The notes beneath the pieces are model-generated. The model was given only the letters and a program-made list of their open reading frames with translations, was not told the DNA's origin and made no database searches. 64,000 nt of DNA. It comes from Terriglobia bacterium (GTDB lineage: Bacteria; Acidobacteriota; Terriglobia; Bryobacterales; Bryobacteraceae). This document shows, piece after piece, positions 1 through 64,000 of this stretch (positions are counted from its first letter, which is position 1; the number at the start of each line of letters is the position of its first letter). The position numbers and the translations under genes were made by a program. The DNA lies in the NCBI GenBank assembly GCA_020073265.1, contig JAIQFN010000010.1:1-64000 (forward strand), in the 5' to 3' direction.

Positions 1-81
1 CTCCTTGGCCGCCTCGCGCTCGCTCATCTTATCGACGACAACCGCTCGCCGAACCCGCGCATACAACTCCACTGTGTACAC
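1..81 (-). mobile_element. istA: IS21-family transposase IstA, N-terminal 27 codons (runs off window)
   Basis: Read on the minus strand from a GTG at 81, the first 27 codons encode VYTVELYARVRRAVVVDKMS and then EREAAKE. This is the N-terminal signature of IS21-family IstA transposases, the start of the helix-turn-helix region (family knowledge). The frame is closed upstream by an in-frame TAG near 109, so the gene starts here. A GGAGAG sits directly before the GTG, unusually close for a ribosome site; a TTG upstream near 96 is an alternative start. The rest of the transposase and its IstB partner lie left of the window, so whether the IS is intact cannot be judged. Confidence 0.75.
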
Positions 82-357
82 CTCTCCGGTGTTCCACAAA
101 ACACTTCTCTATGGGAATGTTCGATGGAACCAGTCTCCGGCGGCCTGGTTTTGCTCCGCCAGCAACGCCGCTCACGCGGCGTTTACTGGTCTATTTTGCA
201 TCCGGCGCGTATAGCATTCTCGATGGCCGCATTAAGGGAGGCTCAGACATTGTCCAATGGCTAGCTGGACGACTTGTTGCCCCACAGCCGGAACCGATAC
301 CGGAGACGCAGATCAACCTGACCGCCGAACTCGGCAATTAATGTGGAAGTTGTGCAC
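82..357. other. IS end/flank with no recognisable gene
   Basis: This stretch lies upstream of istA, so it should hold the terminal inverted repeat of the IS and then host DNA. I could not place the IS boundary or a target duplication. A plus-strand frame from 111 to 341 is open and ends LTAELGN, but it has no family resemblance and no clear ribosome site. It may be the tail of a gene interrupted by the IS. Confidence 0.35.
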
Positions 358-531
358 ATGAATAACAACTCAGAACTACTCCAGGATTTTATCGAATACT
401 GTAATGCCCATCCCTCTGAACGCTTCTGGCAAGCACTTCGCAATTGGTCTGGCGTGTCATTCGTTCAGATGATTAGGAAATCGGGGGATCTACCAGAGGA
501 TACCTTTTACTTTGAGGGCCGTTCGAGTTAA
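358..531 (+). CDS. small conserved-looking protein, 57 aa
   Basis: The protein is short and acidic/aromatic: MNNNSELLQDFIEYCNAHPS at the N-terminus, then a FWQALRNWSG core and a DTFYFEG end. The FWQ-LRNWSG and DTFY-EG pattern is one I recall from short hypothetical proteins in diverse bacteria. No function is known to me. The ATG at 358 is preferred over an in-frame GTG at 343 because it begins the conserved-looking part, although no strong ribosome site is visible for either. Base composition is less GC-rich than in the genes that follow. It sits between the IS21 remnant and the dinB-like gene. Confidence 0.5.
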   Translation: MNNNSELLQDFIEYCNAHPSERFWQALRNWSGVSFVQMIRKSGDLPEDTFYFEGRSS

Positions 532-642
532 CAGCCCATACTACTTGTGCTGACGGGATAATTACCAAAGCCCTTGATTTTCGCCATCTCTTCGCCTATG
601 ATAACCGGGTACCGATTGATTCTCCCTGGAGGAAAGAACCCT

Positions 643-1152
643 ATGGCAATCAAAGATGCCCTGCTGCCTGAATTCGATCAGGAGATGGCCAACACTCGCA
701 AGACACTCGAGCGGGTGCCCGAGGATAAGTTCGGCTGGAAGCCGCACCCGAAATCGTTCAGCATGATCGCGCTTTCGACGCATATCGCCACCATGACTGG
801 TTGGGCGGCGGACACCATGAACAAAGATTCGTTCGACATCTCGCCGCCGGGCGCTCCGCCCTACAAAGAAGAGCTGGCCGCTTCGCGCAAGCAGTTGCTG
901 GAGAAATTCGACAAGAGCGTGACTGCGGCGCGGGCGGCGCTGGCGGGCGCAAGCGACGAAGCCTACATGAAGAACTGGTCGCTGCTGGCCGCCGGCAAGA
1001 CGCTATTCACCATGCCCAGGATCGCGTGCATCCGCACTTTCGTCATGAACCACGTCATCCACCATCGGGCGCAGTTGGGCGTGTATCTGCGGCTGAACGA
1101 CATCCCGGTGCCGTCCATCTATGGTCCGTCGGCGGACGAAGGCAACATGTAA
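643..1152 (+). CDS. DinB-family protein
   Basis: The 169-residue protein has the length and helical layout of the DinB/YfiT four-helix-bundle superfamily. These proteins usually bind a divalent metal through three histidines and act as thiol-dependent transferases or damage-inducible proteins of unclear substrate. The candidate ligands are visible: a His in the STHIA stretch early in the protein and the HVIHHRAQ cluster in the last helix. The ATG at 643 has a good ribosome site (GGAGGAAAG about 8 bases upstream); the same frame is open earlier but has no such site. The stop is followed after one base by a REP pair. The substrate cannot be inferred. Confidence 0.85.
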   Translation: MAIKDALLPEFDQEMANTRKTLERVPEDKFGWKPHPKSFSMIALSTHIATMTGWAADTMNKDSFDISPPGAPPYKEELAASRKQLLEKFDKSVTAARAALAGASDEAYMKNWSLLAAGKTLFTMPRIACIRTFVMNHVIHHRAQLGVYLRLNDIPVPSIYGPSADEGNM

Positions 1153-1153
1153 A

Positions 1154-1241
1154 AACTCGGTGACAGACGGAACTGCCCCCGGGTTTCGAGCTTAAGTTGT
1201 TGATTTATCGTCAGCGACTGGGGACAGTTCCGTCTGTCACC
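1154..1241. repeat. BIME 1: inverted pair of REP hairpins
   Basis: The left arm (GGTGACAGACGGAACTG and on, 1159-1179) and the right arm (1220-1241) are near-perfect reverse complements. Each arm is itself an imperfect hairpin, with GACAG facing CTG-CC around an ACGGAA loop. The inner spacer contains AAGTTGTTGAT and CGTCAGCG, which recur in the copy at 12006-12110, so these two are one subfamily. The right flank carries two direct copies of GGTATTCCCCCG (1243-1266). The left end abuts the stop codon of the DinB-like gene. Confidence 0.85.
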
Positions 1242-1266
1242 AGGTATTCCCCCGGGTATTCCCCCG

Positions 1267-1307
1267 AGCCGGCTGAAGCCGGCTGCAGCCAAGATTGGCT
1301 GCCCCAC
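1267..1307 (-). repeat. double-hairpin repeat, copy 1
   Basis: There are two adjacent perfect hairpins: GCCGGCT-GA-AGCCGGC (1268-1283) and CAGCCAA-GA-TTGGCTG (1286-1301), followed by CCCCAC. The reverse complement aligns over 40 bases without gaps to 32328-32367, with only five differences; four of these are two compensatory pairs that keep the stems intact. It lies just downstream of the ABC permease stop codon, between convergent genes. Confidence 0.75.
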
Positions 1308-1321
1308 TTGGGTTTTCGTTT

Positions 1322-2128
1322 CTACAGCACGTCGGCGAAGCCGCGCTTCAGGTGGCGGAAGAACAGGCCGCCCAGGATGAACGCGGTGATGGCATAGGCG
1401 GTGATGATCGCAAAGTCGTGCAGGCTGGGTACGCGATAGGAAAGCAGCCGGTCGCGATAGGCCCGCACCAGGAACGCCAGCGGATTCAGGCGCACGATGA
1501 AGCGCACCTGCTCGGGAATCTGCGCCTCGTTGATGAAGATGGGCGTGAGCCAGAACCAGAAGGTCAGCAGCACCGACAGAACCTGCGCCGTGTCGCGAAG
1601 ATAAACCTGCAGGCTGGCCACGATCCAGCCCACGCCCACCGCCAGCATGCCGATCAGCAGCATGTAAACCGGCAGCGAGAACATCCACAAGCTGAAGTGC
1701 CCCACCGACAGCCCCACCACGGCGATCACGATGGTGAGCACCATCAGGTGCGCCATCAGCGATGACAGAAAGATGGAGATCGGCACGATCTCGGACGGAA
1801 ACACGGTTTTGGTGATCAGATTGGCGTGGTCGAGCATGGACGACGCCGAGCGCGTCACGGTGTCCTGAAACAGCAGCCAGGGAAGAAAACCGCAGAACAG
1901 GAACAGCGAGTAGTTCTGCGTCACTTCGTTGGGCGGAAGCGTCTGGTGCAGGCACCACTGAAAGACGAACACCCAGCTCACCAGCAGCACCAGCGGATGG
2001 ATCAAGCCCCATAGCCAACCCGCGGCCGAGCCGACGAAGCGCTGCTCGAAATCGCGGCGCACCAGTTGGGCGAGCAGAGTCCGGCTGCGGACCACGTTCA
2101 TTACGAAGTGACGGCCGGGAATCGCCAT
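1322..2128 (-). CDS. ABC-2 type (polysaccharide-export-like) permease
   Basis: The 268-residue integral membrane protein has about six hydrophobic segments and the N-terminal VRRDFEQRFVGSAAGWLWGL stretch, typical of Wzm/TagG/RfbA-type permeases that move O-antigen or teichoic-acid glycans across the inner membrane together with a Wzt-type ATPase. The C-terminal LNPLAFLVRAYRDRLL is also characteristic. No ATP-binding subunit is encoded next to it: one side is a divergent P-type ATPase 40 bases away, the other is repeats and a DinB gene. The partner must lie elsewhere. The cargo is inferred from family only. The start at 2128 gives the expected N-terminal helix. Confidence 0.85.
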   Translation of the reverse strand: MAIPGRHFVMNVVRSRTLLAQLVRRDFEQRFVGSAAGWLWGLIHPLVLLVSWVFVFQWCLHQTLPPNEVTQNYSLFLFCGFLPWLLFQDTVTRSASSMLDHANLITKTVFPSEIVPISIFLSSLMAHLMVLTIVIAVVGLSVGHFSLWMFSLPVYMLLIGMLAVGVGWIVASLQVYLRDTAQVLSVLLTFWFWLTPIFINEAQIPEQVRFIVRLNPLAFLVRAYRDRLLSYRVPSLHDFAIITAYAITAFILGGLFFRHLKRGFADVL

Positions 2129-2168
2129 TCGTCCTCAGGTTACTATAAGCCTGGGCCACGACGGCAGC

Positions 2169-4667
2169 ATGACGACGGCGGCGATCCAGCACGGGCTCAC
2201 TTCCGAAGAAGCCGCCGAGCGTCTGGAGCGCTACGGCCCGAACGATCCGGCGCCATCCCGGCGGCGATCCAGCGTGGTGCAGTTGCTGGTCCTGTTCCTG
2301 AATCCGCTGGTGATGATCCTGCTGATCGCCGCGGCGGCCTCGGCGTTTCTGGGCCAGGTGGTGGATGCGTCCATCATTGCCGCCATCGTAGTGCTGAGCG
2401 TGGCCATCAATTTCGTCCAGACCTTCCGCTCAGAGCGCGCCGTGGAGCGTCTGCGCGGGCAGGTAACGCTCACGGCCACGGTTTCTCGAGACGGCGAATG
2501 GCGGGAGATCCCGCGGCGACAAGTGGTGCCGGGCGACGTGATCCGGCTCGGGGCGGGCGATCTGGTGCCGGCCGACGCGCGCCTGATCGAATCGCGCGAT
2601 CTGTACGCGCAGCAAGCCGCTCTGACCGGGGAATCCATTCCTTCCGAGAAGGAGGCCGTTGCGAATGCCGTCACGACGAGCTCCGGCGGCAAAGGAGGCG
2701 ACGCGAGCGTCCGCAACCTGGTGTTTCTCGGCACCTCGGTGGTCAGCGGAACGGCCACGGCCGAAGTAACGGCCACCGGACCGAACACGGCCTTCGGCGG
2801 CATCGCCGAGCGCCTGTCCATGCGTCCGCCGGAAACGGAATTCGAACACGGGCTGCGCCAATTCGGCGCTCTGATCCTGCGGGCGGTTTTCTTCCTGGTG
2901 CTGTTCATTCTGGTGGTCAGCATCGGAATGCATCACGACGCCCTGCAGTCGCTGTTGTTCGCGGTGGCGCTGGCGGTGGGGCTGACGCCCGAGTTCCTGC
3001 CCATGATCACTTCGGTGACGCTGGCCAAGGGCGCGGTGGCGATGGCGCGGCAAAAGGTGATCGTCAAACGGCTGCCGGCCATCCAGAATTTCGGCAGCAT
3101 CGACGTGCTGTGCAGCGATAAGACCGGCACGCTGACCACTGGAAACATGCTGGTGGAGAGAGCGGTCGACGCGTTCGGCGCGCCCTATGACCGGCCGACC
3201 GAGCTGGCCTGGATCAACAGCCATTTCGAGACCGGAATTCGCAGCCCGCTGGACGCCGCCATTCTGAAGCAAAGCCCGGTAAGCGTGGAGGGCTATGAGA
3301 AGCGCGACGAAGTTCCATTCGATTTCGAGCGGCGGCGGCTCTCGATCGTGGTGGACACGCCTGCGCCGGGCGAGGATCGCATTCTGATCACCAAGGGCGC
3401 GCCTGAGGGAATCATCGCGCTGTCCGTGAATTCGGAGGTGGACGGAGAAGTCCGGCCGTTTGATGCCGACGCCAGCCAGCGCTGCCAAGCCACATACCAG
3501 GAACTGAGCGCCCAGGGCTACCGTGTGCTCGCGGTGGCTTATCGAGCCATCGAGCCGCGCGCGGCGTACTCGTCGGCCGACGAACGCGAGCTGACCCTGG
3601 TTGGATTCCTGGCGTTCGCGGATCCGCCGGTCGAGGACGCGCACGAGGTTCTGGCGGCTATGAAGCGCGACGGCGTCGAAGTCAAGATCATTACCGGCGA
3701 CAACGAGCTGGTGGCGCGGCATGTCTGCGAGCGTGTGGGACTCGAGGCCGAGCAGGTGATTCTGGGCGAGGATCTGGACAGCATGAGCGACGTGGCGCTG
3801 CAGCATGTGGCCGAGAATACCAGCGTGTTCGCGCGCGTCTCGCCGGCGCAGAAGAACCGCATTCTGATCGCCCTCAAGCAACGCGGGCACGTGGTGGGGT
3901 TCATGGGCGACGGGATCAACGATGCGCCTTCGCTGCGCGCGGCCGACGTCGGCATTTCGGTTTCGACGGCGGTGGACGTGGCGCGCGACGCCGCCGACAT
4001 CATCCTGCTGGAACGGGGCCTGCGGGTGCTGCACAACGGAATCATCGAGGGCCGCAGAGCTTTCGGCAACGTCACGAAATACCTGCTCATGGGAACCAGC
4101 TCAAACTTCGGAAACATGTTCAGCATGGCGGGAGCGTCGCTGTTTCTGCCGTTCCTGCCGATGCTGCCGGCGCAGATCCTGCTGAACAATTTTCTCTACG
4201 ACCTGGCGCAGATCACCATTCCCTCCGACAACGTGGATGAAGAATACGTCCGCGTGCCGCAGCGCTGGAACATTCATCTGATCCGCAACTTCATGCTGAT
4301 CATCGGTCCCATCAGCTCGCTGTACGATTTTTTGACGTTCTTCGTGCTGCTGCGCATCTTCCGGGCCGGCGAGCCGGAGTTTCACACCGGCTGGTTCGTG
4401 GAGTCGCTGGCGACGCAGACGCTGGTGTTGTTCGTGATCCGCACCATGCGCAGCCCCTGGCGCAGCCGGCCGAGCGCTGCGCTGGCGGCCACCACGCTGG
4501 CGATGGTAGCGGTGGGATTGCTGCTTCCCTATACGCCGCTCGCCGCCCCGCTGGGTTTCACGCGGCTGCCGGGCGGCTATTTCGCATTTCTCGCCGCCGC
4601 CACGGCGACTTATTTGCTGATGGTGGAAGTAGTGAAGCGCCGGCTGTTCCGGCCGCGGAGCGCCTGA
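2169..4667 (+). CDS. mgtA: Mg2+-translocating P-type ATPase (MgtA/MgtB-like)
   Basis: The 832-residue P3B-type ATPase would import Mg2+ across the inner membrane at the cost of ATP. Visible parts, in order: an N-terminal cation-ATPase domain ([11 protein letters not shown]), paired membrane helices, the TGES dephosphorylation loop (residues 153-156), the phosphorylation motif DKTGTLT with Asp317, TGDN in the P domain, and GDGINDAPS (580-588). The segment SSNFGN-FS, then FLPFLPMLP and IPSDNVDEE, is diagnostic of MgtA/B rather than Ca2+ pumps (family knowledge). It is slightly shorter than enterobacterial MgtA (about 900), mainly at the N-terminus. The next gene starts one base after its stop, so the two are probably co-transcribed. 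No Mg2+-sensing leader is evident in the 40-base divergent gap. Confidence 0.93.
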
Positions 4668-4668
4668 G

Positions 4669-5682
4669 ATGAAAGCCTGCGTTCTTCGATCCCCCGCCCG
4701 CATCGAAACCAACCCGCTCGAATATATGGACGTGCCCAAGCCACAGCCGGGCGCAGGCCAGGTGCTGGTGCGCGTGAATGCTTGCGGCATCTGCCGGACC
4801 GACCTGCACGTCATCGAAGGGGAGTTGAAGCCGCGCAAGTCGCCCTTGATTCCCGGACACCAGGTAGTGGGAGTGATCGAAGCGGCCGGCGCCGGTGCGC
4901 ACCGGTATTCGATGGGAACACGCGTCGGCATCGCCTGGCTGCACTCGACCGACGGCACGTGCCAGTATTGCCGGGCCGGCCAGGAGAATCTGTGCGACGA
5001 TCCCAGCTTTACCGGCTACACGGTGGACGGTGGTTACGCCGAGTACGCGCTGGCGGATGAGAGCTTCGTCTATCCGATTCCCGAAGGCTTCGGGGATCTT
5101 CAGGCAGCGCCGCTGCTGTGCGCTGGCATCATCGGATTCCGGTCGCTGCGGCTTTCTGGAATCCAGCGCGGCGGCCGGCTGGGACTGTACGGTTTCGGAG
5201 CCGCCGCACACGTCGCCATCCAGGTGGCGCGGCACTGGGGCGCGGAAGTGTACGCCTGCACGCGCGACCTGCGGCATCAGAAGCTGGCGCTGGAATTGGG
5301 CGCGGTCTGGGTAGGCGGCACCGTCGACGATCCGCCCGCGAAACTCGACAGCGCGATCATCTTCGCTCCGGCCGGAGAGATCGTTCCCGCGGCTTTGAAA
5401 GCTCTCAAGAAAGGCGGGACGCTGGCGCTCGGGGGAATCCACATGAGCGCCATTCCACCGCTCGATTACCAACTCCTCTATCAGGAGCGCGTGATCCGCA
5501 GCGTGGCCAACAACACGCGCCAGGACGGGCATGATTTCCTGCGCATCGCGGCGGAGATTCCTATCCGCACCTCGATCGAAGTCTTTGGTCTGAGCGAAGC
5601 CAATCGCGCGCTGAACGCATTAAAGAATGATGCCATCCGGGGCGCGGCGGTCCTACGGACCAATTGTCAGGAACCCGCCTGA
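4669..5682 (+). CDS. zinc-dependent alcohol dehydrogenase, AdhA/TIGR02822-like
   Basis: The 337-residue medium-chain dehydrogenase has a catalytic-zinc region with Cys42 (in CGICRTD) and His64 (PGHQ), then the structural-zinc loop, then a Rossmann fold ([11 protein letters not shown]). The loop reads [17 protein letters not shown]: three cysteines are present, but the position normally holding the first one (TCG in relatives) is Asp. The TGYT-DGGYAEY motif is typical of the AdhA subgroup that oxidises or reduces primary alcohols and aldehydes with NAD(P). It starts one base after the Mg2+ ATPase gene. Its last 30 bases overlap, tail to tail, the 3' end of the HAF-repeat gene. Physiological substrate unknown. 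Confidence 0.88.
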
Positions 5683-7539
5683 AGGCGATTTGACGCCGTT
5701 CACGGTCAGCACGATCGGTTGGTTACCGGGAGAAAGGCCCACCGGAACAGTGAAGTTCACCTGATAGAGTCCCGCATAAGTGGGAGTCAGACCTGCATAC
5801 AGAATGGGCGTTTCGATTCCACCGATGCTCAGCGAGTAGCGCCCGGTGAGAGTGGCTGCGGAAGGCGCCATCTTGCCGATGTTGCAGGCCGGATCGGTAG
5901 ATCCCCAACCAACGCCGAACACCGTCAACACGTCATTGGGTTGCGCTGGAGTGAAGACCGCGCCTGGAATGAGATTCGCCGGTCCCACATAGGCTCCGCT
6001 CTGCGCCTGGATCGCAACCACCGGATTGTAGCCGTTCGCGTTTTGCACGAAATAGAGAAACTCGGGAGCCTCGCCGGCCATGGTTGCGTTGAACGAGTCG
6101 GTGGCCAGTTCATTCGCCATGCCGCAATTGGTGATGACCGACAACGGCATTTTGCCGGAAGGAGGCATGCTTCCCGCGAGCGCATTGACCTGAGTCGCGG
6201 AGACATAGGTCACTGGCCAGCGGGCGGCGCCGGCCTGGACGCAAGTGTTCGCTAGATTCGTGGGCAGCGCGTCATTGACCAGGTCGGCTTGGACCACCGT
6301 CCGGTGCATGCTAGCCGGAGCAAAGCCGGTTCCGAAAATGGTGAAGAGCCCGTTGGGCGAGAGGTTGGTGATGCCCGGCACGCTGAGTCCAGCGCTAGCG
6401 ACTGAGTTGATCTGCGGCGCAGCCACCGGCGTCAGGAGAAACGCGCGCTGTTGCCCCTGATACGTGCCGGTGCCCACGATTTGCCCGGCGTTATTGATCG
6501 CCATGGCAAAGGAAAGCTGCCATCCTGTTCCGTTGACCAGGAGCTTGGTCAAGTCACGAATGGCGCCATTGGCGTACAAGAAGGCGTGAGACTGAGGGTC
6601 GGCGGGCGAAATATAGGCTCGCAATTGAAGTTCAGATCCCGGCACCAACGCGGTGCTGTATCCAACGATCAAACCGGAGTTGTTAATTCCAATGGCGAAG
6701 CTGCTCCGGTCGCCGGCCAGCAGTCCCAGGTCCGTTACAGCGTTATTGTTGAAGAGCGCCGCGTGCGCGACAGCGGCAGGATCTTCATCCACCAGGTAGT
6801 TGATGCTGAACACCGCGCCGGCCGCCGTTCCCGAGTCGTTGACCGAGGCCGCTTCCGCGTATTGGAAGCCGGCCAGTAAAGGAAGTGCCTGCTGTATTCC
6901 CGCTCGCCAGAGGGTTGGCGTCACTGTTGCGCCATCGCGACTTGCACTTGCGCCAGCGACCCAAGCCCCATTTGGACTGATCGCCAGCGCCACGCCTTGT
7001 TGCACCCCAATCGGCAGCAAGGTCGTCGGTTGACCTCCTAGTGTTGGGATCAGGATCGCCTGGCCATAAAAGTAGTTGACAAACCTCTCAGCCAGACTAT
7101 TGAACTCAGTGCCGGCAATCTGACCTGAGTTGTTCAGGCCGAACGGGACAAAGGAGGTGAATATGTTGGGCATCGGCTGAACGGAACCATTCTGGTATAG
7201 AAATGGCCCAGCGAAGACAACATTTTCAATCGAGTTGCCCTGAAGGTAATCTCCGACCACCACACCGGCATCGTTGACGGCTAAGGGAACGACGGCGTCG
7301 GGCATGGCCGGAGCGCCGAGATCTTTCATGACCCCGTTCGAATATAGGAACCCGGTGAACGCGCCGGCACTGGCACCGCACCAGCCAGCGACTAGACCAG
7401 ACTGGCTGACCGCCAGAGCTGAACAGTTCGGCTTTCCGGGCAGCGATCCCAAGTCTTTGATAGTGTACTTCGGCAGAGTCTGCGCGAAAACGCAGACTGG
7501 AGCAACTGAGACTATGACCATGAATAAGAACTTACGCAT
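5653..7539 (-). CDS. secreted HAF-repeat protein with Solibacter-type C-terminal module
   Basis: The 628-residue protein starts with a clear signal peptide ([20 protein letters not shown]). Residues of about 28-370 carry several HAF-type repeats: recurring units such as [11 protein letters not shown] and [11 protein letters not shown], each followed by an F/AFLY-NG-I-DL segment. These repeats are named from extracellular proteins of unknown role. The last ~220 residues ([13 protein letters not shown], then [12 protein letters not shown]) match the TIGR03437 module that is strongly enriched in Solibacter-like acidobacteria. A strong ribosome site, AGGAGGACGT, precedes the ATG at 7539. The protein is probably exported or surface-attached; no catalytic motif is visible. 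Confidence 0.85.
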
Positions 7540-7819
7540 ACGTCCTCCTAACTAGGCAGGAGATCGATTTCCTCTGGCAGCGGTAAGCGCGCTAAGCTTC
7601 CGCGCGAGGCGGGGAAATTATGGCAGGTGATCAGGCGGCAGAGCCGGGAGTAATTGATCGGACCAGCGTTCGAGGGCGGGCAATAGTAGCGCCGTCTTTC
7701 AAGCTTGGTGCCGCGAGCCTGACAAACGCACTTACAACGCAGGGCAGCAAAGAACTACGCCCAACTCATTATATTGCGCAACGGACCAGGATCGATGAGT
7801 TTTTTCAGGCCTTGCGATA
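7540..7819. other. intergenic, no gene recognised
   Basis: This is the upstream part of the 420-base gap between the divergent HAF-repeat and universal-stress genes. Short open frames exist on both strands, but none has a ribosome site or family resemblance. A CATAAT with an upstream TG (reverse strand, near 7618-7625) could be the -10 element of the HAF gene. The right part of the gap holds the palindrome and sigma-54-like promoter listed separately. Confidence 0.4.
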
Positions 7820-7835
7820 TGGGTGAAATCACCCA
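7820..7835. promoter_or_regulatory. perfect palindrome, candidate activator site for the sigma-54-like promoter
   Basis: TGGGTGAAATCACCCA is a 7+7 palindrome around AA. It lies about 85 bases upstream of the -24 element at 7920, inside the window where enhancer-binding proteins of sigma-54 promoters usually bind. It has no U-tract, so it is unlikely to be a terminator. The regulator is unknown. Confidence 0.45.
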
Positions 7836-7919
7836 GGCGATAGCCGGAAGTGCTGCGTAATAGCAGCCTACCTGCCAGCGTGATCCCTCGACTTTCGGCC
7901 CATTCGCAACCGTTAGCGC

Positions 7920-7935
7920 TGGCACGCCGCGTGCA
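7920..7935 (+). promoter_or_regulatory. sigma-54-type promoter of the universal stress gene
   Basis: TGGCACG-CCGC-GTGCA matches the -24/-12 consensus TGGCACG-N4-TTGCA in all but one core base, with exact spacing. The predicted start point (about 7945) leaves a 16-base leader holding the AAAGGCGG ribosome site before the ATG at 7962. Confidence 0.6.
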
Positions 7936-7961
7936 TTCCGATCCATGAAAGGCGGTGTGCG

Positions 7962-8825
7962 ATGGAAACCTTCGAGAAGATTCTATTCCCGGTCGACATG
8001 TCGGACAACTGCACCGCGACAGCTCCTTTCGTGGAAACGTTGGCGAAGAAATTCAGTGCTGAGCTGACGTTGCTGCATGTTCTGGAGCTGCCTCCCGGTT
8101 ACTTCACGGACTTGTACGGTTACACGGCCCTGGTGGATACGACCGCTATTCGGGAAGCACGCCAGAGCGAGTTCGAGGGCTACCTGAAGGATCGTTTTGC
8201 CGGGCTCCGCGTCCAGCGCGTTCTGGAGGAAGGCGACGCCGCGCGGCTGATCACGCAGTATGCCGAGGAGCACGGGACGGACCTGATCATGATGCCCACG
8301 CACGGCTACGGCGTCTTTCGAAGCCTGCTGCTCGGATCGGTGACCGCGAAGGTATTGCACGATGCGTTGTGTCCGGTCTGGACGGCGGTGCACATGGAAG
8401 AGGCGCCGCCCGCGTCCGGCTTCTTCGAAAGAATCATGTGCGCCGTGGACCTGACCGACAGCAGCATCGCCACCGTGCGGTTCGCGTCCAGGCTGGCGCG
8501 CGATTTCAACGCCAAGCTCTGGCTTGTACACGCCGTTCCGGGCGCTGAAGCCGGCCCCGAGAGATTCTTCGAAGCGGACCTGCAGAAGTTCCTGGAAGAA
8601 GAGGCCCGCGAGACCATTTCGAAGATGCAGAAGACGGCCGGCACCGCAGCGCAAATTTGCCTGGGCGCCGGAGACGTAGCGCACGTGGTGCACGAGGCGG
8701 CTACGCATCACAACGCCGACTTGGTGGTGGTCGGACGCGGCCATGCCACGCGCACTTTGGGACGGCTGCGCACCAACGTGTACTCGATCATCCGGCAATC
8801 GCCCTGCCCGGTGATCAGTATCTAA
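7962..8825 (+). CDS. tandem-domain universal stress protein (UspA family)
   Basis: The 287-residue cytoplasmic protein has two Usp domains, about 1-145 and 150-287. Each begins with a beta strand ending in Asp (KILFPVDMSD; IMCAVDLTD) and ends in a CPV strand (ALCPVW; SPCPVISI). The nucleotide-binding G-x2-G-x9-G(S/T) motif is only partly kept: MMPTHGYGVFRSLLLGS in domain 1, VVGRGHATRT in domain 2, so ATP binding is possible but not certain. A ribosome site, AAAGGCGG, precedes the ATG. It is transcribed alone; the sigma-54-like promoter upstream suggests control by an enhancer-binding regulator rather than housekeeping expression. A REP pair follows its stop codon. Confidence 0.9.
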   Translation: METFEKILFPVDMSDNCTATAPFVETLAKKFSAELTLLHVLELPPGYFTDLYGYTALVDTTAIREARQSEFEGYLKDRFAGLRVQRVLEEGDAARLITQYAEEHGTDLIMMPTHGYGVFRSLLLGSVTAKVLHDALCPVWTAVHMEEAPPASGFFERIMCAVDLTDSSIATVRFASRLARDFNAKLWLVHAVPGAEAGPERFFEADLQKFLEEEARETISKMQKTAGTAAQICLGAGDVAHVVHEAATHHNADLVVVGRGHATRTLGRLRTNVYSIIRQSPCPVISI

Positions 8826-8842
8826 GAGCTTCACTAGAACTC

Positions 8843-8930
8843 AGGGACAGACGGATCTTTCCACGCGCGAAGACCGATCATCGGTGCGAAGAGAAGTGTA
8901 TTGGCGCTTGGGACAGATTCGTCTGTCCCT
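8843..8930. repeat. BIME 2: inverted pair of REP hairpins
   Basis: The left arm AGGGACAGACGGATCT (from 8843) faces the right arm GGGACAGATTCGTCTGTCCC (8910-8929). The right arm is a near-perfect hairpin. The inner sequence CCACGCGCGAAGACC and the GCGCTTGGGACAG junction recur in reverse orientation in the copy at 38886-38980. It lies between the convergent usp (stop 8825) and transglycosylase (stop 8933) genes, 17 and 2 bases from their ends. Confidence 0.85.
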
Positions 8931-8932
8931 CT

Positions 8933-11089
8933 TCAGCGCGGCTTCTGCCCGTACAGACGCCGGTACACTTCCGCGTTCCTGAGGACGCTTTCGACGTACA
9001 GGCGCGTCTCGTTGAACGGGATGCTCTCCACAAATTCGGCCGGCTCGTGGAAGTTGGCGGCGCTCATCCAGGTGGTTACTCGCGATTTTCCCGCGTTATA
9101 GGAGGCCAGGGCCGCTTCCCATTGTCCCTGTAGCTGGTCGGACAGCGCCCTGAGATAGTAAGTGCCGATCTTCAAGTTAGTATCCGGGCTGAACAACATG
9201 CTGGTGGTGTAGCCGCGAATTCCGAGCTTGCGGCTCAACTGGCGTCCGGTGGACGGAAGAACCTGCGTAAGGCCGCGGGCGTTGGAGCGCGACACCGCTT
9301 TCGGATTGAACTCGGATTCCTGCCGGATCAGCGCGGCGACCAGAAACGGATCGAGCGAATTCACGCGCGAGTATTCTTCCAGTTGGTTGCGGAACGGCAA
9401 GGGAAACGCCAGCCGCCAGAACCGCTGCGGCGCGGTGTCCAGCGGCAAAGACAGATAGCCGGGGGCGTAGTGCTTGATGTAGCGGATGCCTTGATCCGGC
9501 GACTCATGCCGGTTGGCCAGCTCAGCTAGTTCCACTGCCATGATGTTGGACTGGCCGTCGCTCCTGGCGCCAAAGCGAAGCTCGCCCGCAGCCAGGTCGT
9601 CCAAGGCAGCCTCGGCCAACAAGTGGGCGCGATCGATGCGCTGCTGGGTGGCCGCGCTCGCCTCAAAGTTCGTGGAACTGCGCTCGGGCAGGTGGATGGC
9701 GTTCAGAAATTGCGACGCATCCGTCGAACGGGCAGCAGCGCGAACGGACGCGGACTGGAGCCGCTCGCGGGCCAGCATGGCGTAGTAGTAATTGGGGAAC
9801 GAGTTGTTGAGCGCGTCGTAGAAGACGCGCGCGGCGCCCCAGTCGGATCTCGACTCGGCCAGCCGTCCCAGGTAGTAGAGTGCGCCGCTGGCGTGATCCG
9901 ACTCCGGGTACTTCTTCAAGTGTTCCTCGAACAGGCTCCTGGCGGCGGACGGATCGCGCAGATACGCTGTCCAAGCGACCTTCCACTGGCACGGCGCGGA
10001 TTCCGGCTGGTTCGAGAACGAATCGGAGCAGGTGCGGTAGAGCGACTCGGCCGTGTCGGGCTGGTTGTGCGCGGAATAGTAGCCGGCGGCGGCGACGAGC
10101 GCCTCTCTGCGCCAGCGCGACTGCGGGTAAGAAGACGAGAGCCGCTCGATCAGCGCGCTCATCTCGTCGATGCGGTCGAGCCTGCGCGCGCTTTCCATCA
10201 GATAGTACAGCCGCTCGGCTTCCGCTTCGGGCGCCGACGCTTGGAACGAAGTCAATTGCGTATAGGCCGGCCGGTAGTCTCGCGCCAGGTATCGCGCGAC
10301 GCCGATCCGAACGCGCGCCAGGTCGAGATCCGGGCCGCTCAATTGCGGTGCCACGGCGGCCAGTTCCTTGGCGGCGCGGCTGCGGTCGCCTCCATCCAGC
10401 AGTTTCAAGGCGCGGGCCAACCGAGCCGCGGGATCGGGCGCCGGAAAGCGCGTCAATGCGGCTTCGGCCTCGGACGCTTCCCTGGACAGCGGGTACTCCA
10501 CATAGATCTTCTGGTAGTGCGCGGCCGCCGTCGCGCCGCTGCCATCGGCTTCGTACCCGCGCGCCAGCAGCAATTCCGCTTGGGGCTCGGACAAATCGGA
10601 GCGATGCTGCTCCACCAGCGCCACCGCTCTTCCAGGCTGGCCGGCTTCAAGATAAGTTCTGGCCTGCAGAGCCACGGATTGACCCACCAGAGGCGACGGC
10701 GGACTGGAGTGCCACACCGATTCCAGATCGCTCGCGACATTGTCGAGCTCCCGCAGTTCCGATTCGCAGATGGCGCTCAGGTAGGCCACGTAATCCGCCA
10801 ACTGGGGCAGGCGTTTCCGTGCGGCCCGCAAATGCTGGAGCGCATCGCCGAACTGGCGCTGCTCGATTTCCACCGAGCCGAGCGTCAAAAGCGCGAGCGC
10901 GCCGCTGCGGTCGGCTGGATGCAGGTTCGCAAAGCGCAGGACCGCGGCGCGGGTTTTCATGTTCGGCGTTTTGCTGTAGGCGGCCGCCAATGCGTCCAGC
11001 GATTGCGCGGACGCACCCAGGGTGCAGAGACAAGCCAGCAGGGCAGCTTGAGTGAGCCTAAGCCAGCGGACCTGGATAATCGGGGCCAA
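8933..11089 (-). CDS. soluble-type lytic murein transglycosylase with TPR-like N-terminus
   Basis: The protein of about 718 residues is exported to the periplasm, where it would cleave peptidoglycan to 1,6-anhydro-muropeptides. It has a signal peptide (QAALLACLCTLGASAQ), about 480 residues of helical-repeat sequence rich in A/L/Y and reminiscent of the Slt70 superhelix, and a C-terminal SLT domain with catalytic Glu591 in LIRQESEFNP, then SNARGLTQVLPST and ALASYNAG. I chose the TTG at 11089: GAGGTGG lies six bases upstream, while a TTG at 11113 has no ribosome site. This start overlaps the upstream GAF-like gene by 32 bases, so the two are probably translationally linked. Confidence 0.88.
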   Translation of the reverse strand: MAPIIQVRWLRLTQAALLACLCTLGASAQSLDALAAAYSKTPNMKTRAAVLRFANLHPADRSGALALLTLGSVEIEQRQFGDALQHLRAARKRLPQLADYVAYLSAICESELRELDNVASDLESVWHSSPPSPLVGQSVALQARTYLEAGQPGRAVALVEQHRSDLSEPQAELLLARGYEADGSGATAAAHYQKIYVEYPLSREASEAEAALTRFPAPDPAARLARALKLLDGGDRSRAAKELAAVAPQLSGPDLDLARVRIGVARYLARDYRPAYTQLTSFQASAPEAEAERLYYLMESARRLDRIDEMSALIERLSSSYPQSRWRREALVAAAGYYSAHNQPDTAESLYRTCSDSFSNQPESAPCQWKVAWTAYLRDPSAARSLFEEHLKKYPESDHASGALYYLGRLAESRSDWGAARVFYDALNNSFPNYYYAMLARERLQSASVRAAARSTDASQFLNAIHLPERSSTNFEASAATQQRIDRAHLLAEAALDDLAAGELRFGARSDGQSNIMAVELAELANRHESPDQGIRYIKHYAPGYLSLPLDTAPQRFWRLAFPLPFRNQLEEYSRVNSLDPFLVAALIRQESEFNPKAVSRSNARGLTQVLPSTGRQLSRKLGIRGYTTSMLFSPDTNLKIGTYYLRALSDQLQGQWEAALASYNAGKSRVTTWMSAANFHEPAEFVESIPFNETRLYVESVLRNAEVYRRLYGQKPR

Positions 11090-11957
11090 GCAATGCCACC
11101 TCGTCGTTCGCAAGCGTGTGTACCAGCTCGATGTGGAGATAGTCCACCATGTCGCCGGATGTCGAAAGAAAATCGCGGCGGAAAACTTCGCGCGCGCCGT
11201 CGATTTCCGATTTGAGAGACGTGTAAAGGTCGCGCCCGGTGCGTCCCGCTAACACGTTCTCGGATTTGTAGAGCCTGATCTCGGCTACTTGCAGGCGCGC
11301 GAAACGCTGCGCCTTGCGGTGCAGATCCTGTGCATCTTTTGGATGACCGTTGTGCGCGATTTTCACCAGGCCGTTGACCGGTTCGGAGGCACGGCTTTCG
11401 AGCACCGCGCCGGCTAACGACGCGAGAAGCTCCAGCGCGTCCGGTTGCACGCTTCCCTGGCCCGCGTCGTCGGCGTAGAGCACCGCCGCTACGCGTTCGC
11501 GCGTCGCGATGGGAAAAAGATAGAACCTGTCATCCGCTGCTTCGCCCAGAAACTCGGCAATGGGGGGCGACATCTCGCCGCGAGTTCGCAGCGCGACCAC
11601 GGCGTCCCTGGTTTCCACCGCGCTGCGGAACGCGGGAGCCGAATCCAGCGCAACATCGCCGATCGACCCGCGGCCGGTGTTTCGCGCCGCCTCTAAATGT
11701 AGCGAGCTTCCTTGGAGTGTGAACAGCGCAGCGCGTCCCGCGAATCCTTGCGCGGCGTCGACCAGCAGGTTGCTCCACTGCTCCCGGTTTTCGAAAGCAC
11801 GCAGCCGGCGCGCGGCGCGATTCAGATTGGCGATGTCCTTGGATTCCCGCTTCGCCAGCACTTGCTCCAGGCGCTCGAAGTGCTGCTGCGCCAGGTCCAA
11901 CTGTTCCCGCAAGCTATTGTGGGCATCGGCCAGGCGCGCACTGATCCGCTCGTTCAT
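11058..11957 (-). CDS. GAF-like domain protein with N-terminal coiled coil
   Basis: The 299-residue protein has an N-terminal coiled coil (about residues 5-50, RLADAHNSLREQLDLAQQHF), a central alpha/beta region (about 60-210) that reads like a GAF domain (FPIATRERVAAVLYADD is typical of its penultimate strands), and a helical C-terminus containing FARLQVAEIRLYKSENVLAG. I recall such a coiled-coil/GAF/helical tail arrangement from acidobacterial proteins of unknown function. No catalytic output domain is present. The ATG at 11957 is preferred because sequence upstream in frame is translated REP DNA. A TACAAT about 18 bases upstream may be the -10 element. It is co-transcribed with the transglycosylase. 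Confidence 0.65.
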   Translation of the reverse strand: MNERISARLADAHNSLREQLDLAQQHFERLEQVLAKRESKDIANLNRAARRLRAFENREQWSNLLVDAAQGFAGRAALFTLQGSSLHLEAARNTGRGSIGDVALDSAPAFRSAVETRDAVVALRTRGEMSPPIAEFLGEAADDRFYLFPIATRERVAAVLYADDAGQGSVQPDALELLASLAGAVLESRASEPVNGLVKIAHNGHPKDAQDLHRKAQRFARLQVAEIRLYKSENVLAGRTGRDLYTSLKSEIDGAREVFRRDFLSTSGDMVDYLHIELVHTLANDEVALLGPDYPGPLA

Positions 11958-12005
11958 GTGCCGGACTTCAATACCATTGTATCGGACGAAGCCGAGGGAG
12001 ACTCC

Positions 12006-12110
12006 AGGAATACTAGGTGACAGACGGAACTGTCCCCACAATATAACGATAAGTTGTTGATCTACCGTCAGCGGTCGAGGACGGTTCCGTCTGTCACCTA
12101 GTATTCCCTA
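12006..12110. repeat. BIME 3: inverted pair of REP hairpins
   Basis: The left arm (AGGAATACTAGGTGACAGAC and on, 12006-12036) and right arm (12077-12110) form a long inverted repeat of about 30 bases with few mismatches. The central AAGTTGTTGAT and CGTCAGCG are shared with BIME 1. The right end is followed by a second copy of AGTATTCC and lies 7 bases from the AsmA stop codon on the minus strand. Confidence 0.85.
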
Positions 12111-12116
12111 GTATTC

Positions 12117-14459
12117 CTAGCGGTCGGGATGCATCGGAAGCAACATGCCGGTGAGCCGCACCTGCCTGCGGCCGCTGGTGAGTTCGAGCACGATCCGGCC
12201 GTCGGGCTGGCTGGAGCCTTGCCCCGCCAGCGTGTCCAGTCCCTGGGTGACTTGAAGATCGGACAGCAGCAGCCGTGGGACGCCGGCCGCCGACCCGATG
12301 CGATACGAGCCGGCGATCTCCCGCACCAGCGTGTCGGGCGCGAGCATGATGTCGCGGCCCTCGAAAGTTCCCGTAGACCGGGCATTGAGAAGCAGGTTCG
12401 GCCCGGTGCCGCTGGTTTCAAGTTCGCCGTCGATATCCAGCCGACCGTTCCGGTAGTCCAGATTTTCGACGCTCCCGGTCAACTGGTAGACAGGAACGGC
12501 GCCCACCAGGCTGAGCGCCACTTCGCCCTTGGCCAGCATCTGATCCTGGCGCCACTCGAGATCCGACAGCGCGATCCTGGTGCCATCCCACAATAAGCGT
12601 GTCCGCAGATTTCCCACCGGCGCTTCGCCATTGAGCAGGCTCCCGATTTGAATGGATGCATCCACCTTGCGTTCGGCGAGCCAGTCCGGAACCGGCGCCT
12701 TGCGAAGCCGGAAGGTGCGGGCCAGGAATCCTTCGTTGCGGCTCAAGGTGGGCATCATCAGACGCTCCAACTCGGCCAGCTTCAGCTCGGGAATGTTGAG
12801 TCGCAGCAGATGCGGGCGCGTGGCCGCCGCATCGTAGCGGTAGCTGCCCTGCAGCCGCAGCGTCCCCGCTCGCGCGCGAATGCCGGTCATTTGGATCTGC
12901 TCGCGCTTCATCTCCACCGAAGCCGACGCCAGGCGAACCGGAGAAGCCAGGCCGGGAATCTCCAGCACGGTGTTCTGCAACTCGTATTGTCCGGACCAGA
13001 CGCCGGGACGATCGTCCTTGCGATCGAACGCGATCCAGCCTTTCCAGGTGCCTTGCCGTAACTGGCCGAGCAGCGGGATGGGAGGGGCGTCCACCACGCG
13101 CCCGGCGCTGCTTTCCACTTCGGCGATGGCCAACTGCGGCGTCGCGATCTTGAACGCGGTGTGGGTGCCGTCGAAGGCGTATTGGCCGTCCACCTGGGCG
13201 GTCTGCTGATTGTCCAACCGCACGTCCACAGGATCGAGAACCGCTTCGTTGTTGCTGAACATGAGGCGCGCAGAATCGAACTCCACCGATCCGGCGCGCG
13301 GAAATTTCACCGACGCGTTCTCGAGCGCCAGCGCGCCCTCCAAGCCGCCCTGACTGGAGTAGCCGATCTCGCCGTTGATCTTGCCGTCCACTTGCATGTC
13401 CGGAGCGAACGGCGCGCCCATGTGACGCGCGGTCTCCACCAGCGAGGCGGCGGGCAGCTCGCGAAACAGGATGCTGACGCCCCACTGGGTGGACGAAAGA
13501 TAATCGCCCACGCGCAGCTTGATGGACACCGGTTGAGGCTGCCCTTCCGCCGCAACCGTCGCGACATCCAACTGGCGCGCGTGCAGGTCGATCAGGCCGC
13601 GGTAATTCATGGTCCAACCTTCGCCATGCGGAGGCATCAGGTCCCAGCGGTGAACATCCTTGATGTTGAAGCTGCCGGTGAGCGCGAGCCTGGACGGCGG
13701 TCCGTCGAGCGAGGCCTCGGCCGTGGCGAAGCCGTGCACTCCCAGGTCGCGTCCGTTGAAAAGCCGCACCAGTTCGGATATGGCCGTGCGTTCCAGATGA
13801 ATGCCCATGCTGAGCTGATCTTCGCCGGCCGACGGGGAGCGCAGCAGTCCTCGCGCGCTCAGTTGTCCGAAGGTCTGAGTGCCGCGATCGGTGCGGGCCG
13901 GAATGCCGGAAAACCGGATCACCAGCTCGCCGCGCTCGTTCGGGTACACATCCACGTCGGCGTCGCTGATGTAGAACACCGACTTGGTGTCGCCGAATTT
14001 GAAGTTCAGCCGGCCGCCGCTGATTTGAATGTCGGGGATGGCATTGCGAGTCACGCTCCTCGTGCCGGACGGCCGATCGAGCAAGGGCTGGATATTCCAG
14101 GGACCGGCCTGGGTCTTCACCAGGTTTACGCTGGGCGAATCGAGATACAGGCTGGAGAAAGCCAGCTTACCGCGGAGCAGGCTGGTCAGACGAACCCGCG
14201 CGCGCATGGATTCCACGTAGGCGAACGGCTCGATGCCCGCCGCCGGCGCGTCGTCGATCAAGACCCGCTCGACCGTGAAGCCGGGACCGGTGAACAGGTT
14301 CAGATGCACGGCGCCGATGTGCACCGGGCCGTTGAGCGCTGTTTCGAGCGCCGCCTGGATATACGGCCGGAAACGATCGGCGCGCAGAAAAGGCGCCAGC
14401 AAGCCCACCGCGAGCACCACCAGCAAAACGGCAATCAGTGTGCGCCGCAGCGTCTTCAT
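12117..14459 (-). CDS. AsmA-family membrane-anchored protein
   Basis: The 780-residue protein has one N-terminal transmembrane segment (about residues 5-26) followed by a long periplasmic beta-rich region. The start RFRPYIQAALETALNGPVHI, then TVERVLIDD, is the conserved N-terminal pattern of AsmA/TamB-like proteins, which bridge or modulate lipid transport between inner and outer membrane (family knowledge). The rest has repeated short strands (ISGGRLNFKFGD, VDGQYAFDGTH) with no enzymatic motif. Its ATG overlaps the TGA of the nucleotidyltransferase gene by four bases, so it is the last gene of an xdhC-led operon. This is an unexpected pairing of cofactor maturation with envelope biogenesis. 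A REP pair follows its stop. Confidence 0.8.
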   Translation of the reverse strand: MKTLRRTLIAVLLVVLAVGLLAPFLRADRFRPYIQAALETALNGPVHIGAVHLNLFTGPGFTVERVLIDDAPAAGIEPFAYVESMRARVRLTSLLRGKLAFSSLYLDSPSVNLVKTQAGPWNIQPLLDRPSGTRSVTRNAIPDIQISGGRLNFKFGDTKSVFYISDADVDVYPNERGELVIRFSGIPARTDRGTQTFGQLSARGLLRSPSAGEDQLSMGIHLERTAISELVRLFNGRDLGVHGFATAEASLDGPPSRLALTGSFNIKDVHRWDLMPPHGEGWTMNYRGLIDLHARQLDVATVAAEGQPQPVSIKLRVGDYLSSTQWGVSILFRELPAASLVETARHMGAPFAPDMQVDGKINGEIGYSSQGGLEGALALENASVKFPRAGSVEFDSARLMFSNNEAVLDPVDVRLDNQQTAQVDGQYAFDGTHTAFKIATPQLAIAEVESSAGRVVDAPPIPLLGQLRQGTWKGWIAFDRKDDRPGVWSGQYELQNTVLEIPGLASPVRLASASVEMKREQIQMTGIRARAGTLRLQGSYRYDAAATRPHLLRLNIPELKLAELERLMMPTLSRNEGFLARTFRLRKAPVPDWLAERKVDASIQIGSLLNGEAPVGNLRTRLLWDGTRIALSDLEWRQDQMLAKGEVALSLVGAVPVYQLTGSVENLDYRNGRLDIDGELETSGTGPNLLLNARSTGTFEGRDIMLAPDTLVREIAGSYRIGSAAGVPRLLLSDLQVTQGLDTLAGQGSSQPDGRIVLELTSGRRQVRLTGMLLPMHPDR

Positions 14460-15055
14460 GAGCGGTGCGCCACCAGCTCGGCGTAGGCTTCGGGATCGTC
14501 GACGTCGGTGACCACGGCGGAGTCGGGCACTTCGACGTACTCGGTCTGGCTGACGTAGCGATGGATCACATCGCTGGCTTTGGCTTCCGGCGGGAGCGCC
14601 AGCAGCTCGGCGATCAAGGGCCGCGCGATGCAGACCGGATGGCCGTGCTCGCCGCCATAGGTTGGCACGGTTACGGGCGCGCGTCCGGCCCGGAAGCGGG
14701 CCGCCAGAGTTTCGAGCGTGGAAGGCTGCAAGTGCGGATGATCGACCGGAAGGAACATCACGGCTTCCGCGTGGGCCGGAACGGCTTCAAGTCCGCACTG
14801 CAGCGAACTGAGCATGCCGCGTTCCGGGTCGGGATTCACCGTGAAGATGGCCTCGGGGGCGCGCTCGATTCCGGATTGGATCTCGGCGGCGTGGTAGCCG
14901 ACCACCACGATGACGGGATCGCACGCGGCCGAAAACAGGCGGATGAGCCGGTCCAGAAAGGTTTCGTTCTGAAAGCGAAGCAGCGCCTTGGGGCTGCCCA
15001 TGCGCCGCGACGCGCCGCCGGCAAGGATCAGACCGGCGATGGAAGGAGCTTTCAC
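14456..15055 (-). CDS. MobA/MocA-like nucleotidyltransferase (molybdenum-cofactor type)
   Basis: The 199-residue protein has the NTP-transferase signature LILAGGASRRMGSPKALLRF (residues 9-28), a Rossmann-like core (VIVVVGYH), and FLPVDHPH, the usual metal-binding Asp region. Closest in layout are CTP:molybdopterin cytidylyltransferases (MocA/YgfJ type), which attach a nucleotide to the molybdenum cofactor of xanthine-dehydrogenase-type enzymes; N-acyl sugar nucleotidyltransferase is a weaker alternative. The start is the GTG at 15055, overlapping the xdhC stop in a GTGA, which removes a long non-homologous extension. Location behind xdhC supports the Mo-cofactor role. Confidence 0.82.
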   Translation of the reverse strand: MKAPSIAGLILAGGASRRMGSPKALLRFQNETFLDRLIRLFSAACDPVIVVVGYHAAEIQSGIERAPEAIFTVNPDPERGMLSSLQCGLEAVPAHAEAVMFLPVDHPHLQPSTLETLAARFRAGRAPVTVPTYGGEHGHPVCIARPLIAELLALPPEAKASDVIHRYVSQTEYVEVPDSAVVTDVDDPEAYAELVAHRS

Positions 15056-15888
15056 TTGAGAACGGCTCGCGACTCCACCGTCGCGAAAATCGACTTGGCC
15101 AGCCTGCGCCAGTCCGATTCCGGCGCGCGCCGCATGGCGATCATCTCGCCCACCACCGAGATGGCGATCTCCTCGGGCGTAATCGCGCCGATTTCCAGCC
15201 CCATGGGCGCGAACGTCCGCTCGAAGGCCGAGCGCGGGAAGCCTTCCTTCTCGAGCTCCTTCACCACGCCGATCACCTTGCGCTTGCTTCCGATCATGGC
15301 AATGTACTTGGCGTTGGTTCCCACCGCCCAACGCAGCACGCGCATGTCGTCGCGATGCCCGCGCGTGACGATGATCAGATAGCTGGTGTCGCGGATCGGC
15401 AGTTTCGGAAAGACTTCCTCGTACTCTTCGGCGTAGATTTCGTCGGCCTCCGGGAAGCGCTCGCGATTGGCGAAGGCTTCGCGATTGTCCACCACCACGG
15501 TGGCGAAACCGGCCATGGTGGCCACCTTGGAAATGCTCTTCGAAATATGTCCGGCGCCGAAGATAAAGGCGCGCGGCTGAGGCACCACCGGCTCGACGAA
15601 CACGCTCAATTGGCCTCCGCAGATCAGTCCATTATCGTACGCGGCGTCCTGACCGAGGCTGAAATTCATGTGGCGCGCGCGTTCCTCCTGCATGACTTCG
15701 CGGGCGGCGTTCCACACTTCGGCCTCGACGCAGCCTCCGCCGATGGTCCCGATCATGGACCCGTCCTCGCGCACCAGCAGCTTGGCGGATTCATAGCTGG
15801 GTATGGAGCCGTTCACCTGTACGATGGTCGCCAGCGCGCATTTCTGCCCGAGGCGCCGCAGCCGGACCACTTCCTCGTAGATGTCCAT
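15052..15888 (-). CDS. xdhC: XdhC-family molybdoenzyme maturation factor
   Basis: The 278-residue protein has the XdhC/CoxI N-terminal domain (residues 1-70: ALATIVQVNGSIPSYESAKL, then IGTIGGGCVEAEV) and a C-terminal Rossmann domain (FIFGAGHISKSISKVA near 105). XdhC proteins bind and help sulfurate the molybdenum cofactor before insertion into xanthine-dehydrogenase-like enzymes. No such enzyme is encoded in this window. It leads a coupled operon with the nucleotidyltransferase and AsmA genes. A TATAAT lies nine bases before its ATG, giving a leader of only a few bases; no good ribosome site is visible. Confidence 0.9.
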   Translation of the reverse strand: MDIYEEVVRLRRLGQKCALATIVQVNGSIPSYESAKLLVREDGSMIGTIGGGCVEAEVWNAAREVMQEERARHMNFSLGQDAAYDNGLICGGQLSVFVEPVVPQPRAFIFGAGHISKSISKVATMAGFATVVVDNREAFANRERFPEADEIYAEEYEEVFPKLPIRDTSYLIIVTRGHRDDMRVLRWAVGTNAKYIAMIGSKRKVIGVVKELEKEGFPRSAFERTFAPMGLEIGAITPEEIAISVVGEMIAMRRAPESDWRRLAKSIFATVESRAVLK

Positions 15889-15897
15889 CTCGTATGA

Positions 15898-15903
15898 ATT
15901 ATA
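15898..15903 (-). promoter_or_regulatory. -10 element of xdhC
   Basis: On the minus strand GGTATAAT ends nine bases before the xdhC ATG, implying a start point very close to the codon. A -35 box at 17-base spacing would fall at 15921-15926, inside the left REP arm, and reads CGTCTG, not a good match. The RAYT element may have displaced the original upstream promoter half. Confidence 0.5.
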
Positions 15904-15915
15904 CCGTGGGGGGAG

Positions 15916-15936
15916 GGGGACAGACGGAACGTTTCC
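15916..15936. repeat. left REP arm of the RAYT unit
   Basis: Begins GGGGACAGACGGAACG. It can fold on itself with G-T wobbles (GGGGAC against GTTTCC) and is an exact inverse of 16752-16772. Confidence 0.85.
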
Positions 15937-15971
15937 GAGATTTCCCGACGCCTCGGCGCACTTGCTGCTAT

Positions 15972-16679
15972 ATGCCTCGCTTGTCTCGCGTCGTGGCGAC
16001 CGGAATACCGCACCATATCACCCAACGAGGTAACGCCCAACGGCCGGTCTTCGAAGACGACACCGATCGACTGGTATACCTCCGGTTGCTCGGCTTGAAC
16101 TGCGAGAGCTATGACCTCGCCATCGTGGGCTATTGCCTGATGCCCAATCATGTCCACCTGGTGGCGATTCCGGGCCGGGACGACTCGATGAAGCTGGCGT
16201 TGCGCCACACGCACGGCCGCTATGCCACGTATCTGAACGGGCGCCAGGGGGCTACGGGGCATGTCTGGCAAGGGCGCTTCTACTCCTGCCCGTTGGACGC
16301 AAATCACTTTTGGGCCGCGCTGCGCTACACCGAAATGAACCCTGTACGGGCGGGAATGGTGGCCGATCCGGCCGTCTACTGCTGGTCCAGCGCTGCGTCG
16401 CACTGTGGCCGAGCCGGTCGATCGGTCCCCCTGCATCTGACGCAAAAGGTCTGGCGGGACTGCTGGAGCGCGAGGTCCTGGCGGGATTTCCTGGATGCCT
16501 CCTCCGCAGCCGAGGAAACCCTCGCGATCCGAACGAAAACGCACTCAGGCCGTCCGCTGGGTACGGCGGATTTTGTGGACTCGCTCGAGCGGACCCTACG
16601 ACGTACCCTGGCGCCGGAACGAGGCGGGCGACCGCGCAAGCAGGTGGCCGACGCAATACAACCGGTTCTGGCGGTCTAG
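15972..16679 (+). CDS. REP-associated tyrosine transposase (RAYT, Y1/IS200-like)
   Basis: The 235-residue protein is of the Y1 HUH-transposase superfamily. The N-terminus VVATGIPHHITQRGN is the family signature, NHVHLV carries the HUH metal ligands His60 and His62, and the helix YATYLNGRQGATGHVWQGRF contains the likely nucleophile Tyr84 or Tyr87. Length and the GHVWQGRFYS motif fit RAYTs rather than IS200 TnpA. RAYTs recognise and nick REP hairpins and are usually single-copy, domesticated genes (family knowledge). The ATG at 15972 starts the conserved domain; upstream codons are translated REP sequence. No strong ribosome site is present, so expression is probably low. Confidence 0.9.
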   Translation: MPRLSRVVATGIPHHITQRGNAQRPVFEDDTDRLVYLRLLGLNCESYDLAIVGYCLMPNHVHLVAIPGRDDSMKLALRHTHGRYATYLNGRQGATGHVWQGRFYSCPLDANHFWAALRYTEMNPVRAGMVADPAVYCWSSAASHCGRAGRSVPLHLTQKVWRDCWSARSWRDFLDASSAAEETLAIRTKTHSGRPLGTADFVDSLERTLRRTLAPERGGRPRKQVADAIQPVLAV

Positions 16680-16751
16680 AACTCCTGCCGAGCCCGAGCG
16701 TCCTTAGAAGCCGAGTCGGGCCTACGTCGTGGCGTACAATTAGAAAAATAA

Positions 16752-16772
16752 GGAAACGTTCCGTCTGTCCCC
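16752..16772. repeat. right REP arm of the RAYT unit
   Basis: Begins GGAAACGTTCCGTCTG. It is followed after four bases by the conserved start region of the HAD phosphatase. A TACAAT at 16735-16740 just outside could drive rightward transcription through the arm. Confidence 0.85.
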
Positions 16773-16776
16773 AGGT

Positions 16777-17376
16777 TTTAAGGCTGTCATCTTCGACCTC
16801 GGCAACGTTATCGTGCCGTTTGATTTCAAGCGCGCCTACGCCCGGCTCGGGCCGCTTTCCCCTTACGCCGCCCAGGATATCCCCACCCGGCTCCGCTCCA
16901 CCGACCTGGTGCATCGCTTCGAGACCGGTCAAATAGAGCCCGAACAATTCGTCCAGGAACTCGCGGCGGTGCTCGAATTCAACATCACTTACGCCGAATT
17001 CTGCGAACTCTGGAGCTGCGTCTTCCTTCCGGAAACGCTGGTTCCCGATGCCCTGATCGCCTCGCTCGCCACCCGCTACCGCCTGCTGGTTCTGTCCAAC
17101 ACCAACGCGATCCATTTCCCCATGCTGCGGTCCAGGTATCCCATCCTCGGCCATTTCCATGGCTTCGTTCTGTCCTATGAAGTAGGCGCGGCCAAGCCCT
17201 CCGCCAGAATCTATCAGGAGGCCATCCGGCAGGCCGGATGCAGCGCCGCGGAATGCTTTTTCACCGACGACATCCCGCTGTATGTGGAAGCCGCCCGCGA
17301 ACAAGGCATGGACGCTGTTCAATTCCAGTCGGCCGCCCAGATCGAGAGCGAGCTGCGGTCGCGGGGCGCGCTGTAA
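16777..17376 (+). CDS. HAD-superfamily (YihX-like) phosphatase with lost start codon
   Basis: From 16777 the frame encodes FKAVIFDLGNVIVPFDFKRA, the motif-I start of HAD-IA phosphatases resembling YihX (glucose-1-phosphate phosphatase). It continues with LVLSNTN (motif II), GAAKPSARIYQ (motif III) and CFFTDD (motif IV). All catalytic motifs are intact over about 199 residues. The problem is the start: the first canonical start is a GTG at 16813, which would delete the nucleophile Asp in FDLGN. Upstream the frame runs open into the REP arm to a stop at 16741 and offers only a CTG at 16765, ten bases after AAGGA. The RAYT unit probably removed the native start. The gene is either silenced or started non-canonically. 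Confidence 0.7.
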   Translation, partial: FKAVIFDLGNVIVPFDFKRAYARLGPLSPYAAQDIPTRLRSTDLVHRFETGQIEPEQFVQELAAVLEFNITYAEFCELWSCVFLPETLVPDALIASLATRYRLLVLSNTNAIHFPMLRSRYPILGHFHGFVLSYEVGAAKPSARIYQEAIRQAGCSAAECFFTDDIPLYVEAAREQGMDAVQFQSAAQIESELRSRGAL

Positions 17377-17424
17377 AGACCGGAATTAGCGCCGAAGCGC
17401 CATTAAACTTTCACAATTTTCATA

Positions 17425-17453
17425 TTGACATGCCGCTTGTTTCGGCCTAAAGT
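17425..17453 (+). promoter_or_regulatory. sigma-70-type promoter of the first Oar-like gene
   Basis: TTGACA (17425-17430), a 17-base spacer, and TAAAGT (17448-17453). The predicted leader is about 140 bases to the ATG at 17598. Confidence 0.65.
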
Positions 17454-17597
17454 TGTTCAATCACTCTTCAAGGGGAGGGGTACGGATGGAGAGATGGGCT
17501 CCGTTGCCGGTACTCGTTTACCGGCTCACTAATTCGACCTGTGCCCGCGCGTCTCTAAGCACCTCCCCAGCCCAATTCAAGCCGAAAGGACCAGTTC

Positions 17598-20500
17598 ATG
17601 CATTTTGAATTCGCACGCCTCCGATTCGCCGGCGTATTCATTGGCGTCTGGCTGCTCAGCGCAGCGCTGGCATTTGCCCAAACCGAAGCCAACGTGTCTG
17701 GAACCGTTAGCGATCCGTCCGGCGCGAAGGTCGTTGGCGCTATCGTCACAGCGCTCAATGCCAGCACCGGCGTCAACACGACGATACCCACCAACGATGC
17801 CGGCGTCTATACCATGCCTTCATTGCCCCCGGGCAACTACAAGTTCACGGCTGAGCATCCCGGCTTTCGCAAGGGCGTGATCGATGACGTCGTGCTACAA
17901 ACCGGCACGGTCCTGGTTCTTAACATGGGGCTGGAGCTTGGACAGACCACCGAAACGGTGGAGGTCCAAGCCGTCGCGACGGCAGTGAACGCCACCAGCG
18001 CCTCGGTGGGCAGCGTAGTGGATGGCAAGCGCCTGCTGGATCTTCCGCTGACCGGCCGCAGCGCCTACAACCTGCTGCTTACTCAGCCGGGCGTGCAATT
18101 GGGAACCAACTACTACCTGAACGGAAACCAGGGCACCTCGGTCAACTTCACCATGGACGGCGTCACTGCCATGGACAACCTCCACAACAGCGCGTTCTAT
18201 CTATATAGCAACGTCGTCAGCGTGGATCGCGCCGAGGAGTTCCGCGTCGTCACTTCGGCCGCCGACGCCGAATATGGCCGTGGCTCCGGACAGGTCCAGA
18301 TGGTGTCGCGCGCCGGCACCAATCGCTTCCAGGGCAGCGTGTATTACGAAGTTCGCAACAAGTCTCTCAACGCCAACGATTTCTTCAACAACCTGCAAGG
18401 CACGCCCCGCAGCCAGCTAAAGGAAAACCGCTACGGCGTGCGCTGGGGTGGGCCGCTCAAGAAGAACCGGACCTTCTTCAACGGCATCTACGAGCCCTAC
18501 AAGACCCGCAACTTTACCACCCGAAACAGCCTGGTCTACACAGCCTCGGCGCGCAACGGTGACTTTCGGTTCTACCCCGGCGTTCAGAACCAGAACTTTG
18601 CCCAGGCGAACCCGGCAGTGGACCTGGGAGGCAACCCGATCGTACCCGCTGGCGCCACCGGCCCTCTCAATACCGTCAGAGTCTTGGGCCGCGATCCGAA
18701 CAAGTCGGTCGTCGATCCCACCGGTGCCATGGCGCACGTGCTCGGCTACATGCCGCTGCCTAACAACTTCCGGTTTGGCGACGGATTGAACACCGCCGCC
18801 TACACCTGGAACCAGCCCACGCCCGTGAACTTCGAGCTGTACGAGGGCCGCATCGACCACCTGTTCAACGACAAACACCGGATCGCGATCACCCTCAGCC
18901 AGCAGTCCTATCACAGCTACAACGTCGCTTCGCCGCCGCCATTCCCGGACGTGCCCGGCAATTCGGACCCGACCGAGACCACTACCTACAGCGCCGCGCT
19001 TACTAGTATCCTGCGTCCCAACTTGCTGAACGATGCACGGGTCGGCGTTTTCCGCTATCGCACCATCGTCCAGGCTCCTTACGAGCCCAATCAACCTGGC
19101 GCCACCGCGGACCAACGCAAGAACTACCTGTCGCTCGTCGGCGGTGTCCCCGCGGTCGTCAATCCGACCGCCAACGTCACCACTCCCTACACTCCCGCCG
19201 GCCTCGGCGGCTTCCCCGGCAGTTTCCTCGATCCGAGCTATCAGTGGAGCGACACTCTGACCTGGATCAAAGGTCGTCATTCGTTCAAAGGTGGATTCAC
19301 GGCTCGGTTTATTACGCTATCGGGTTTCGACTTCGGCAGGGGACCGGTTCCGCTCATCTCCGTCGGAGGCCCCCCGCTCCAGCCGGTTACTAACATCAGC
19401 ACCGGCACGAACCCCATCCCCAATATCGGGCTCAACGCTACGGCTGCCACCAATCTCTTATACGACTTGACGGGCTCGGTTCTAGCCGCCCAGCAGGTCA
19501 ATCTGTCCCCCGGCGGAGAGAACCCGGTGTTCCTGCCGGGCCTGCTGCCCTATCGTGCGTGGCACCAAAACGAATATAGCTGGTTCTTCAAAGACGATTT
19601 CAAGGTATCCCCCTCGTTAACCTTGAACCTCGGCGTACGTTGGGAGCTGTACCAGGTTCCCACCGAAGCGCAAGGCAAAATGTTGGCCCCGATCGGCGAC
19701 GGTGGCTCAGTCTTCGGCATCTCCGGAAATACCTTCGGCGCATTGTTCAACCCCACTGCCGCGGCTGGCTCCCAGACGTTGATCCAAGCCATTGGCGCGG
19801 GAACTGCGAACCCGAACCGTACCCTCTACAACGGCGACCTGAACAACTTCGCGCCCGCCGTCGGTCTGGCCTGGAACGTACCCGGAGACGGCTTCTGGAA
19901 GGTGCTGAGCGGAGGCAAGGACCGAATGACCGTCCGTATCGGCTATGGCATCGGCTACTCGCGTCTTCCGATAGGCGTTGTGAACTCGGCGTCCGGGGCC
20001 GAGCCAGGCTACTCAGAAATAGATACGAGTCTCACCGCCACGAATCTCAGCAACCAAAAGCTGCCGGTGCTGCCCACCGGCGTTCCTCTGGCGCCGGTAC
20101 CGCTGGTCGGAACCGGGTCACACACACAGACTCTGTACGCCTATGACCGGGGCCTGCGCACGCCCTACATTCAGAACTACAACTTCACCATTACACGCGC
20201 TCTTACCGACACCATGACGCTGAACGTGGCCTATGTGGGAAGCAAGAGCAGCAAGCTGGTTCGCTCGGTGAACACCAACGAGGTGAACATCTTCGAGAAT
20301 GGCCTCTTGCAGGCGTTCAATACCGTGCAGGGCGGCGGCAGCTCGGCGCTGATCGACCAAATCTTCTCCAACTCGTATGCGGCTGTGGCCGCGGCCGGCG
20401 GCGGCTCCAACTACGTCCGCACCAACAGCGCGACTCAGGGCTTCTTCGCCAACAACAATCCGGGTGGCTTCGCCAACTACATCAGCACCACCAACGCGCT

Positions 20501-21467
20501 CAGTGGCGTGGTCGGCGGACTGCTGTCAAATGCAAAACTGCCGTTGAATTCCATCGTGGCCAATCCCCAGTTCCTCAACACTTTTTTGATCGGCAACTTC
20601 AGCAACGCCACTTACAATTCGTTGCAGGTGGAAGTCAACAAGCGCTTCTCGCACAGCTTCACGCTGCAGAGCAGCTATGTGTGGTCCCACAACCTCGGCG
20701 ATACCGAGGGCGATGTCTCCGGCTCCACGGTACAGGGCGGCGTGGCCGATAGCTATCGCACCCTCCGTAACATGAGCCTCGACAAGCGGCCCCTGAGCTT
20801 TGACTACGCCAGCGTGTTCAAAATCAACGGCCTTTATGAATTGCCCTTCGGCCGCGGCAAAATGCTCGGCCGGAATGCGCCGGGCTGGGTGGACCGCATC
20901 ATCGGCAACTGGCAGATCGGCGCCATCGGGTTATTCTATTCGGGCCGGCCGCTAAACTTCACCGCGCAGAATACCATCAACACCATTGCCGCCACCACCA
21001 GCTCGGCCGCCTTTTCGGCCATGCCGGTCGGCGCGCTGCCGGGTAACGCTGTGCAAAAGGTGGGCAACGGCGTCGTTTATTTCAACGGCCTCAAGCAGGT
21101 CACCGATCCTTCGGTAGCCTACTTGGGAACCTCAGCTCTTAGGTCGCTCTCAACTTTGAAGGCCATTACAGACGCCAGCGGCAACCTCCTGCTGGTGAAT
21201 CCGCTGTCGGGCCAGTTGGGACCGCTGGCCGGTGGCATTCTCCGCGGCCCCGGCGCCAAGACGCTGAACCTGAACGTGATCAAGCGCATCAAGGTTACCG
21301 AGCGGATCACCTTGCAGCTCGGCGCTACCGCAGACAACGTCACCAACACCCCGGTGTTCGCCGATCCGACCACCGATATCAACAACATCAACTTCGGGCG
21401 CATTACCAGCACCGGCGGCCTCACGCCCTTCCGGGTGGTGGTGCTGCAAGGTCGCGTAAACTTCTAG
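17598..21467 (+). CDS. Oar-like TonB-dependent outer-membrane receptor (copy 1)
   Basis: The 1289-residue protein has a signal peptide (ending LAFAQ), then a carboxypeptidase-regulatory/CNA-B-like domain (about 30-112, VSGTVSDPSGAKVVGA), a plug-like region (LPLTGRSAYNLLLTQPGV; AEYGRGSGQVQMVSRAGTNR), and a long beta-barrel ending in aromatic FRVVVLQGRVNF, the usual outer-membrane sorting end. Such Oar-like proteins are abundant in acidobacteria and are thought to take up or bind large substrates; none is identified here. A ribosome site, AAAGGA, precedes the ATG. No SusD-like partner is adjacent. The next gene is a full-length paralogue of about 60% similarity by eye, which points to tandem duplication. 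Confidence 0.88.
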   Translation: MHFEFARLRFAGVFIGVWLLSAALAFAQTEANVSGTVSDPSGAKVVGAIVTALNASTGVNTTIPTNDAGVYTMPSLPPGNYKFTAEHPGFRKGVIDDVVLQTGTVLVLNMGLELGQTTETVEVQAVATAVNATSASVGSVVDGKRLLDLPLTGRSAYNLLLTQPGVQLGTNYYLNGNQGTSVNFTMDGVTAMDNLHNSAFYLYSNVVSVDRAEEFRVVTSAADAEYGRGSGQVQMVSRAGTNRFQGSVYYEVRNKSLNANDFFNNLQGTPRSQLKENRYGVRWGGPLKKNRTFFNGIYEPYKTRNFTTRNSLVYTASARNGDFRFYPGVQNQNFAQANPAVDLGGNPIVPAGATGPLNTVRVLGRDPNKSVVDPTGAMAHVLGYMPLPNNFRFGDGLNTAAYTWNQPTPVNFELYEGRIDHLFNDKHRIAITLSQQSYHSYNVASPPPFPDVPGNSDPTETTTYSAALTSILRPNLLNDARVGVFRYRTIVQAPYEPNQPGATADQRKNYLSLVGGVPAVVNPTANVTTPYTPAGLGGFPGSFLDPSYQWSDTLTWIKGRHSFKGGFTARFITLSGFDFGRGPVPLISVGGPPLQPVTNISTGTNPIPNIGLNATAATNLLYDLTGSVLAAQQVNLSPGGENPVFLPGLLPYRAWHQNEYSWFFKDDFKVSPSLTLNLGVRWELYQVPTEAQGKMLAPIGDGGSVFGISGNTFGALFNPTAAAGSQTLIQAIGAGTANPNRTLYNGDLNNFAPAVGLAWNVPGDGFWKVLSGGKDRMTVRIGYGIGYSRLPIGVVNSASGAEPGYSEIDTSLTATNLSNQKLPVLPTGVPLAPVPLVGTGSHTQTLYAYDRGLRTPYIQNYNFTITRALTDTMTLNVAYVGSKSSKLVRSVNTNEVNIFENGLLQAFNTVQGGGSSALIDQIFSNSYAAVAAAGGGSNYVRTNSATQGFFANNNPGGFANYISTTNALSGVVGGLLSNAKLPLNSIVANPQFLNTFLIGNFSNATYNSLQVEVNKRFSHSFTLQSSYVWSHNLGDTEGDVSGSTVQGGVADSYRTLRNMSLDKRPLSFDYASVFKINGLYELPFGRGKMLGRNAPGWVDRIIGNWQIGAIGLFYSGRPLNFTAQNTINTIAATTSSAAFSAMPVGALPGNAVQKVGNGVVYFNGLKQVTDPSVAYLGTSALRSLSTLKAITDASGNLLLVNPLSGQLGPLAGGILRGPGAKTLNLNVIKRIKVTERITLQLGATADNVTNTPVFADPTTDINNINFGRITSTGGLTPFRVVVLQGRVNF

Positions 21468-21501
21468 CCCGGCCTGTCGCTGGATTTGACAAAAGCCTCG
21501 A

Positions 21502-21525
21502 GGGCCAGCCCTAAACCGCTGGCCC
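21502..21525 (+). terminator. hairpin after the first Oar-like gene
   Basis: GGGCCAGC pairs perfectly with GCTGGCCC across an 8-base loop, 35 bases after the stop. No U-tract follows, so termination is uncertain; mRNA 3'-end protection is as likely. Confidence 0.4.
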
Positions 21526-21605
21526 GCAGGCTCCAAGGCTACTTCCAACCAGCTCCATTAAAAAAATTTAATCCCACGGAATCGCTCCTCACGCTAGTTA
21601 CGTTA

Positions 21606-21633
21606 TTGACAAGCTCTAGGGTAGTGTCATAAG
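21606..21633 (+). promoter_or_regulatory. promoter of the second Oar-like gene
   Basis: TTGACA (21606-21611), a 16-base spacer and CATAAG (21628-21633). The two receptor genes therefore seem to be transcribed separately. The remaining bases of this 306-base gap hold the hairpin above and no gene. Confidence 0.55.
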
Positions 21634-21773
21634 TTTGTTCGATACCGTAGGTTTCAGGGAATAGAACGACAGGAGCAGGACCGTTCGGCGTTGTTCTCGC
21701 GAGCACGCAAGGTTGAGTTGTGTCCTCCGTTGCTGTTCCCGTAAGATATTCAAAACGGAAAGGATCACACTAC

Positions 21774-24700
21774 ATGTATCGTCGCCTCGTCAGCGAGACT
21801 CTCCTCACCAAGCTGACCTTCGCAGGTTTGCGAACGAGCTGCACTGTAATCGCTATTCTGCTATTCGCCGGGGCTTTGGCCTTTGGGCAGACCCAGGCCA
21901 GCGTCTCGGGTACGGTTACCGATCCCTCCGGCGCGAACGTCGTCAACGCGACCGTTACCGCGCTCAATGTCGATACCGGCGCCACCACCACGGCCGCCAC
22001 CAACGAATCCGGGATCTATGTCTTCGGCTCTTTGCTCCCCGGCAAATACCGGTTCACCGCCGAGCACATGGGCTTTCGGCAAGCGGCGATCAGCGACGTA
22101 GAAGTCTCGGTAGGCGCCAGGCTCACCATCAATCTTCCGCTCGAACTTGGGCAGACCACCGAATCCATCGAGGTTCAGGCCAACGCCACTGCGTTGAACA
22201 CCTCCAGCGCCACCATCGGCAATGTGGTGAACGGCAGAAAGCTGTTGGACCTTCCATTGACGGGCCGCAGCGCCTACAACCTCATCGCCACGCAACCGGG
22301 CGTCATCAGCGGCACCAACTACGTCCTGAACGGCAACACCGGAAACTCCACCAACTTCACCATGGACGGCATCAACGCGCAGAACAACCTGCTCACCGGT
22401 TCGTTCTTCCTGTATAGCAATGTCGTCAGCGTGGACCGCGCCGAAGAGTTTCGCGTCGTCACCTCGCCGGCTGACGCCGAATACGGCCGCGGCGCCGGGC
22501 AGGTGCAGATGATCACCCGCGGTGGCTCCAACCAGTTCCACGGCAGCGGTTTCTTTGAACACCGCAACACGGATCTCAACGCCAATACCTGGATCAACAA
22601 TTCTCTGGGTGTCGACCCAGTCACTCATCTGCCCATCGCAGGACGAAATATTCTGATTCAGAACAACTACGGAGTACGTTTTGGCGGGCCCGTGAAGAAG
22701 AACAAGACGTTCTTCAACGGCATCTGGGAACCTTATAAGCAGCGTCAGGCCGGCTCGTTTACGGCCACCGTCTACACGCCATCCGCCCGCGCCGGCAATT
22801 TCCGCTTCTTCCCTGGCGCGCTGAACCAGAACGCCCAGTCGGCCAACCCCAGCGTGGATTTATCGGGCAACCCGGTCCAGCCCGCGGGCGCCACCGGTCC
22901 GCTGCAAACGGTACCCCTGTTCGGCCGCGACCCGAGCCGCCTGGCGGCCGATCCCACCGGCATCGTCGCCCACAACCTGGGCCTCATGCCGCTGCCCAAT
23001 AACTTCCGCGTCGGCGATGGCCTGAACACCGCCGGCTTCACTTGGACCCGCCCGATTCCCGTCAATTTCGAGCTGTACGAAGGACGCATCGATCACCAGT
23101 TCAGCGAGAGGGAACGGCTGACTATGACGCTCAACCAACAGTCCTATCACAGTTACAATGTCGCCACACCGCAACCCTACCCAGCCGTGCCCGGCCAGGT
23201 GGATCCCACCGAGACCACTCAATACAGCGTCGCGTTGACCAGTATCCTCAAGCCCAACCTCATCAACGATCTCCGGCTGGGCGCTTTCCGCCCCCGCACT
23301 CTGGTGCTCACGCCTTTCGACAAGAATCAACCGGGATCTCAAGGCCTGCTGCCGACCATCGGCGGCCAGCCGTTTGTTCTCCAATTTGCCAGCGGCGGCG
23401 TCACCAATCCGGTGAGCGGCGACGAAAGCAATTACATCGCCCCCGTCTATCAATCCGGCGACAGCGTGACCTGGATCAGAGGCCGGCACTCGTTCAAGAG
23501 CGGCGCTGAAGTGCGGCTCATCTCGGACTCCGGCTACGACGCCTTCACGGTTGTCCCGCGCGCCTTGGTGAGCGCGGTCCTGGCCCCGGTGCAGAACATC
23601 ACCAACATCACCGGCATCGGATCCAACACCACAACCGCCCAGAACACCTTGCTGGATCTCACCGGCTCCACCGGCACTTCCTTCCAGACCAACAATTCGG
23701 CTGGCGGCAAGAATCCGGTCTTCACGCCCGGCCTGCAACGATTCCGCGAGTGGCATCAAAACGAATTCAGTTGGTACTTCAAAGACGACTGGAAGGTCAC
23801 GCCGTCTTTCACCCTGAATCTCGGCGTTCGTTACGAATTGTACATGCCGCCCACCGAAGGCCAGGGCAAGATGATCACTCCCCTGGGCGGAGGCGCTGGC
23901 GCATTCGGCATTTCCGGCACCAGCTTCGCCAATGCAGAATTCAATCCCGGCGTCACCAATGGCTCGCTCGTGCAAATCGCCAACATCGGAGCGAGCACTG
24001 CCAACCCCGATACCCAGCTTTACGACACCGACCGGAACAACTTCGCGCCCGCCGTTGGCTTCGCCTGGTCGCTGCCCTGGCTCGGCAAGGACAAGACCGT
24101 CATTCGCGCCGGTTACGGAATCGGCTACGTCCGCTTGCCCATCTACCTGACGCACAACAACGCCGGACTCGAGCCCGGGCTGTCGGAAACCGACATCTTC
24201 TTCGGACAAACCAATCTCTCGAATCTGAAGCTCCCGGTGCAACCCACCGGTGTGCCTCTGTCTGTGGTGCCGACCACCGGAGCCGGCTCGCATACTCAGA
24301 CCCTGTTCTCGTTCAACAACAATCTGCGCACGCCTTACACGCAGAACTTCAACTTCAGCATCCAGCGCCAGCTCACCGGAAATACCTCGCTCACTTTGAG
24401 CTACGTCGGCAGCAAGGGCAGCAAGCTGGCCCGCTCCGTCGATGTGAACGAGGTGAACGTTTTCGAGAACGGCCTGCTGAACGCGTTTAACATCGTTCAG
24501 GCCGGCGGCACCTCTCCTTTGATCGAGCAGATCTTTAATCCGGCCAAGTACCCGGCCGTTGCCGCCGCCGGCACCGGATCCAACTACGTCCGGACCAACG
24601 GTTCAACGTTTTCGTTCATCGCCAACAACAGCCCCGGTGGCCTGGCCAACTATATCAGCAGCACCACCGCTCTCACCGGCCTCGCGGGCGGCTTGCTGGC

Positions 24701-25589
24701 CAATGCCGGCCTGCCTGCCAACTTCGTGGTTGCCAATCCGCAGTACCTCACCAGTTACTATGTGGGCAACTTCGGCAACTCGTCCTACCATTCGCTGGTC
24801 GTCCAGGTGGATCGGCAGTTGAGCCACGGCCTGACTCTCCAGGGCAGTTATGTCTGGAGTAAGCTGCTGGGCGACGAAGAGGGCGACGGCAGTACGCTTC
24901 AGTCCAGTTTCCGCACGCTCCGCAATTTCAGCCTGGACAAGCACCTGCTGTCCTACAACCACACCGGCGTCATGAAGATCAACGGGATTTACGAGCTGCC
25001 CTTCGGCCGCGGCAAGCTGATCGGGCGCGACGCCAACGGCTTCCTCGATCGCGTGATCGGCGGCTGGCAAATGGGCGGCATCTACAACTACTACAGCGGC
25101 TCGCCCTGGACCATCACCGCGCAAAACACGCTCAACAACTACGGTCTGGCCAACGCCAACGAGCAGTTCACGCCCACGGCGCTCGGTGCGCTTCCGTCCC
25201 CCGGCGTATCGAAGCTCGGCAGCGGCGCGGTTCTTTTGACCGGCTTCACCCAATCCAACCCGGTGGGGCTTTCCACCTTGAGAACCATTAGTACGGGCGG
25301 ATCGCCGCTCCTGGTCAATCCGGGTCCGGGCCAGCTCGGCACGCTCCCCCTGACTCCGCTGGTCGGCCCCGGAGCCAATACGATCGACGTGAACCTGATC
25401 AAGCGCGTTCGAATCACCGAGCGCGTCACTCTGCAGGTCGGCGCAACAGCTCAGAACCTCACCAATACGCCGGTATTCAACAACCCGACGCTCGCCAATT
25501 CGAACATCAACAGCGTCAACTTCGGCCGCATCACCACCAACGGCGCGACGCCGCGCATCATCGTGTTACAGGGCCGCGTTATCTTCTAG
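21774..25589 (+). CDS. Oar-like TonB-dependent outer-membrane receptor (copy 2)
   Basis: The protein has 1271 residues from the ATG at 21774, which is preceded by GGAAAGGA; an in-frame start 54 bases upstream lacks such a site. The architecture is the same as in copy 1: signal peptide ending LAFGQ, CNA-B-like domain (VSGTVTDPSGANVVNA), plug motifs (LPLTGRSAYNLIATQPGV; AEYGRGAGQVQMITRGGSNQ) and a barrel ending IIVLQGRVIF. Long identical stretches such as YSNVVSVDRAEEFRVVTS link the two copies. Differences are concentrated in barrel loops, as expected if the paralogues bind different ligands (inference). A strong intrinsic terminator follows. Confidence 0.88.
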   Translation: MYRRLVSETLLTKLTFAGLRTSCTVIAILLFAGALAFGQTQASVSGTVTDPSGANVVNATVTALNVDTGATTTAATNESGIYVFGSLLPGKYRFTAEHMGFRQAAISDVEVSVGARLTINLPLELGQTTESIEVQANATALNTSSATIGNVVNGRKLLDLPLTGRSAYNLIATQPGVISGTNYVLNGNTGNSTNFTMDGINAQNNLLTGSFFLYSNVVSVDRAEEFRVVTSPADAEYGRGAGQVQMITRGGSNQFHGSGFFEHRNTDLNANTWINNSLGVDPVTHLPIAGRNILIQNNYGVRFGGPVKKNKTFFNGIWEPYKQRQAGSFTATVYTPSARAGNFRFFPGALNQNAQSANPSVDLSGNPVQPAGATGPLQTVPLFGRDPSRLAADPTGIVAHNLGLMPLPNNFRVGDGLNTAGFTWTRPIPVNFELYEGRIDHQFSERERLTMTLNQQSYHSYNVATPQPYPAVPGQVDPTETTQYSVALTSILKPNLINDLRLGAFRPRTLVLTPFDKNQPGSQGLLPTIGGQPFVLQFASGGVTNPVSGDESNYIAPVYQSGDSVTWIRGRHSFKSGAEVRLISDSGYDAFTVVPRALVSAVLAPVQNITNITGIGSNTTTAQNTLLDLTGSTGTSFQTNNSAGGKNPVFTPGLQRFREWHQNEFSWYFKDDWKVTPSFTLNLGVRYELYMPPTEGQGKMITPLGGGAGAFGISGTSFANAEFNPGVTNGSLVQIANIGASTANPDTQLYDTDRNNFAPAVGFAWSLPWLGKDKTVIRAGYGIGYVRLPIYLTHNNAGLEPGLSETDIFFGQTNLSNLKLPVQPTGVPLSVVPTTGAGSHTQTLFSFNNNLRTPYTQNFNFSIQRQLTGNTSLTLSYVGSKGSKLARSVDVNEVNVFENGLLNAFNIVQAGGTSPLIEQIFNPAKYPAVAAAGTGSNYVRTNGSTFSFIANNSPGGLANYISSTTALTGLAGGLLANAGLPANFVVANPQYLTSYYVGNFGNSSYHSLVVQVDRQLSHGLTLQGSYVWSKLLGDEEGDGSTLQSSFRTLRNFSLDKHLLSYNHTGVMKINGIYELPFGRGKLIGRDANGFLDRVIGGWQMGGIYNYYSGSPWTITAQNTLNNYGLANANEQFTPTALGALPSPGVSKLGSGAVLLTGFTQSNPVGLSTLRTISTGGSPLLVNPGPGQLGTLPLTPLVGPGANTIDVNLIKRVRITERVTLQVGATAQNLTNTPVFNNPTLANSNINSVNFGRITTNGATPRIIVLQGRVIF

Positions 25590-25595
25590 CAAGCC

Positions 25596-25621
25596 GCGGC
25601 TCCGCCACCATACGGAGCCGC
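25596..25621 (+). other. hairpin behind copy 2
   Basis: GCGGCTCCG pairs with CGGAGCCGC across 8 bases, six bases after the stop codon. It lacks a U-tract and is followed by the better terminator at 25644. Confidence 0.45.
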
Positions 25622-25643
25622 GCCCTTCAACCGCATTCGTGAA

Positions 25644-25680
25644 AAGCCTGGTGGCCGAAAACCACCAGGCTTGGTTTTCC
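25644..25680 (+). terminator. intrinsic terminator of the Oar-like cluster
   Basis: A perfect 11-bp stem, AAGCCTGGTGG / CCACCAGGCTT, with a CCGAAAA loop is followed by GGTTTTCC. Confidence 0.65.
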
Positions 25681-25729
25681 TCAGCCAAGTCGCAACCATT
25701 CAAGCCCTTTAAAAACAACCACTTACGGC

Positions 25730-25745
25730 TGGCATAAAACCTGCA
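25730..25745 (+). promoter_or_regulatory. sigma-54-type promoter of the Gly/Tyr-rich secreted protein
   Basis: TGGCATA-AAAC-CTGCA keeps the GG and GC dinucleotides of the -24/-12 consensus at exact spacing. The predicted start (about 25756) leaves a 20-base leader with GAGAGG nine bases before the ATG at 25776. Confidence 0.55.
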
Positions 25746-25775
25746 TTTAGGGTTGGTTTGAGAGGCTTGATCAAT

Positions 25776-26708
25776 ATGAAATCGCGCGTGAAATGCTTCC
25801 TTGCTTCCATTGTGGCGGTCTCGTTCCTGGGGACCCTGCCTGGTCTCGCACAAGACCCCGGCCCCTCGGGTCCTCCGCCTTCCAGCGGCTGGCGAAAGTT
25901 TCAGCCGGCCACCCAACCGGACGGTCCGCTGTCGCCCGATCCAGCGCAGCCGCCCGCGCAACGGCCGGCCTATAACCAGGCTCCCACGCCAGGTCCTTCC
26001 CAGCTGACCATTCCAGCGGGAACGTGGATCACGGTTCGCGTGGACGAGCCGCTGTCGAGCGATCACAACCAATCCGGCGACGCCTTCAGCGCGACCCTGG
26101 CGCAGCCGTTGGTGGTAAATGGACTCGTGGTCGCGCACACCGGGCAGACCGTGACCGGTATGGTCTCCGAAGCCCAGAAAGCCGGACGCGCCAGCGGTCT
26201 CTCGCGGCTGGGCCTGGAGCTGACTGAAATCGGTGTGGCCGACGGGAATCAGATCCAGGTGAAAACGAAAATGATGGAGCGGCATGGCGACACCTCCTAC
26301 GGACGCGACGCCGCCGGCATCGGCGCAACGGTCGCCACCGGCGCGGCCATCGGCGCAGCGGTGAATGGTGGCGTGGGCGCCGGAGTGGGCGCGGCCGCCG
26401 GAGTGGTTGCGTCCACCATCGGCGTGCTGTTCACTCGCGGCAAGCCCACCGTGGTCTATCCGGAAAGCGCGCTCACCTTCCGCCTGGAAGCTCCGGTGAC
26501 CCTGGATGCCTCCTCGCAGGCATTCCATCTGGCGTCGCAGCAAGACTACCAGCCGTCACGCACGCTGCGCCGTCCTCCGCCGCGTCCGGCCTACGGCGGC
26601 TACGGTCCGGGGCCCTACTACTATCCGCCGTATTATCCCTATCCGTACTTCTACGGCCCGAGCCTCTACTTCGGATACGGGTTCCACCACGGCTTCCGCC
26701 GCTGGTAG
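25776..26708 (+). CDS. secreted protein with glycine-zipper segment and Tyr/Pro-rich tail
   Basis: The 310-residue protein has a signal peptide (VAVSFLGTLPGLAQ), a Pro-rich linker (to about 75), a globular part beginning LTIPAGTWITVRVDEPLSSD (resembling a hook-type carbohydrate- or pilus-associated beta domain, unproven), a glycine/alanine stretch (GATVATGAAIGAAVNGGVG) that looks like a glycine zipper able to insert in membrane, and a C-terminus of about 40 residues dominated by Y, P and G. The start at 25776 is preferred to one 18 bases upstream because the sigma-54-like start point falls between them. It is probably an envelope or surface protein of unknown role. A REP pair begins at the base after its stop. 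Confidence 0.7.
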   Translation: MKSRVKCFLASIVAVSFLGTLPGLAQDPGPSGPPPSSGWRKFQPATQPDGPLSPDPAQPPAQRPAYNQAPTPGPSQLTIPAGTWITVRVDEPLSSDHNQSGDAFSATLAQPLVVNGLVVAHTGQTVTGMVSEAQKAGRASGLSRLGLELTEIGVADGNQIQVKTKMMERHGDTSYGRDAAGIGATVATGAAIGAAVNGGVGAGVGAAAGVVASTIGVLFTRGKPTVVYPESALTFRLEAPVTLDASSQAFHLASQQDYQPSRTLRRPPPRPAYGGYGPGPYYYPPYYPYPYFYGPSLYFGYGFHHGFRRW

Positions 26709-26805
26709 AAAAACTCGGGGACAGACGAATCTGTCCCCAAAGCACAATCCGCCAAGCAACAGCCTATCGCCCACCGTGGACAGATCCGTCTGTCCCCGAG
26801 TTTTT
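26709..26805. repeat. BIME 4: inverted pair of REP hairpins
   Basis: The left arm ACTCGGGGACAGACGAATC (hairpin GGGGACAGA / TCTGTCCCC with CGAA loop, to 26738) and the right arm GGACAGATCCGTCTGTCC (from 26778, then CCGAGTTTTT) are inverted copies of each other. It starts directly after a TAG stop. The right end, with its T5 run, could terminate transcription. Confidence 0.85.
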
Positions 26806-26866
26806 GTCGCCGAGTTCTTCACCGTTGTGCTTTAATCTCTAAAGGCACACGGAGGGGCTTTCGCAC

Positions 26867-28483
<1,617 letters not shown>

Positions 28484-28490
28484 AGATCGC

Positions 28491-30437
28491 ATGCTTCGCG
28501 GGGCCGCGCCCAACTGGCTGGTGAACGCGTTCAGCCCCGAAACCGTGCTCGCGCTGGTGGTGCTGATCGCAGCCCCGATCGCCGCGCGTCTCAATCTCCG
28601 CTGGCTGGGGTGCTGGGAGATTCCGCTGGCGCGCCTCGCGCGGAAGAAGCGCCTGGCGATCCTCGCTGTCGCAGCCGCACCGCTCATCGCGCGTGCGCTA
28701 TTGCTCCCGCTGTATCCTGTCCCCGCTCCCCGCGTTCACGACGAGTTCAGCTTCCTGCTCGCCGCCGACACCTTCGCTCACGGACGCCTGGTGAATCCGC
28801 AGCATCCCTTCTGGGTGCATTTCGAAAGCATGCACATCTTTGCGCGGCCGGTCTATGCCAGCGCGTTTCCGATCGCCCAAGCGGTTGCGCTGGCCGCGGG
28901 GAAACTGCTCGGGAGCGCCTGGGCCGGCGTCTGGCTGAGCATGGGCCTCATGTGTGGAGCCATCTGCTGGATGCTCCAAGGCTGGCTGCCGCCGCGCTGG
29001 GCATTGCTGGGCGCGCTGCTGATCGTCCTGCGGCTCGGCATCTCCAGCTACTGGATGAACAGCTACTGGGGTGGGTGCCTGGCGGCGGCCGGCGGCGCGC
29101 TCGTGCTCGGTTCCCTGCCTCGAATCATGCGCTGGCCCGACTGGCGCTACGCGGCGCTGATCGGCGTGGGACTCGCGATCCTGGCCAACAGCCGGCCGGT
29201 GGAGGGCGCCGTATTTGGAATCATCGTCGCGGTTCCCTTGTTTGCGTGGATGGCGGGTAAACGGTCGGGCCTTCTGTTGCGACGCGTCATCCTTCCGATC
29301 GCCCTCGTGCTCGCTTTCACTGGCGCCGGCATGGGCTATTACTTTTCGCGCGTCACTGGAAAGCCCTGGCTGGTGCCTTACATCGCCTACCGCAACACCA
29401 TCAGCATGGCGCCGCACTTCGTCTGGCAGACGCCCAGGCCCGGGCCGCTGTACAACAACATCGAGATGCGGCACTTCTATGTTTATTCCGAGATGAACGA
29501 CTATCTCACGGCGCGCAACTCGCCGATCGAGGGTCTTTCGCTGAAGAGTTGGACCTACTGGCACTTCTATCTTGGCCCCCTGTGGACCATCCCGCTCTTC
29601 ACTCTGCCGCTGCTGTGGCGCGATCGCAAAGCCAGATCAGTGCTGCTGATGGCCGCGGCGTTTCCGCTCGCGCTGCTCGGGCAAGTCTGGCACAATCCGC
29701 ACTACGCCTCCCCCGCCACCGGCCTCGCGATCCTGATCGTCATCCTTGGCATGCGCCGGCTGCGACTCTGGCAATGGCGCGGGCACGCGGCCGGTTTGTA
29801 TCTGGTCCGCTGCCTGCCGCTCGCGTGCGCGCTTATGCTCCTGGTCCAAATCGTCGCCGGACGCGTCCCCGCTGAGCGGCTGACACAACCCAGGTGGCGC
29901 TGGCCCCCGCCGGGTGGCGTCGCGCGGCAGCAAATCCTGACAGAGCTCGAACGCTCCGGCGGCCAGCATCTAGTCTTCGTGCGATACTCCGTGGGGCACG
30001 ATACCGGCGACGAGTGGGTCTATAACGGCGCGGACATCGACGGTTCCAGCGTTGTGTGGGCCCGCGAACTCGACCGCGGCAGCAATCAAAACCTGATGCG
30101 TTACTTCGCCGGCCGCCGCGCCTGGCTGGTGGAACCCGACCTCCCTAATCCACGGCCAATCCCATACCGCGAAGCCCCGCCGCGCCCCATGCCGTTCGTA
30201 CAAATCGGCGCGCCCGGGATCGAAGTCCTGCGCTCGGCCGAGACTGTGAGGCGCGCTGTCTTAGAGCGAACGGACGCGCGACTGGCCAAGCTCGTAAGCT
30301 GCGACGCCTGGAACTACTACTTCTCGGAAGCCACCGGCGTCCGCGGCCCGGATGTAGACGCGCACTGTTACGGCGCGGATCGCTCCAACCCAGTCCCCTT
30401 CGAACACTGGTTCGCGTGGCTGCTCGATCAGCGCTGA
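28491..30437 (+). CDS. polytopic membrane protein, GT-C glycosyltransferase-like
   Basis: The 648-residue protein has about ten hydrophobic helices in the first 440 residues and a soluble C-terminal part (about 450-648). RVHDEFSFLLAADTFAHGRL after the second helix resembles the first periplasmic loop of GT-C/ArnT-like enzymes, where acidic residues (here Asp and Glu) bind metal and the polyprenyl-phosphate sugar donor. I recall many acidobacterial proteins with this HDEF-FLLAADTFAHGRL motif annotated only as hypothetical. Substrate unknown. It is coupled closely to the M28 peptidase gene upstream. Its end lies 28 bases from the convergent toxin gene. Confidence 0.65.
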   Translation: MLRGAAPNWLVNAFSPETVLALVVLIAAPIAARLNLRWLGCWEIPLARLARKKRLAILAVAAAPLIARALLLPLYPVPAPRVHDEFSFLLAADTFAHGRLVNPQHPFWVHFESMHIFARPVYASAFPIAQAVALAAGKLLGSAWAGVWLSMGLMCGAICWMLQGWLPPRWALLGALLIVLRLGISSYWMNSYWGGCLAAAGGALVLGSLPRIMRWPDWRYAALIGVGLAILANSRPVEGAVFGIIVAVPLFAWMAGKRSGLLLRRVILPIALVLAFTGAGMGYYFSRVTGKPWLVPYIAYRNTISMAPHFVWQTPRPGPLYNNIEMRHFYVYSEMNDYLTARNSPIEGLSLKSWTYWHFYLGPLWTIPLFTLPLLWRDRKARSVLLMAAAFPLALLGQVWHNPHYASPATGLAILIVILGMRRLRLWQWRGHAAGLYLVRCLPLACALMLLVQIVAGRVPAERLTQPRWRWPPPGGVARQQILTELERSGGQHLVFVRYSVGHDTGDEWVYNGADIDGSSVVWARELDRGSNQNLMRYFAGRRAWLVEPDLPNPRPIPYREAPPRPMPFVQIGAPGIEVLRSAETVRRAVLERTDARLAKLVSCDAWNYYFSEATGVRGPDVDAHCYGADRSNPVPFEHWFAWLLDQR

Positions 30438-30464
30438 GCAGGCGCCTGGAGCGGCGATCCCGCG

Positions 30465-30884
30465 TCACGCGCTCCACGGGTTGATCAGCGTGATTCCGCA
30501 ATGCTCAAAATCGTCGGTGTTGCGCGTAGCCAACGCCGCGCCACGGGAACGGGCAATCGCGGCGATCTGCGCGTCCCACTGCGAAACCGGCCGGCCCACT
30601 TTACGCCGGGAGGCCGCAATCTGCGCGAACCAGAGCGCGGCGTCGCTGTCGAAAGGCAGGATGCGATCGCCGAAGTCTTCTTCAAACATCGCCTCGATCG
30701 CGGACTTCAAAGACGCATGCCGCTTTCCTTTTGGCATCAGCTCCAGACCATACAGAATTTCTGCCTGCGTAATCGTCGTCGTGAAAAGCTGTGACGCCGG
30801 CTGGCCGGCCATCCAGCGCAGAACCTCTGCGTCGGGCGACGGCCGCATCGCTTCGGAGAGGACGTTGGTGTCCAGAACGATCAT
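30465..30884 (-). CDS. fitB: PIN-domain toxin (FitB/VapC-like)
   Basis: The 139-residue endoribonuclease-type PIN domain has the acidic residues in place: Asp5 (IVLDTN), Glu42 (TQAEIL), Asp104 (WDAQIAA) and Asp in TRNTDDF. The length and the QWDAQIAAIARSRGAALATR block match FitB-like VapC toxins, which cleave RNA unless bound by their antitoxin. It overlaps the antitoxin gene by four bases (ATGA), the usual antitoxin-first order. All active-site residues are intact, so the toxin is probably functional. Confidence 0.92.
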   Translation of the reverse strand: MIVLDTNVLSEAMRPSPDAEVLRWMAGQPASQLFTTTITQAEILYGLELMPKGKRHASLKSAIEAMFEEDFGDRILPFDSDAALWFAQIAASRRKVGRPVSQWDAQIAAIARSRGAALATRNTDDFEHCGITLINPWSA

Positions 30885-31129
30885 CGGCCGAACCGGGGCG
30901 GTTCACGCATCGGTTCCCGGGGCGCCGGCTTCAGTTCCACTCCGCCGAGCGCTGCGAAGCGGCGGCGAATCGCTTGCGCCAGGTCCTGCGCTCTCCCGCC
31001 CTTGCCGGCCAAGGCCGTTCTCAGAATCTCCCGAGCTTCCTCTTCCATGGATCGGCCATGCTGCGACGCACGCATGCGGAGCCGCTTCTTGGTGGAATCC
31101 TCCAGCCGGCGGATGATGATGCTAGCCAT
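30881..31129 (-). CDS. fitA: ribbon-helix-helix antitoxin (FitA/VapB-like)
   Basis: The 82-residue protein starts ASIIIRRLEDSTKKRLRMRA, the FitA-type ribbon-helix-helix that binds operator DNA as a dimer of dimers. HGRSMEEEAREILR forms its second helix. The C-terminal part (Pro- and Arg-rich) would occupy the toxin groove. A TATAAT lies only eight bases before the ATG, with a perfect palindrome just upstream, so the transcript is nearly leaderless and probably autorepressed. Confidence 0.9.
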   Translation of the reverse strand: MASIIIRRLEDSTKKRLRMRASQHGRSMEEEAREILRTALAGKGGRAQDLAQAIRRRFAALGGVELKPAPREPMREPPRFGR

Positions 31130-31137
31130 TACTGTCG

Positions 31138-31163
31138 ATTATAGCACTGCTATCAATGATAGC
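31138..31163 (-). promoter_or_regulatory. promoter and operator of the fitAB-like operon
   Basis: TATAAT (31138-31143, minus strand) ends eight bases before the antitoxin ATG. The perfect 7+7 palindrome GCTATCAATGATAGC (31149-31163) sits in the spacer, the position expected for an autorepressor operator. No ribosome site fits in the short leader. Confidence 0.6.
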
Positions 31164-31213
31164 CTCCCTCGCCAGCCCCTGCATCCACCGGATTTCCGCT
31201 ATCCTAGCCATCA

Positions 31214-32098
31214 GTGAACAAGCGCAACGTAGTCGTCTTTGGCAGCCGGGGACAACTCGGCGTGGAACTCGTGCATGAATTCTCCAGGCGCGGTTATCAC
31301 GTCACCGGTTTCGACCGCGCCGGCGTCGATATCGGCGATGCCTCCAGCGTCGAACGCATCCTGGCTCAGGCCGACCCCGCGCTGGTGCTGAACGCCGCCG
31401 CCTACAATCAGGTGGACGTCGCCGAAAATGAACCGCAGCCCGCCTTCATCGCCAACGCCCTCGCGGTCCGCAACCTGGCCATGGCCTGCCGGCAGCTGGA
31501 CGCGCAGTTGGTTCACTTCTCCACCGACTACGTCTTCGACGGCACCGCCGGCCGACCGTACACCGAAGAAGACCAGCCTCACCCGCTGGGCGCATACGCG
31601 GTTTCGAAACTCGCCGGCGAGCTGTATGCCCGCGCCTACCTGGAAACGCCGCTGGTGATTCGCACCTCGGGCGTGTTCGGTCCCGGCGGCCTGAACACCG
31701 CGCGCGGCAATTTCATCGAAACCATGCTCCGCCTGGCCACGCGGCAGGAACCCATCCGCGTGGTAGCCGACCACGTCGCTTCGCCCACCTACTCGCCTCT
31801 GCTCGCCGCCCGCACCGCCGACCTGGTGGAACGAAAACAGCGCGGCCTGTTTCACGTCGGCGGCGGAACCGCGATCTCCTGGTTCGACTACGCCGCCATG
31901 ATCTTCCGCGCCGCCGGCCTCCAGCCCGAATTACAGCCCACCAACGAAAAACTGCACCGCGCCGCCGCCCGCCGCCCGAAATTTTCGGCGCTCTCCAACG
32001 CCAAAATGGAAAGCTGCGGCGTCGCCCCCATGCCCCCTCTCGAACAGGCCGTCGCAATGTACCTCCAGGCCCGCGAAAAGCACTTCATTCAAAAGTGA
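31214..32098 (+). CDS. rfbD: dTDP-4-dehydrorhamnose reductase
   Basis: The 294-residue extended short-chain dehydrogenase has NAD(P)-binding VVVFGSRGQLGVEL (residues 6-19), NAAAYNQVDVAE, HFSTDYVFDG and the catalytic YAVSKLAGE (Tyr-x3-Lys). It would carry out the last step of dTDP-L-rhamnose synthesis, supplying envelope polysaccharide. The rest of the rfbABCD set is not in the window. The start is a GTG at 31214 with no good ribosome site; a TATCCT eight bases upstream hints at a leaderless transcript, but this is weak. The stop is followed at once by a degraded toxin gene. Confidence 0.92.
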   Translation: MNKRNVVVFGSRGQLGVELVHEFSRRGYHVTGFDRAGVDIGDASSVERILAQADPALVLNAAAYNQVDVAENEPQPAFIANALAVRNLAMACRQLDAQLVHFSTDYVFDGTAGRPYTEEDQPHPLGAYAVSKLAGELYARAYLETPLVIRTSGVFGPGGLNTARGNFIETMLRLATRQEPIRVVADHVASPTYSPLLAARTADLVERKQRGLFHVGGGTAISWFDYAAMIFRAAGLQPELQPTNEKLHRAAARRPKFSALSNAKMESCGVAPMPPLEQAVAMYLQAREKHFIQK

Positions 32099-32277
32099 GC
32101 CGCTCAAAAGGCATTGCCGCCAACCTAGAAGGTGGCGTGATCAAGCAGCGAGTCGCGCGTCCCGGCCAGGGGAAGTCAGGTGGGTTTCCGACACTGATAG
32201 TGTGCCGGGCTGGCGCACGCGCCTTCTTGATGGCGTCGATTCACGAGACGGCGGAAGGGCTCCCTCCGCCTGCGTGA
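32095..32277 (+). pseudogene. RelE/HigB-type toxin remnant
   Basis: The frame encodes GGVIKQRVARPGQGKSGGF and then LIVCRAGARAFL, the central strand block of PF06296-type RelE-like toxins (usual form: GG-xKxR-ARPGxGKSGGxRTLxxxRxGxRAFF). The N-terminal half is missing, and after RAFL the sequence diverges, consistent with a frameshift: another frame continues LDGVDSRDGG, reminiscent of the YGFAKSxRDN that normally follows. No antitoxin gene is adjacent. It is probably the relic of a toxin-antitoxin locus; the following bases to 32327 hold several small inverted repeats (for example GGTGAA-CCAC-TTCACC). Confidence 0.6.
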
Positions 32278-32327
32278 AGGCGCTAGCCAGGCCGTTGGCT
32301 TGGTGAACCACTTCACCGAACCGGCCC

Positions 32328-32367
32328 GTGGGGCAGGCAATCCTGCCTGCAGCCGCCTTCAGGCGGC
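32328..32367 (+). repeat. double-hairpin repeat, copy 2
   Basis: CAGGCA-ATCC-TGCCTG (32334-32349) and GCCGCCT-TC-AGGCGGC (32352-32367) follow GTGGGG. It matches the reverse complement of 1267-1307 at 35 of 40 positions, with the stem changes compensated. It lies 25 bases before the ADOP permease start. Confidence 0.75.
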
Positions 32368-32392
32368 GTGATACGATGTCCGTCAGTTGACC

Positions 32393-34834
32393 ATGGCACT
32401 CTTCACCGATCTCCGCCTGGCCCTCCGCATCCTGCTCCGCAGCCCGGCCTACGCTCTGACCTGCGTCGCCGTCCTCGCCCTCGGCATCGGCGCGAACACC
32501 GCCATCTTCAGCGTCGTCTACTCGGTGATCCTCGCCCCCCTTCCCTACCCCGACCCCGCGCGCCTGGTCTTCATCTGGCAGCGCTTCCCGATTCTGCCCG
32601 ACCCTCCCTTCGGCCGCATCACCGTTTCGCGCCGGAATTACCTGGAGTGGAAGCGTCAGAACACGGTCTTCTCCGACCTGGCCGCATTCCACGAAGAGCA
32701 ACTCGAGGAAGCCGGCAGCGGTCATCCGCGGCACATCTCCACCGGCTTTGCCTCCGCGAATCTTTTTCCGATGCTGGGCGTGCATGCGCGCATCGGCCGC
32801 GCCTTCCAGCCGCGGGAAGAGCGCAGCGCCAACGACCGCGTCGCCGTCCTGGCCGACACCTACTTCGAGCGCCGCTTCCATCGCGACCCGGCCGCCCTGG
32901 GCAAATCGATCGCGCTGAGCGGCGCGGTCTATACCATCATCGGCGTGCTGCCGCCGCGCTTCCACCTCCCCGGCACCAACCAAGGCGACAACCAATCGAA
33001 GATCGACGTCTGGGTGCCGCTTTCCCGCCTCTGGAAAACTCCCGACGACGACCAGCGCAGGCAATTGTTCGTGCCGGCGCGCCTCAAGCCCGGCGTATCG
33101 CTGGCCCAGGCGCGAACCGAAATGACCGTCATCGCGCACCGGCTGGATCAAGCCGAGCCGGAAAACGACCGCGGCTGGACTACCGCCGTGTTCCCATTCT
33201 CGGTGGAAGACACCGCCCCGACGCTGCATCGCGCTCTCTACGTTCTGCTGGCGACGGTCGCGTTCCTGCTGCTGATCGCCTGCGCCAATCTCGCGAATCT
33301 GACGCTGGCGCGCGCATCGCAGCGGTCGCGCGAAATCGGAGTGCGGTTGGCCTTAGGTGCCACGCGCACCCGCATCGTGATCCAATTGCTGGCTGAATCC
33401 TTCCTGGTGGCCATCACCGGCGCGATGGCCGGCCTGCTGCTGGCGCATTGGTGCATCAAGCTGATGCTGGCCCTCAAGCCGCCCGACATCCCTCGCCCCG
33501 AGATCATCGGCCTCAATCCCTGGGTATTCGCGTTCGCCGTCGTCCTGAGCGTGTTCACCACTTTGCTCTTCGGACTGGCGCCCTCGCTAACCGTCTCGCG
33601 CACCGATCTCAACGCGACTCTGAAAGCCGGCGGCGGCTGGGGCGGATCGGCGGCCAGACTGCGCAGCCGCCAGTTCCTGATCGCGGCCGAGGTCGCGCTA
33701 GCGCTCATGCTGGTGGCGGGCGCCGGCCTCATGATCCGCAGCTTCCGCGAGCTGGTGGCCACCGGCGTCGGCTTCGACACCCGCAACCTGATCAGCGCCG
33801 ACGTCGAGCTGCCCGCGCGCGATTTTCCCGACGGCTCCAGCCAGTCGCGCTTCTTTCACGCCCTCATGGACCGCGTGCGCTCCATCCCCGGTGTTAGCGC
33901 CGCGAGCGTGGTCGACAATCTGCCTCTGCATAGCGTCTCGGCTTCGAACTTCTTCATCGCCGGCCGCCCCGATCCCCCGCCCCAGTCGCCTCTCATCGCC
34001 GACAGGGCGCGCGTCAGCCCGGACTATTTCAACGTCATCCGATTGCGCCTGCTGGCGGGCCGCTACTTCACCCAAGCCGATCTCGCCGCCGCGGAAAAAG
34101 AGCAGGACTCCGTCGCCATCATCAATCAGAGCATGGCCCGCCAGTTCTTCAGCGGCGAAGATCCGCTGGGACATCGGCTATTCGATTCGGAAAAGAAACA
34201 CGCCGCCCAAATCGTCGGGGTAGTGGCGGACTACCGGCCCATGGGCATCGAGAATCCGATTCGCCCGCAGATCTTCCGCCCCTATCTGAAGATGCCCAAC
34301 GCCAGCCTGATCGCGCGCACCAGCGGCCCGCCCGACGCGCTCGCCAAACCGATTCAGGAAGCCATCTGGTCGTTGGACGCAGGCATTCCCGAGAACAAGG
34401 CATTGACGATGGATTTCTACGCCGATGAGTGGCAGTCGCAGCGAAAGTTCAACACGCTGTTGCTCGGGATTTTCGCCGGACTGGCGCTGCTGCTGGCCAT
34501 GATCGGCATCTACGGCGTGCTGTCGAACCTGGTGACGTCGCGCGTGCGCGAAATCGGAATCCGCATGGCGATCGGTGCAGCCCCGGCCGAAATCGGAAAG
34601 CTCATGCTGCTCCAAAGCATGCTGCCGGTGCTCATCGGACTGGCCGCGGGCTTGGCCGGAACGCTGGTGCTCGGCCGCTTCATCGAAGCGCTCCTGTTCC
34701 ACGTCCGCGCGCACGACCCGCTGACCCTGGCGCTGGCGGTCTCAGTGATCCTCCTGATGTCCCCGCTAGCCCTGCTGGTCCCCCTACGCCGCGCCACCAG
34801 CGTCGATTGCACGGTAGCCCTGCGGGAAGAGTAA
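32393..34834 (+). CDS. ADOP-family permease (acidobacterial duplicated orphan permease, MacB/FtsX-like)
   Basis: The 813-residue membrane protein starts LRLALRILLRSPAYALTCVA and LGIGANTAIFSVV, the standard ADOP/TIGR03434 opening. It has an N-terminal helix, a MacB-type periplasmic domain (about 50-265), an FtsX-type block with TLARASQRSREIGVRLALGA (about 305), a second periplasmic domain (about 420-680) and a second FtsX block (SRVREIGIRMAIGAAP). ADOPs are internally duplicated ABC permeases found without an ATPase gene; none is here either. Transport role unknown. The ATG at 32393 is taken instead of a TTG two codons upstream; no clear ribosome site exists for either. Confidence 0.9.
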   Translation: MALFTDLRLALRILLRSPAYALTCVAVLALGIGANTAIFSVVYSVILAPLPYPDPARLVFIWQRFPILPDPPFGRITVSRRNYLEWKRQNTVFSDLAAFHEEQLEEAGSGHPRHISTGFASANLFPMLGVHARIGRAFQPREERSANDRVAVLADTYFERRFHRDPAALGKSIALSGAVYTIIGVLPPRFHLPGTNQGDNQSKIDVWVPLSRLWKTPDDDQRRQLFVPARLKPGVSLAQARTEMTVIAHRLDQAEPENDRGWTTAVFPFSVEDTAPTLHRALYVLLATVAFLLLIACANLANLTLARASQRSREIGVRLALGATRTRIVIQLLAESFLVAITGAMAGLLLAHWCIKLMLALKPPDIPRPEIIGLNPWVFAFAVVLSVFTTLLFGLAPSLTVSRTDLNATLKAGGGWGGSAARLRSRQFLIAAEVALALMLVAGAGLMIRSFRELVATGVGFDTRNLISADVELPARDFPDGSSQSRFFHALMDRVRSIPGVSAASVVDNLPLHSVSASNFFIAGRPDPPPQSPLIADRARVSPDYFNVIRLRLLAGRYFTQADLAAAEKEQDSVAIINQSMARQFFSGEDPLGHRLFDSEKKHAAQIVGVVADYRPMGIENPIRPQIFRPYLKMPNASLIARTSGPPDALAKPIQEAIWSLDAGIPENKALTMDFYADEWQSQRKFNTLLLGIFAGLALLLAMIGIYGVLSNLVTSRVREIGIRMAIGAAPAEIGKLMLLQSMLPVLIGLAAGLAGTLVLGRFIEALLFHVRAHDPLTLALAVSVILLMSPLALLVPLRRATSVDCTVALREE

Positions 34835-34910
34835 AGCGCCGCACGTCCCTCAGGAAGCAGTTGGAAGCCTTTGTCAAGTCTCGCCATCGACTCAACGCCG
34901 CTAGGCGACA

Positions 34911-35522
34911 ATGAAGTTGTTCATGGTCCACCGTTTGATCCTCGTGCTAATGCTTGGCACCCACGTCCTCAACAGCCAGCAACGCCCGGAAGTGCGCACC
35001 ATCGACTTCCGTAATTTCACTTTCCCATTTCCGCCTAACCCAGGCTCCAGGGTCCCAGACGATGTGAGGTGGATGGAGACTGATGTAAGAACCACGGTAA
35101 CCCTAGTTAATGGGCGTCGAGACTTTAGTAGAAGTGAACCGTCGCGCGGGCCATCTGTCGTGTTAGGCCAAGTCTATTACGGATATTTGACCATGAGCGG
35201 CCAATTAGATGCGCTGGTTGTATTGAGTTATCACACCGGGGGCACCGCCCACTGGAATTACGTGTACGCGTATAGCATGGCTTCCGGGAATCCTAGACTC
35301 CTGGGCTGGTTCCAAACGGGTGACAGGGCGCATTCTGGACTCTACCGTCTCAGAGTCAATAATGGCGGGTTCACTCTGGACGTGTTCGATCCTGAGAAAC
35401 AGGAGGCTGACTGCTGTTCTGCCGGATTTGTAAGGACGAAATACCTATGGCGAAATGGAAAGTTCGTGCCCGGCGGGCTCCCGGAATTTGGTCGCGTCGA
35501 AGACGAACCAAAACCGCGGTGA
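34911..35522 (+). CDS. secreted protein of unknown function, 203 aa
   Basis: It starts with a signal peptide-like segment (LILVLMLGTHVLNS) followed by PEVRTIDFRNFTFPFPP. The remainder is beta-rich (VVLGQVYYGYLTMSGQLDAL; GGTAHWNYVYAYSM) with a CC pair (EADCCSAGFV). The opening resembles small periplasmic proteins I have seen in acidobacteria that report on net charge or LppP-like folds, but I cannot name a family. Base composition is lower in GC than in flanking genes, and codon use is less biased, suggesting acquired DNA. There is no obvious operon partner. Confidence 0.6.
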   Translation: MKLFMVHRLILVLMLGTHVLNSQQRPEVRTIDFRNFTFPFPPNPGSRVPDDVRWMETDVRTTVTLVNGRRDFSRSEPSRGPSVVLGQVYYGYLTMSGQLDALVVLSYHTGGTAHWNYVYAYSMASGNPRLLGWFQTGDRAHSGLYRLRVNNGGFTLDVFDPEKQEADCCSAGFVRTKYLWRNGKFVPGGLPEFGRVEDEPKPR

Positions 35523-35612
35523 TAACGGAATACCCGAATTCCTGCCGCTAGCAATCCGCGGAATCCGCGAAACACCGTGCCTCGATCTAAGGTGCCATTC
35601 CGTCTTGACTGA

Positions 35613-35780
35613 GCCCATTCAGCGTTAGAATGGAATCGCAGAAGCCCGCAGAAGCATATCGACCCGGCGCTTCGGGCTCCCCACCCAGAACCGGACAGCG
35701 TGTTTGTGATCACGACGTACGACCTAATTGGGAAGCCTCTAGCCGCATTTCGCAGGCGGAGAAGGAAGAAGCAACAATGA
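35613..35780 (+). pseudogene. C-terminal fragment of a toxin-like gene partnered with the next ORF
   Basis: In frame with the TGA at 35778-35780 the DNA reads HIDPALRAPHPEPDS, VFVITTYDLIGKPLAAFRRR and a basic tail. It is open only from 35613, after a TGA, with no ATG, GTG or TTG before the VFVITTY segment. The VIT-Y-L-GKPLAAFRRRRRKK pattern looks like the C-terminus of a small toxin-like protein, although I cannot assign the family with certainty. Its stop overlaps the start of the next small ORF in ATGA, as in toxin-antitoxin pairs. The N-terminus has been deleted. Confidence 0.5.
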
Positions 35781-35971
35781 GCGAGACCAAGTTTCCAACC
35801 AATTGGGATGAACAGAAAGTGCGACGAGTACTCGCCCACTACGAGGGGCAGACCGAAGAGGAAGCCCTGGCGGAGGATGAGGCCGGCATTCAGCCCTCCG
35901 ACACGGTCATGAACATTCCTCACGAACTCGTACCCAAGGTCCGGGAACTGATAGCGAAGCGCCAGCGTTAG
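35777..35971 (+). CDS. small acidic protein, probable orphan antitoxin
   Basis: The 64-residue protein (MSETKFPTNWDEQKVRRVLA, then HYEGQTEEEALAEDEAG and NIPHELVPKVRELIAK) is acidic and helical and looks like the antitoxin or accessory half of a two-gene module, because a truncated basic-tailed frame overlaps its start by four bases. The ribosome site GGAGAAGGAAG upstream is strong. If the upstream gene is dead, this would be an antitoxin without toxin. No enzymatic motif. Confidence is good that it is a gene, modest for its role. Confidence 0.6.
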   Translation: MSETKFPTNWDEQKVRRVLAHYEGQTEEEALAEDEAGIQPSDTVMNIPHELVPKVRELIAKRQR

Positions 35972-36244
35972 AATGCCTCCGCCTCATCTGCCGGAAGTGC
36001 GTTTCTCGTCTATCCGACTTGTTTCCGAGTGCACCGTGGGTTGTTCGAAGGACAATTCAGCGGAGTTAGTCCCGTCACATCGCAGCCAATCTAGTTGTCC
36101 AGTGACTTTAGTCGGGCGATGCGGAATGCACCGGATGGGGCGAAGTTCGGCTGGCCAATGGAAATCGAAACAATACAGTCTGCGTGACAGATGTAAGGGC
36201 CGTATAATAGGACGTCCTAGAACCGAAGCATGCGGAAGTGAGAG
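35972..36244. other. intergenic, nothing recognised
   Basis: There is no conserved frame on either strand. The segment is relatively AT-rich for this window. GTATAATAGG near 36192-36201 is a possible -10 region for the following gene. Confidence 0.35.
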
Positions 36245-37249
36245 ATGCTGACCTATCAGGTTCGCCCCCGAGTGTTCAAAATCCTCGACGGCGAAGAAGC
36301 CCGGTTTCCAGCAGATGTGGAGGTCACGTTCCACTACCAGCCACTTCAACCGTTCGGAAAGGCCTCAGACGGCGGTCTCACGGCTGTTCAGGATAAGCCC
36401 GCAAGGGTGCTCTTCAACGCGAACACCGGCCAACACTTCGTCATCTCGAATGCTCCGCTAGCGCCGCTTGAGGTTGTGATGGAAGAGCCCGTACGAAGGG
36501 TCTCGCTAACGGGAAATCAACACACAATTCATCAGCAGTGCGACAGTCTCGATCATCTACGGGAGTTGGTCGAGTCGGTGTACTTTAGTATGCCGTTGCT
36601 TTTAGCCGTCGATTTTGCGGATCCACCAATTGTCGATCTCGTGGACGGCCGCATCGGCGATATCCCGTTCCGGTGGGAGCTGTCGGATTGGCAGATCGAA
36701 ATCGACATCACGACCCAGGAGCGGCAGCAGCAGCGGTTCGCCACAGCTTGGAACCACCTCGTTCTTGTGGCACCACCCGAAAGGAGGCGCCTCCTTTGTG
36801 CGCTGCATTATTTCCACGTTGCCTGCCGACTTCGGCGCGAAGCGAAGTCGCCCGGCGAATTCTTGGCCGAGGCACTCCTCAACTTGAACAAAATCCTGGA
36901 GACTCTGTATGGTCCAGACCGCGATGACGTTCGAATGGCCCTGAGACAGCTCGATTTCGGTGACGATGAGATCGAGCGAGACTTCATCCCGGTGATGCTC
37001 TTGCGCAATTCAGTTGACGTGGGGCACCCAAGTCTGGCGTTGTTTACGTTGAGGCAATTGGAGACACTGCATCGGTATGCAGATCGAGCCGAACGAACAT
37101 TCCGGACCTTCTTGCATCGATTGCTGGATGCTATTGAGCGCGGGCATGCGACGATTCAGCAGTACGAAATCGGCCCGGCCGACGCAGACGTGGGCCGAAC
37201 CATCGACACGATCGGTGCCCGTTTAGCGGAATTGGGGGACCGACCGTGA
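36245..37249 (+). CDS. protein of unknown function, 334 aa
   Basis: I do not recognise this protein. It has an N-terminal beta-rich part (MLTYQVRPRVFKILDGEEAR, then LFNANTGQHFVISNAPL), a middle section with QIEIDITTQERQQQRFATAW, and a helical second half (LLCALHYFHVACRLRRE; LLNLNKILETLYG). It has no signal peptide, no membrane helix and no clear catalytic motif. GAAGTGAGAG before the ATG is a plausible ribosome site. Composition is less GC-rich than the core genes. It lies in the toxin-antitoxin-rich part of the window and may belong to a defence or accessory function, but nothing in the sequence proves that. Confidence 0.6.
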   Translation: MLTYQVRPRVFKILDGEEARFPADVEVTFHYQPLQPFGKASDGGLTAVQDKPARVLFNANTGQHFVISNAPLAPLEVVMEEPVRRVSLTGNQHTIHQQCDSLDHLRELVESVYFSMPLLLAVDFADPPIVDLVDGRIGDIPFRWELSDWQIEIDITTQERQQQRFATAWNHLVLVAPPERRRLLCALHYFHVACRLRREAKSPGEFLAEALLNLNKILETLYGPDRDDVRMALRQLDFGDDEIERDFIPVMLLRNSVDVGHPSLALFTLRQLETLHRYADRAERTFRTFLHRLLDAIERGHATIQQYEIGPADADVGRTIDTIGARLAELGDRP

Positions 37250-37437
37250 GGGGTCGCAAGCAACACAGGATGATCTTCGTCTTGCCTAGAGCATGGGCGT
37301 CTTGCCAACCGCCGCCCGATTTCAGTCTAATCGACGGCCACTCAGAAACAGTCCACCTGGTCGTCTTGTCGTCAACCCGCGGAATGACCCGCACTACCAT
37401 CCGAACGAAAAACGTCATCCCCCGTCGCGCCCCCCCC

Positions 37438-37779
37438 TCAATATCCGATCAACGGCGCCAGCCTCGCCAACACTTCGTCCAGCGCCTCCCGCGGACACTG
37501 CCCCAGACTCTCCGCCCGCCGCGCCTTCCAATCCACGCTCTTCAGATGATCGGCAAGGATCACGCCGCTCGGGCCTTGCCCCGCCGGCACCGGCACTTCG
37601 AATGGGTACCCCTTAGCCCGATTCGTCACCGGACAAACCAGCGCCAGCCCGGATTTCGCGTTGTATATCCGCGGACTCAACACCAGCGCCGGGCGCCGGC
37701 CGGCCTGCTCGCGTCCGGCTTGCGGGTCAAACGTCAACCATACGAAATCACCGCTCGCTGGGACGTACCCGGCCCTCAC
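37438..37779 (-). CDS. mazF: MazF/PemK-type endoribonuclease toxin
   Basis: The 113-residue protein has PASGDFVWLTFDPQAGREQA, then RRPALVLSPRIYN, the N-terminal fold of MazF toxins with the conserved GDxxW/F and RPALVLS strands. CPVTNRAKGYPFEV continues the family pattern. MazF cleaves mRNA at short sequence motifs. The GTG start at 37779 overlaps the antitoxin TGA (GTGA), which fixes the start and implies coupled translation. The fold appears complete, so the toxin is probably active. Confidence 0.92.
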   Translation of the reverse strand: MRAGYVPASGDFVWLTFDPQAGREQAGRRPALVLSPRIYNAKSGLALVCPVTNRAKGYPFEVPVPAGQGPSGVILADHLKSVDWKARRAESLGQCPREALDEVLARLAPLIGY

Positions 37780-38024
37780 CAGGACTCCTTGCCCTGCGGC
37801 CTGCCCCACTCCGTCGCCGGATGACGATTCTTCGAAGTGATCCGCGACACCAGCTCCGATAGTTCGTACTTCCGCCGGGTTGAACGCAGCTTGATGCTGC
37901 CGTCGCGCTCCAGCACCAGCGCCAGCCAGTCTCCCTCATTCAGGCGGGCTTGCTTCGCGATCGACTTCGGGATCCGGACCGCCAGGCTGTTGCCCCACTT
38001 CGAAACCATGGTTTCATTTTGCAT
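37776..38024 (-). CDS. mazE: MazE/AbrB-type antitoxin
   Basis: The 82-residue protein carries the swapped-hairpin AbrB DNA-binding domain: MVSKWGNSLAVRIPKSIAKQ with LNEGDWLALVLERDGSIKL. The C-terminal tail (SELVSRITSKNRHPATEWG) should wrap the toxin. The ATG at 38024 has a TATAGT 14 bases upstream, so the leader is short and no ribosome site is visible; an in-frame ATG five codons later is an alternative start. The pair is transcribed toward the previous gene and is presumably autorepressed. Confidence 0.9.
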   Translation of the reverse strand: MQNETMVSKWGNSLAVRIPKSIAKQARLNEGDWLALVLERDGSIKLRSTRRKYELSELVSRITSKNRHPATEWGRPQGKESW

Positions 38025-38172
38025 ATGTATCTACTTTGACTATACACGCCGGATCGCCGCCAGTCACGTCGCCTGCCGAATCTTTCTTCCCTTCCCCCTC
38101 CAACCACTTCCCCGCGCCCACCCGTCGCCGCCGCCCCGCCCGATGCTATTCGATTCCTAGGAGACGACTCTA

Positions 38173-38886
38173 ATGAATCCATCCAATCCGAACCCCGGCA
38201 ACATCGACACCGAATCCGCGCCCCGCGACCGCGCCGCCATCAATCGCGAAAACGCCCAGCATTCCACCGGTCCCCGCACCGCCGATGGAAAAAAACGCGC
38301 CTCGCTCAACGCCCTCCGCCACGGCCTCACCGGCCACACCATCGTCCTGCCCTCCGAGGACCTCACCGCCTACCAGCGCCACTCCCAGGCCTTCTTCGAC
38401 GAGTACCAGCCGCAGGGCGCCACCGAAACCCAGCTCGTCCAAACCCTAGCCGACACCGCCTGGCAGCTGAACCGCGTCCCGGCGCTGGAGGCTAATCTCT
38501 TCTCGCTCGGCATCGCCGACCACTCCGCCTCCATCGACGCCGATCATCCCGAAGCTCAAACCGCCCTCGCCATGGCCGCGGCTTTCTTAGAACACGCCCG
38601 CGCCTTCAACATCCTCAGCGCGCACTCCCACCGCCTCTCCCGCATCTTCGAAAAGGCACTGAAAACTCTTCGCGAGCTCCAGGCCGACCGTCGCCACAAC
38701 GAAAAGCGCGACCTCGATCGCGCCGCCAACCTGGCCGAAATGAACCAGCTCGAAAACCAGCCCTACGACCCCGCAAAGGATGGCTTCGTTTTCTCAAATG
38801 ACCAAATCGAGACCTTCATCCAGCGCCGCGACCGCAACCTCCGCGCCCGCGAAGCCTCCCACTACCTCTTCGCCGCCCGCCAATGA
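38173..38886 (+). CDS. acidobacterial multi-copy-type protein (STGPRT/NALRHGLTG family), function unknown
   Basis: The 237-residue hydrophilic, helical protein has INRENAQHSTGPRTADGKKR followed by NALRHGLTGHTIVLPSEDL at residues 22-63. The combination STGPRT-GK-xS-NALRHGLTG is one I recall in many acidobacterial proteins, often in several copies per genome, all of unknown function. The C-terminal half is charged coiled-coil-like sequence. There is no signal peptide. GGAGACGAC before the ATG is a fair ribosome site. A REP pair overlaps the last base of its stop codon. The abundance of relatives may mean a mobile or rearrangement-associated gene, but no nuclease motif is visible. Confidence 0.7.
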   Translation: MNPSNPNPGNIDTESAPRDRAAINRENAQHSTGPRTADGKKRASLNALRHGLTGHTIVLPSEDLTAYQRHSQAFFDEYQPQGATETQLVQTLADTAWQLNRVPALEANLFSLGIADHSASIDADHPEAQTALAMAAAFLEHARAFNILSAHSHRLSRIFEKALKTLRELQADRRHNEKRDLDRAANLAEMNQLENQPYDPAKDGFVFSNDQIETFIQRRDRNLRAREASHYLFAARQ

Positions 38887-38980
38887 CTCGGGGACAGACG
38901 AATCTGTCCCAAGCGGCAATATTTTCCTTGGAGCGATGCCAGGTCTTCGCGCGTGGACAGATCCGTCTGTCCCCGAGTTT
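38886..38980. repeat. BIME 5: inverted pair of REP hairpins
   Basis: The left arm ACTCGGGGACAGACGAATC starts on the final base of the upstream TGA; the right arm is TGGACAGATCCGTCTGTCC and then CCGAGTTT (38954-38980). The spacer, read in reverse, shares GCGCGAAGACC and the CGCTTGGGACAGATTCGTC junction with BIME 2. Confidence 0.85.
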
Positions 38981-39091
38981 CTGCGCACGCTTCAGCGTGC
39001 CGCGTTCGCACTCATGCGAACGCCAGACTCCTTCAACCAAATTGAAATGCCTCGCCCCTCCCCGCCGTCCAACTAACGTGGAGGTTCTGTC

Positions 39092-39586
39092 TTGAGATTG
39101 ACCATGGCATTATCTATAGCGTGTCTAATGACTTACGGAGCAACAGTTCATGCGAAAGACGAGGCCGGCTTCAGCGGAAAATGGGTCCTGGACAAGCGCA
39201 GCCCCCGGCCCGGCGATGCCCCCAACAACCTCGAAACCAGGATCAAGCAGGATGGATCCGGCATCACCCTCGAATCCACTTTCCAGGAGCCGAAGAGCGG
39301 CGTGGTTCCGCTGCTCTATCTCGGGCTGATGACCACCAAATTGCGCCTGGCCACCGATGGCCAGGAGCAGCAGAATCAGATTGGGCCTTTTCAATTGGCG
39401 TGCAAGACAACCGTGGACGGCAATCAGATGCACACCGATTGGACCGCCACCGTAAAAGGCAATCAGGTGCAGGGCCACTGGACGCACCGGCTGTCGGAAG
39501 ATGGCAAGCACATGACCTGGGAAATCGAGGAGACTTCGACGCAAGGACAGCGCGCCGAAGCACGGCTGTTCTTCGTCCGGAAATGA
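39092..39586 (+). CDS. small secreted protein, lipocalin-like size, unknown function
   Basis: The 164-residue protein has a signal peptide (MALSIACLMTYGATVHA) and then FSGKWVLDKRSPRPGDAPNN. The GxWxLD start followed by alternating strands ending TWEIEETS is the pattern of short acidobacterial beta-barrel-like periplasmic proteins. No active-site residues are obvious. The TTG at 39092 is seven bases after GGAGG, better placed than the ATG at 39104. The following SDR operon starts 27 bases downstream, so it may be read through. Confidence 0.6.
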   Translation: MRLTMALSIACLMTYGATVHAKDEAGFSGKWVLDKRSPRPGDAPNNLETRIKQDGSGITLESTFQEPKSGVVPLLYLGLMTTKLRLATDGQEQQNQIGPFQLACKTTVDGNQMHTDWTATVKGNQVQGHWTHRLSEDGKHMTWEIEETSTQGQRAEARLFFVRK

Positions 39587-39613
39587 GCGGACGCGTGCGC
39601 TACCATCTTGTAG

Positions 39614-40375
39614 ATGAAACTACAGGATCGAGTAGCGATAGTTACCGGAGGTGGGACAGGAATCGGACGCGGGATCTCGGAGGCGTTCGCGCGCGAAGGC
39701 GCGAAGGTAGCGGTCAACTATAGCCGGTCGCGCGAGGCGTCTGAGGAAACGGTGGCCGCGATTCGGTCGGCGGGCGGGACCGCCATCGCGATTGCGGCCG
39801 ATGTTTCCCAAGACGCCTCGGCGCGCGGAATGATGGAGCGAGTGAGCCAGGAATTCGGGCGGCTCGACATTCTGGTCAACAACGCCGGCTGGAGCACGCG
39901 CATCCCGCACGACCGGCTGGAAGAACTGACCGATGAGGTTTGGGATCGGACCCTCAACACCAATCTGCGCGGCGCGTTCTATTGCATGCGGGCAGCGGCT
40001 CCTTACCTGAAGAAACAGCCCGGGTCGTCGATCATCAACGTGGCCTCCATTGCAGGCCTGACCGGACAAGGCAGCTCCATCGCCTACGCTGCGTCCAAGG
40101 GCGGACTGCTCACTATGACGAAGTCGTTTGCGCGTGTGCTCGCGCCCGCAGTTCGAGTGAACGCCATCGCGCCGGGCTTCGTCCGCACGCGCTTTGCCGG
40201 CTGGCCCGCGTCGGCGTTCGATCAAGGCGAGGCGATCACGCCGATGAAGAAGCTGCCCACGCCGGAGGACCTGGGCGCATTGGCGGTTTACCTGGCGAGC
40301 GACGGCGCCATGTCGATCACGGGCCAGACCTTTGAAATGGATGGCGGGCTGGCGGCGCTCGGTCCCCCACGGTGA
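39614..40375 (+). CDS. short-chain dehydrogenase/reductase (FabG-like)
   Basis: The 253-residue classical SDR has cofactor motif TGGGTGIG (residues 11-18), NNAG after LVN, catalytic Ser145 and Tyr158-x3-Lys162 (YAASK), and a C-terminal ITGQTFEMDGG typical of 3-oxoacyl-ACP reductase-like enzymes. The NYSR after the second strand suggests NADP preference. The specific substrate is unknown; because it is coupled by an ATGA overlap to a cyclase-family hydrolase, a role in degrading or modifying a small aromatic or carbonyl metabolite is more likely than fatty-acid synthesis (inference). Confidence 0.88.
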   Translation: MKLQDRVAIVTGGGTGIGRGISEAFAREGAKVAVNYSRSREASEETVAAIRSAGGTAIAIAADVSQDASARGMMERVSQEFGRLDILVNNAGWSTRIPHDRLEELTDEVWDRTLNTNLRGAFYCMRAAAPYLKKQPGSSIINVASIAGLTGQGSSIAYAASKGGLLTMTKSFARVLAPAVRVNAIAPGFVRTRFAGWPASAFDQGEAITPMKKLPTPEDLGALAVYLASDGAMSITGQTFEMDGGLAALGPPR

Positions 40376-41181
40376 TGAGATCCGCGGACCCTGCCGGCAT
40401 TCGCCTCGGCGCAGTGCGCCTGCTCGATCTGAGCGTGGCGCTCGAGCACGACGCGCCGGGCGAGATGACGCCGCCTAAGATCGAATACCTCACGCATGCG
40501 GAGAGTGCCCGAACCGTGGCGCAGGCGTTCGGATGCCGGCCCGATGACCTGTTGTACTCGAACGGGCAGGGCTGGGCCGTGGAGAATCTGACGGCCAGCA
40601 GCCACACCGGCACGCATGTCGACGCTCCCTACCATTACGGCGCGATTTCCGACGGAAAGCCAGCGCGGCGCATCGACGAGGTGCCGCTGGAGTGGTGCTT
40701 CGGGCCTGGCGTCGTGATCGACGTGCGTCACAAACCGGCCGGCAGCCTCATCACCGTTGAAGATCTGCGCGGGATGCTCCAGCGCATCGAGTATGAGCTC
40801 CAGCCGGGCGACATCGTGCTGATTCACACCGGTGCGGCCAAGCGCTGGGGGACCAGGCAGTATCTGGAACAGCCGGGCCTGGGCCGCGAAAGCACGCTGT
40901 GGCTGGTGGAGCAAGGCATCCACGTGATCGGGATCGACGCCTGGACTCTGGATCGCCCGTTCGCCGACATGGCTGCCGACTTCGCCAGGACCGGAGACGG
41001 CCGCGTGCTGTGGCCTGCCCACTTCGCCGGGTTGACGCGCGAGTACTGCCAGATCGAGAAGCTCGCGAATCTGGACCTGATCCCGGAGCCGACCGGGTTC
41101 TATGTCTCGTGCCTGCCGGTCAAGATCAAGGGCGCGAGCGCGGGGTGGTGCCGCGCGGTGGCGCTGTTGCCGCGAGAATGA
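40372..41181 (+). CDS. cyclase-family metallohydrolase (kynurenine-formamidase-like)
   Basis: The 269-residue protein has the family's metal motif HTGTHVDAPYHY with His78, His82 and Asp84, and the IVLIHTG core. PF04199 enzymes hydrolyse N-formylkynurenine, isatin or polyketide-type substrates with Mn2+ or Zn2+. The sequence LLYSNGQGWAVENLTASSHT and the conserved IDAWTLDRPF are intact. It starts in an ATGA overlap with the SDR gene and ends in another ATGA with the nucleotidyltransferase-like gene, so all three are translated as a unit. No other kynurenine-pathway gene is present here. Confidence 0.87.
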   Translation: MMRSADPAGIRLGAVRLLDLSVALEHDAPGEMTPPKIEYLTHAESARTVAQAFGCRPDDLLYSNGQGWAVENLTASSHTGTHVDAPYHYGAISDGKPARRIDEVPLEWCFGPGVVIDVRHKPAGSLITVEDLRGMLQRIEYELQPGDIVLIHTGAAKRWGTRQYLEQPGLGRESTLWLVEQGIHVIGIDAWTLDRPFADMAADFARTGDGRVLWPAHFAGLTREYCQIEKLANLDLIPEPTGFYVSCLPVKIKGASAGWCRAVALLPRE

Positions 41182-41867
41182 GGTTCGAGACATTCCTGTC
41201 GCCTGAGGATGCGGCACGAGCTTCGCGCGGCCTCGAGAAGCTTCGGAGTTGCGGACTCCGCGACTTTGCATTGACCGGCAGCCTCGCGATGGAGCTTCAG
41301 CTCGTCGCCCCTCGCTCGCGGAGGCTCAATGATATCGACATCGTGGTCTCCTCGTTCGACTCCCTTCCGTCGAGTCTGGCCGGCGCTTTCCTTTTCCGCC
41401 ACATTCATCCCGGAGCCATTGAGGGCAAGACCCTCATGCAACTGATCGATGCGGAACTGGCCATCCGGATCGACGTGTTCCGGGAATGCGGCGCAACGCT
41501 CCAGCGCAGCAAGGCTGCGCTCGTCTCACTGCAGGACTTGGCCGCGCGAGCCGCCCGCGTCGTGTTGGACCTGGAGGCCGGCTTGCCGGTGCCTCGCAAG
41601 CATGCCGACGATTTCCTGCGGTTGGAGCCGACCGTGAACTCTGATCTCGCCGAGATCGCCTGGCGCGACCACCGCAAGAACCGCAGTCCCGCGACTTTCC
41701 GGGAAGCCGCTCGCCGAATTCATGAATTGATCCAGTCACGCCACCAATTGCTGATCACGCCCGAATACTCTCAGGATGTGAATGCCGTTTGCGAGCAATG
41801 CGACGATACGGTCTCGTTCCGCCGCGCACCTGCCGCCACCATCCGGGCGATCCTCGGCTATTGCTGA
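41178..41867 (+). CDS. nucleotidyltransferase-fold protein
   Basis: The 229-residue protein has FALTGSLAMELQLV, then RRLNDIDIVV. The GS near the start of a helix and the D-x-D 20 residues later match the minimal nucleotidyltransferase (Pol-beta-like) signature, similar to AbiEii-type or small-molecule-resistance nucleotidyltransferase proteins. The middle has LIDAELAIRIDVFRECG, offering the third carboxylate (Asp in IRIDVF). The C-terminal half is helical. The ATG overlaps the cyclase stop. The partner and substrate are unknown; no AbiEi-like antitoxin is adjacent, so a toxin role is not supported. Confidence 0.7.
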   Translation: MRFETFLSPEDAARASRGLEKLRSCGLRDFALTGSLAMELQLVAPRSRRLNDIDIVVSSFDSLPSSLAGAFLFRHIHPGAIEGKTLMQLIDAELAIRIDVFRECGATLQRSKAALVSLQDLAARAARVVLDLEAGLPVPRKHADDFLRLEPTVNSDLAEIAWRDHRKNRSPATFREAARRIHELIQSRHQLLITPEYSQDVNAVCEQCDDTVSFRRAPAATIRAILGYC

Positions 41868-41892
41868 CCGGCTTGCGATAGCATGGAGGTCA

Positions 41893-44274
<2,382 letters not shown>

Positions 44275-44292
<18 letters not shown>

Positions 44293-44721
44293 GCTGCCTG
44301 GCTCGCTCAGAAACGGGTTGACGATTGTGACCGTGCCTAACAGCCGACCCGCCTGAAAGTCCTCGCTCAGAAGCCAGCGGCATCGGGCACGCTCAGCCGC
44401 AGCCACGATCAGCGCATCCCAGAATGATATGTGGGTTTGGTCCATCCAAAACCAGGCTCGGTCGAATAACCCGAGCGTGACATCGGGCGGCCGCCACTCC
44501 GACCAGGCACGCACTGCACTCCGCGCCTGATCTGGAGGCACGCCGAGCTTCAGGACCGCGTTGTAGTAGAACTCTTGCAGAACTTGCCAGCTTACGTGAG
44601 CGGCTGCGTTCTGCCACAACCAATCCATCCACAATCGCGCGCGTTTTCGTTTGGCCTCGTTGCTTATGTCGTAGGTGTACAGCAGCACATTCGTATCGAC
44701 AAAGAACCTATCGCCGCTCAT
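44275..44721 (-). CDS. vapC: PIN-domain toxin (VapC-like)
   Basis: The 148-residue PIN domain has Asp9 (FFVDTN), Glu50 (VLQEFYYN), Asp102 (SFWDALIV) and acidic Glu120-Asp121 (LLSEDF) in the expected positions. ISFWDALIVAAAERARCRWL is the usual VapC core. It belongs to a different subgroup from the FitB-like toxin at 30465 (longer, W-rich middle). The gene overlaps its antitoxin by 14 bases. The 3' end overlaps the convergent peptidase gene. Confidence 0.9.
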
Positions 44722-44932
44722 GTGCTTCTTCGCGGGTAGCTCGCTTGGAGGCGTCGAGTTTTATGTCCAACTTCTTCCACTGCCGGTACGCTTGCCAGTA
44801 GCTGTCGGAGGCTCGCATCTCGCGCTCGAGAAGCCGGCTGACGAACTTCGAGACCGAAGTATCTTCGTCCGCAGCCTTTCTGCGGGCCCAGCGGGCCACC
44901 TCTTCGTCGAGGCTAATCGTGACGTTCTTCAC
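44708..44932 (-). CDS. ribbon-helix-helix-type antitoxin of the second VapBC-like pair
   Basis: The 74-residue protein reads VKNVTISLDEEVARWARRKA, a ribbon-helix-helix N-terminus (strand KNVTISLDEE, helix VARWARRKAADED), then SVSKFVSRLLEREM and a charged tail that should bind the toxin. The GTG at 44932 is chosen because the ribbon starts there and because a palindromic operator lies 14-26 bases upstream; a GTG at 44962 is in frame but lies before the operator. Confidence 0.85.
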   Translation of the reverse strand: MKNVTISLDEEVARWARRKAADEDTSVSKFVSRLLEREMRASDSYWQAYRQWKKLDIKLDASKRATREEAHERR

Positions 44933-44945
44933 AGGAACAGTGTAA

Positions 44946-44958
44946 CACGAATATCGTG
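44946..44958 (-). promoter_or_regulatory. palindromic operator of the second VapBC-like pair
   Basis: CACGA-ATA-TCGTG, embedded in the looser inverted repeat GTAACACGAATATCGTGACA. It sits just upstream of the antitoxin start, where ribbon-helix-helix autorepressors bind. Confidence 0.55.
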
Positions 44959-45004
44959 ACACTGAACAGAAAGGACTTAATAGACTGGTTGCGAACTCTG
45001 CAAT

Positions 45005-45883
45005 TTACTTCGCGGGAGCCGGGGGACTTGAGAACTGCAGGGTTACGGGCCCGTTGTCGTCGACGATCTCATAGTCCGGCGGAACCTGAAACAGCGTCGG
45101 ATCGGGTTCGGCGCGGCTGAGATTCTCGGTCTTCATGCTGGAGTCGCCGGAACGCGGATCGTGGCTGGTGGAGAGCAGCAGGATTCGAAGCTCGGGGGAA
45201 TTCCACATTTCCTGCGTCACGACCACCGGACGGTCGTTGCCGATGCTGCCTTCGGCATAGGTCATCGTGGTGCGGCGGCCTTCAGCGAGGCTCCCCTCGA
45301 TGATTTTCGTGCCCAGGGATTCGCTGGAGATCTCGGGGCGAGGGAACTGGGGCGAACCGGCGATTCCCGCCGGGGCCGGGACGATCATCGCGACCGTGCC
45401 TGCTTGCGCGGTCTGCGACGCGATCACGCGGGCGGCGCCGGGACTGGGTGTACCCGCGCCTGCCGGCACAGCGGCAAAGGCGCTGCGGTGAGCCTCTCGC
45501 TTAGTCGCGTCGAGAATGTAGCGATAACCGGCAACCGGATCGAAGATCTCAACCATCACCGGAGCCTCGGCGGCGACGCCAGCCGGGCCGATCATGAGAG
45601 GCCGCTCGGTGCGGGTGCGCCCGGCCGAGTCGCGATACATTTTCACCACCATACGGCGGTCAGAAATGTTGGTGCCGTCGCTCAAGGTTTGCGTGTGCTC
45701 GGAAACCTGTTCGCAGGAATATGGCAGTCCGGCAACCACCGCTTGCCGGGCCACGGGCCCGAAGGTCGCCGTGGCGTTGAACACGCCGCTGCGCACGCTG
45801 CCGGCGCCGGCGCCTCCGCCCGCCACCGTTTGCGCAAGTGCGAACACCGGAAGAACCAGCGCGAGAAGGATGGAATACCGCAT
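45005..45883 (-). CDS. secreted protein of unknown function, acidobacterial type
   Basis: The 292-residue protein has a signal peptide (MRYSILLALVLPVFALAQ), a glycine-rich linker, then PYSCEQVSEHTQTLSDGTNI and VVKMYRDSAGRTRTERPL. The SD-RR-V--Y-RDS-GRTR-E pattern occurs in a family of short acidobacterial exported proteins of unknown role. Near the C-terminus, WNSPELRILLLSTSHDPRSG and LFQVPPDYEIVDD repeat the family end. The ATG at 45883 starts the signal peptide; longer frames run through the rpoC terminator. No catalytic motif is visible. Confidence 0.7.
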   Translation of the reverse strand: MRYSILLALVLPVFALAQTVAGGGAGAGSVRSGVFNATATFGPVARQAVVAGLPYSCEQVSEHTQTLSDGTNISDRRMVVKMYRDSAGRTRTERPLMIGPAGVAAEAPVMVEIFDPVAGYRYILDATKREAHRSAFAAVPAGAGTPSPGAARVIASQTAQAGTVAMIVPAPAGIAGSPQFPRPEISSESLGTKIIEGSLAEGRRTTMTYAEGSIGNDRPVVVTQEMWNSPELRILLLSTSHDPRSGDSSMKTENLSRAEPDPTLFQVPPDYEIVDDNGPVTLQFSSPPAPAK

Positions 45884-45920
45884 GGCACACTCCGGGCTCA
45901 GGGTAACACGGCCCTGCAGC

Positions 45921-45951
45921 AAAAAACGGCAGGCCCGATCAGGACCTGCCG
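45921..45951 (-). terminator. intrinsic terminator of the rpl-rpoBC operon
   Basis: On the minus strand a hairpin CGGCAGGTCC / GGCCTGCCG (one mismatch) is followed by TTTTTT, 24 bases after the rpoC stop. Confidence 0.75.
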
Positions 45952-45975
45952 TCGTTGGTGAGAGGGTGCCGCTAG

Positions 45976-50196
<4,221 letters not shown>

Positions 50197-50266
50197 TTTT
50201 TCTCCTATATAAAGGCTCAAATCCCGAGGCCAGGAGCGCGGATTTCCTGGCTTCGGGCTTCCTCAT

Positions 50267-54565
<4,299 letters not shown>

Positions 54566-54866
54566 TTTCGCTCCTACGGCCGATGGGCTCGCAACTCAAA
54601 TGAAGAATAAAACGCCGCTGCCGGCTCTCCGGGCCGCCTCATCCGAACGCGGCGCCAGGCGCGCTCTGAATGAGCCGGGAGAACCAAGGACAGCGGGAAA
54701 ATTTCTGACCGCAAAAACCGGGAGATCGGCGCCATACACTTCGAGTGGGGAAAAAACGAGCATGGCAAGCCCCTGTGCCCGTTCCGAGGGACGGCACACC
54801 AATTGCGCAGGATGTTTGGTTCACAAGAACAAGAATCCGGGTCGGTCTCCGGCCAGTATCTATATC
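54566..54866 (-). other. long rpoB leader
   Basis: About 300 untranslated bases lie between the internal promoter and the rpoB start. The leader can form GTGCCGTCC / GGAACGGGCAC (with bulges), followed 18 bases later by TTTTTT near 54751-54756. This could be an attenuator, but the gap between stem and U-tract makes it a poor terminator. Small frames on both strands show no conservation. Confidence 0.4.
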
Positions 54867-54895
54867 AATGTAGCAAACCGGGCGCGCTTCGTCAA
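54867..54895 (-). promoter_or_regulatory. internal promoter for rpoBC
   Basis: On the minus strand TTGACG (54890-54895), a 17-base spacer and TACATT (54867-54872). It lies between rplL and rpoB and would allow polymerase genes to be expressed separately from the ribosomal proteins. Confidence 0.65.
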
Positions 54896-54982
54896 ATCCG
54901 GTCTGCGGGAGGGCAGCCAGCCCCGGGACGCGGATCCCAGGAGGGCGGCTCCTCCACCGTAAAGTAAACGAAAGACTGCTAT

Positions 54983-55366
54983 TTACTTCACTTCCACGGT
55001 TGCGCCGGCATCCGTGAACTTTTTCTTGATGGCCTCGGCCTCTTCCTTGTTCACGCCCTCTTTGATCGGCTTGGGCGCTCCGTCCACCAGATCCTTGGCT
55101 TCCTTGAGGCCCAGGTTGGTGACTTCGCGAACCGCTTTGATGACGTTGATCTTGTTGGATCCCGCCGCGGTGAGGATCACGTTGAACTCGGTTTTCTCTT
55201 CGGCCGCCGGCGCTGCCGCTGCTCCACCGCCGCCCGCCGGAGCAACCGCGACCGCTGCCGCCGCCGCCGAGACTCCCAGTCTCTCCTCGAGCAACTTGAC
55301 GAGCTGCGACGCTTCGAGCAACGTCAGCCCTTGAATCTGTTCCGCTATCGCGTTGATGTCCGCCAT
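54983..55366 (-). CDS. rplL: 50S ribosomal protein L7/L12
   Basis: The 127-residue stalk protein has an N-terminal dimerisation helix pair ([20 protein letters not shown]), an Ala/Gly hinge (residues 34-56, partly [19 protein letters not shown]) and the factor-binding C-terminal domain ([33 protein letters not shown]). Length and order are standard. It binds to L10, encoded 18 bases upstream. Confidence 0.98.
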
Positions 55367-55384
55367 TGTCTTTTGTCTACCCCT

Positions 55385-55912
55385 TTATTGTGAGAACTTG
55401 TTTTCCTTCACGCCCTGATCAACCACTACCGCCAGATTGCGTCCCACGCCGCCGAGGGCAGTGACCAGGCGCTGCGCCGAGGCTTGAATCAGAAACAGAA
55501 CTTTCGCCAGAATCTCTTCGCGCGAGGGCAGCGACGCCAGTTCCTGGATCGACTTGACCTCGATCGCGCGCCCTTCCACCATGCCGGCCTTGAAGGTGAA
55601 GGTCGGATTGGCCTTGGCATACGCGGTGAGCGCCTTGGCCAGCGCCACCGGATCCTTGCTGGTGTAAGCCAGCGACGTCATCCCGGCCAGATTGCTCAGG
55701 ATCTTTTCGGCCGGCGTGCCCTGCGAGGCCTTTTCGGCCAGGTTGTTCTTGATGACGCGGTAATTTCCGCCGGCGCCCCGCACGGTCTTGCGCAGTTCGA
55801 AATCCTGTTGCACGGTGAGTTTTTCAAAGCCCGTGACGAACATGTTCTGCGCTTTCTCGAAGTCCTTCTTCAGGGCTTCGAGGTCTTTTTCTTTGTCGGA
55901 TTTCTTCTTCAT
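55385..55912 (-). CDS. rplJ: 50S ribosomal protein L10
   Basis: The 175-residue protein anchors the L7/L12 stalk to 23S rRNA. It starts KKKSDKEKDLEALKKDFEKA and continues LRKTVRGAGGNYRVIKNNLA, the typical rRNA-binding core; the last helices (LIQASAQRLVTALGGVGRNL) carry the L12-binding region. The gene is 16 bases after rplA, within the same operon. Autoregulation by L10 binding a leader is common in the family; the obvious leader structure was not identified here. Confidence 0.97.
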   Translation of the reverse strand: MKKKSDKEKDLEALKKDFEKAQNMFVTGFEKLTVQQDFELRKTVRGAGGNYRVIKNNLAEKASQGTPAEKILSNLAGMTSLAYTSKDPVALAKALTAYAKANPTFTFKAGMVEGRAIEVKSIQELASLPSREEILAKVLFLIQASAQRLVTALGGVGRNLAVVVDQGVKENKFSQ

Positions 55913-55928
55913 GTTGTCTCCGGCTCCT

Positions 55929-56633
55929 CTAGGCCTGTTTGGCGTTGAACGCGGTCACGTCCAGGTGAACGCCGGGGCCCATGGTGGAGCAGATGGTCAC
56001 GCTCTTGACGTATTTGCCCTTGGCCGCGGCGGGTTTCGCCTTGATGACGGCCTGAATGAGGCTGGAGGCGTTCTCCAGCAGCTTGTCGGTTTCGAAACTC
56101 ACCTTGCCCACCGGCACGTGAATCACGCCGGTCTTGTCGACGCGAAATTCCACCTTGCCGGCCTTTACTTCCTTGACCGCTTGCGCGACGTCCATGGTGA
56201 CGGTGCCGGTCTTGGGGTTGGGCATCAGGCCGCGCGGGCCGAGCACCTTGCCGAGCTTACCCACCGAGCGCATCATGTCGGGAGTCGCAATCACGGCGTC
56301 AAAATCGGTCCAGTTTTCGCCCTGGATTTTGGCCACCATGTCTTCGCCGCCGACGTAATCGGCGCCGGCCTGCTGCGCCTCGCGCTGCTTGTCGCCGGAT
56401 GCGATCACCAGGACCGTTTTCTTCTTGCCCAGACCGTTGGGCAGCACCACGGTGCCGCGCACCATCTGGTCGGCGTGCTTAGGATCCACGCCCAGCCGCA
56501 GATGCAGCTCGACGGTTTCGTCGAACTTGGCGAATTTGACCTTTTGAACCAGCGGGACAGCTTCGTTCAGGCTGTAGGGGCGGTGTTCGACTTGTTGGGA
56601 CGCAGCTTGAAACTTCTTACCTTGCTTCGGCAT
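55929..56633 (-). CDS. rplA: 50S ribosomal protein L1
   Basis: The 234-residue protein has both L1 domains, with [20 protein letters not shown] and [16 protein letters not shown], then [19 protein letters not shown] near the C-terminus. An AGGAGAC ribosome site precedes the ATG. It is the first gene of the operon here. In most bacteria rplK (L11) lies directly upstream, but here the upstream gene is a secreted TIGR03437 protein in the same orientation, separated by a hairpin and a promoter. Confidence 0.97.
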
Positions 56634-56725
56634 GTCTCCTCATTGGTGCAGACGGCGGAGGCGCAAAAAGCGAGCGACCCCTGCCTCCCACTGAGTTTAA
56701 ATCTGTAGCGTTGAGCGCTGTTATT

Positions 56726-56755
56726 AAGGTAGCAGACAGGATTGGGGCTTGTCCA
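56726..56755 (-). promoter_or_regulatory. promoter of the rplAJL-rpoBC operon
   Basis: TGGACA (56750-56755), an 18-base spacer and TACCTT (56726-56731) on the minus strand, with a leader of about 90 bases to rplA. The -35 box lies inside the hairpin at 56745-56762. Confidence 0.45.
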
Positions 56756-56762
56756 CAAGCCC
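56745..56762 (-). terminator. perfect hairpin between the TIGR03437 gene and rplA
   Basis: GGGCTTG-TCCA-CAAGCCC, 9 bases after the upstream stop codon. No U-tract follows, so termination efficiency is doubtful. Confidence 0.4.
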
Positions 56763-56770
56763 GTCCCCCC

Positions 56771-58429
56771 CTACTTCAACGTGAAGCTGCCGGTGCCCGC
56801 ACCGTAGCCGTAGCCTGCGCCGTCGTGCCTGGTTTCGAGCAGTCCCAGAGGAACTCCTGACGCCGTGAACGGAACTGCGGCCGGCGCCGGCTGCAACACG
56901 ATGCCTCCGAAGTTGCCCACTGGGAGCGCTGTCATGATGTAAGGAGGAACAGCGAACGTTCCCGCTTTGGCCGGCGCTTTGCAAAATGCCTGGCGCCCTG
57001 CGGTGAATGAGTTGTCGAAGGCGCTGGACACCACGATCCGGACACTGCCGTTCGGCTCACCACCGTTCCAGGTAACCGTCATTCCGTTGGAGCGTGTGAC
57101 CGACGCGTTATCCGTCGGGCTGGTCAGCTTGGGAACTTGCGGAAAGGTCGTGGTTGCAGTAAACGGACCAATGTCGGCGCCCCCGTTCCCTTTGATGGTG
57201 TAGGTTCCTGGAACCAGGAACGCACCGGTCGCGCTGATGGTCTCGCCGACGCCTCCAGCTTCTCCGCCGGTAACCTGCGTGCTTCCGTTCGGCCCGGTGA
57301 TGGTAAAAGTTGTCCCGCCGTCGAGTCCAACAAGATCTGAATCTGAGAGGGGAGGCTCGATGTCAGTATTGAACGGAACGACATAGCATGTTCCATCCGG
57401 CTGGCTGTCGATCCAGGATACGAAGAAAGGCTGCGTTGCGGGCGGGAACCTGAGGATGGTGAAGAACTCGAAGTTGACGTGATCTCGAAAGACCGGAGGC
57501 GCTGCCGCGGTGAGCTCATGGCTGAGCGTGATGTCAGCGATGTTAATGGAGGTTCCGGACATGACCGCCTGCTCAACGGGCACCGATGCTAGCGCAGCAT
57601 TGACTGGCGTGCAATCGCGGCTGCCCTTGGCCACCGGCATCCAGACCGAGTTGCTGATCCCTCCGCCCACCTGGACGATCAGGGGAACCGAGCAGCCGAG
57701 TGGGGCGTTGTCCGGCACCTTGAAGACAATCTGATCCTCGCCGATGCAGCAGCCAGACCGGCCCTGATAGCTGACCTCGGCTTTGACGCCGCCAACGAAC
57801 AATGACAGGGAAATATTCGTCATATTCTGGCCCAGGCTGGAGGAATCGTCTTTGGGCACCGGCCCCAAACCCGTGGCCCACAGGATCAGTACATCACCGG
57901 GGTTCGCCGCACCGCAGGCCGTATTGGGACCTCCGCAAGGATTGGCTTTGGCGGCCGAGACCAGGCTGTAGTCAGGGAAAGTCACGATGCCCGGGCCGGT
58001 GCCGGTCGAGTCGATCGTAAAAATGCCCAGAGTGCTCACGCCGATGCCGTGGCCCCCGCTGCCAGACTGGCCGTTGTAGGTCACCTTGAACGTCCCGGAG
58101 CCGGTAGGAGTATTGGAGGGCAGCAGCGCGGCGACTTGCTGGTCGGAGGTGTAGTACATGAGCGCATCCACCGTGGTCGAACCGACGGTCACCTGCACGG
58201 ACGTGCCACTCAAAGTGGTGTTCTGGAACGGCGAGGAAGCGATCGAAATGTCCGCCGGCCCGAGTCCGCTGCCTTTGATTACGAAAATGCCCCCAACCCC
58301 TATGGGCTGCCCAGTCGGAATGTTGCTGGCGGCGTTCTGAATGGCCTTGATGACCGGGGCGGCCTCAGCGGCGAGCGAGGCGCCCAGAAATAATAGAGCG
58401 GCTGAGCAGTGATGAATCGAAATGCGCAT
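56771..58429 (-). CDS. secreted protein with Solibacter-type TIGR03437 module
   Basis: The 552-residue exported protein has a signal peptide (ALLFLGASLAAEA), then directly a TIGR03437-type module of about 230 residues (IQNAASNIPTGQPIGVGGIF, VIKGSGLGP; VLILWATGLGPV). Here it is N-terminal, not C-terminal as in the HAF-repeat protein. Two unnamed beta-rich domains follow (FPQVPKLTSPTDNASVTRSN looks like the start of an Ig-like unit). Two cysteine pairs (CGGPNTAC; SGCCIG) suggest disulfides. The ATG at 58429 begins the signal peptide; a start 54 bases upstream overlaps the promoter. It is divergent from the sigma/kinase operon. Confidence 0.78.
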   Translation of the reverse strand: MRISIHHCSAALLFLGASLAAEAAPVIKAIQNAASNIPTGQPIGVGGIFVIKGSGLGPADISIASSPFQNTTLSGTSVQVTVGSTTVDALMYYTSDQQVAALLPSNTPTGSGTFKVTYNGQSGSGGHGIGVSTLGIFTIDSTGTGPGIVTFPDYSLVSAAKANPCGGPNTACGAANPGDVLILWATGLGPVPKDDSSSLGQNMTNISLSLFVGGVKAEVSYQGRSGCCIGEDQIVFKVPDNAPLGCSVPLIVQVGGGISNSVWMPVAKGSRDCTPVNAALASVPVEQAVMSGTSINIADITLSHELTAAAPPVFRDHVNFEFFTILRFPPATQPFFVSWIDSQPDGTCYVVPFNTDIEPPLSDSDLVGLDGGTTFTITGPNGSTQVTGGEAGGVGETISATGAFLVPGTYTIKGNGGADIGPFTATTTFPQVPKLTSPTDNASVTRSNGMTVTWNGGEPNGSVRIVVSSAFDNSFTAGRQAFCKAPAKAGTFAVPPYIMTALPVGNFGGIVLQPAPAAVPFTASGVPLGLLETRHDGAGYGYGAGTGSFTLK

Positions 58430-58467
58430 ATAGCTTGAGACCTCTTTAGTTAGTAAACGGAAATCGT

Positions 58468-58512
58468 TGTCAAACGGGCTCATTGCGTAGCTACTGAAGG
58501 CTGAGTTACACT
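58468..58512. promoter_or_regulatory. divergent promoter region of the TIGR03437 and sigma-factor genes
   Basis: On the minus strand TTGACA (58468-58473) is followed at about 15 bases by TAACTA. On the plus strand TTGCGT (58483-58488), an 18-base spacer and TACACT (58507-58512) leave a leader of about five bases before the sigma-factor ATG, which has no ribosome site. Confidence 0.4.
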
Positions 58513-58523
58513 CTCAACTTGTT

Positions 58524-59108
58524 ATGCCAGGATCCGGACCGGGAGAAATTACCACTCTACTGAACCGGCTACAGTCTGGCGACCCTCAGGCTTGGTCTGA
58601 GTTGGCGCCGCTAGTGGGGGCGGAGTTGCACCGGCTAGCGGCGGGCTATCTTCGTGACCAGCCCTCCGAACACACCTGGCAACCCACGGACTTGGTCAAC
58701 GAGCTGTGGCTCCGGTTGCTCGGCCGCGGCGAGCTTCAGTTTCAGAACCGGGCCCATTTCCTGGGAGTCTCAGCGCACCTGATGCGCGTCATGGTGATCG
58801 ATCACGCACGCGCGTGTCGCGCTGCGAAGCGCACTCCAGGCGCCGCGCCAGACAGCATGAGCGAACTTGCGGGATTGCTGGCCCTGACTGATAAGCGCGC
58901 CATAGAGTTGATCGCTTTGGATGATGCGCTGTCGGAGCTGGCGGTTCTGTGCCCGCGGCAAGCCGAAATCGTGGAGATGCGCTATTTCGCCGGACTCACG
59001 GTGGAAGAAACAGCGCAGGCGCTCGCAATTTCGCCGGCTACCGTGAAGCGCGAGTGGGAGAAGGCGCGCGCCTGGCTGCATGCACGCATGCGCGGAGTCG
59101 AGATATGA
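58524..59108 (+). CDS. ECF-type sigma factor (TIGR02999-like)
   Basis: The 194-residue sigma-70-family protein has region 2 (LAAGYLRDQPSEHTWQPTDL, then VNELWLRLL) and region 4 (LCPRQAEIVEMRYFAGLTVE, ETAQALAISPATVKREWEKA) with a clear helix-turn-helix. The HTWQPTDLVNE block is typical of the acidobacterial/planctomycete ECF subgroup usually encoded next to Ser/Thr kinases instead of anti-sigma factors. Its TGA overlaps the kinase ATG (ATGA). Regulation is therefore likely by the coupled kinase (inference from family context). Confidence 0.92.
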   Translation: MPGSGPGEITTLLNRLQSGDPQAWSELAPLVGAELHRLAAGYLRDQPSEHTWQPTDLVNELWLRLLGRGELQFQNRAHFLGVSAHLMRVMVIDHARACRAAKRTPGAAPDSMSELAGLLALTDKRAIELIALDDALSELAVLCPRQAEIVEMRYFAGLTVEETAQALAISPATVKREWEKARAWLHARMRGVEI

Positions 59109-60847
59109 CCCCTGCTGAGCGGAGCCAAGCCCAGTCCTTGTTCGGAGAGATTCTGGATCTCCCGCCGGACGAGCGCTCGCACTTTCTCGACCAGCACGGC
59201 GGCGCGGAACGCTCGGTTCGCGAAGCTGTGGACGAGTTACTGGCCGAACATGAGCGCCGGAGCGGCCTTCTCGACCTGCCACTGTTCTCTGCCTTGCCAC
59301 AGACCCAGGACGACGTCTGGACCGGACGTCTCGTGAACTCGCGGTATCGCATCGAACGATTCGTCGCGCAGGGCGGCATGTCGACGGTGTACCTGGCGCG
59401 GGATGAGCAGCTCGCCGGACGGCACGTCATCGTCAAGTTCCTACCGGCCTGGGCGCCTCAGTACGCCTGGCTGAAAAGCAGATTCCGCCGGGAGATGGAG
59501 GCGCTGGCGCGGATCGATCATCACGCGGTGGTGGGCGTGCTGGATACGGGCGAGACCGGCGACGGCCTGCCGTTCCTGGTGATCGAATACATCCACGGCG
59601 TCACCCTGCGCTCGGAAATGGCGCGCGGGCCGATGCCGATCGAACGCGTTGCCCGGCTGATCCGCCAGATTGCGCGGGCCGTGGCCGCGGCGCATTCCAA
59701 CGGTGTTCTGCATCGCGATCTTAAGCCTGAAAATGTGATGCTGGAGCTGCCGGGAACGCCCGACGAGCGCGTGCGCCTGATCGATTTCGGAATTGCGCGG
59801 CTCGAGGAAGCCGAGGGAGTAGTCTCTACCAGGACCACGCAGTTCGCGGGAACAACACCGTACATGGCGCCCGAGCAACTCCGGGGTAAGCCGTGCCCCG
59901 CGAGCGACACCTACGCGTTGGGCGTGATCGCCTATGAGATGCTGGCAGGCCAGCGCCCCTTCGCGGGCGCAGGTCCGATCGAAATTTACGAGCAGCAGCG
60001 CGCCGGGGCCGGCTTGAAACCGCTGCTCGCACGAGGCGTTCCGGAAACGGCGGCGCGCCTGATCGTCAAACAACTCTCCTTCCGCGTGGAAGACCGTAGC
60101 GCCGCGGCGCTGGAAGCCGGAGAAATCATTGCGGACGGCCTGCTTCATCCCGGCCGTCAGTTCTGGTCGCGGCGCCATACCATGGCCGCGATGACGGCTG
60201 GTGCGTTCGCCGCGGTCAGCGGCGGTGCCTGGTGGTGGTTGCACGATGAGCCGCTCGGCCATGCCGAACGCGTGATCGAGTTGCCGATCCCGTCCGAACC
60301 ACTCGAGCAGGGATTCCAGGCCACCGGGGCCATAGAGAATCGCGTGGTTCATAGTCCTGACAGTACCAACTACGAAGCGTTGCGTATCATCACTACAGAT
60401 CAGGGCGGATATTACCATCGCCTGAGCCGTGCGCAAGCCGCCGCCGCCAACCGGCTGGTCTGGAAATTCACATTCGAGGCCGCCGCGGAGGAAGGTGAGA
60501 CTTACATCAACCTGCATGCCCAACACGCTCCGGTGCGGTACTCCCTCGACATCACACGCAGACCGGGTGGTCCGGACATCGCCAGATTGTGCACCCAAAT
60601 CAATCCCGTGATCAAAGGGATTGAACTGCCACTCACTGGCTTGCCCGGAACCCGCCACAAGTATGTGTTCACGCTGCAACCGCCTTCGACCGGCGCGGAA
60701 CTCTGGGTGGATGGCGTCAAGTTGTATTCCGGATATCAGGGCCTGACCCAATATCTCTATCACCGCGGCCCTGAGATCGGCGTGGCACGCTATCGCAGCG
60801 CGCGCGGAGTGGGCGTGTTCTGGAGCTTCCGCTTCGAGATCGGATAG
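59105..60847 (+). CDS. membrane Ser/Thr protein kinase with C-terminal lectin-like sensor
   Basis: The 580-residue protein has a short N-terminal helical segment (PAERSQAQSLFGEILDLPPD, common in kinases paired with these sigma factors) and a Hanks-type kinase domain (about 80-350). The kinase has its Gly loop AQGGMSTVYLA, Lys111 (HVIVKF), His203-Arg204-Asp205 (HRDLKPEN), Asp227 (DFG) and APE (YMAPEQ). Then come a single transmembrane segment (360-379) and an external part of about 200 residues with jelly-roll-like strands (RLVWKFTFEAAAEEG; LWVDGVKLYSGYQG) resembling a concanavalin-like/LamG fold. All catalytic residues are present. It is encoded in an ATGA overlap with the ECF sigma factor. 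Confidence 0.9.
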   Translation: MTPAERSQAQSLFGEILDLPPDERSHFLDQHGGAERSVREAVDELLAEHERRSGLLDLPLFSALPQTQDDVWTGRLVNSRYRIERFVAQGGMSTVYLARDEQLAGRHVIVKFLPAWAPQYAWLKSRFRREMEALARIDHHAVVGVLDTGETGDGLPFLVIEYIHGVTLRSEMARGPMPIERVARLIRQIARAVAAAHSNGVLHRDLKPENVMLELPGTPDERVRLIDFGIARLEEAEGVVSTRTTQFAGTTPYMAPEQLRGKPCPASDTYALGVIAYEMLAGQRPFAGAGPIEIYEQQRAGAGLKPLLARGVPETAARLIVKQLSFRVEDRSAAALEAGEIIADGLLHPGRQFWSRRHTMAAMTAGAFAAVSGGAWWWLHDEPLGHAERVIELPIPSEPLEQGFQATGAIENRVVHSPDSTNYEALRIITTDQGGYYHRLSRAQAAAANRLVWKFTFEAAAEEGETYINLHAQHAPVRYSLDITRRPGGPDIARLCTQINPVIKGIELPLTGLPGTRHKYVFTLQPPSTGAELWVDGVKLYSGYQGLTQYLYHRGPEIGVARYRSARGVGVFWSFRFEIG

Positions 60848-60878
60848 CCGCCCCTCGGTCTGCGTGATATTCGCGGCG

Positions 60879-61400
60879 CTACTTGCGAGCCTTGGCCGAA
60901 CCGAGCGGGCTTAGACTCGAGGCGAAGATATCGATCCACTCCCGCTGTTGCGGCGTCTCCGGAACTGGAGAATGGCGGGCTTCGCTCAACTTCCGGATCG
61001 CGTCCGGAGCAGACACTCCCTTAGCAATGAGTAGGGCCGCTGCGATCAGGGAGGATCGGCCGATGCCCTGCCGGCAATGAATATTGATGCTTTTTCCGCG
61101 CGCCAGATCTGCCTCGAGCCGCTCGATCAGCTGCAATGTGGCGGCGCGGGAGTCAGGCACGCTTCGATCAACGATAGGGAACGAGACAAGCTCCAGGTGA
61201 TTCTGATGACAATACTGCGCTTCTTTCTGCAGATCCATCTCTTCCACTTCGTCGGGAGTCAGCAGGGAAACGATCGTGTCGAAGCCGGCGGCGCGCCAGT
61301 TTCTTACTTCGTCTTCCAGCCAGTCTCCGCCGCGAGGGCGGGCTGATATCGCCAACGTCCCCGGCCAAGGACCCTCCACGCGATAGGCTTCGGTAGACAT
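60879..61400 (-). CDS. dual-specificity-type protein phosphatase
   Basis: The 173-residue protein has the cysteine-phosphatase P-loop HCRQGIGRSS (His108, nucleophile Cys109, Arg115) and an upstream Asp (Asp78 in PIVDRS or Asp83) as likely general acid. FDTIVSLLTPDEV is the family strand-helix. It would remove phosphate from protein Tyr/Ser/Thr or from phosphoinositide-like substrates. The ATG directly follows the hydrolase TAA with no gap. It lies 31 bases from the convergent Ser/Thr-kinase gene, which suggests, but does not prove, a kinase-phosphatase link. Confidence 0.87.
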   Translation of the reverse strand: MSTEAYRVEGPWPGTLAISARPRGGDWLEDEVRNWRAAGFDTIVSLLTPDEVEEMDLQKEAQYCHQNHLELVSFPIVDRSVPDSRAATLQLIERLEADLARGKSINIHCRQGIGRSSLIAAALLIAKGVSAPDAIRKLSEARHSPVPETPQQREWIDIFASSLSPLGSAKARK

Positions 61401-62288
61401 TTACTTCCCGCCTTCCAGGTTACTCTTGCTGACGATCTCGCGGGGCAGAGCATTCACATCGACACCTCGGGACCGAAGCACGAAAACACGATGGTGACCA
61501 TCCAGTAATGTTCCTTCTGGACGCGCCTTCAGGCTACCCGGTTGACCAGGCAATAGCGACTGTTGCAGGGCTTCCTTGGATAGACGCTCGAATTGGGCAA
61601 GCTTGAGGCTGTTGAGAGCTGCGTCCGAGTGGAGTACGGCCAAAGGCGGCGGAACGGCAGGTCCTCCAGCGGCTTTCAAGACAGCATCCTCCAGGCGATC
61701 CAGCCCGCCGGCGAAGAAATGGTCTGCCGCCTCCACCCAGATCAGTTGCTTGGGACCCGTGAGCGACGCGAAATAGGCCTCCATCGCCGGGACCGGGCCG
61801 AACTCGTCGTTGGTGCTCTGTATGAAGACGCGCGGGACGTCGCATTGGCCCAGGTTGGCGCTGTCTTCCAAGCTCGCCGGGAATCCGACCGCGACCAACC
61901 GCGCGGCACCTTCGATCTGGCAGCCCAGCCGGAGTATGACGCGCGATCCGAAGGAGAAGCCGGCGAGTGAAAACGGCAGCGCCGGGTAGCGCGACCGCAG
62001 ATAGTCCAGAGCCGCCCGCGCGTCCTCGGTCTCGCCGATCCCGCCATCGTAGCGGCCCTGGCTCAGATTCACCCCGCGATAGTTGAAGCGCAGCACCACC
62101 GCTCCGGCCCGCCGCATCGCGCGCGCGATCCGGTGCACCACCTTGTTATGCATGGTGCCGCCGTACTGCGGATGCGGATGACACACCAGCACGGCCTCGC
62201 GCGGCGCATGATCGTCGGGTTCCTCGATCAGCGCCTCGAGTTTCCCTGCTGGACCTTGGACGAAAAGCGACTCGATGCGGCGCGCCAT
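61401..62288 (-). CDS. alpha/beta hydrolase fused to a DGHHR-type domain
   Basis: Residues 1-205 form an alpha/beta hydrolase of the COG2945 kind: VLVCHPHPQYGGTMHNKVVH, RFNYRGVNLSQGRYDGGIGE, nucleophile Ser in AGFSFGS, acid in NDEFGP, and EAADHFFAG with the His. Residues of about 210-295 are an extra domain (FERLSKEALQQSLLPGQPGS, then TLLDGHHRVFVLRSRGVDV, NALPREI). The LDGHHR core resembles the nucleotide-binding GHHR motif of the ParB/sulfiredoxin fold. I know this segment as a stand-alone small protein. There is no stop between the halves. The ATG at 62288 is in a TGATG overlap with the yajQ stop, so translation is coupled. Confidence 0.75.
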   Translation of the reverse strand: MARRIESLFVQGPAGKLEALIEEPDDHAPREAVLVCHPHPQYGGTMHNKVVHRIARAMRRAGAVVLRFNYRGVNLSQGRYDGGIGETEDARAALDYLRSRYPALPFSLAGFSFGSRVILRLGCQIEGAARLVAVGFPASLEDSANLGQCDVPRVFIQSTNDEFGPVPAMEAYFASLTGPKQLIWVEAADHFFAGGLDRLEDAVLKAAGGPAVPPPLAVLHSDAALNSLKLAQFERLSKEALQQSLLPGQPGSLKARPEGTLLDGHHRVFVLRSRGVDVNALPREIVSKSNLEGGK

Positions 62289-62788
62289 CAATTGGTGCGG
62301 TAGTTGGTGAACTGCATGTCGATGCCGAAGTCCTGCCCGCGCAGCAGCGCCATGACTTCCTGCAGCGTGTCGCGGTCGCGGCCCGAGACGCGCACCAGAT
62401 CGCCCTGAATGGAAGCCTGCACTTTCTTCTTGCTGTCCTTGATGAGCTTCACGATGTCGCGCGCCTTCTCGATCGGAATACCCTGCTGCAGCGAAATCTC
62501 CTGCCGCACCGTGGAGCCGGCCGCGGGCGCCACCGCTCCAAACGTCAAGCCCTTGAGCGGCACTTTGCGCTTGATGAGCTTCTGCTCGAACACGTCGGCC
62601 ACGGCTTTCAGCTTGAACTCATCCTGGCTTTCGAGCAGAATCTTGTGATCTTTCTCGTTGAGCTGGATATCGGACTTGGAGTTCTTGAGATCGTACCGCT
62701 GGACGATCTCCTTGAGAGCCTGCTGGATGGCGTTGTTCACTTCCGCCAGGTCGATCTTGGATACGATGTCGAAACTGTTATCGGGCAT
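62288..62788 (-). CDS. yajQ: YajQ-family nucleotide-binding protein
   Basis: The 166-residue protein reads DNSFDIVSKIDLAEVNNAIQ, then LKNSKSDIQLNEKDHKILLE and the C-terminal GQDFGIDMQFTNYR, all typical of YajQ (UPF0234). Some YajQ proteins bind cyclic di-GMP and act with transcription regulators; others bind tRNA or GTP (family knowledge). The c-di-GMP role has not been shown for acidobacteria, so it remains a suggestion. The gene starts three bases after the receiver-domain gene. Confidence 0.95.
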   Translation of the reverse strand: MPDNSFDIVSKIDLAEVNNAIQQALKEIVQRYDLKNSKSDIQLNEKDHKILLESQDEFKLKAVADVFEQKLIKRKVPLKGLTFGAVAPAAGSTVRQEISLQQGIPIEKARDIVKLIKDSKKKVQASIQGDLVRVSGRDRDTLQEVMALLRGQDFGIDMQFTNYRTN

Positions 62789-62791
62789 GTG

Positions 62792-63364
62792 TCAATGACC
62801 CAATGCTATCAAGACACGCTCGGTAATTTCCTGGATCATGGAGGGCAGGGCCGCATCCAGCGCCAGCGTGATGGCCGCGCGGACGCGCTCGGGATCGATC
62901 TCGGGAGCCTGCGGTGAAACCGCGCTCGCGGCGCCCGGGGAAGCCGGCGAGGCGGCCGCCGAGGCCAGCGCTTCGGCGAACAGGCCGCGCGCCAGTTGCG
63001 CCTCCTGGACCAGCGGCCGGATGGTCTCGATCAGTTGCGACGCCTCGAAGGGTTTCTTGAGGATCGCGTCGCAGCCGGCTCGCCGTGCCTCTTCTTCATC
63101 GAAGGGTTCGAGCAATCCGGCCGTGAGCACCACGCGCACGTGCCGCAGGCGCGCGTCGCTTTTGACATGCCGGCAAATCTCCATGCCGGAGGCGGCCGGC
63201 AGGAACACGTCGGCCAGGATCAGGTCGGGATCGACGTCCGAGAGGCGCTGCAGCGCGGCGTCGCCGCTAGTGAGGCTGACAACTTCGAAACCTTCTTCCC
63301 GCAGGATCCGCTCGCCCATGCGCTGCGCGTGTGGGCTATCGTCGGCCAGCAGGATGCGGCTCAT
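62792..63364 (-). CDS. response-regulator receiver protein with C-terminal extension
   Basis: The 190-residue protein has a receiver domain (1-120): acid pair Asp8-Asp9 (LLADDS), phospho-acceptor Asp52 (LILADVFLP), Thr81 and Lys104 (ILKKPF). Residues 120-155 are an Ala/Ser/Pro linker, followed by a short helix (VRAAITLALDAALPSMIQEI) without DNA-binding motif. It is a stand-alone receiver of the kind used in signalling relays. The cognate histidine kinase is not in the window. The ATG overlaps the bamD stop by one base (TGATG). Confidence 0.88.
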   Translation of the reverse strand: MSRILLADDSPHAQRMGERILREEGFEVVSLTSGDAALQRLSDVDPDLILADVFLPAASGMEICRHVKSDARLRHVRVVLTAGLLEPFDEEEARRAGCDAILKKPFEASQLIETIRPLVQEAQLARGLFAEALASAAASPASPGAASAVSPQAPEIDPERVRAAITLALDAALPSMIQEITERVLIALGH

Positions 63365-64000
63365 CAGGGCTGGCCGGAGCCGGCGGGCTGATTGGCGGCA
63401 GGCTGGCTCGAGGCAGGCTGCTTGGGTTTCTTTTCCTTTTTCTTTTTCTTGCCCTTGTTCTGATCGTTCGCCGTGGTCTGCGCCGGCTGCGTGCCCGATG
63501 CGTCGGCCTTGGCTTCTTCAGGCGGGTTGGCGCGCGCGTCCGGCTTGGTATCCAGCGCCGAAGGACCGCTCACCGTGGTGGCCGTCACGTCGCCGCTGAA
63601 GCCGGTGCCCGTTCCGCCAGGCTGTGGAACGCTGGGCGGTACCGACGGCCGCATGTTCGTCATGGCAGGATCGCCGGATCGCGCCGCGCTGGTCACGTCC
63701 GGCCCGCGCCGCAGGAAACCGGTGCCGCGCGAGATCATGCCGGGCTTCTGGCGATTCTCCTGCTCCCACTTCATCCGCGCCAGCGCCGCTGTATCGGCCT
63801 CCGGGATGGGCAATTCCATTTCCTTCAGTTTCTTCTTGGCGTCGTCGGCATAATCGCTCAGCGGATAATCCTTGACGATGCGCGCGTAGGCGTCGCCTTC
63901 CTGTTTGCGGAAGCGGGGACCCAGCTTGGAATATCCTTGGCCCATCTCCCACAGCGCTTCATCGGCCTTGCTGTAGAGAGGATACTGCTCCACCACATGG
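63364..64000 (-). CDS. bamD: BamD-like outer-membrane assembly lipoprotein, C-terminal part (runs off window)
   Basis: The visible 211 residues contain TPR-like repeats (YPLYSKADEALWEMGQGYSK; YARIVKDYPLSDYADDAKKK), matching the last repeats of BamD. The protein then goes on for about 150 residues with a Pro/Thr/Gly-rich linker and a lysine cluster (KGKKKKKEKKPKQP) before a Gln/Ala/Pro tail. BamD normally ends shortly after the last TPR, so this C-terminal extension is unusual. The N-terminal lipobox lies beyond base 64000. It is the most upstream visible gene of the five-gene minus-strand operon. Confidence 0.75.
   Translation of the reverse strand, partial: HVVEQYPLYSKADEALWEMGQGYSKLGPRFRKQEGDAYARIVKDYPLSDYADDAKKKLKEMELPIPEADTAALARMKWEQENRQKPGMISRGTGFLRRGPDVTSAARSGDPAMTNMRPSVPPSVPQPGGTGTGFSGDVTATTVSGPSALDTKPDARANPPEEAKADASGTQPAQTTANDQNKGKKKKKEKKPKQPASSQPAANQPAGSGQP

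Follow-up and report, generated by a model that had tools for sequence, protein, structure and literature searches.

The window analyzed here is a 64,000-nucleotide stretch from the draft genome of a Terriglobia bacterium (6.41 Mb, 131 contigs). It carries a REP-associated tyrosine transposase (RAYT) gene that is flanked by REP sequences and lies between xdhC and the frame of a YihX-like HAD phosphatase. The RAYT-REP unit measures 857 bp from arm to arm. The divergent neighbor xdhC (15052–15888, minus strand) belongs to the XdhC/CoxI family (PF13478, E value, 1.1e-38; PF02625, E value, 1.3e-21), and 27 bp separate its start codon at 15888 from the left REP arm. Comparison by eye with the sequences upstream of xdhC in four genomes of the genus placed this flank (15889–15915) in the 5′ region of xdhC; it contains the block TGAATTATACCG and has GGGAG at its arm-side end. 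The left arm, GGGGACAGACGGAACGTTTCC (15916–15936, plus strand), and the right arm (16752–16772, minus strand) are 21 nt each, inverted, and 100% complementary. The right arm is bordered by AGGTTTT (16773–16779, plus strand), and the phosphatase frame, which has no canonical start, occupies 16780–17376 on the plus strand.

The RAYT gene (15972–16679, plus strand) probably starts at ATG 15972 (MPRLSRVV...) and stops at TAG 16677–16679, and its open frame extends upstream to ATG 15894. Its product contains a Y1_Tnp domain (PF01797; E value, 3.8e-8; 33.9 bits against a cut-off of 23). The only NCBIfam match was NF047646, the REP-associated tyrosine transposase family (E value, 2.1e-16), at 60.1 bits against a cut-off of 80 bits. 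An HVH motif and a tyrosine preceding NPVRAG were recognized by eye. The genome holds one full-length RAYT match, and the second match is a part-match with 35% identity and a stop; the RAYT is thus a single copy and is not multiplying as an insertion sequence does. The RAYT and REP-REPIN system described earlier (Nunvar 2010, PMC2817692; Bertels and Rainey 2011, PMC3116915) likewise has a single-copy Y1 transposase between inverted REPs, with the REP of the unit dispersed through the genome as singles and close inverted pairs.

The REPs that flank the RAYT in inverted orientation are also present elsewhere in the genome. With up to three mismatches allowed, 23 arm copies were found, comprising 16 exact copies (both arms of the unit included), three with one mismatch, three with two, and one with three; a reversed-pattern control gave no match in the same genome. 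This number is low compared with the more than 100 copies given as usual in the abstract of PMC2817692. Nineteen copies have one mismatch or none. AGGTTT, itself allowed one mismatch, stands directly outside eight of these, the right arm of the unit included (seven of 18 when that arm is set aside), GGGAG stands outside four, among them the left arm of the unit, and seven have neither border. The outer neighbors are thus mostly AGGTTT or GGGAG, not the GTAG or CGTC tags named in the title of PMC3733652. Since the sequences of the eight AGGTTT-bordered copies diverge beyond it, we placed the right end of the element at the AGGTTT in 16773–16778. The element would thus end in CCCCAGGTTT(T), which covers 16774–16776. 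The next base, T 16779, could belong to either side, and native HAD sequence would resume near AAG 16780, a position held by a lysine or arginine codon in most relatives. No arm copy (up to three mismatches) was present in any of the four same-genus genomes. In the 30 relatives searched with the same threshold, only G005 (two matches) and G006 (one match) carried the arm, and the reversed control gave one match, in G017.

Several other REP copies were inspected along with those of the unit. In one conserved gene (L031:1494–1521), a REP end of 28 bases, arm plus AGGTTTT, is read in frame within a 673-aa open frame (...NPETFRLSPGFDAPTPQQ...); compared with G001 and G002, it introduces just two single-residue gaps and looks more like a replacement than an insertion. 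Another copy (L032:1501–1521) is read in frame within an open frame of 596 aa, inside a stretch rich in proline that is partly absent from the G004 relative. An exact 21-mer arm in a membrane-protein-like gene (L037:1501–1521) aligns without gaps with native sequence of 14 relatives. REPs in coding sequence were rejected as a general rule: the three two-mismatch matches L050–L052 align with native protein sequence of relatives and may therefore be coincidences, and the GTDGTI of L052 is itself present in six of the 11 relatives shown. REP-like sequences (GTCTGTCACC... and GTCTGTCCCCGAGTTT) also occur at 1153–1247, 26711–26803, and 38965–38980 of the window, two of them as inverted pairs, and perhaps represent another REP subfamily. 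In the relative G023 (L023:127–192), three bases separate the HAD ATG from a palindrome of 66 bp, perfect as read by eye, whose arms are REP-like (CTGTCCCC). Here a REP pair appears to have inserted independently at the start of the HAD gene, with the start codon kept.

Comparison with the genus indicated what the region may have looked like before the element arrived. In three of the four same-genus genomes (G001, G002, and G004), xdhC and the HAD gene face each other on one contig, with start-codon-to-start-codon gaps of 197, 1450, and 633 bp, respectively, and in G003 they lie on different contigs. All five genomes of the genus share a block, TGAATTATA.CG, immediately before xdhC. The facing pair and this block indicate that the two flanks of the unit are old neighbors. 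The gap has also received other genes: that of G002 contains ORFs for a Phd-type antitoxin and a PIN-domain protein, resembling a toxin-antitoxin pair (L006:824–1469), and that of G004 contains an ORF for a PIN-domain protein, the stop codon of which overlaps the start of HAD (L005:2097–2399). The xdhC of G001 (L004:2298–3057) matches in two pieces, with about residues 36–60 missing and four bases between the pieces, which points to a frameshifting deletion or to a fault in the assembly. Of the gap in the window, the 27 bp beside xdhC are retained and the remainder up to about the third HAD codon is element sequence, so native bases seem to have been lost during the insertion or alongside it.

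The HAD frame runs from AAG 16780 to the stop TAA at 17374–17376 (PF00702; E value, 1.9e-9). An earlier note on this DNA had described the rest of the gene as intact, and indeed its 197 codons hold no stop and the HAD motifs are in place. The best match of solved structure was the alpha-D-glucose-1-phosphate phosphatase YihX (8pno, 2b0c; E value, 1.7e-22 for 8pno; residues 3–182), whose FDLGNV, LSNTN, RKP, and FDD align with FDLGNV, LSNTN, AKP, and TDD of the window. We take these to be motif I with the Asp (16795–16797), motif II with the Ser, motif III with the Lys, and motif IV with the Asp-Asp pair. The frame differs from YihX in that its start is missing, and it scores 99.3 bits against the 295-bit cut-off of the glucose-1-phosphatase equivalog NF006991. 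Its closest named relatives are metagenome-assembled genomes labeled Acidobacteriia, Acidobacteria, Bryobacteraceae, or Bryobacterales, and Ignavibacteriales and Bacteroidales are among the most distant of a further set of 12 HAD loci. At an E value of 0.001, an HAD match was found in 46 of 61 genomes, that of the window included. The remaining 15 genomes gave no match, which suggests that the gene can be dispensable.

The same note had reported that no ATG, GTG, or TTG stands in frame between TAG 16741–16743 and motif I. This was confirmed: from the TAG on, the codons read AAA AAT AAG GAA ACG TTC CGT CTG TCC CCA GGT TTT AAG GCT, and the first in-frame codon of this kind is GTG 16813. An in-frame GTG at 16729 is separated from the gene by the TAG. 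Its distance of five bases between the REP arm and motif I needs correction, as AVIFDLGNV begins at 16783, ten bases right of the arm end at 16772 and three bases right of the element when the AGGTTTT tail is counted. The CTG at 16765–16767 does lie inside the right arm with AAGGA at 16750–16754 before it, as the note had it; the putative Shine-Dalgarno-like sequence reads TAAGGA from 16749 (16749–16754) and ends 10 nt before the CTG. The TACAAT named as a possible promoter is present at 16735–16740.

For comparison, 38 rows of relatives were checked, made up of 29 loci (the best 30 places in the 46 matched genomes include that of the window itself) and nine of the 12 further loci, the three most distant being left out; two rows (L085 and L089) repeat L007 and L024, so the distinct loci number 36. 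Every row has an in-frame ATG, GTG, or TTG before motif I, so the lack of one in the window goes beyond chance, and the objection that relatives free of the RAYT might lack a start as well is answered. In 34 of the 38 rows, such a codon precedes the motif I Asp by exactly seven codons: it is the nearest start-type codon in 31 (by script), and in L012, L086, and L087 the ATG at this place stands behind a nearer Val GTG. In the four exceptions it stands at nine codons (L015, L026, and L090) or, as an ATG read directly from the codons, at six (L092). We infer that these codons are the true starts. The corresponding place in the window is GGT (16774–16776), which belongs to the AGGTTT of the element right end; leader and start codon, and probably codon 2, would thus have been replaced by element DNA. 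The claim that the phosphatase lost its start to the RAYT unit is therefore supported. Three other possibilities were considered. GTG 15906–15908 in the left flank was rejected as an old HAD start, as CCGTG also comes after the xdhC 5′ block of G002 and G003, where the HAD start lies 1450 bp away and on another contig, respectively. For a clean insertion without loss, with an element ending in AGGTTT(T), counting bases by hand revealed no left-flank start codon that would be in frame with HAD. An in-frame fusion of RAYT and HAD was rejected for the different frame and intervening stops.

The event had also been called recent, and the absence of the arm from all four same-genus genomes together with the intact frame supports this. 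The HAD product shares 61–63% identity with its counterparts in the four same-genus genomes; among themselves, these counterparts are 63–67% identical except for the G001/G002 pair at 94%. The identity of XdhC to its counterparts is 85–89% (89% in G002, 88% in G003, and 89% in G004). The end branch of the window's HAD protein measures 0.25, against 0.34 for G004 and 0.36 for G003, in a tree in which its placing is weak (40% of 200 bootstrap trees recover the genus as a single clade). An intact body on a branch that is not long makes the event look young, but a young event and continued use fit these two observations alike and are not distinguishable by them.

As to whether the gene could still be translated, the open frame runs through the REP arm and AGGTTTT. 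CTG 16765 is the sole CTG in the open stretch before the HAD gene, and another near-cognate codon, ACG 16756, comes merely 1 nt after TAAGGA. CTG 16765 is one of just eight among the 2540 CTGs on both strands of the window with a 6-nt match to TAAGGAGGT at 4–11 nt, in a test made after the candidate had been seen. According to PMC11497404, CUG makes up 0.024% of bacterial initiation codons and supports 0.86% of AUG expression. A promoter scan of 15850–17000 returned no promoter-like site, and TACAAT is present at seven places in the window, both strands counted. The search of 15850–17000 likewise detected no terminator-like site on the plus strand, and the two genes share a strand, so co-transcription of RAYT and HAD may be possible. 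The RNA fold z-score was 0.09, and Rfam gave no match at the gathering threshold in 15700–17500. Given the low yield of CUG in that source and the lack of a promoter-like site, the HAD gene is most likely silenced or expressed at about 1% from CTG 16765.

Taken together, we consider it probable (roughly 0.72) that a RAYT-REP unit took the start of the HAD gene and that the gene is now a young, start-less, and undecayed frame that is silenced or translated at about 1% from the CUG at 16765. The unit would have entered the xdhC–HAD intergenic region, and the same or another event would have removed the rest of that region, including the HAD leader, the start codon, and probably codon 2. The element right end, CCCCAGGTTTT, would thereby have come to abut codon 3 (Lys, AAG 16780), leaving the frame otherwise untouched; with no ATG, GTG, or TTG, translation would be abolished or fall to about 1% from the CUG in the REP arm. 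Insertion of the IS200/IS605 type is not known to delete target DNA, so an extra loss must be assumed. That the REP arm instead acts as a working start, giving M-S-P-G-F-K-A-V-I-F-D from CTG 16765 on mRNA from the RAYT transcript or from a promoter at TACAAT 16735, is possible but rather unlikely. The intact frame with its motifs, the branch that is not long, the rarity of the Shine-Dalgarno context among CTGs, and the shared strand without an intervening terminator-like site speak for such a putative start; the yield of CUG below 1% of AUG in the cited text, the empty promoter scan, the post hoc nature of the context test, and the ATG, GTG, or TTG present instead in all 38 rows speak against it.

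The remaining explanations carry still less weight. The arm and AGGTTT are repeated in a draft genome of 131 contigs, where contigs could have been misjoined at a REP copy with the true HAD upstream region elsewhere, but the facing xdhC–HAD arrangement in the same-genus genomes other than G003, where the genes are on different contigs, and the at most 27% identity of all other HAD matches in the genome make an assembly artefact highly improbable. The gap is prone to other genes, as G002 and G004 illustrate, and earlier events could have left the HAD gene dead or start-less before the element arrived; 197 codons without a stop and the branch length render this very remote. Least credible is a downstream start. 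A 187-aa ORF does begin at GTG 16813, yet this codon lies past the catalytic Asp and would drop motif I with its nucleophile, which excludes the functional protein from GTG 16813 that had been proposed as a refutation, while ATC 16789 would drop most of the first strand, and the start codon precedes the Asp in every relative row.

A broader idea is that REP ends of this family can act as prefabricated sites of translation initiation, since both TAAGGA and CTG are present in the arm with its border; a start-removing RAYT unit would then supply its own start, and the HAD gene would live on it. We regard this as quite unlikely. A REP-supplied start codon was not mentioned in the titles and abstract beginnings of the listed matches from the literature on RAYTs, REPs, and near-cognate starts. 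Insertion sequences are known to disrupt the 5′ ends of genes, a mobile element removing the leader and start of its neighbor, and the loss of the HAD leader and start is a good example of this known kind of event, that is, ordinary damage. What sets it apart is that the RAYT-REP end contributes in-frame codons, together with a possible CTG start preceded by TAAGGA. Gene prediction may overlook the HAD gene or place its start at GTG 16813 and so drop the catalytic Asp. The locus shows, as found in nature, a mobile palindrome unit that has taken the 5′ end of a host gene with no visible decay yet, and it provides a simple test case for the ability of a CUG within a REP to sustain a gene.
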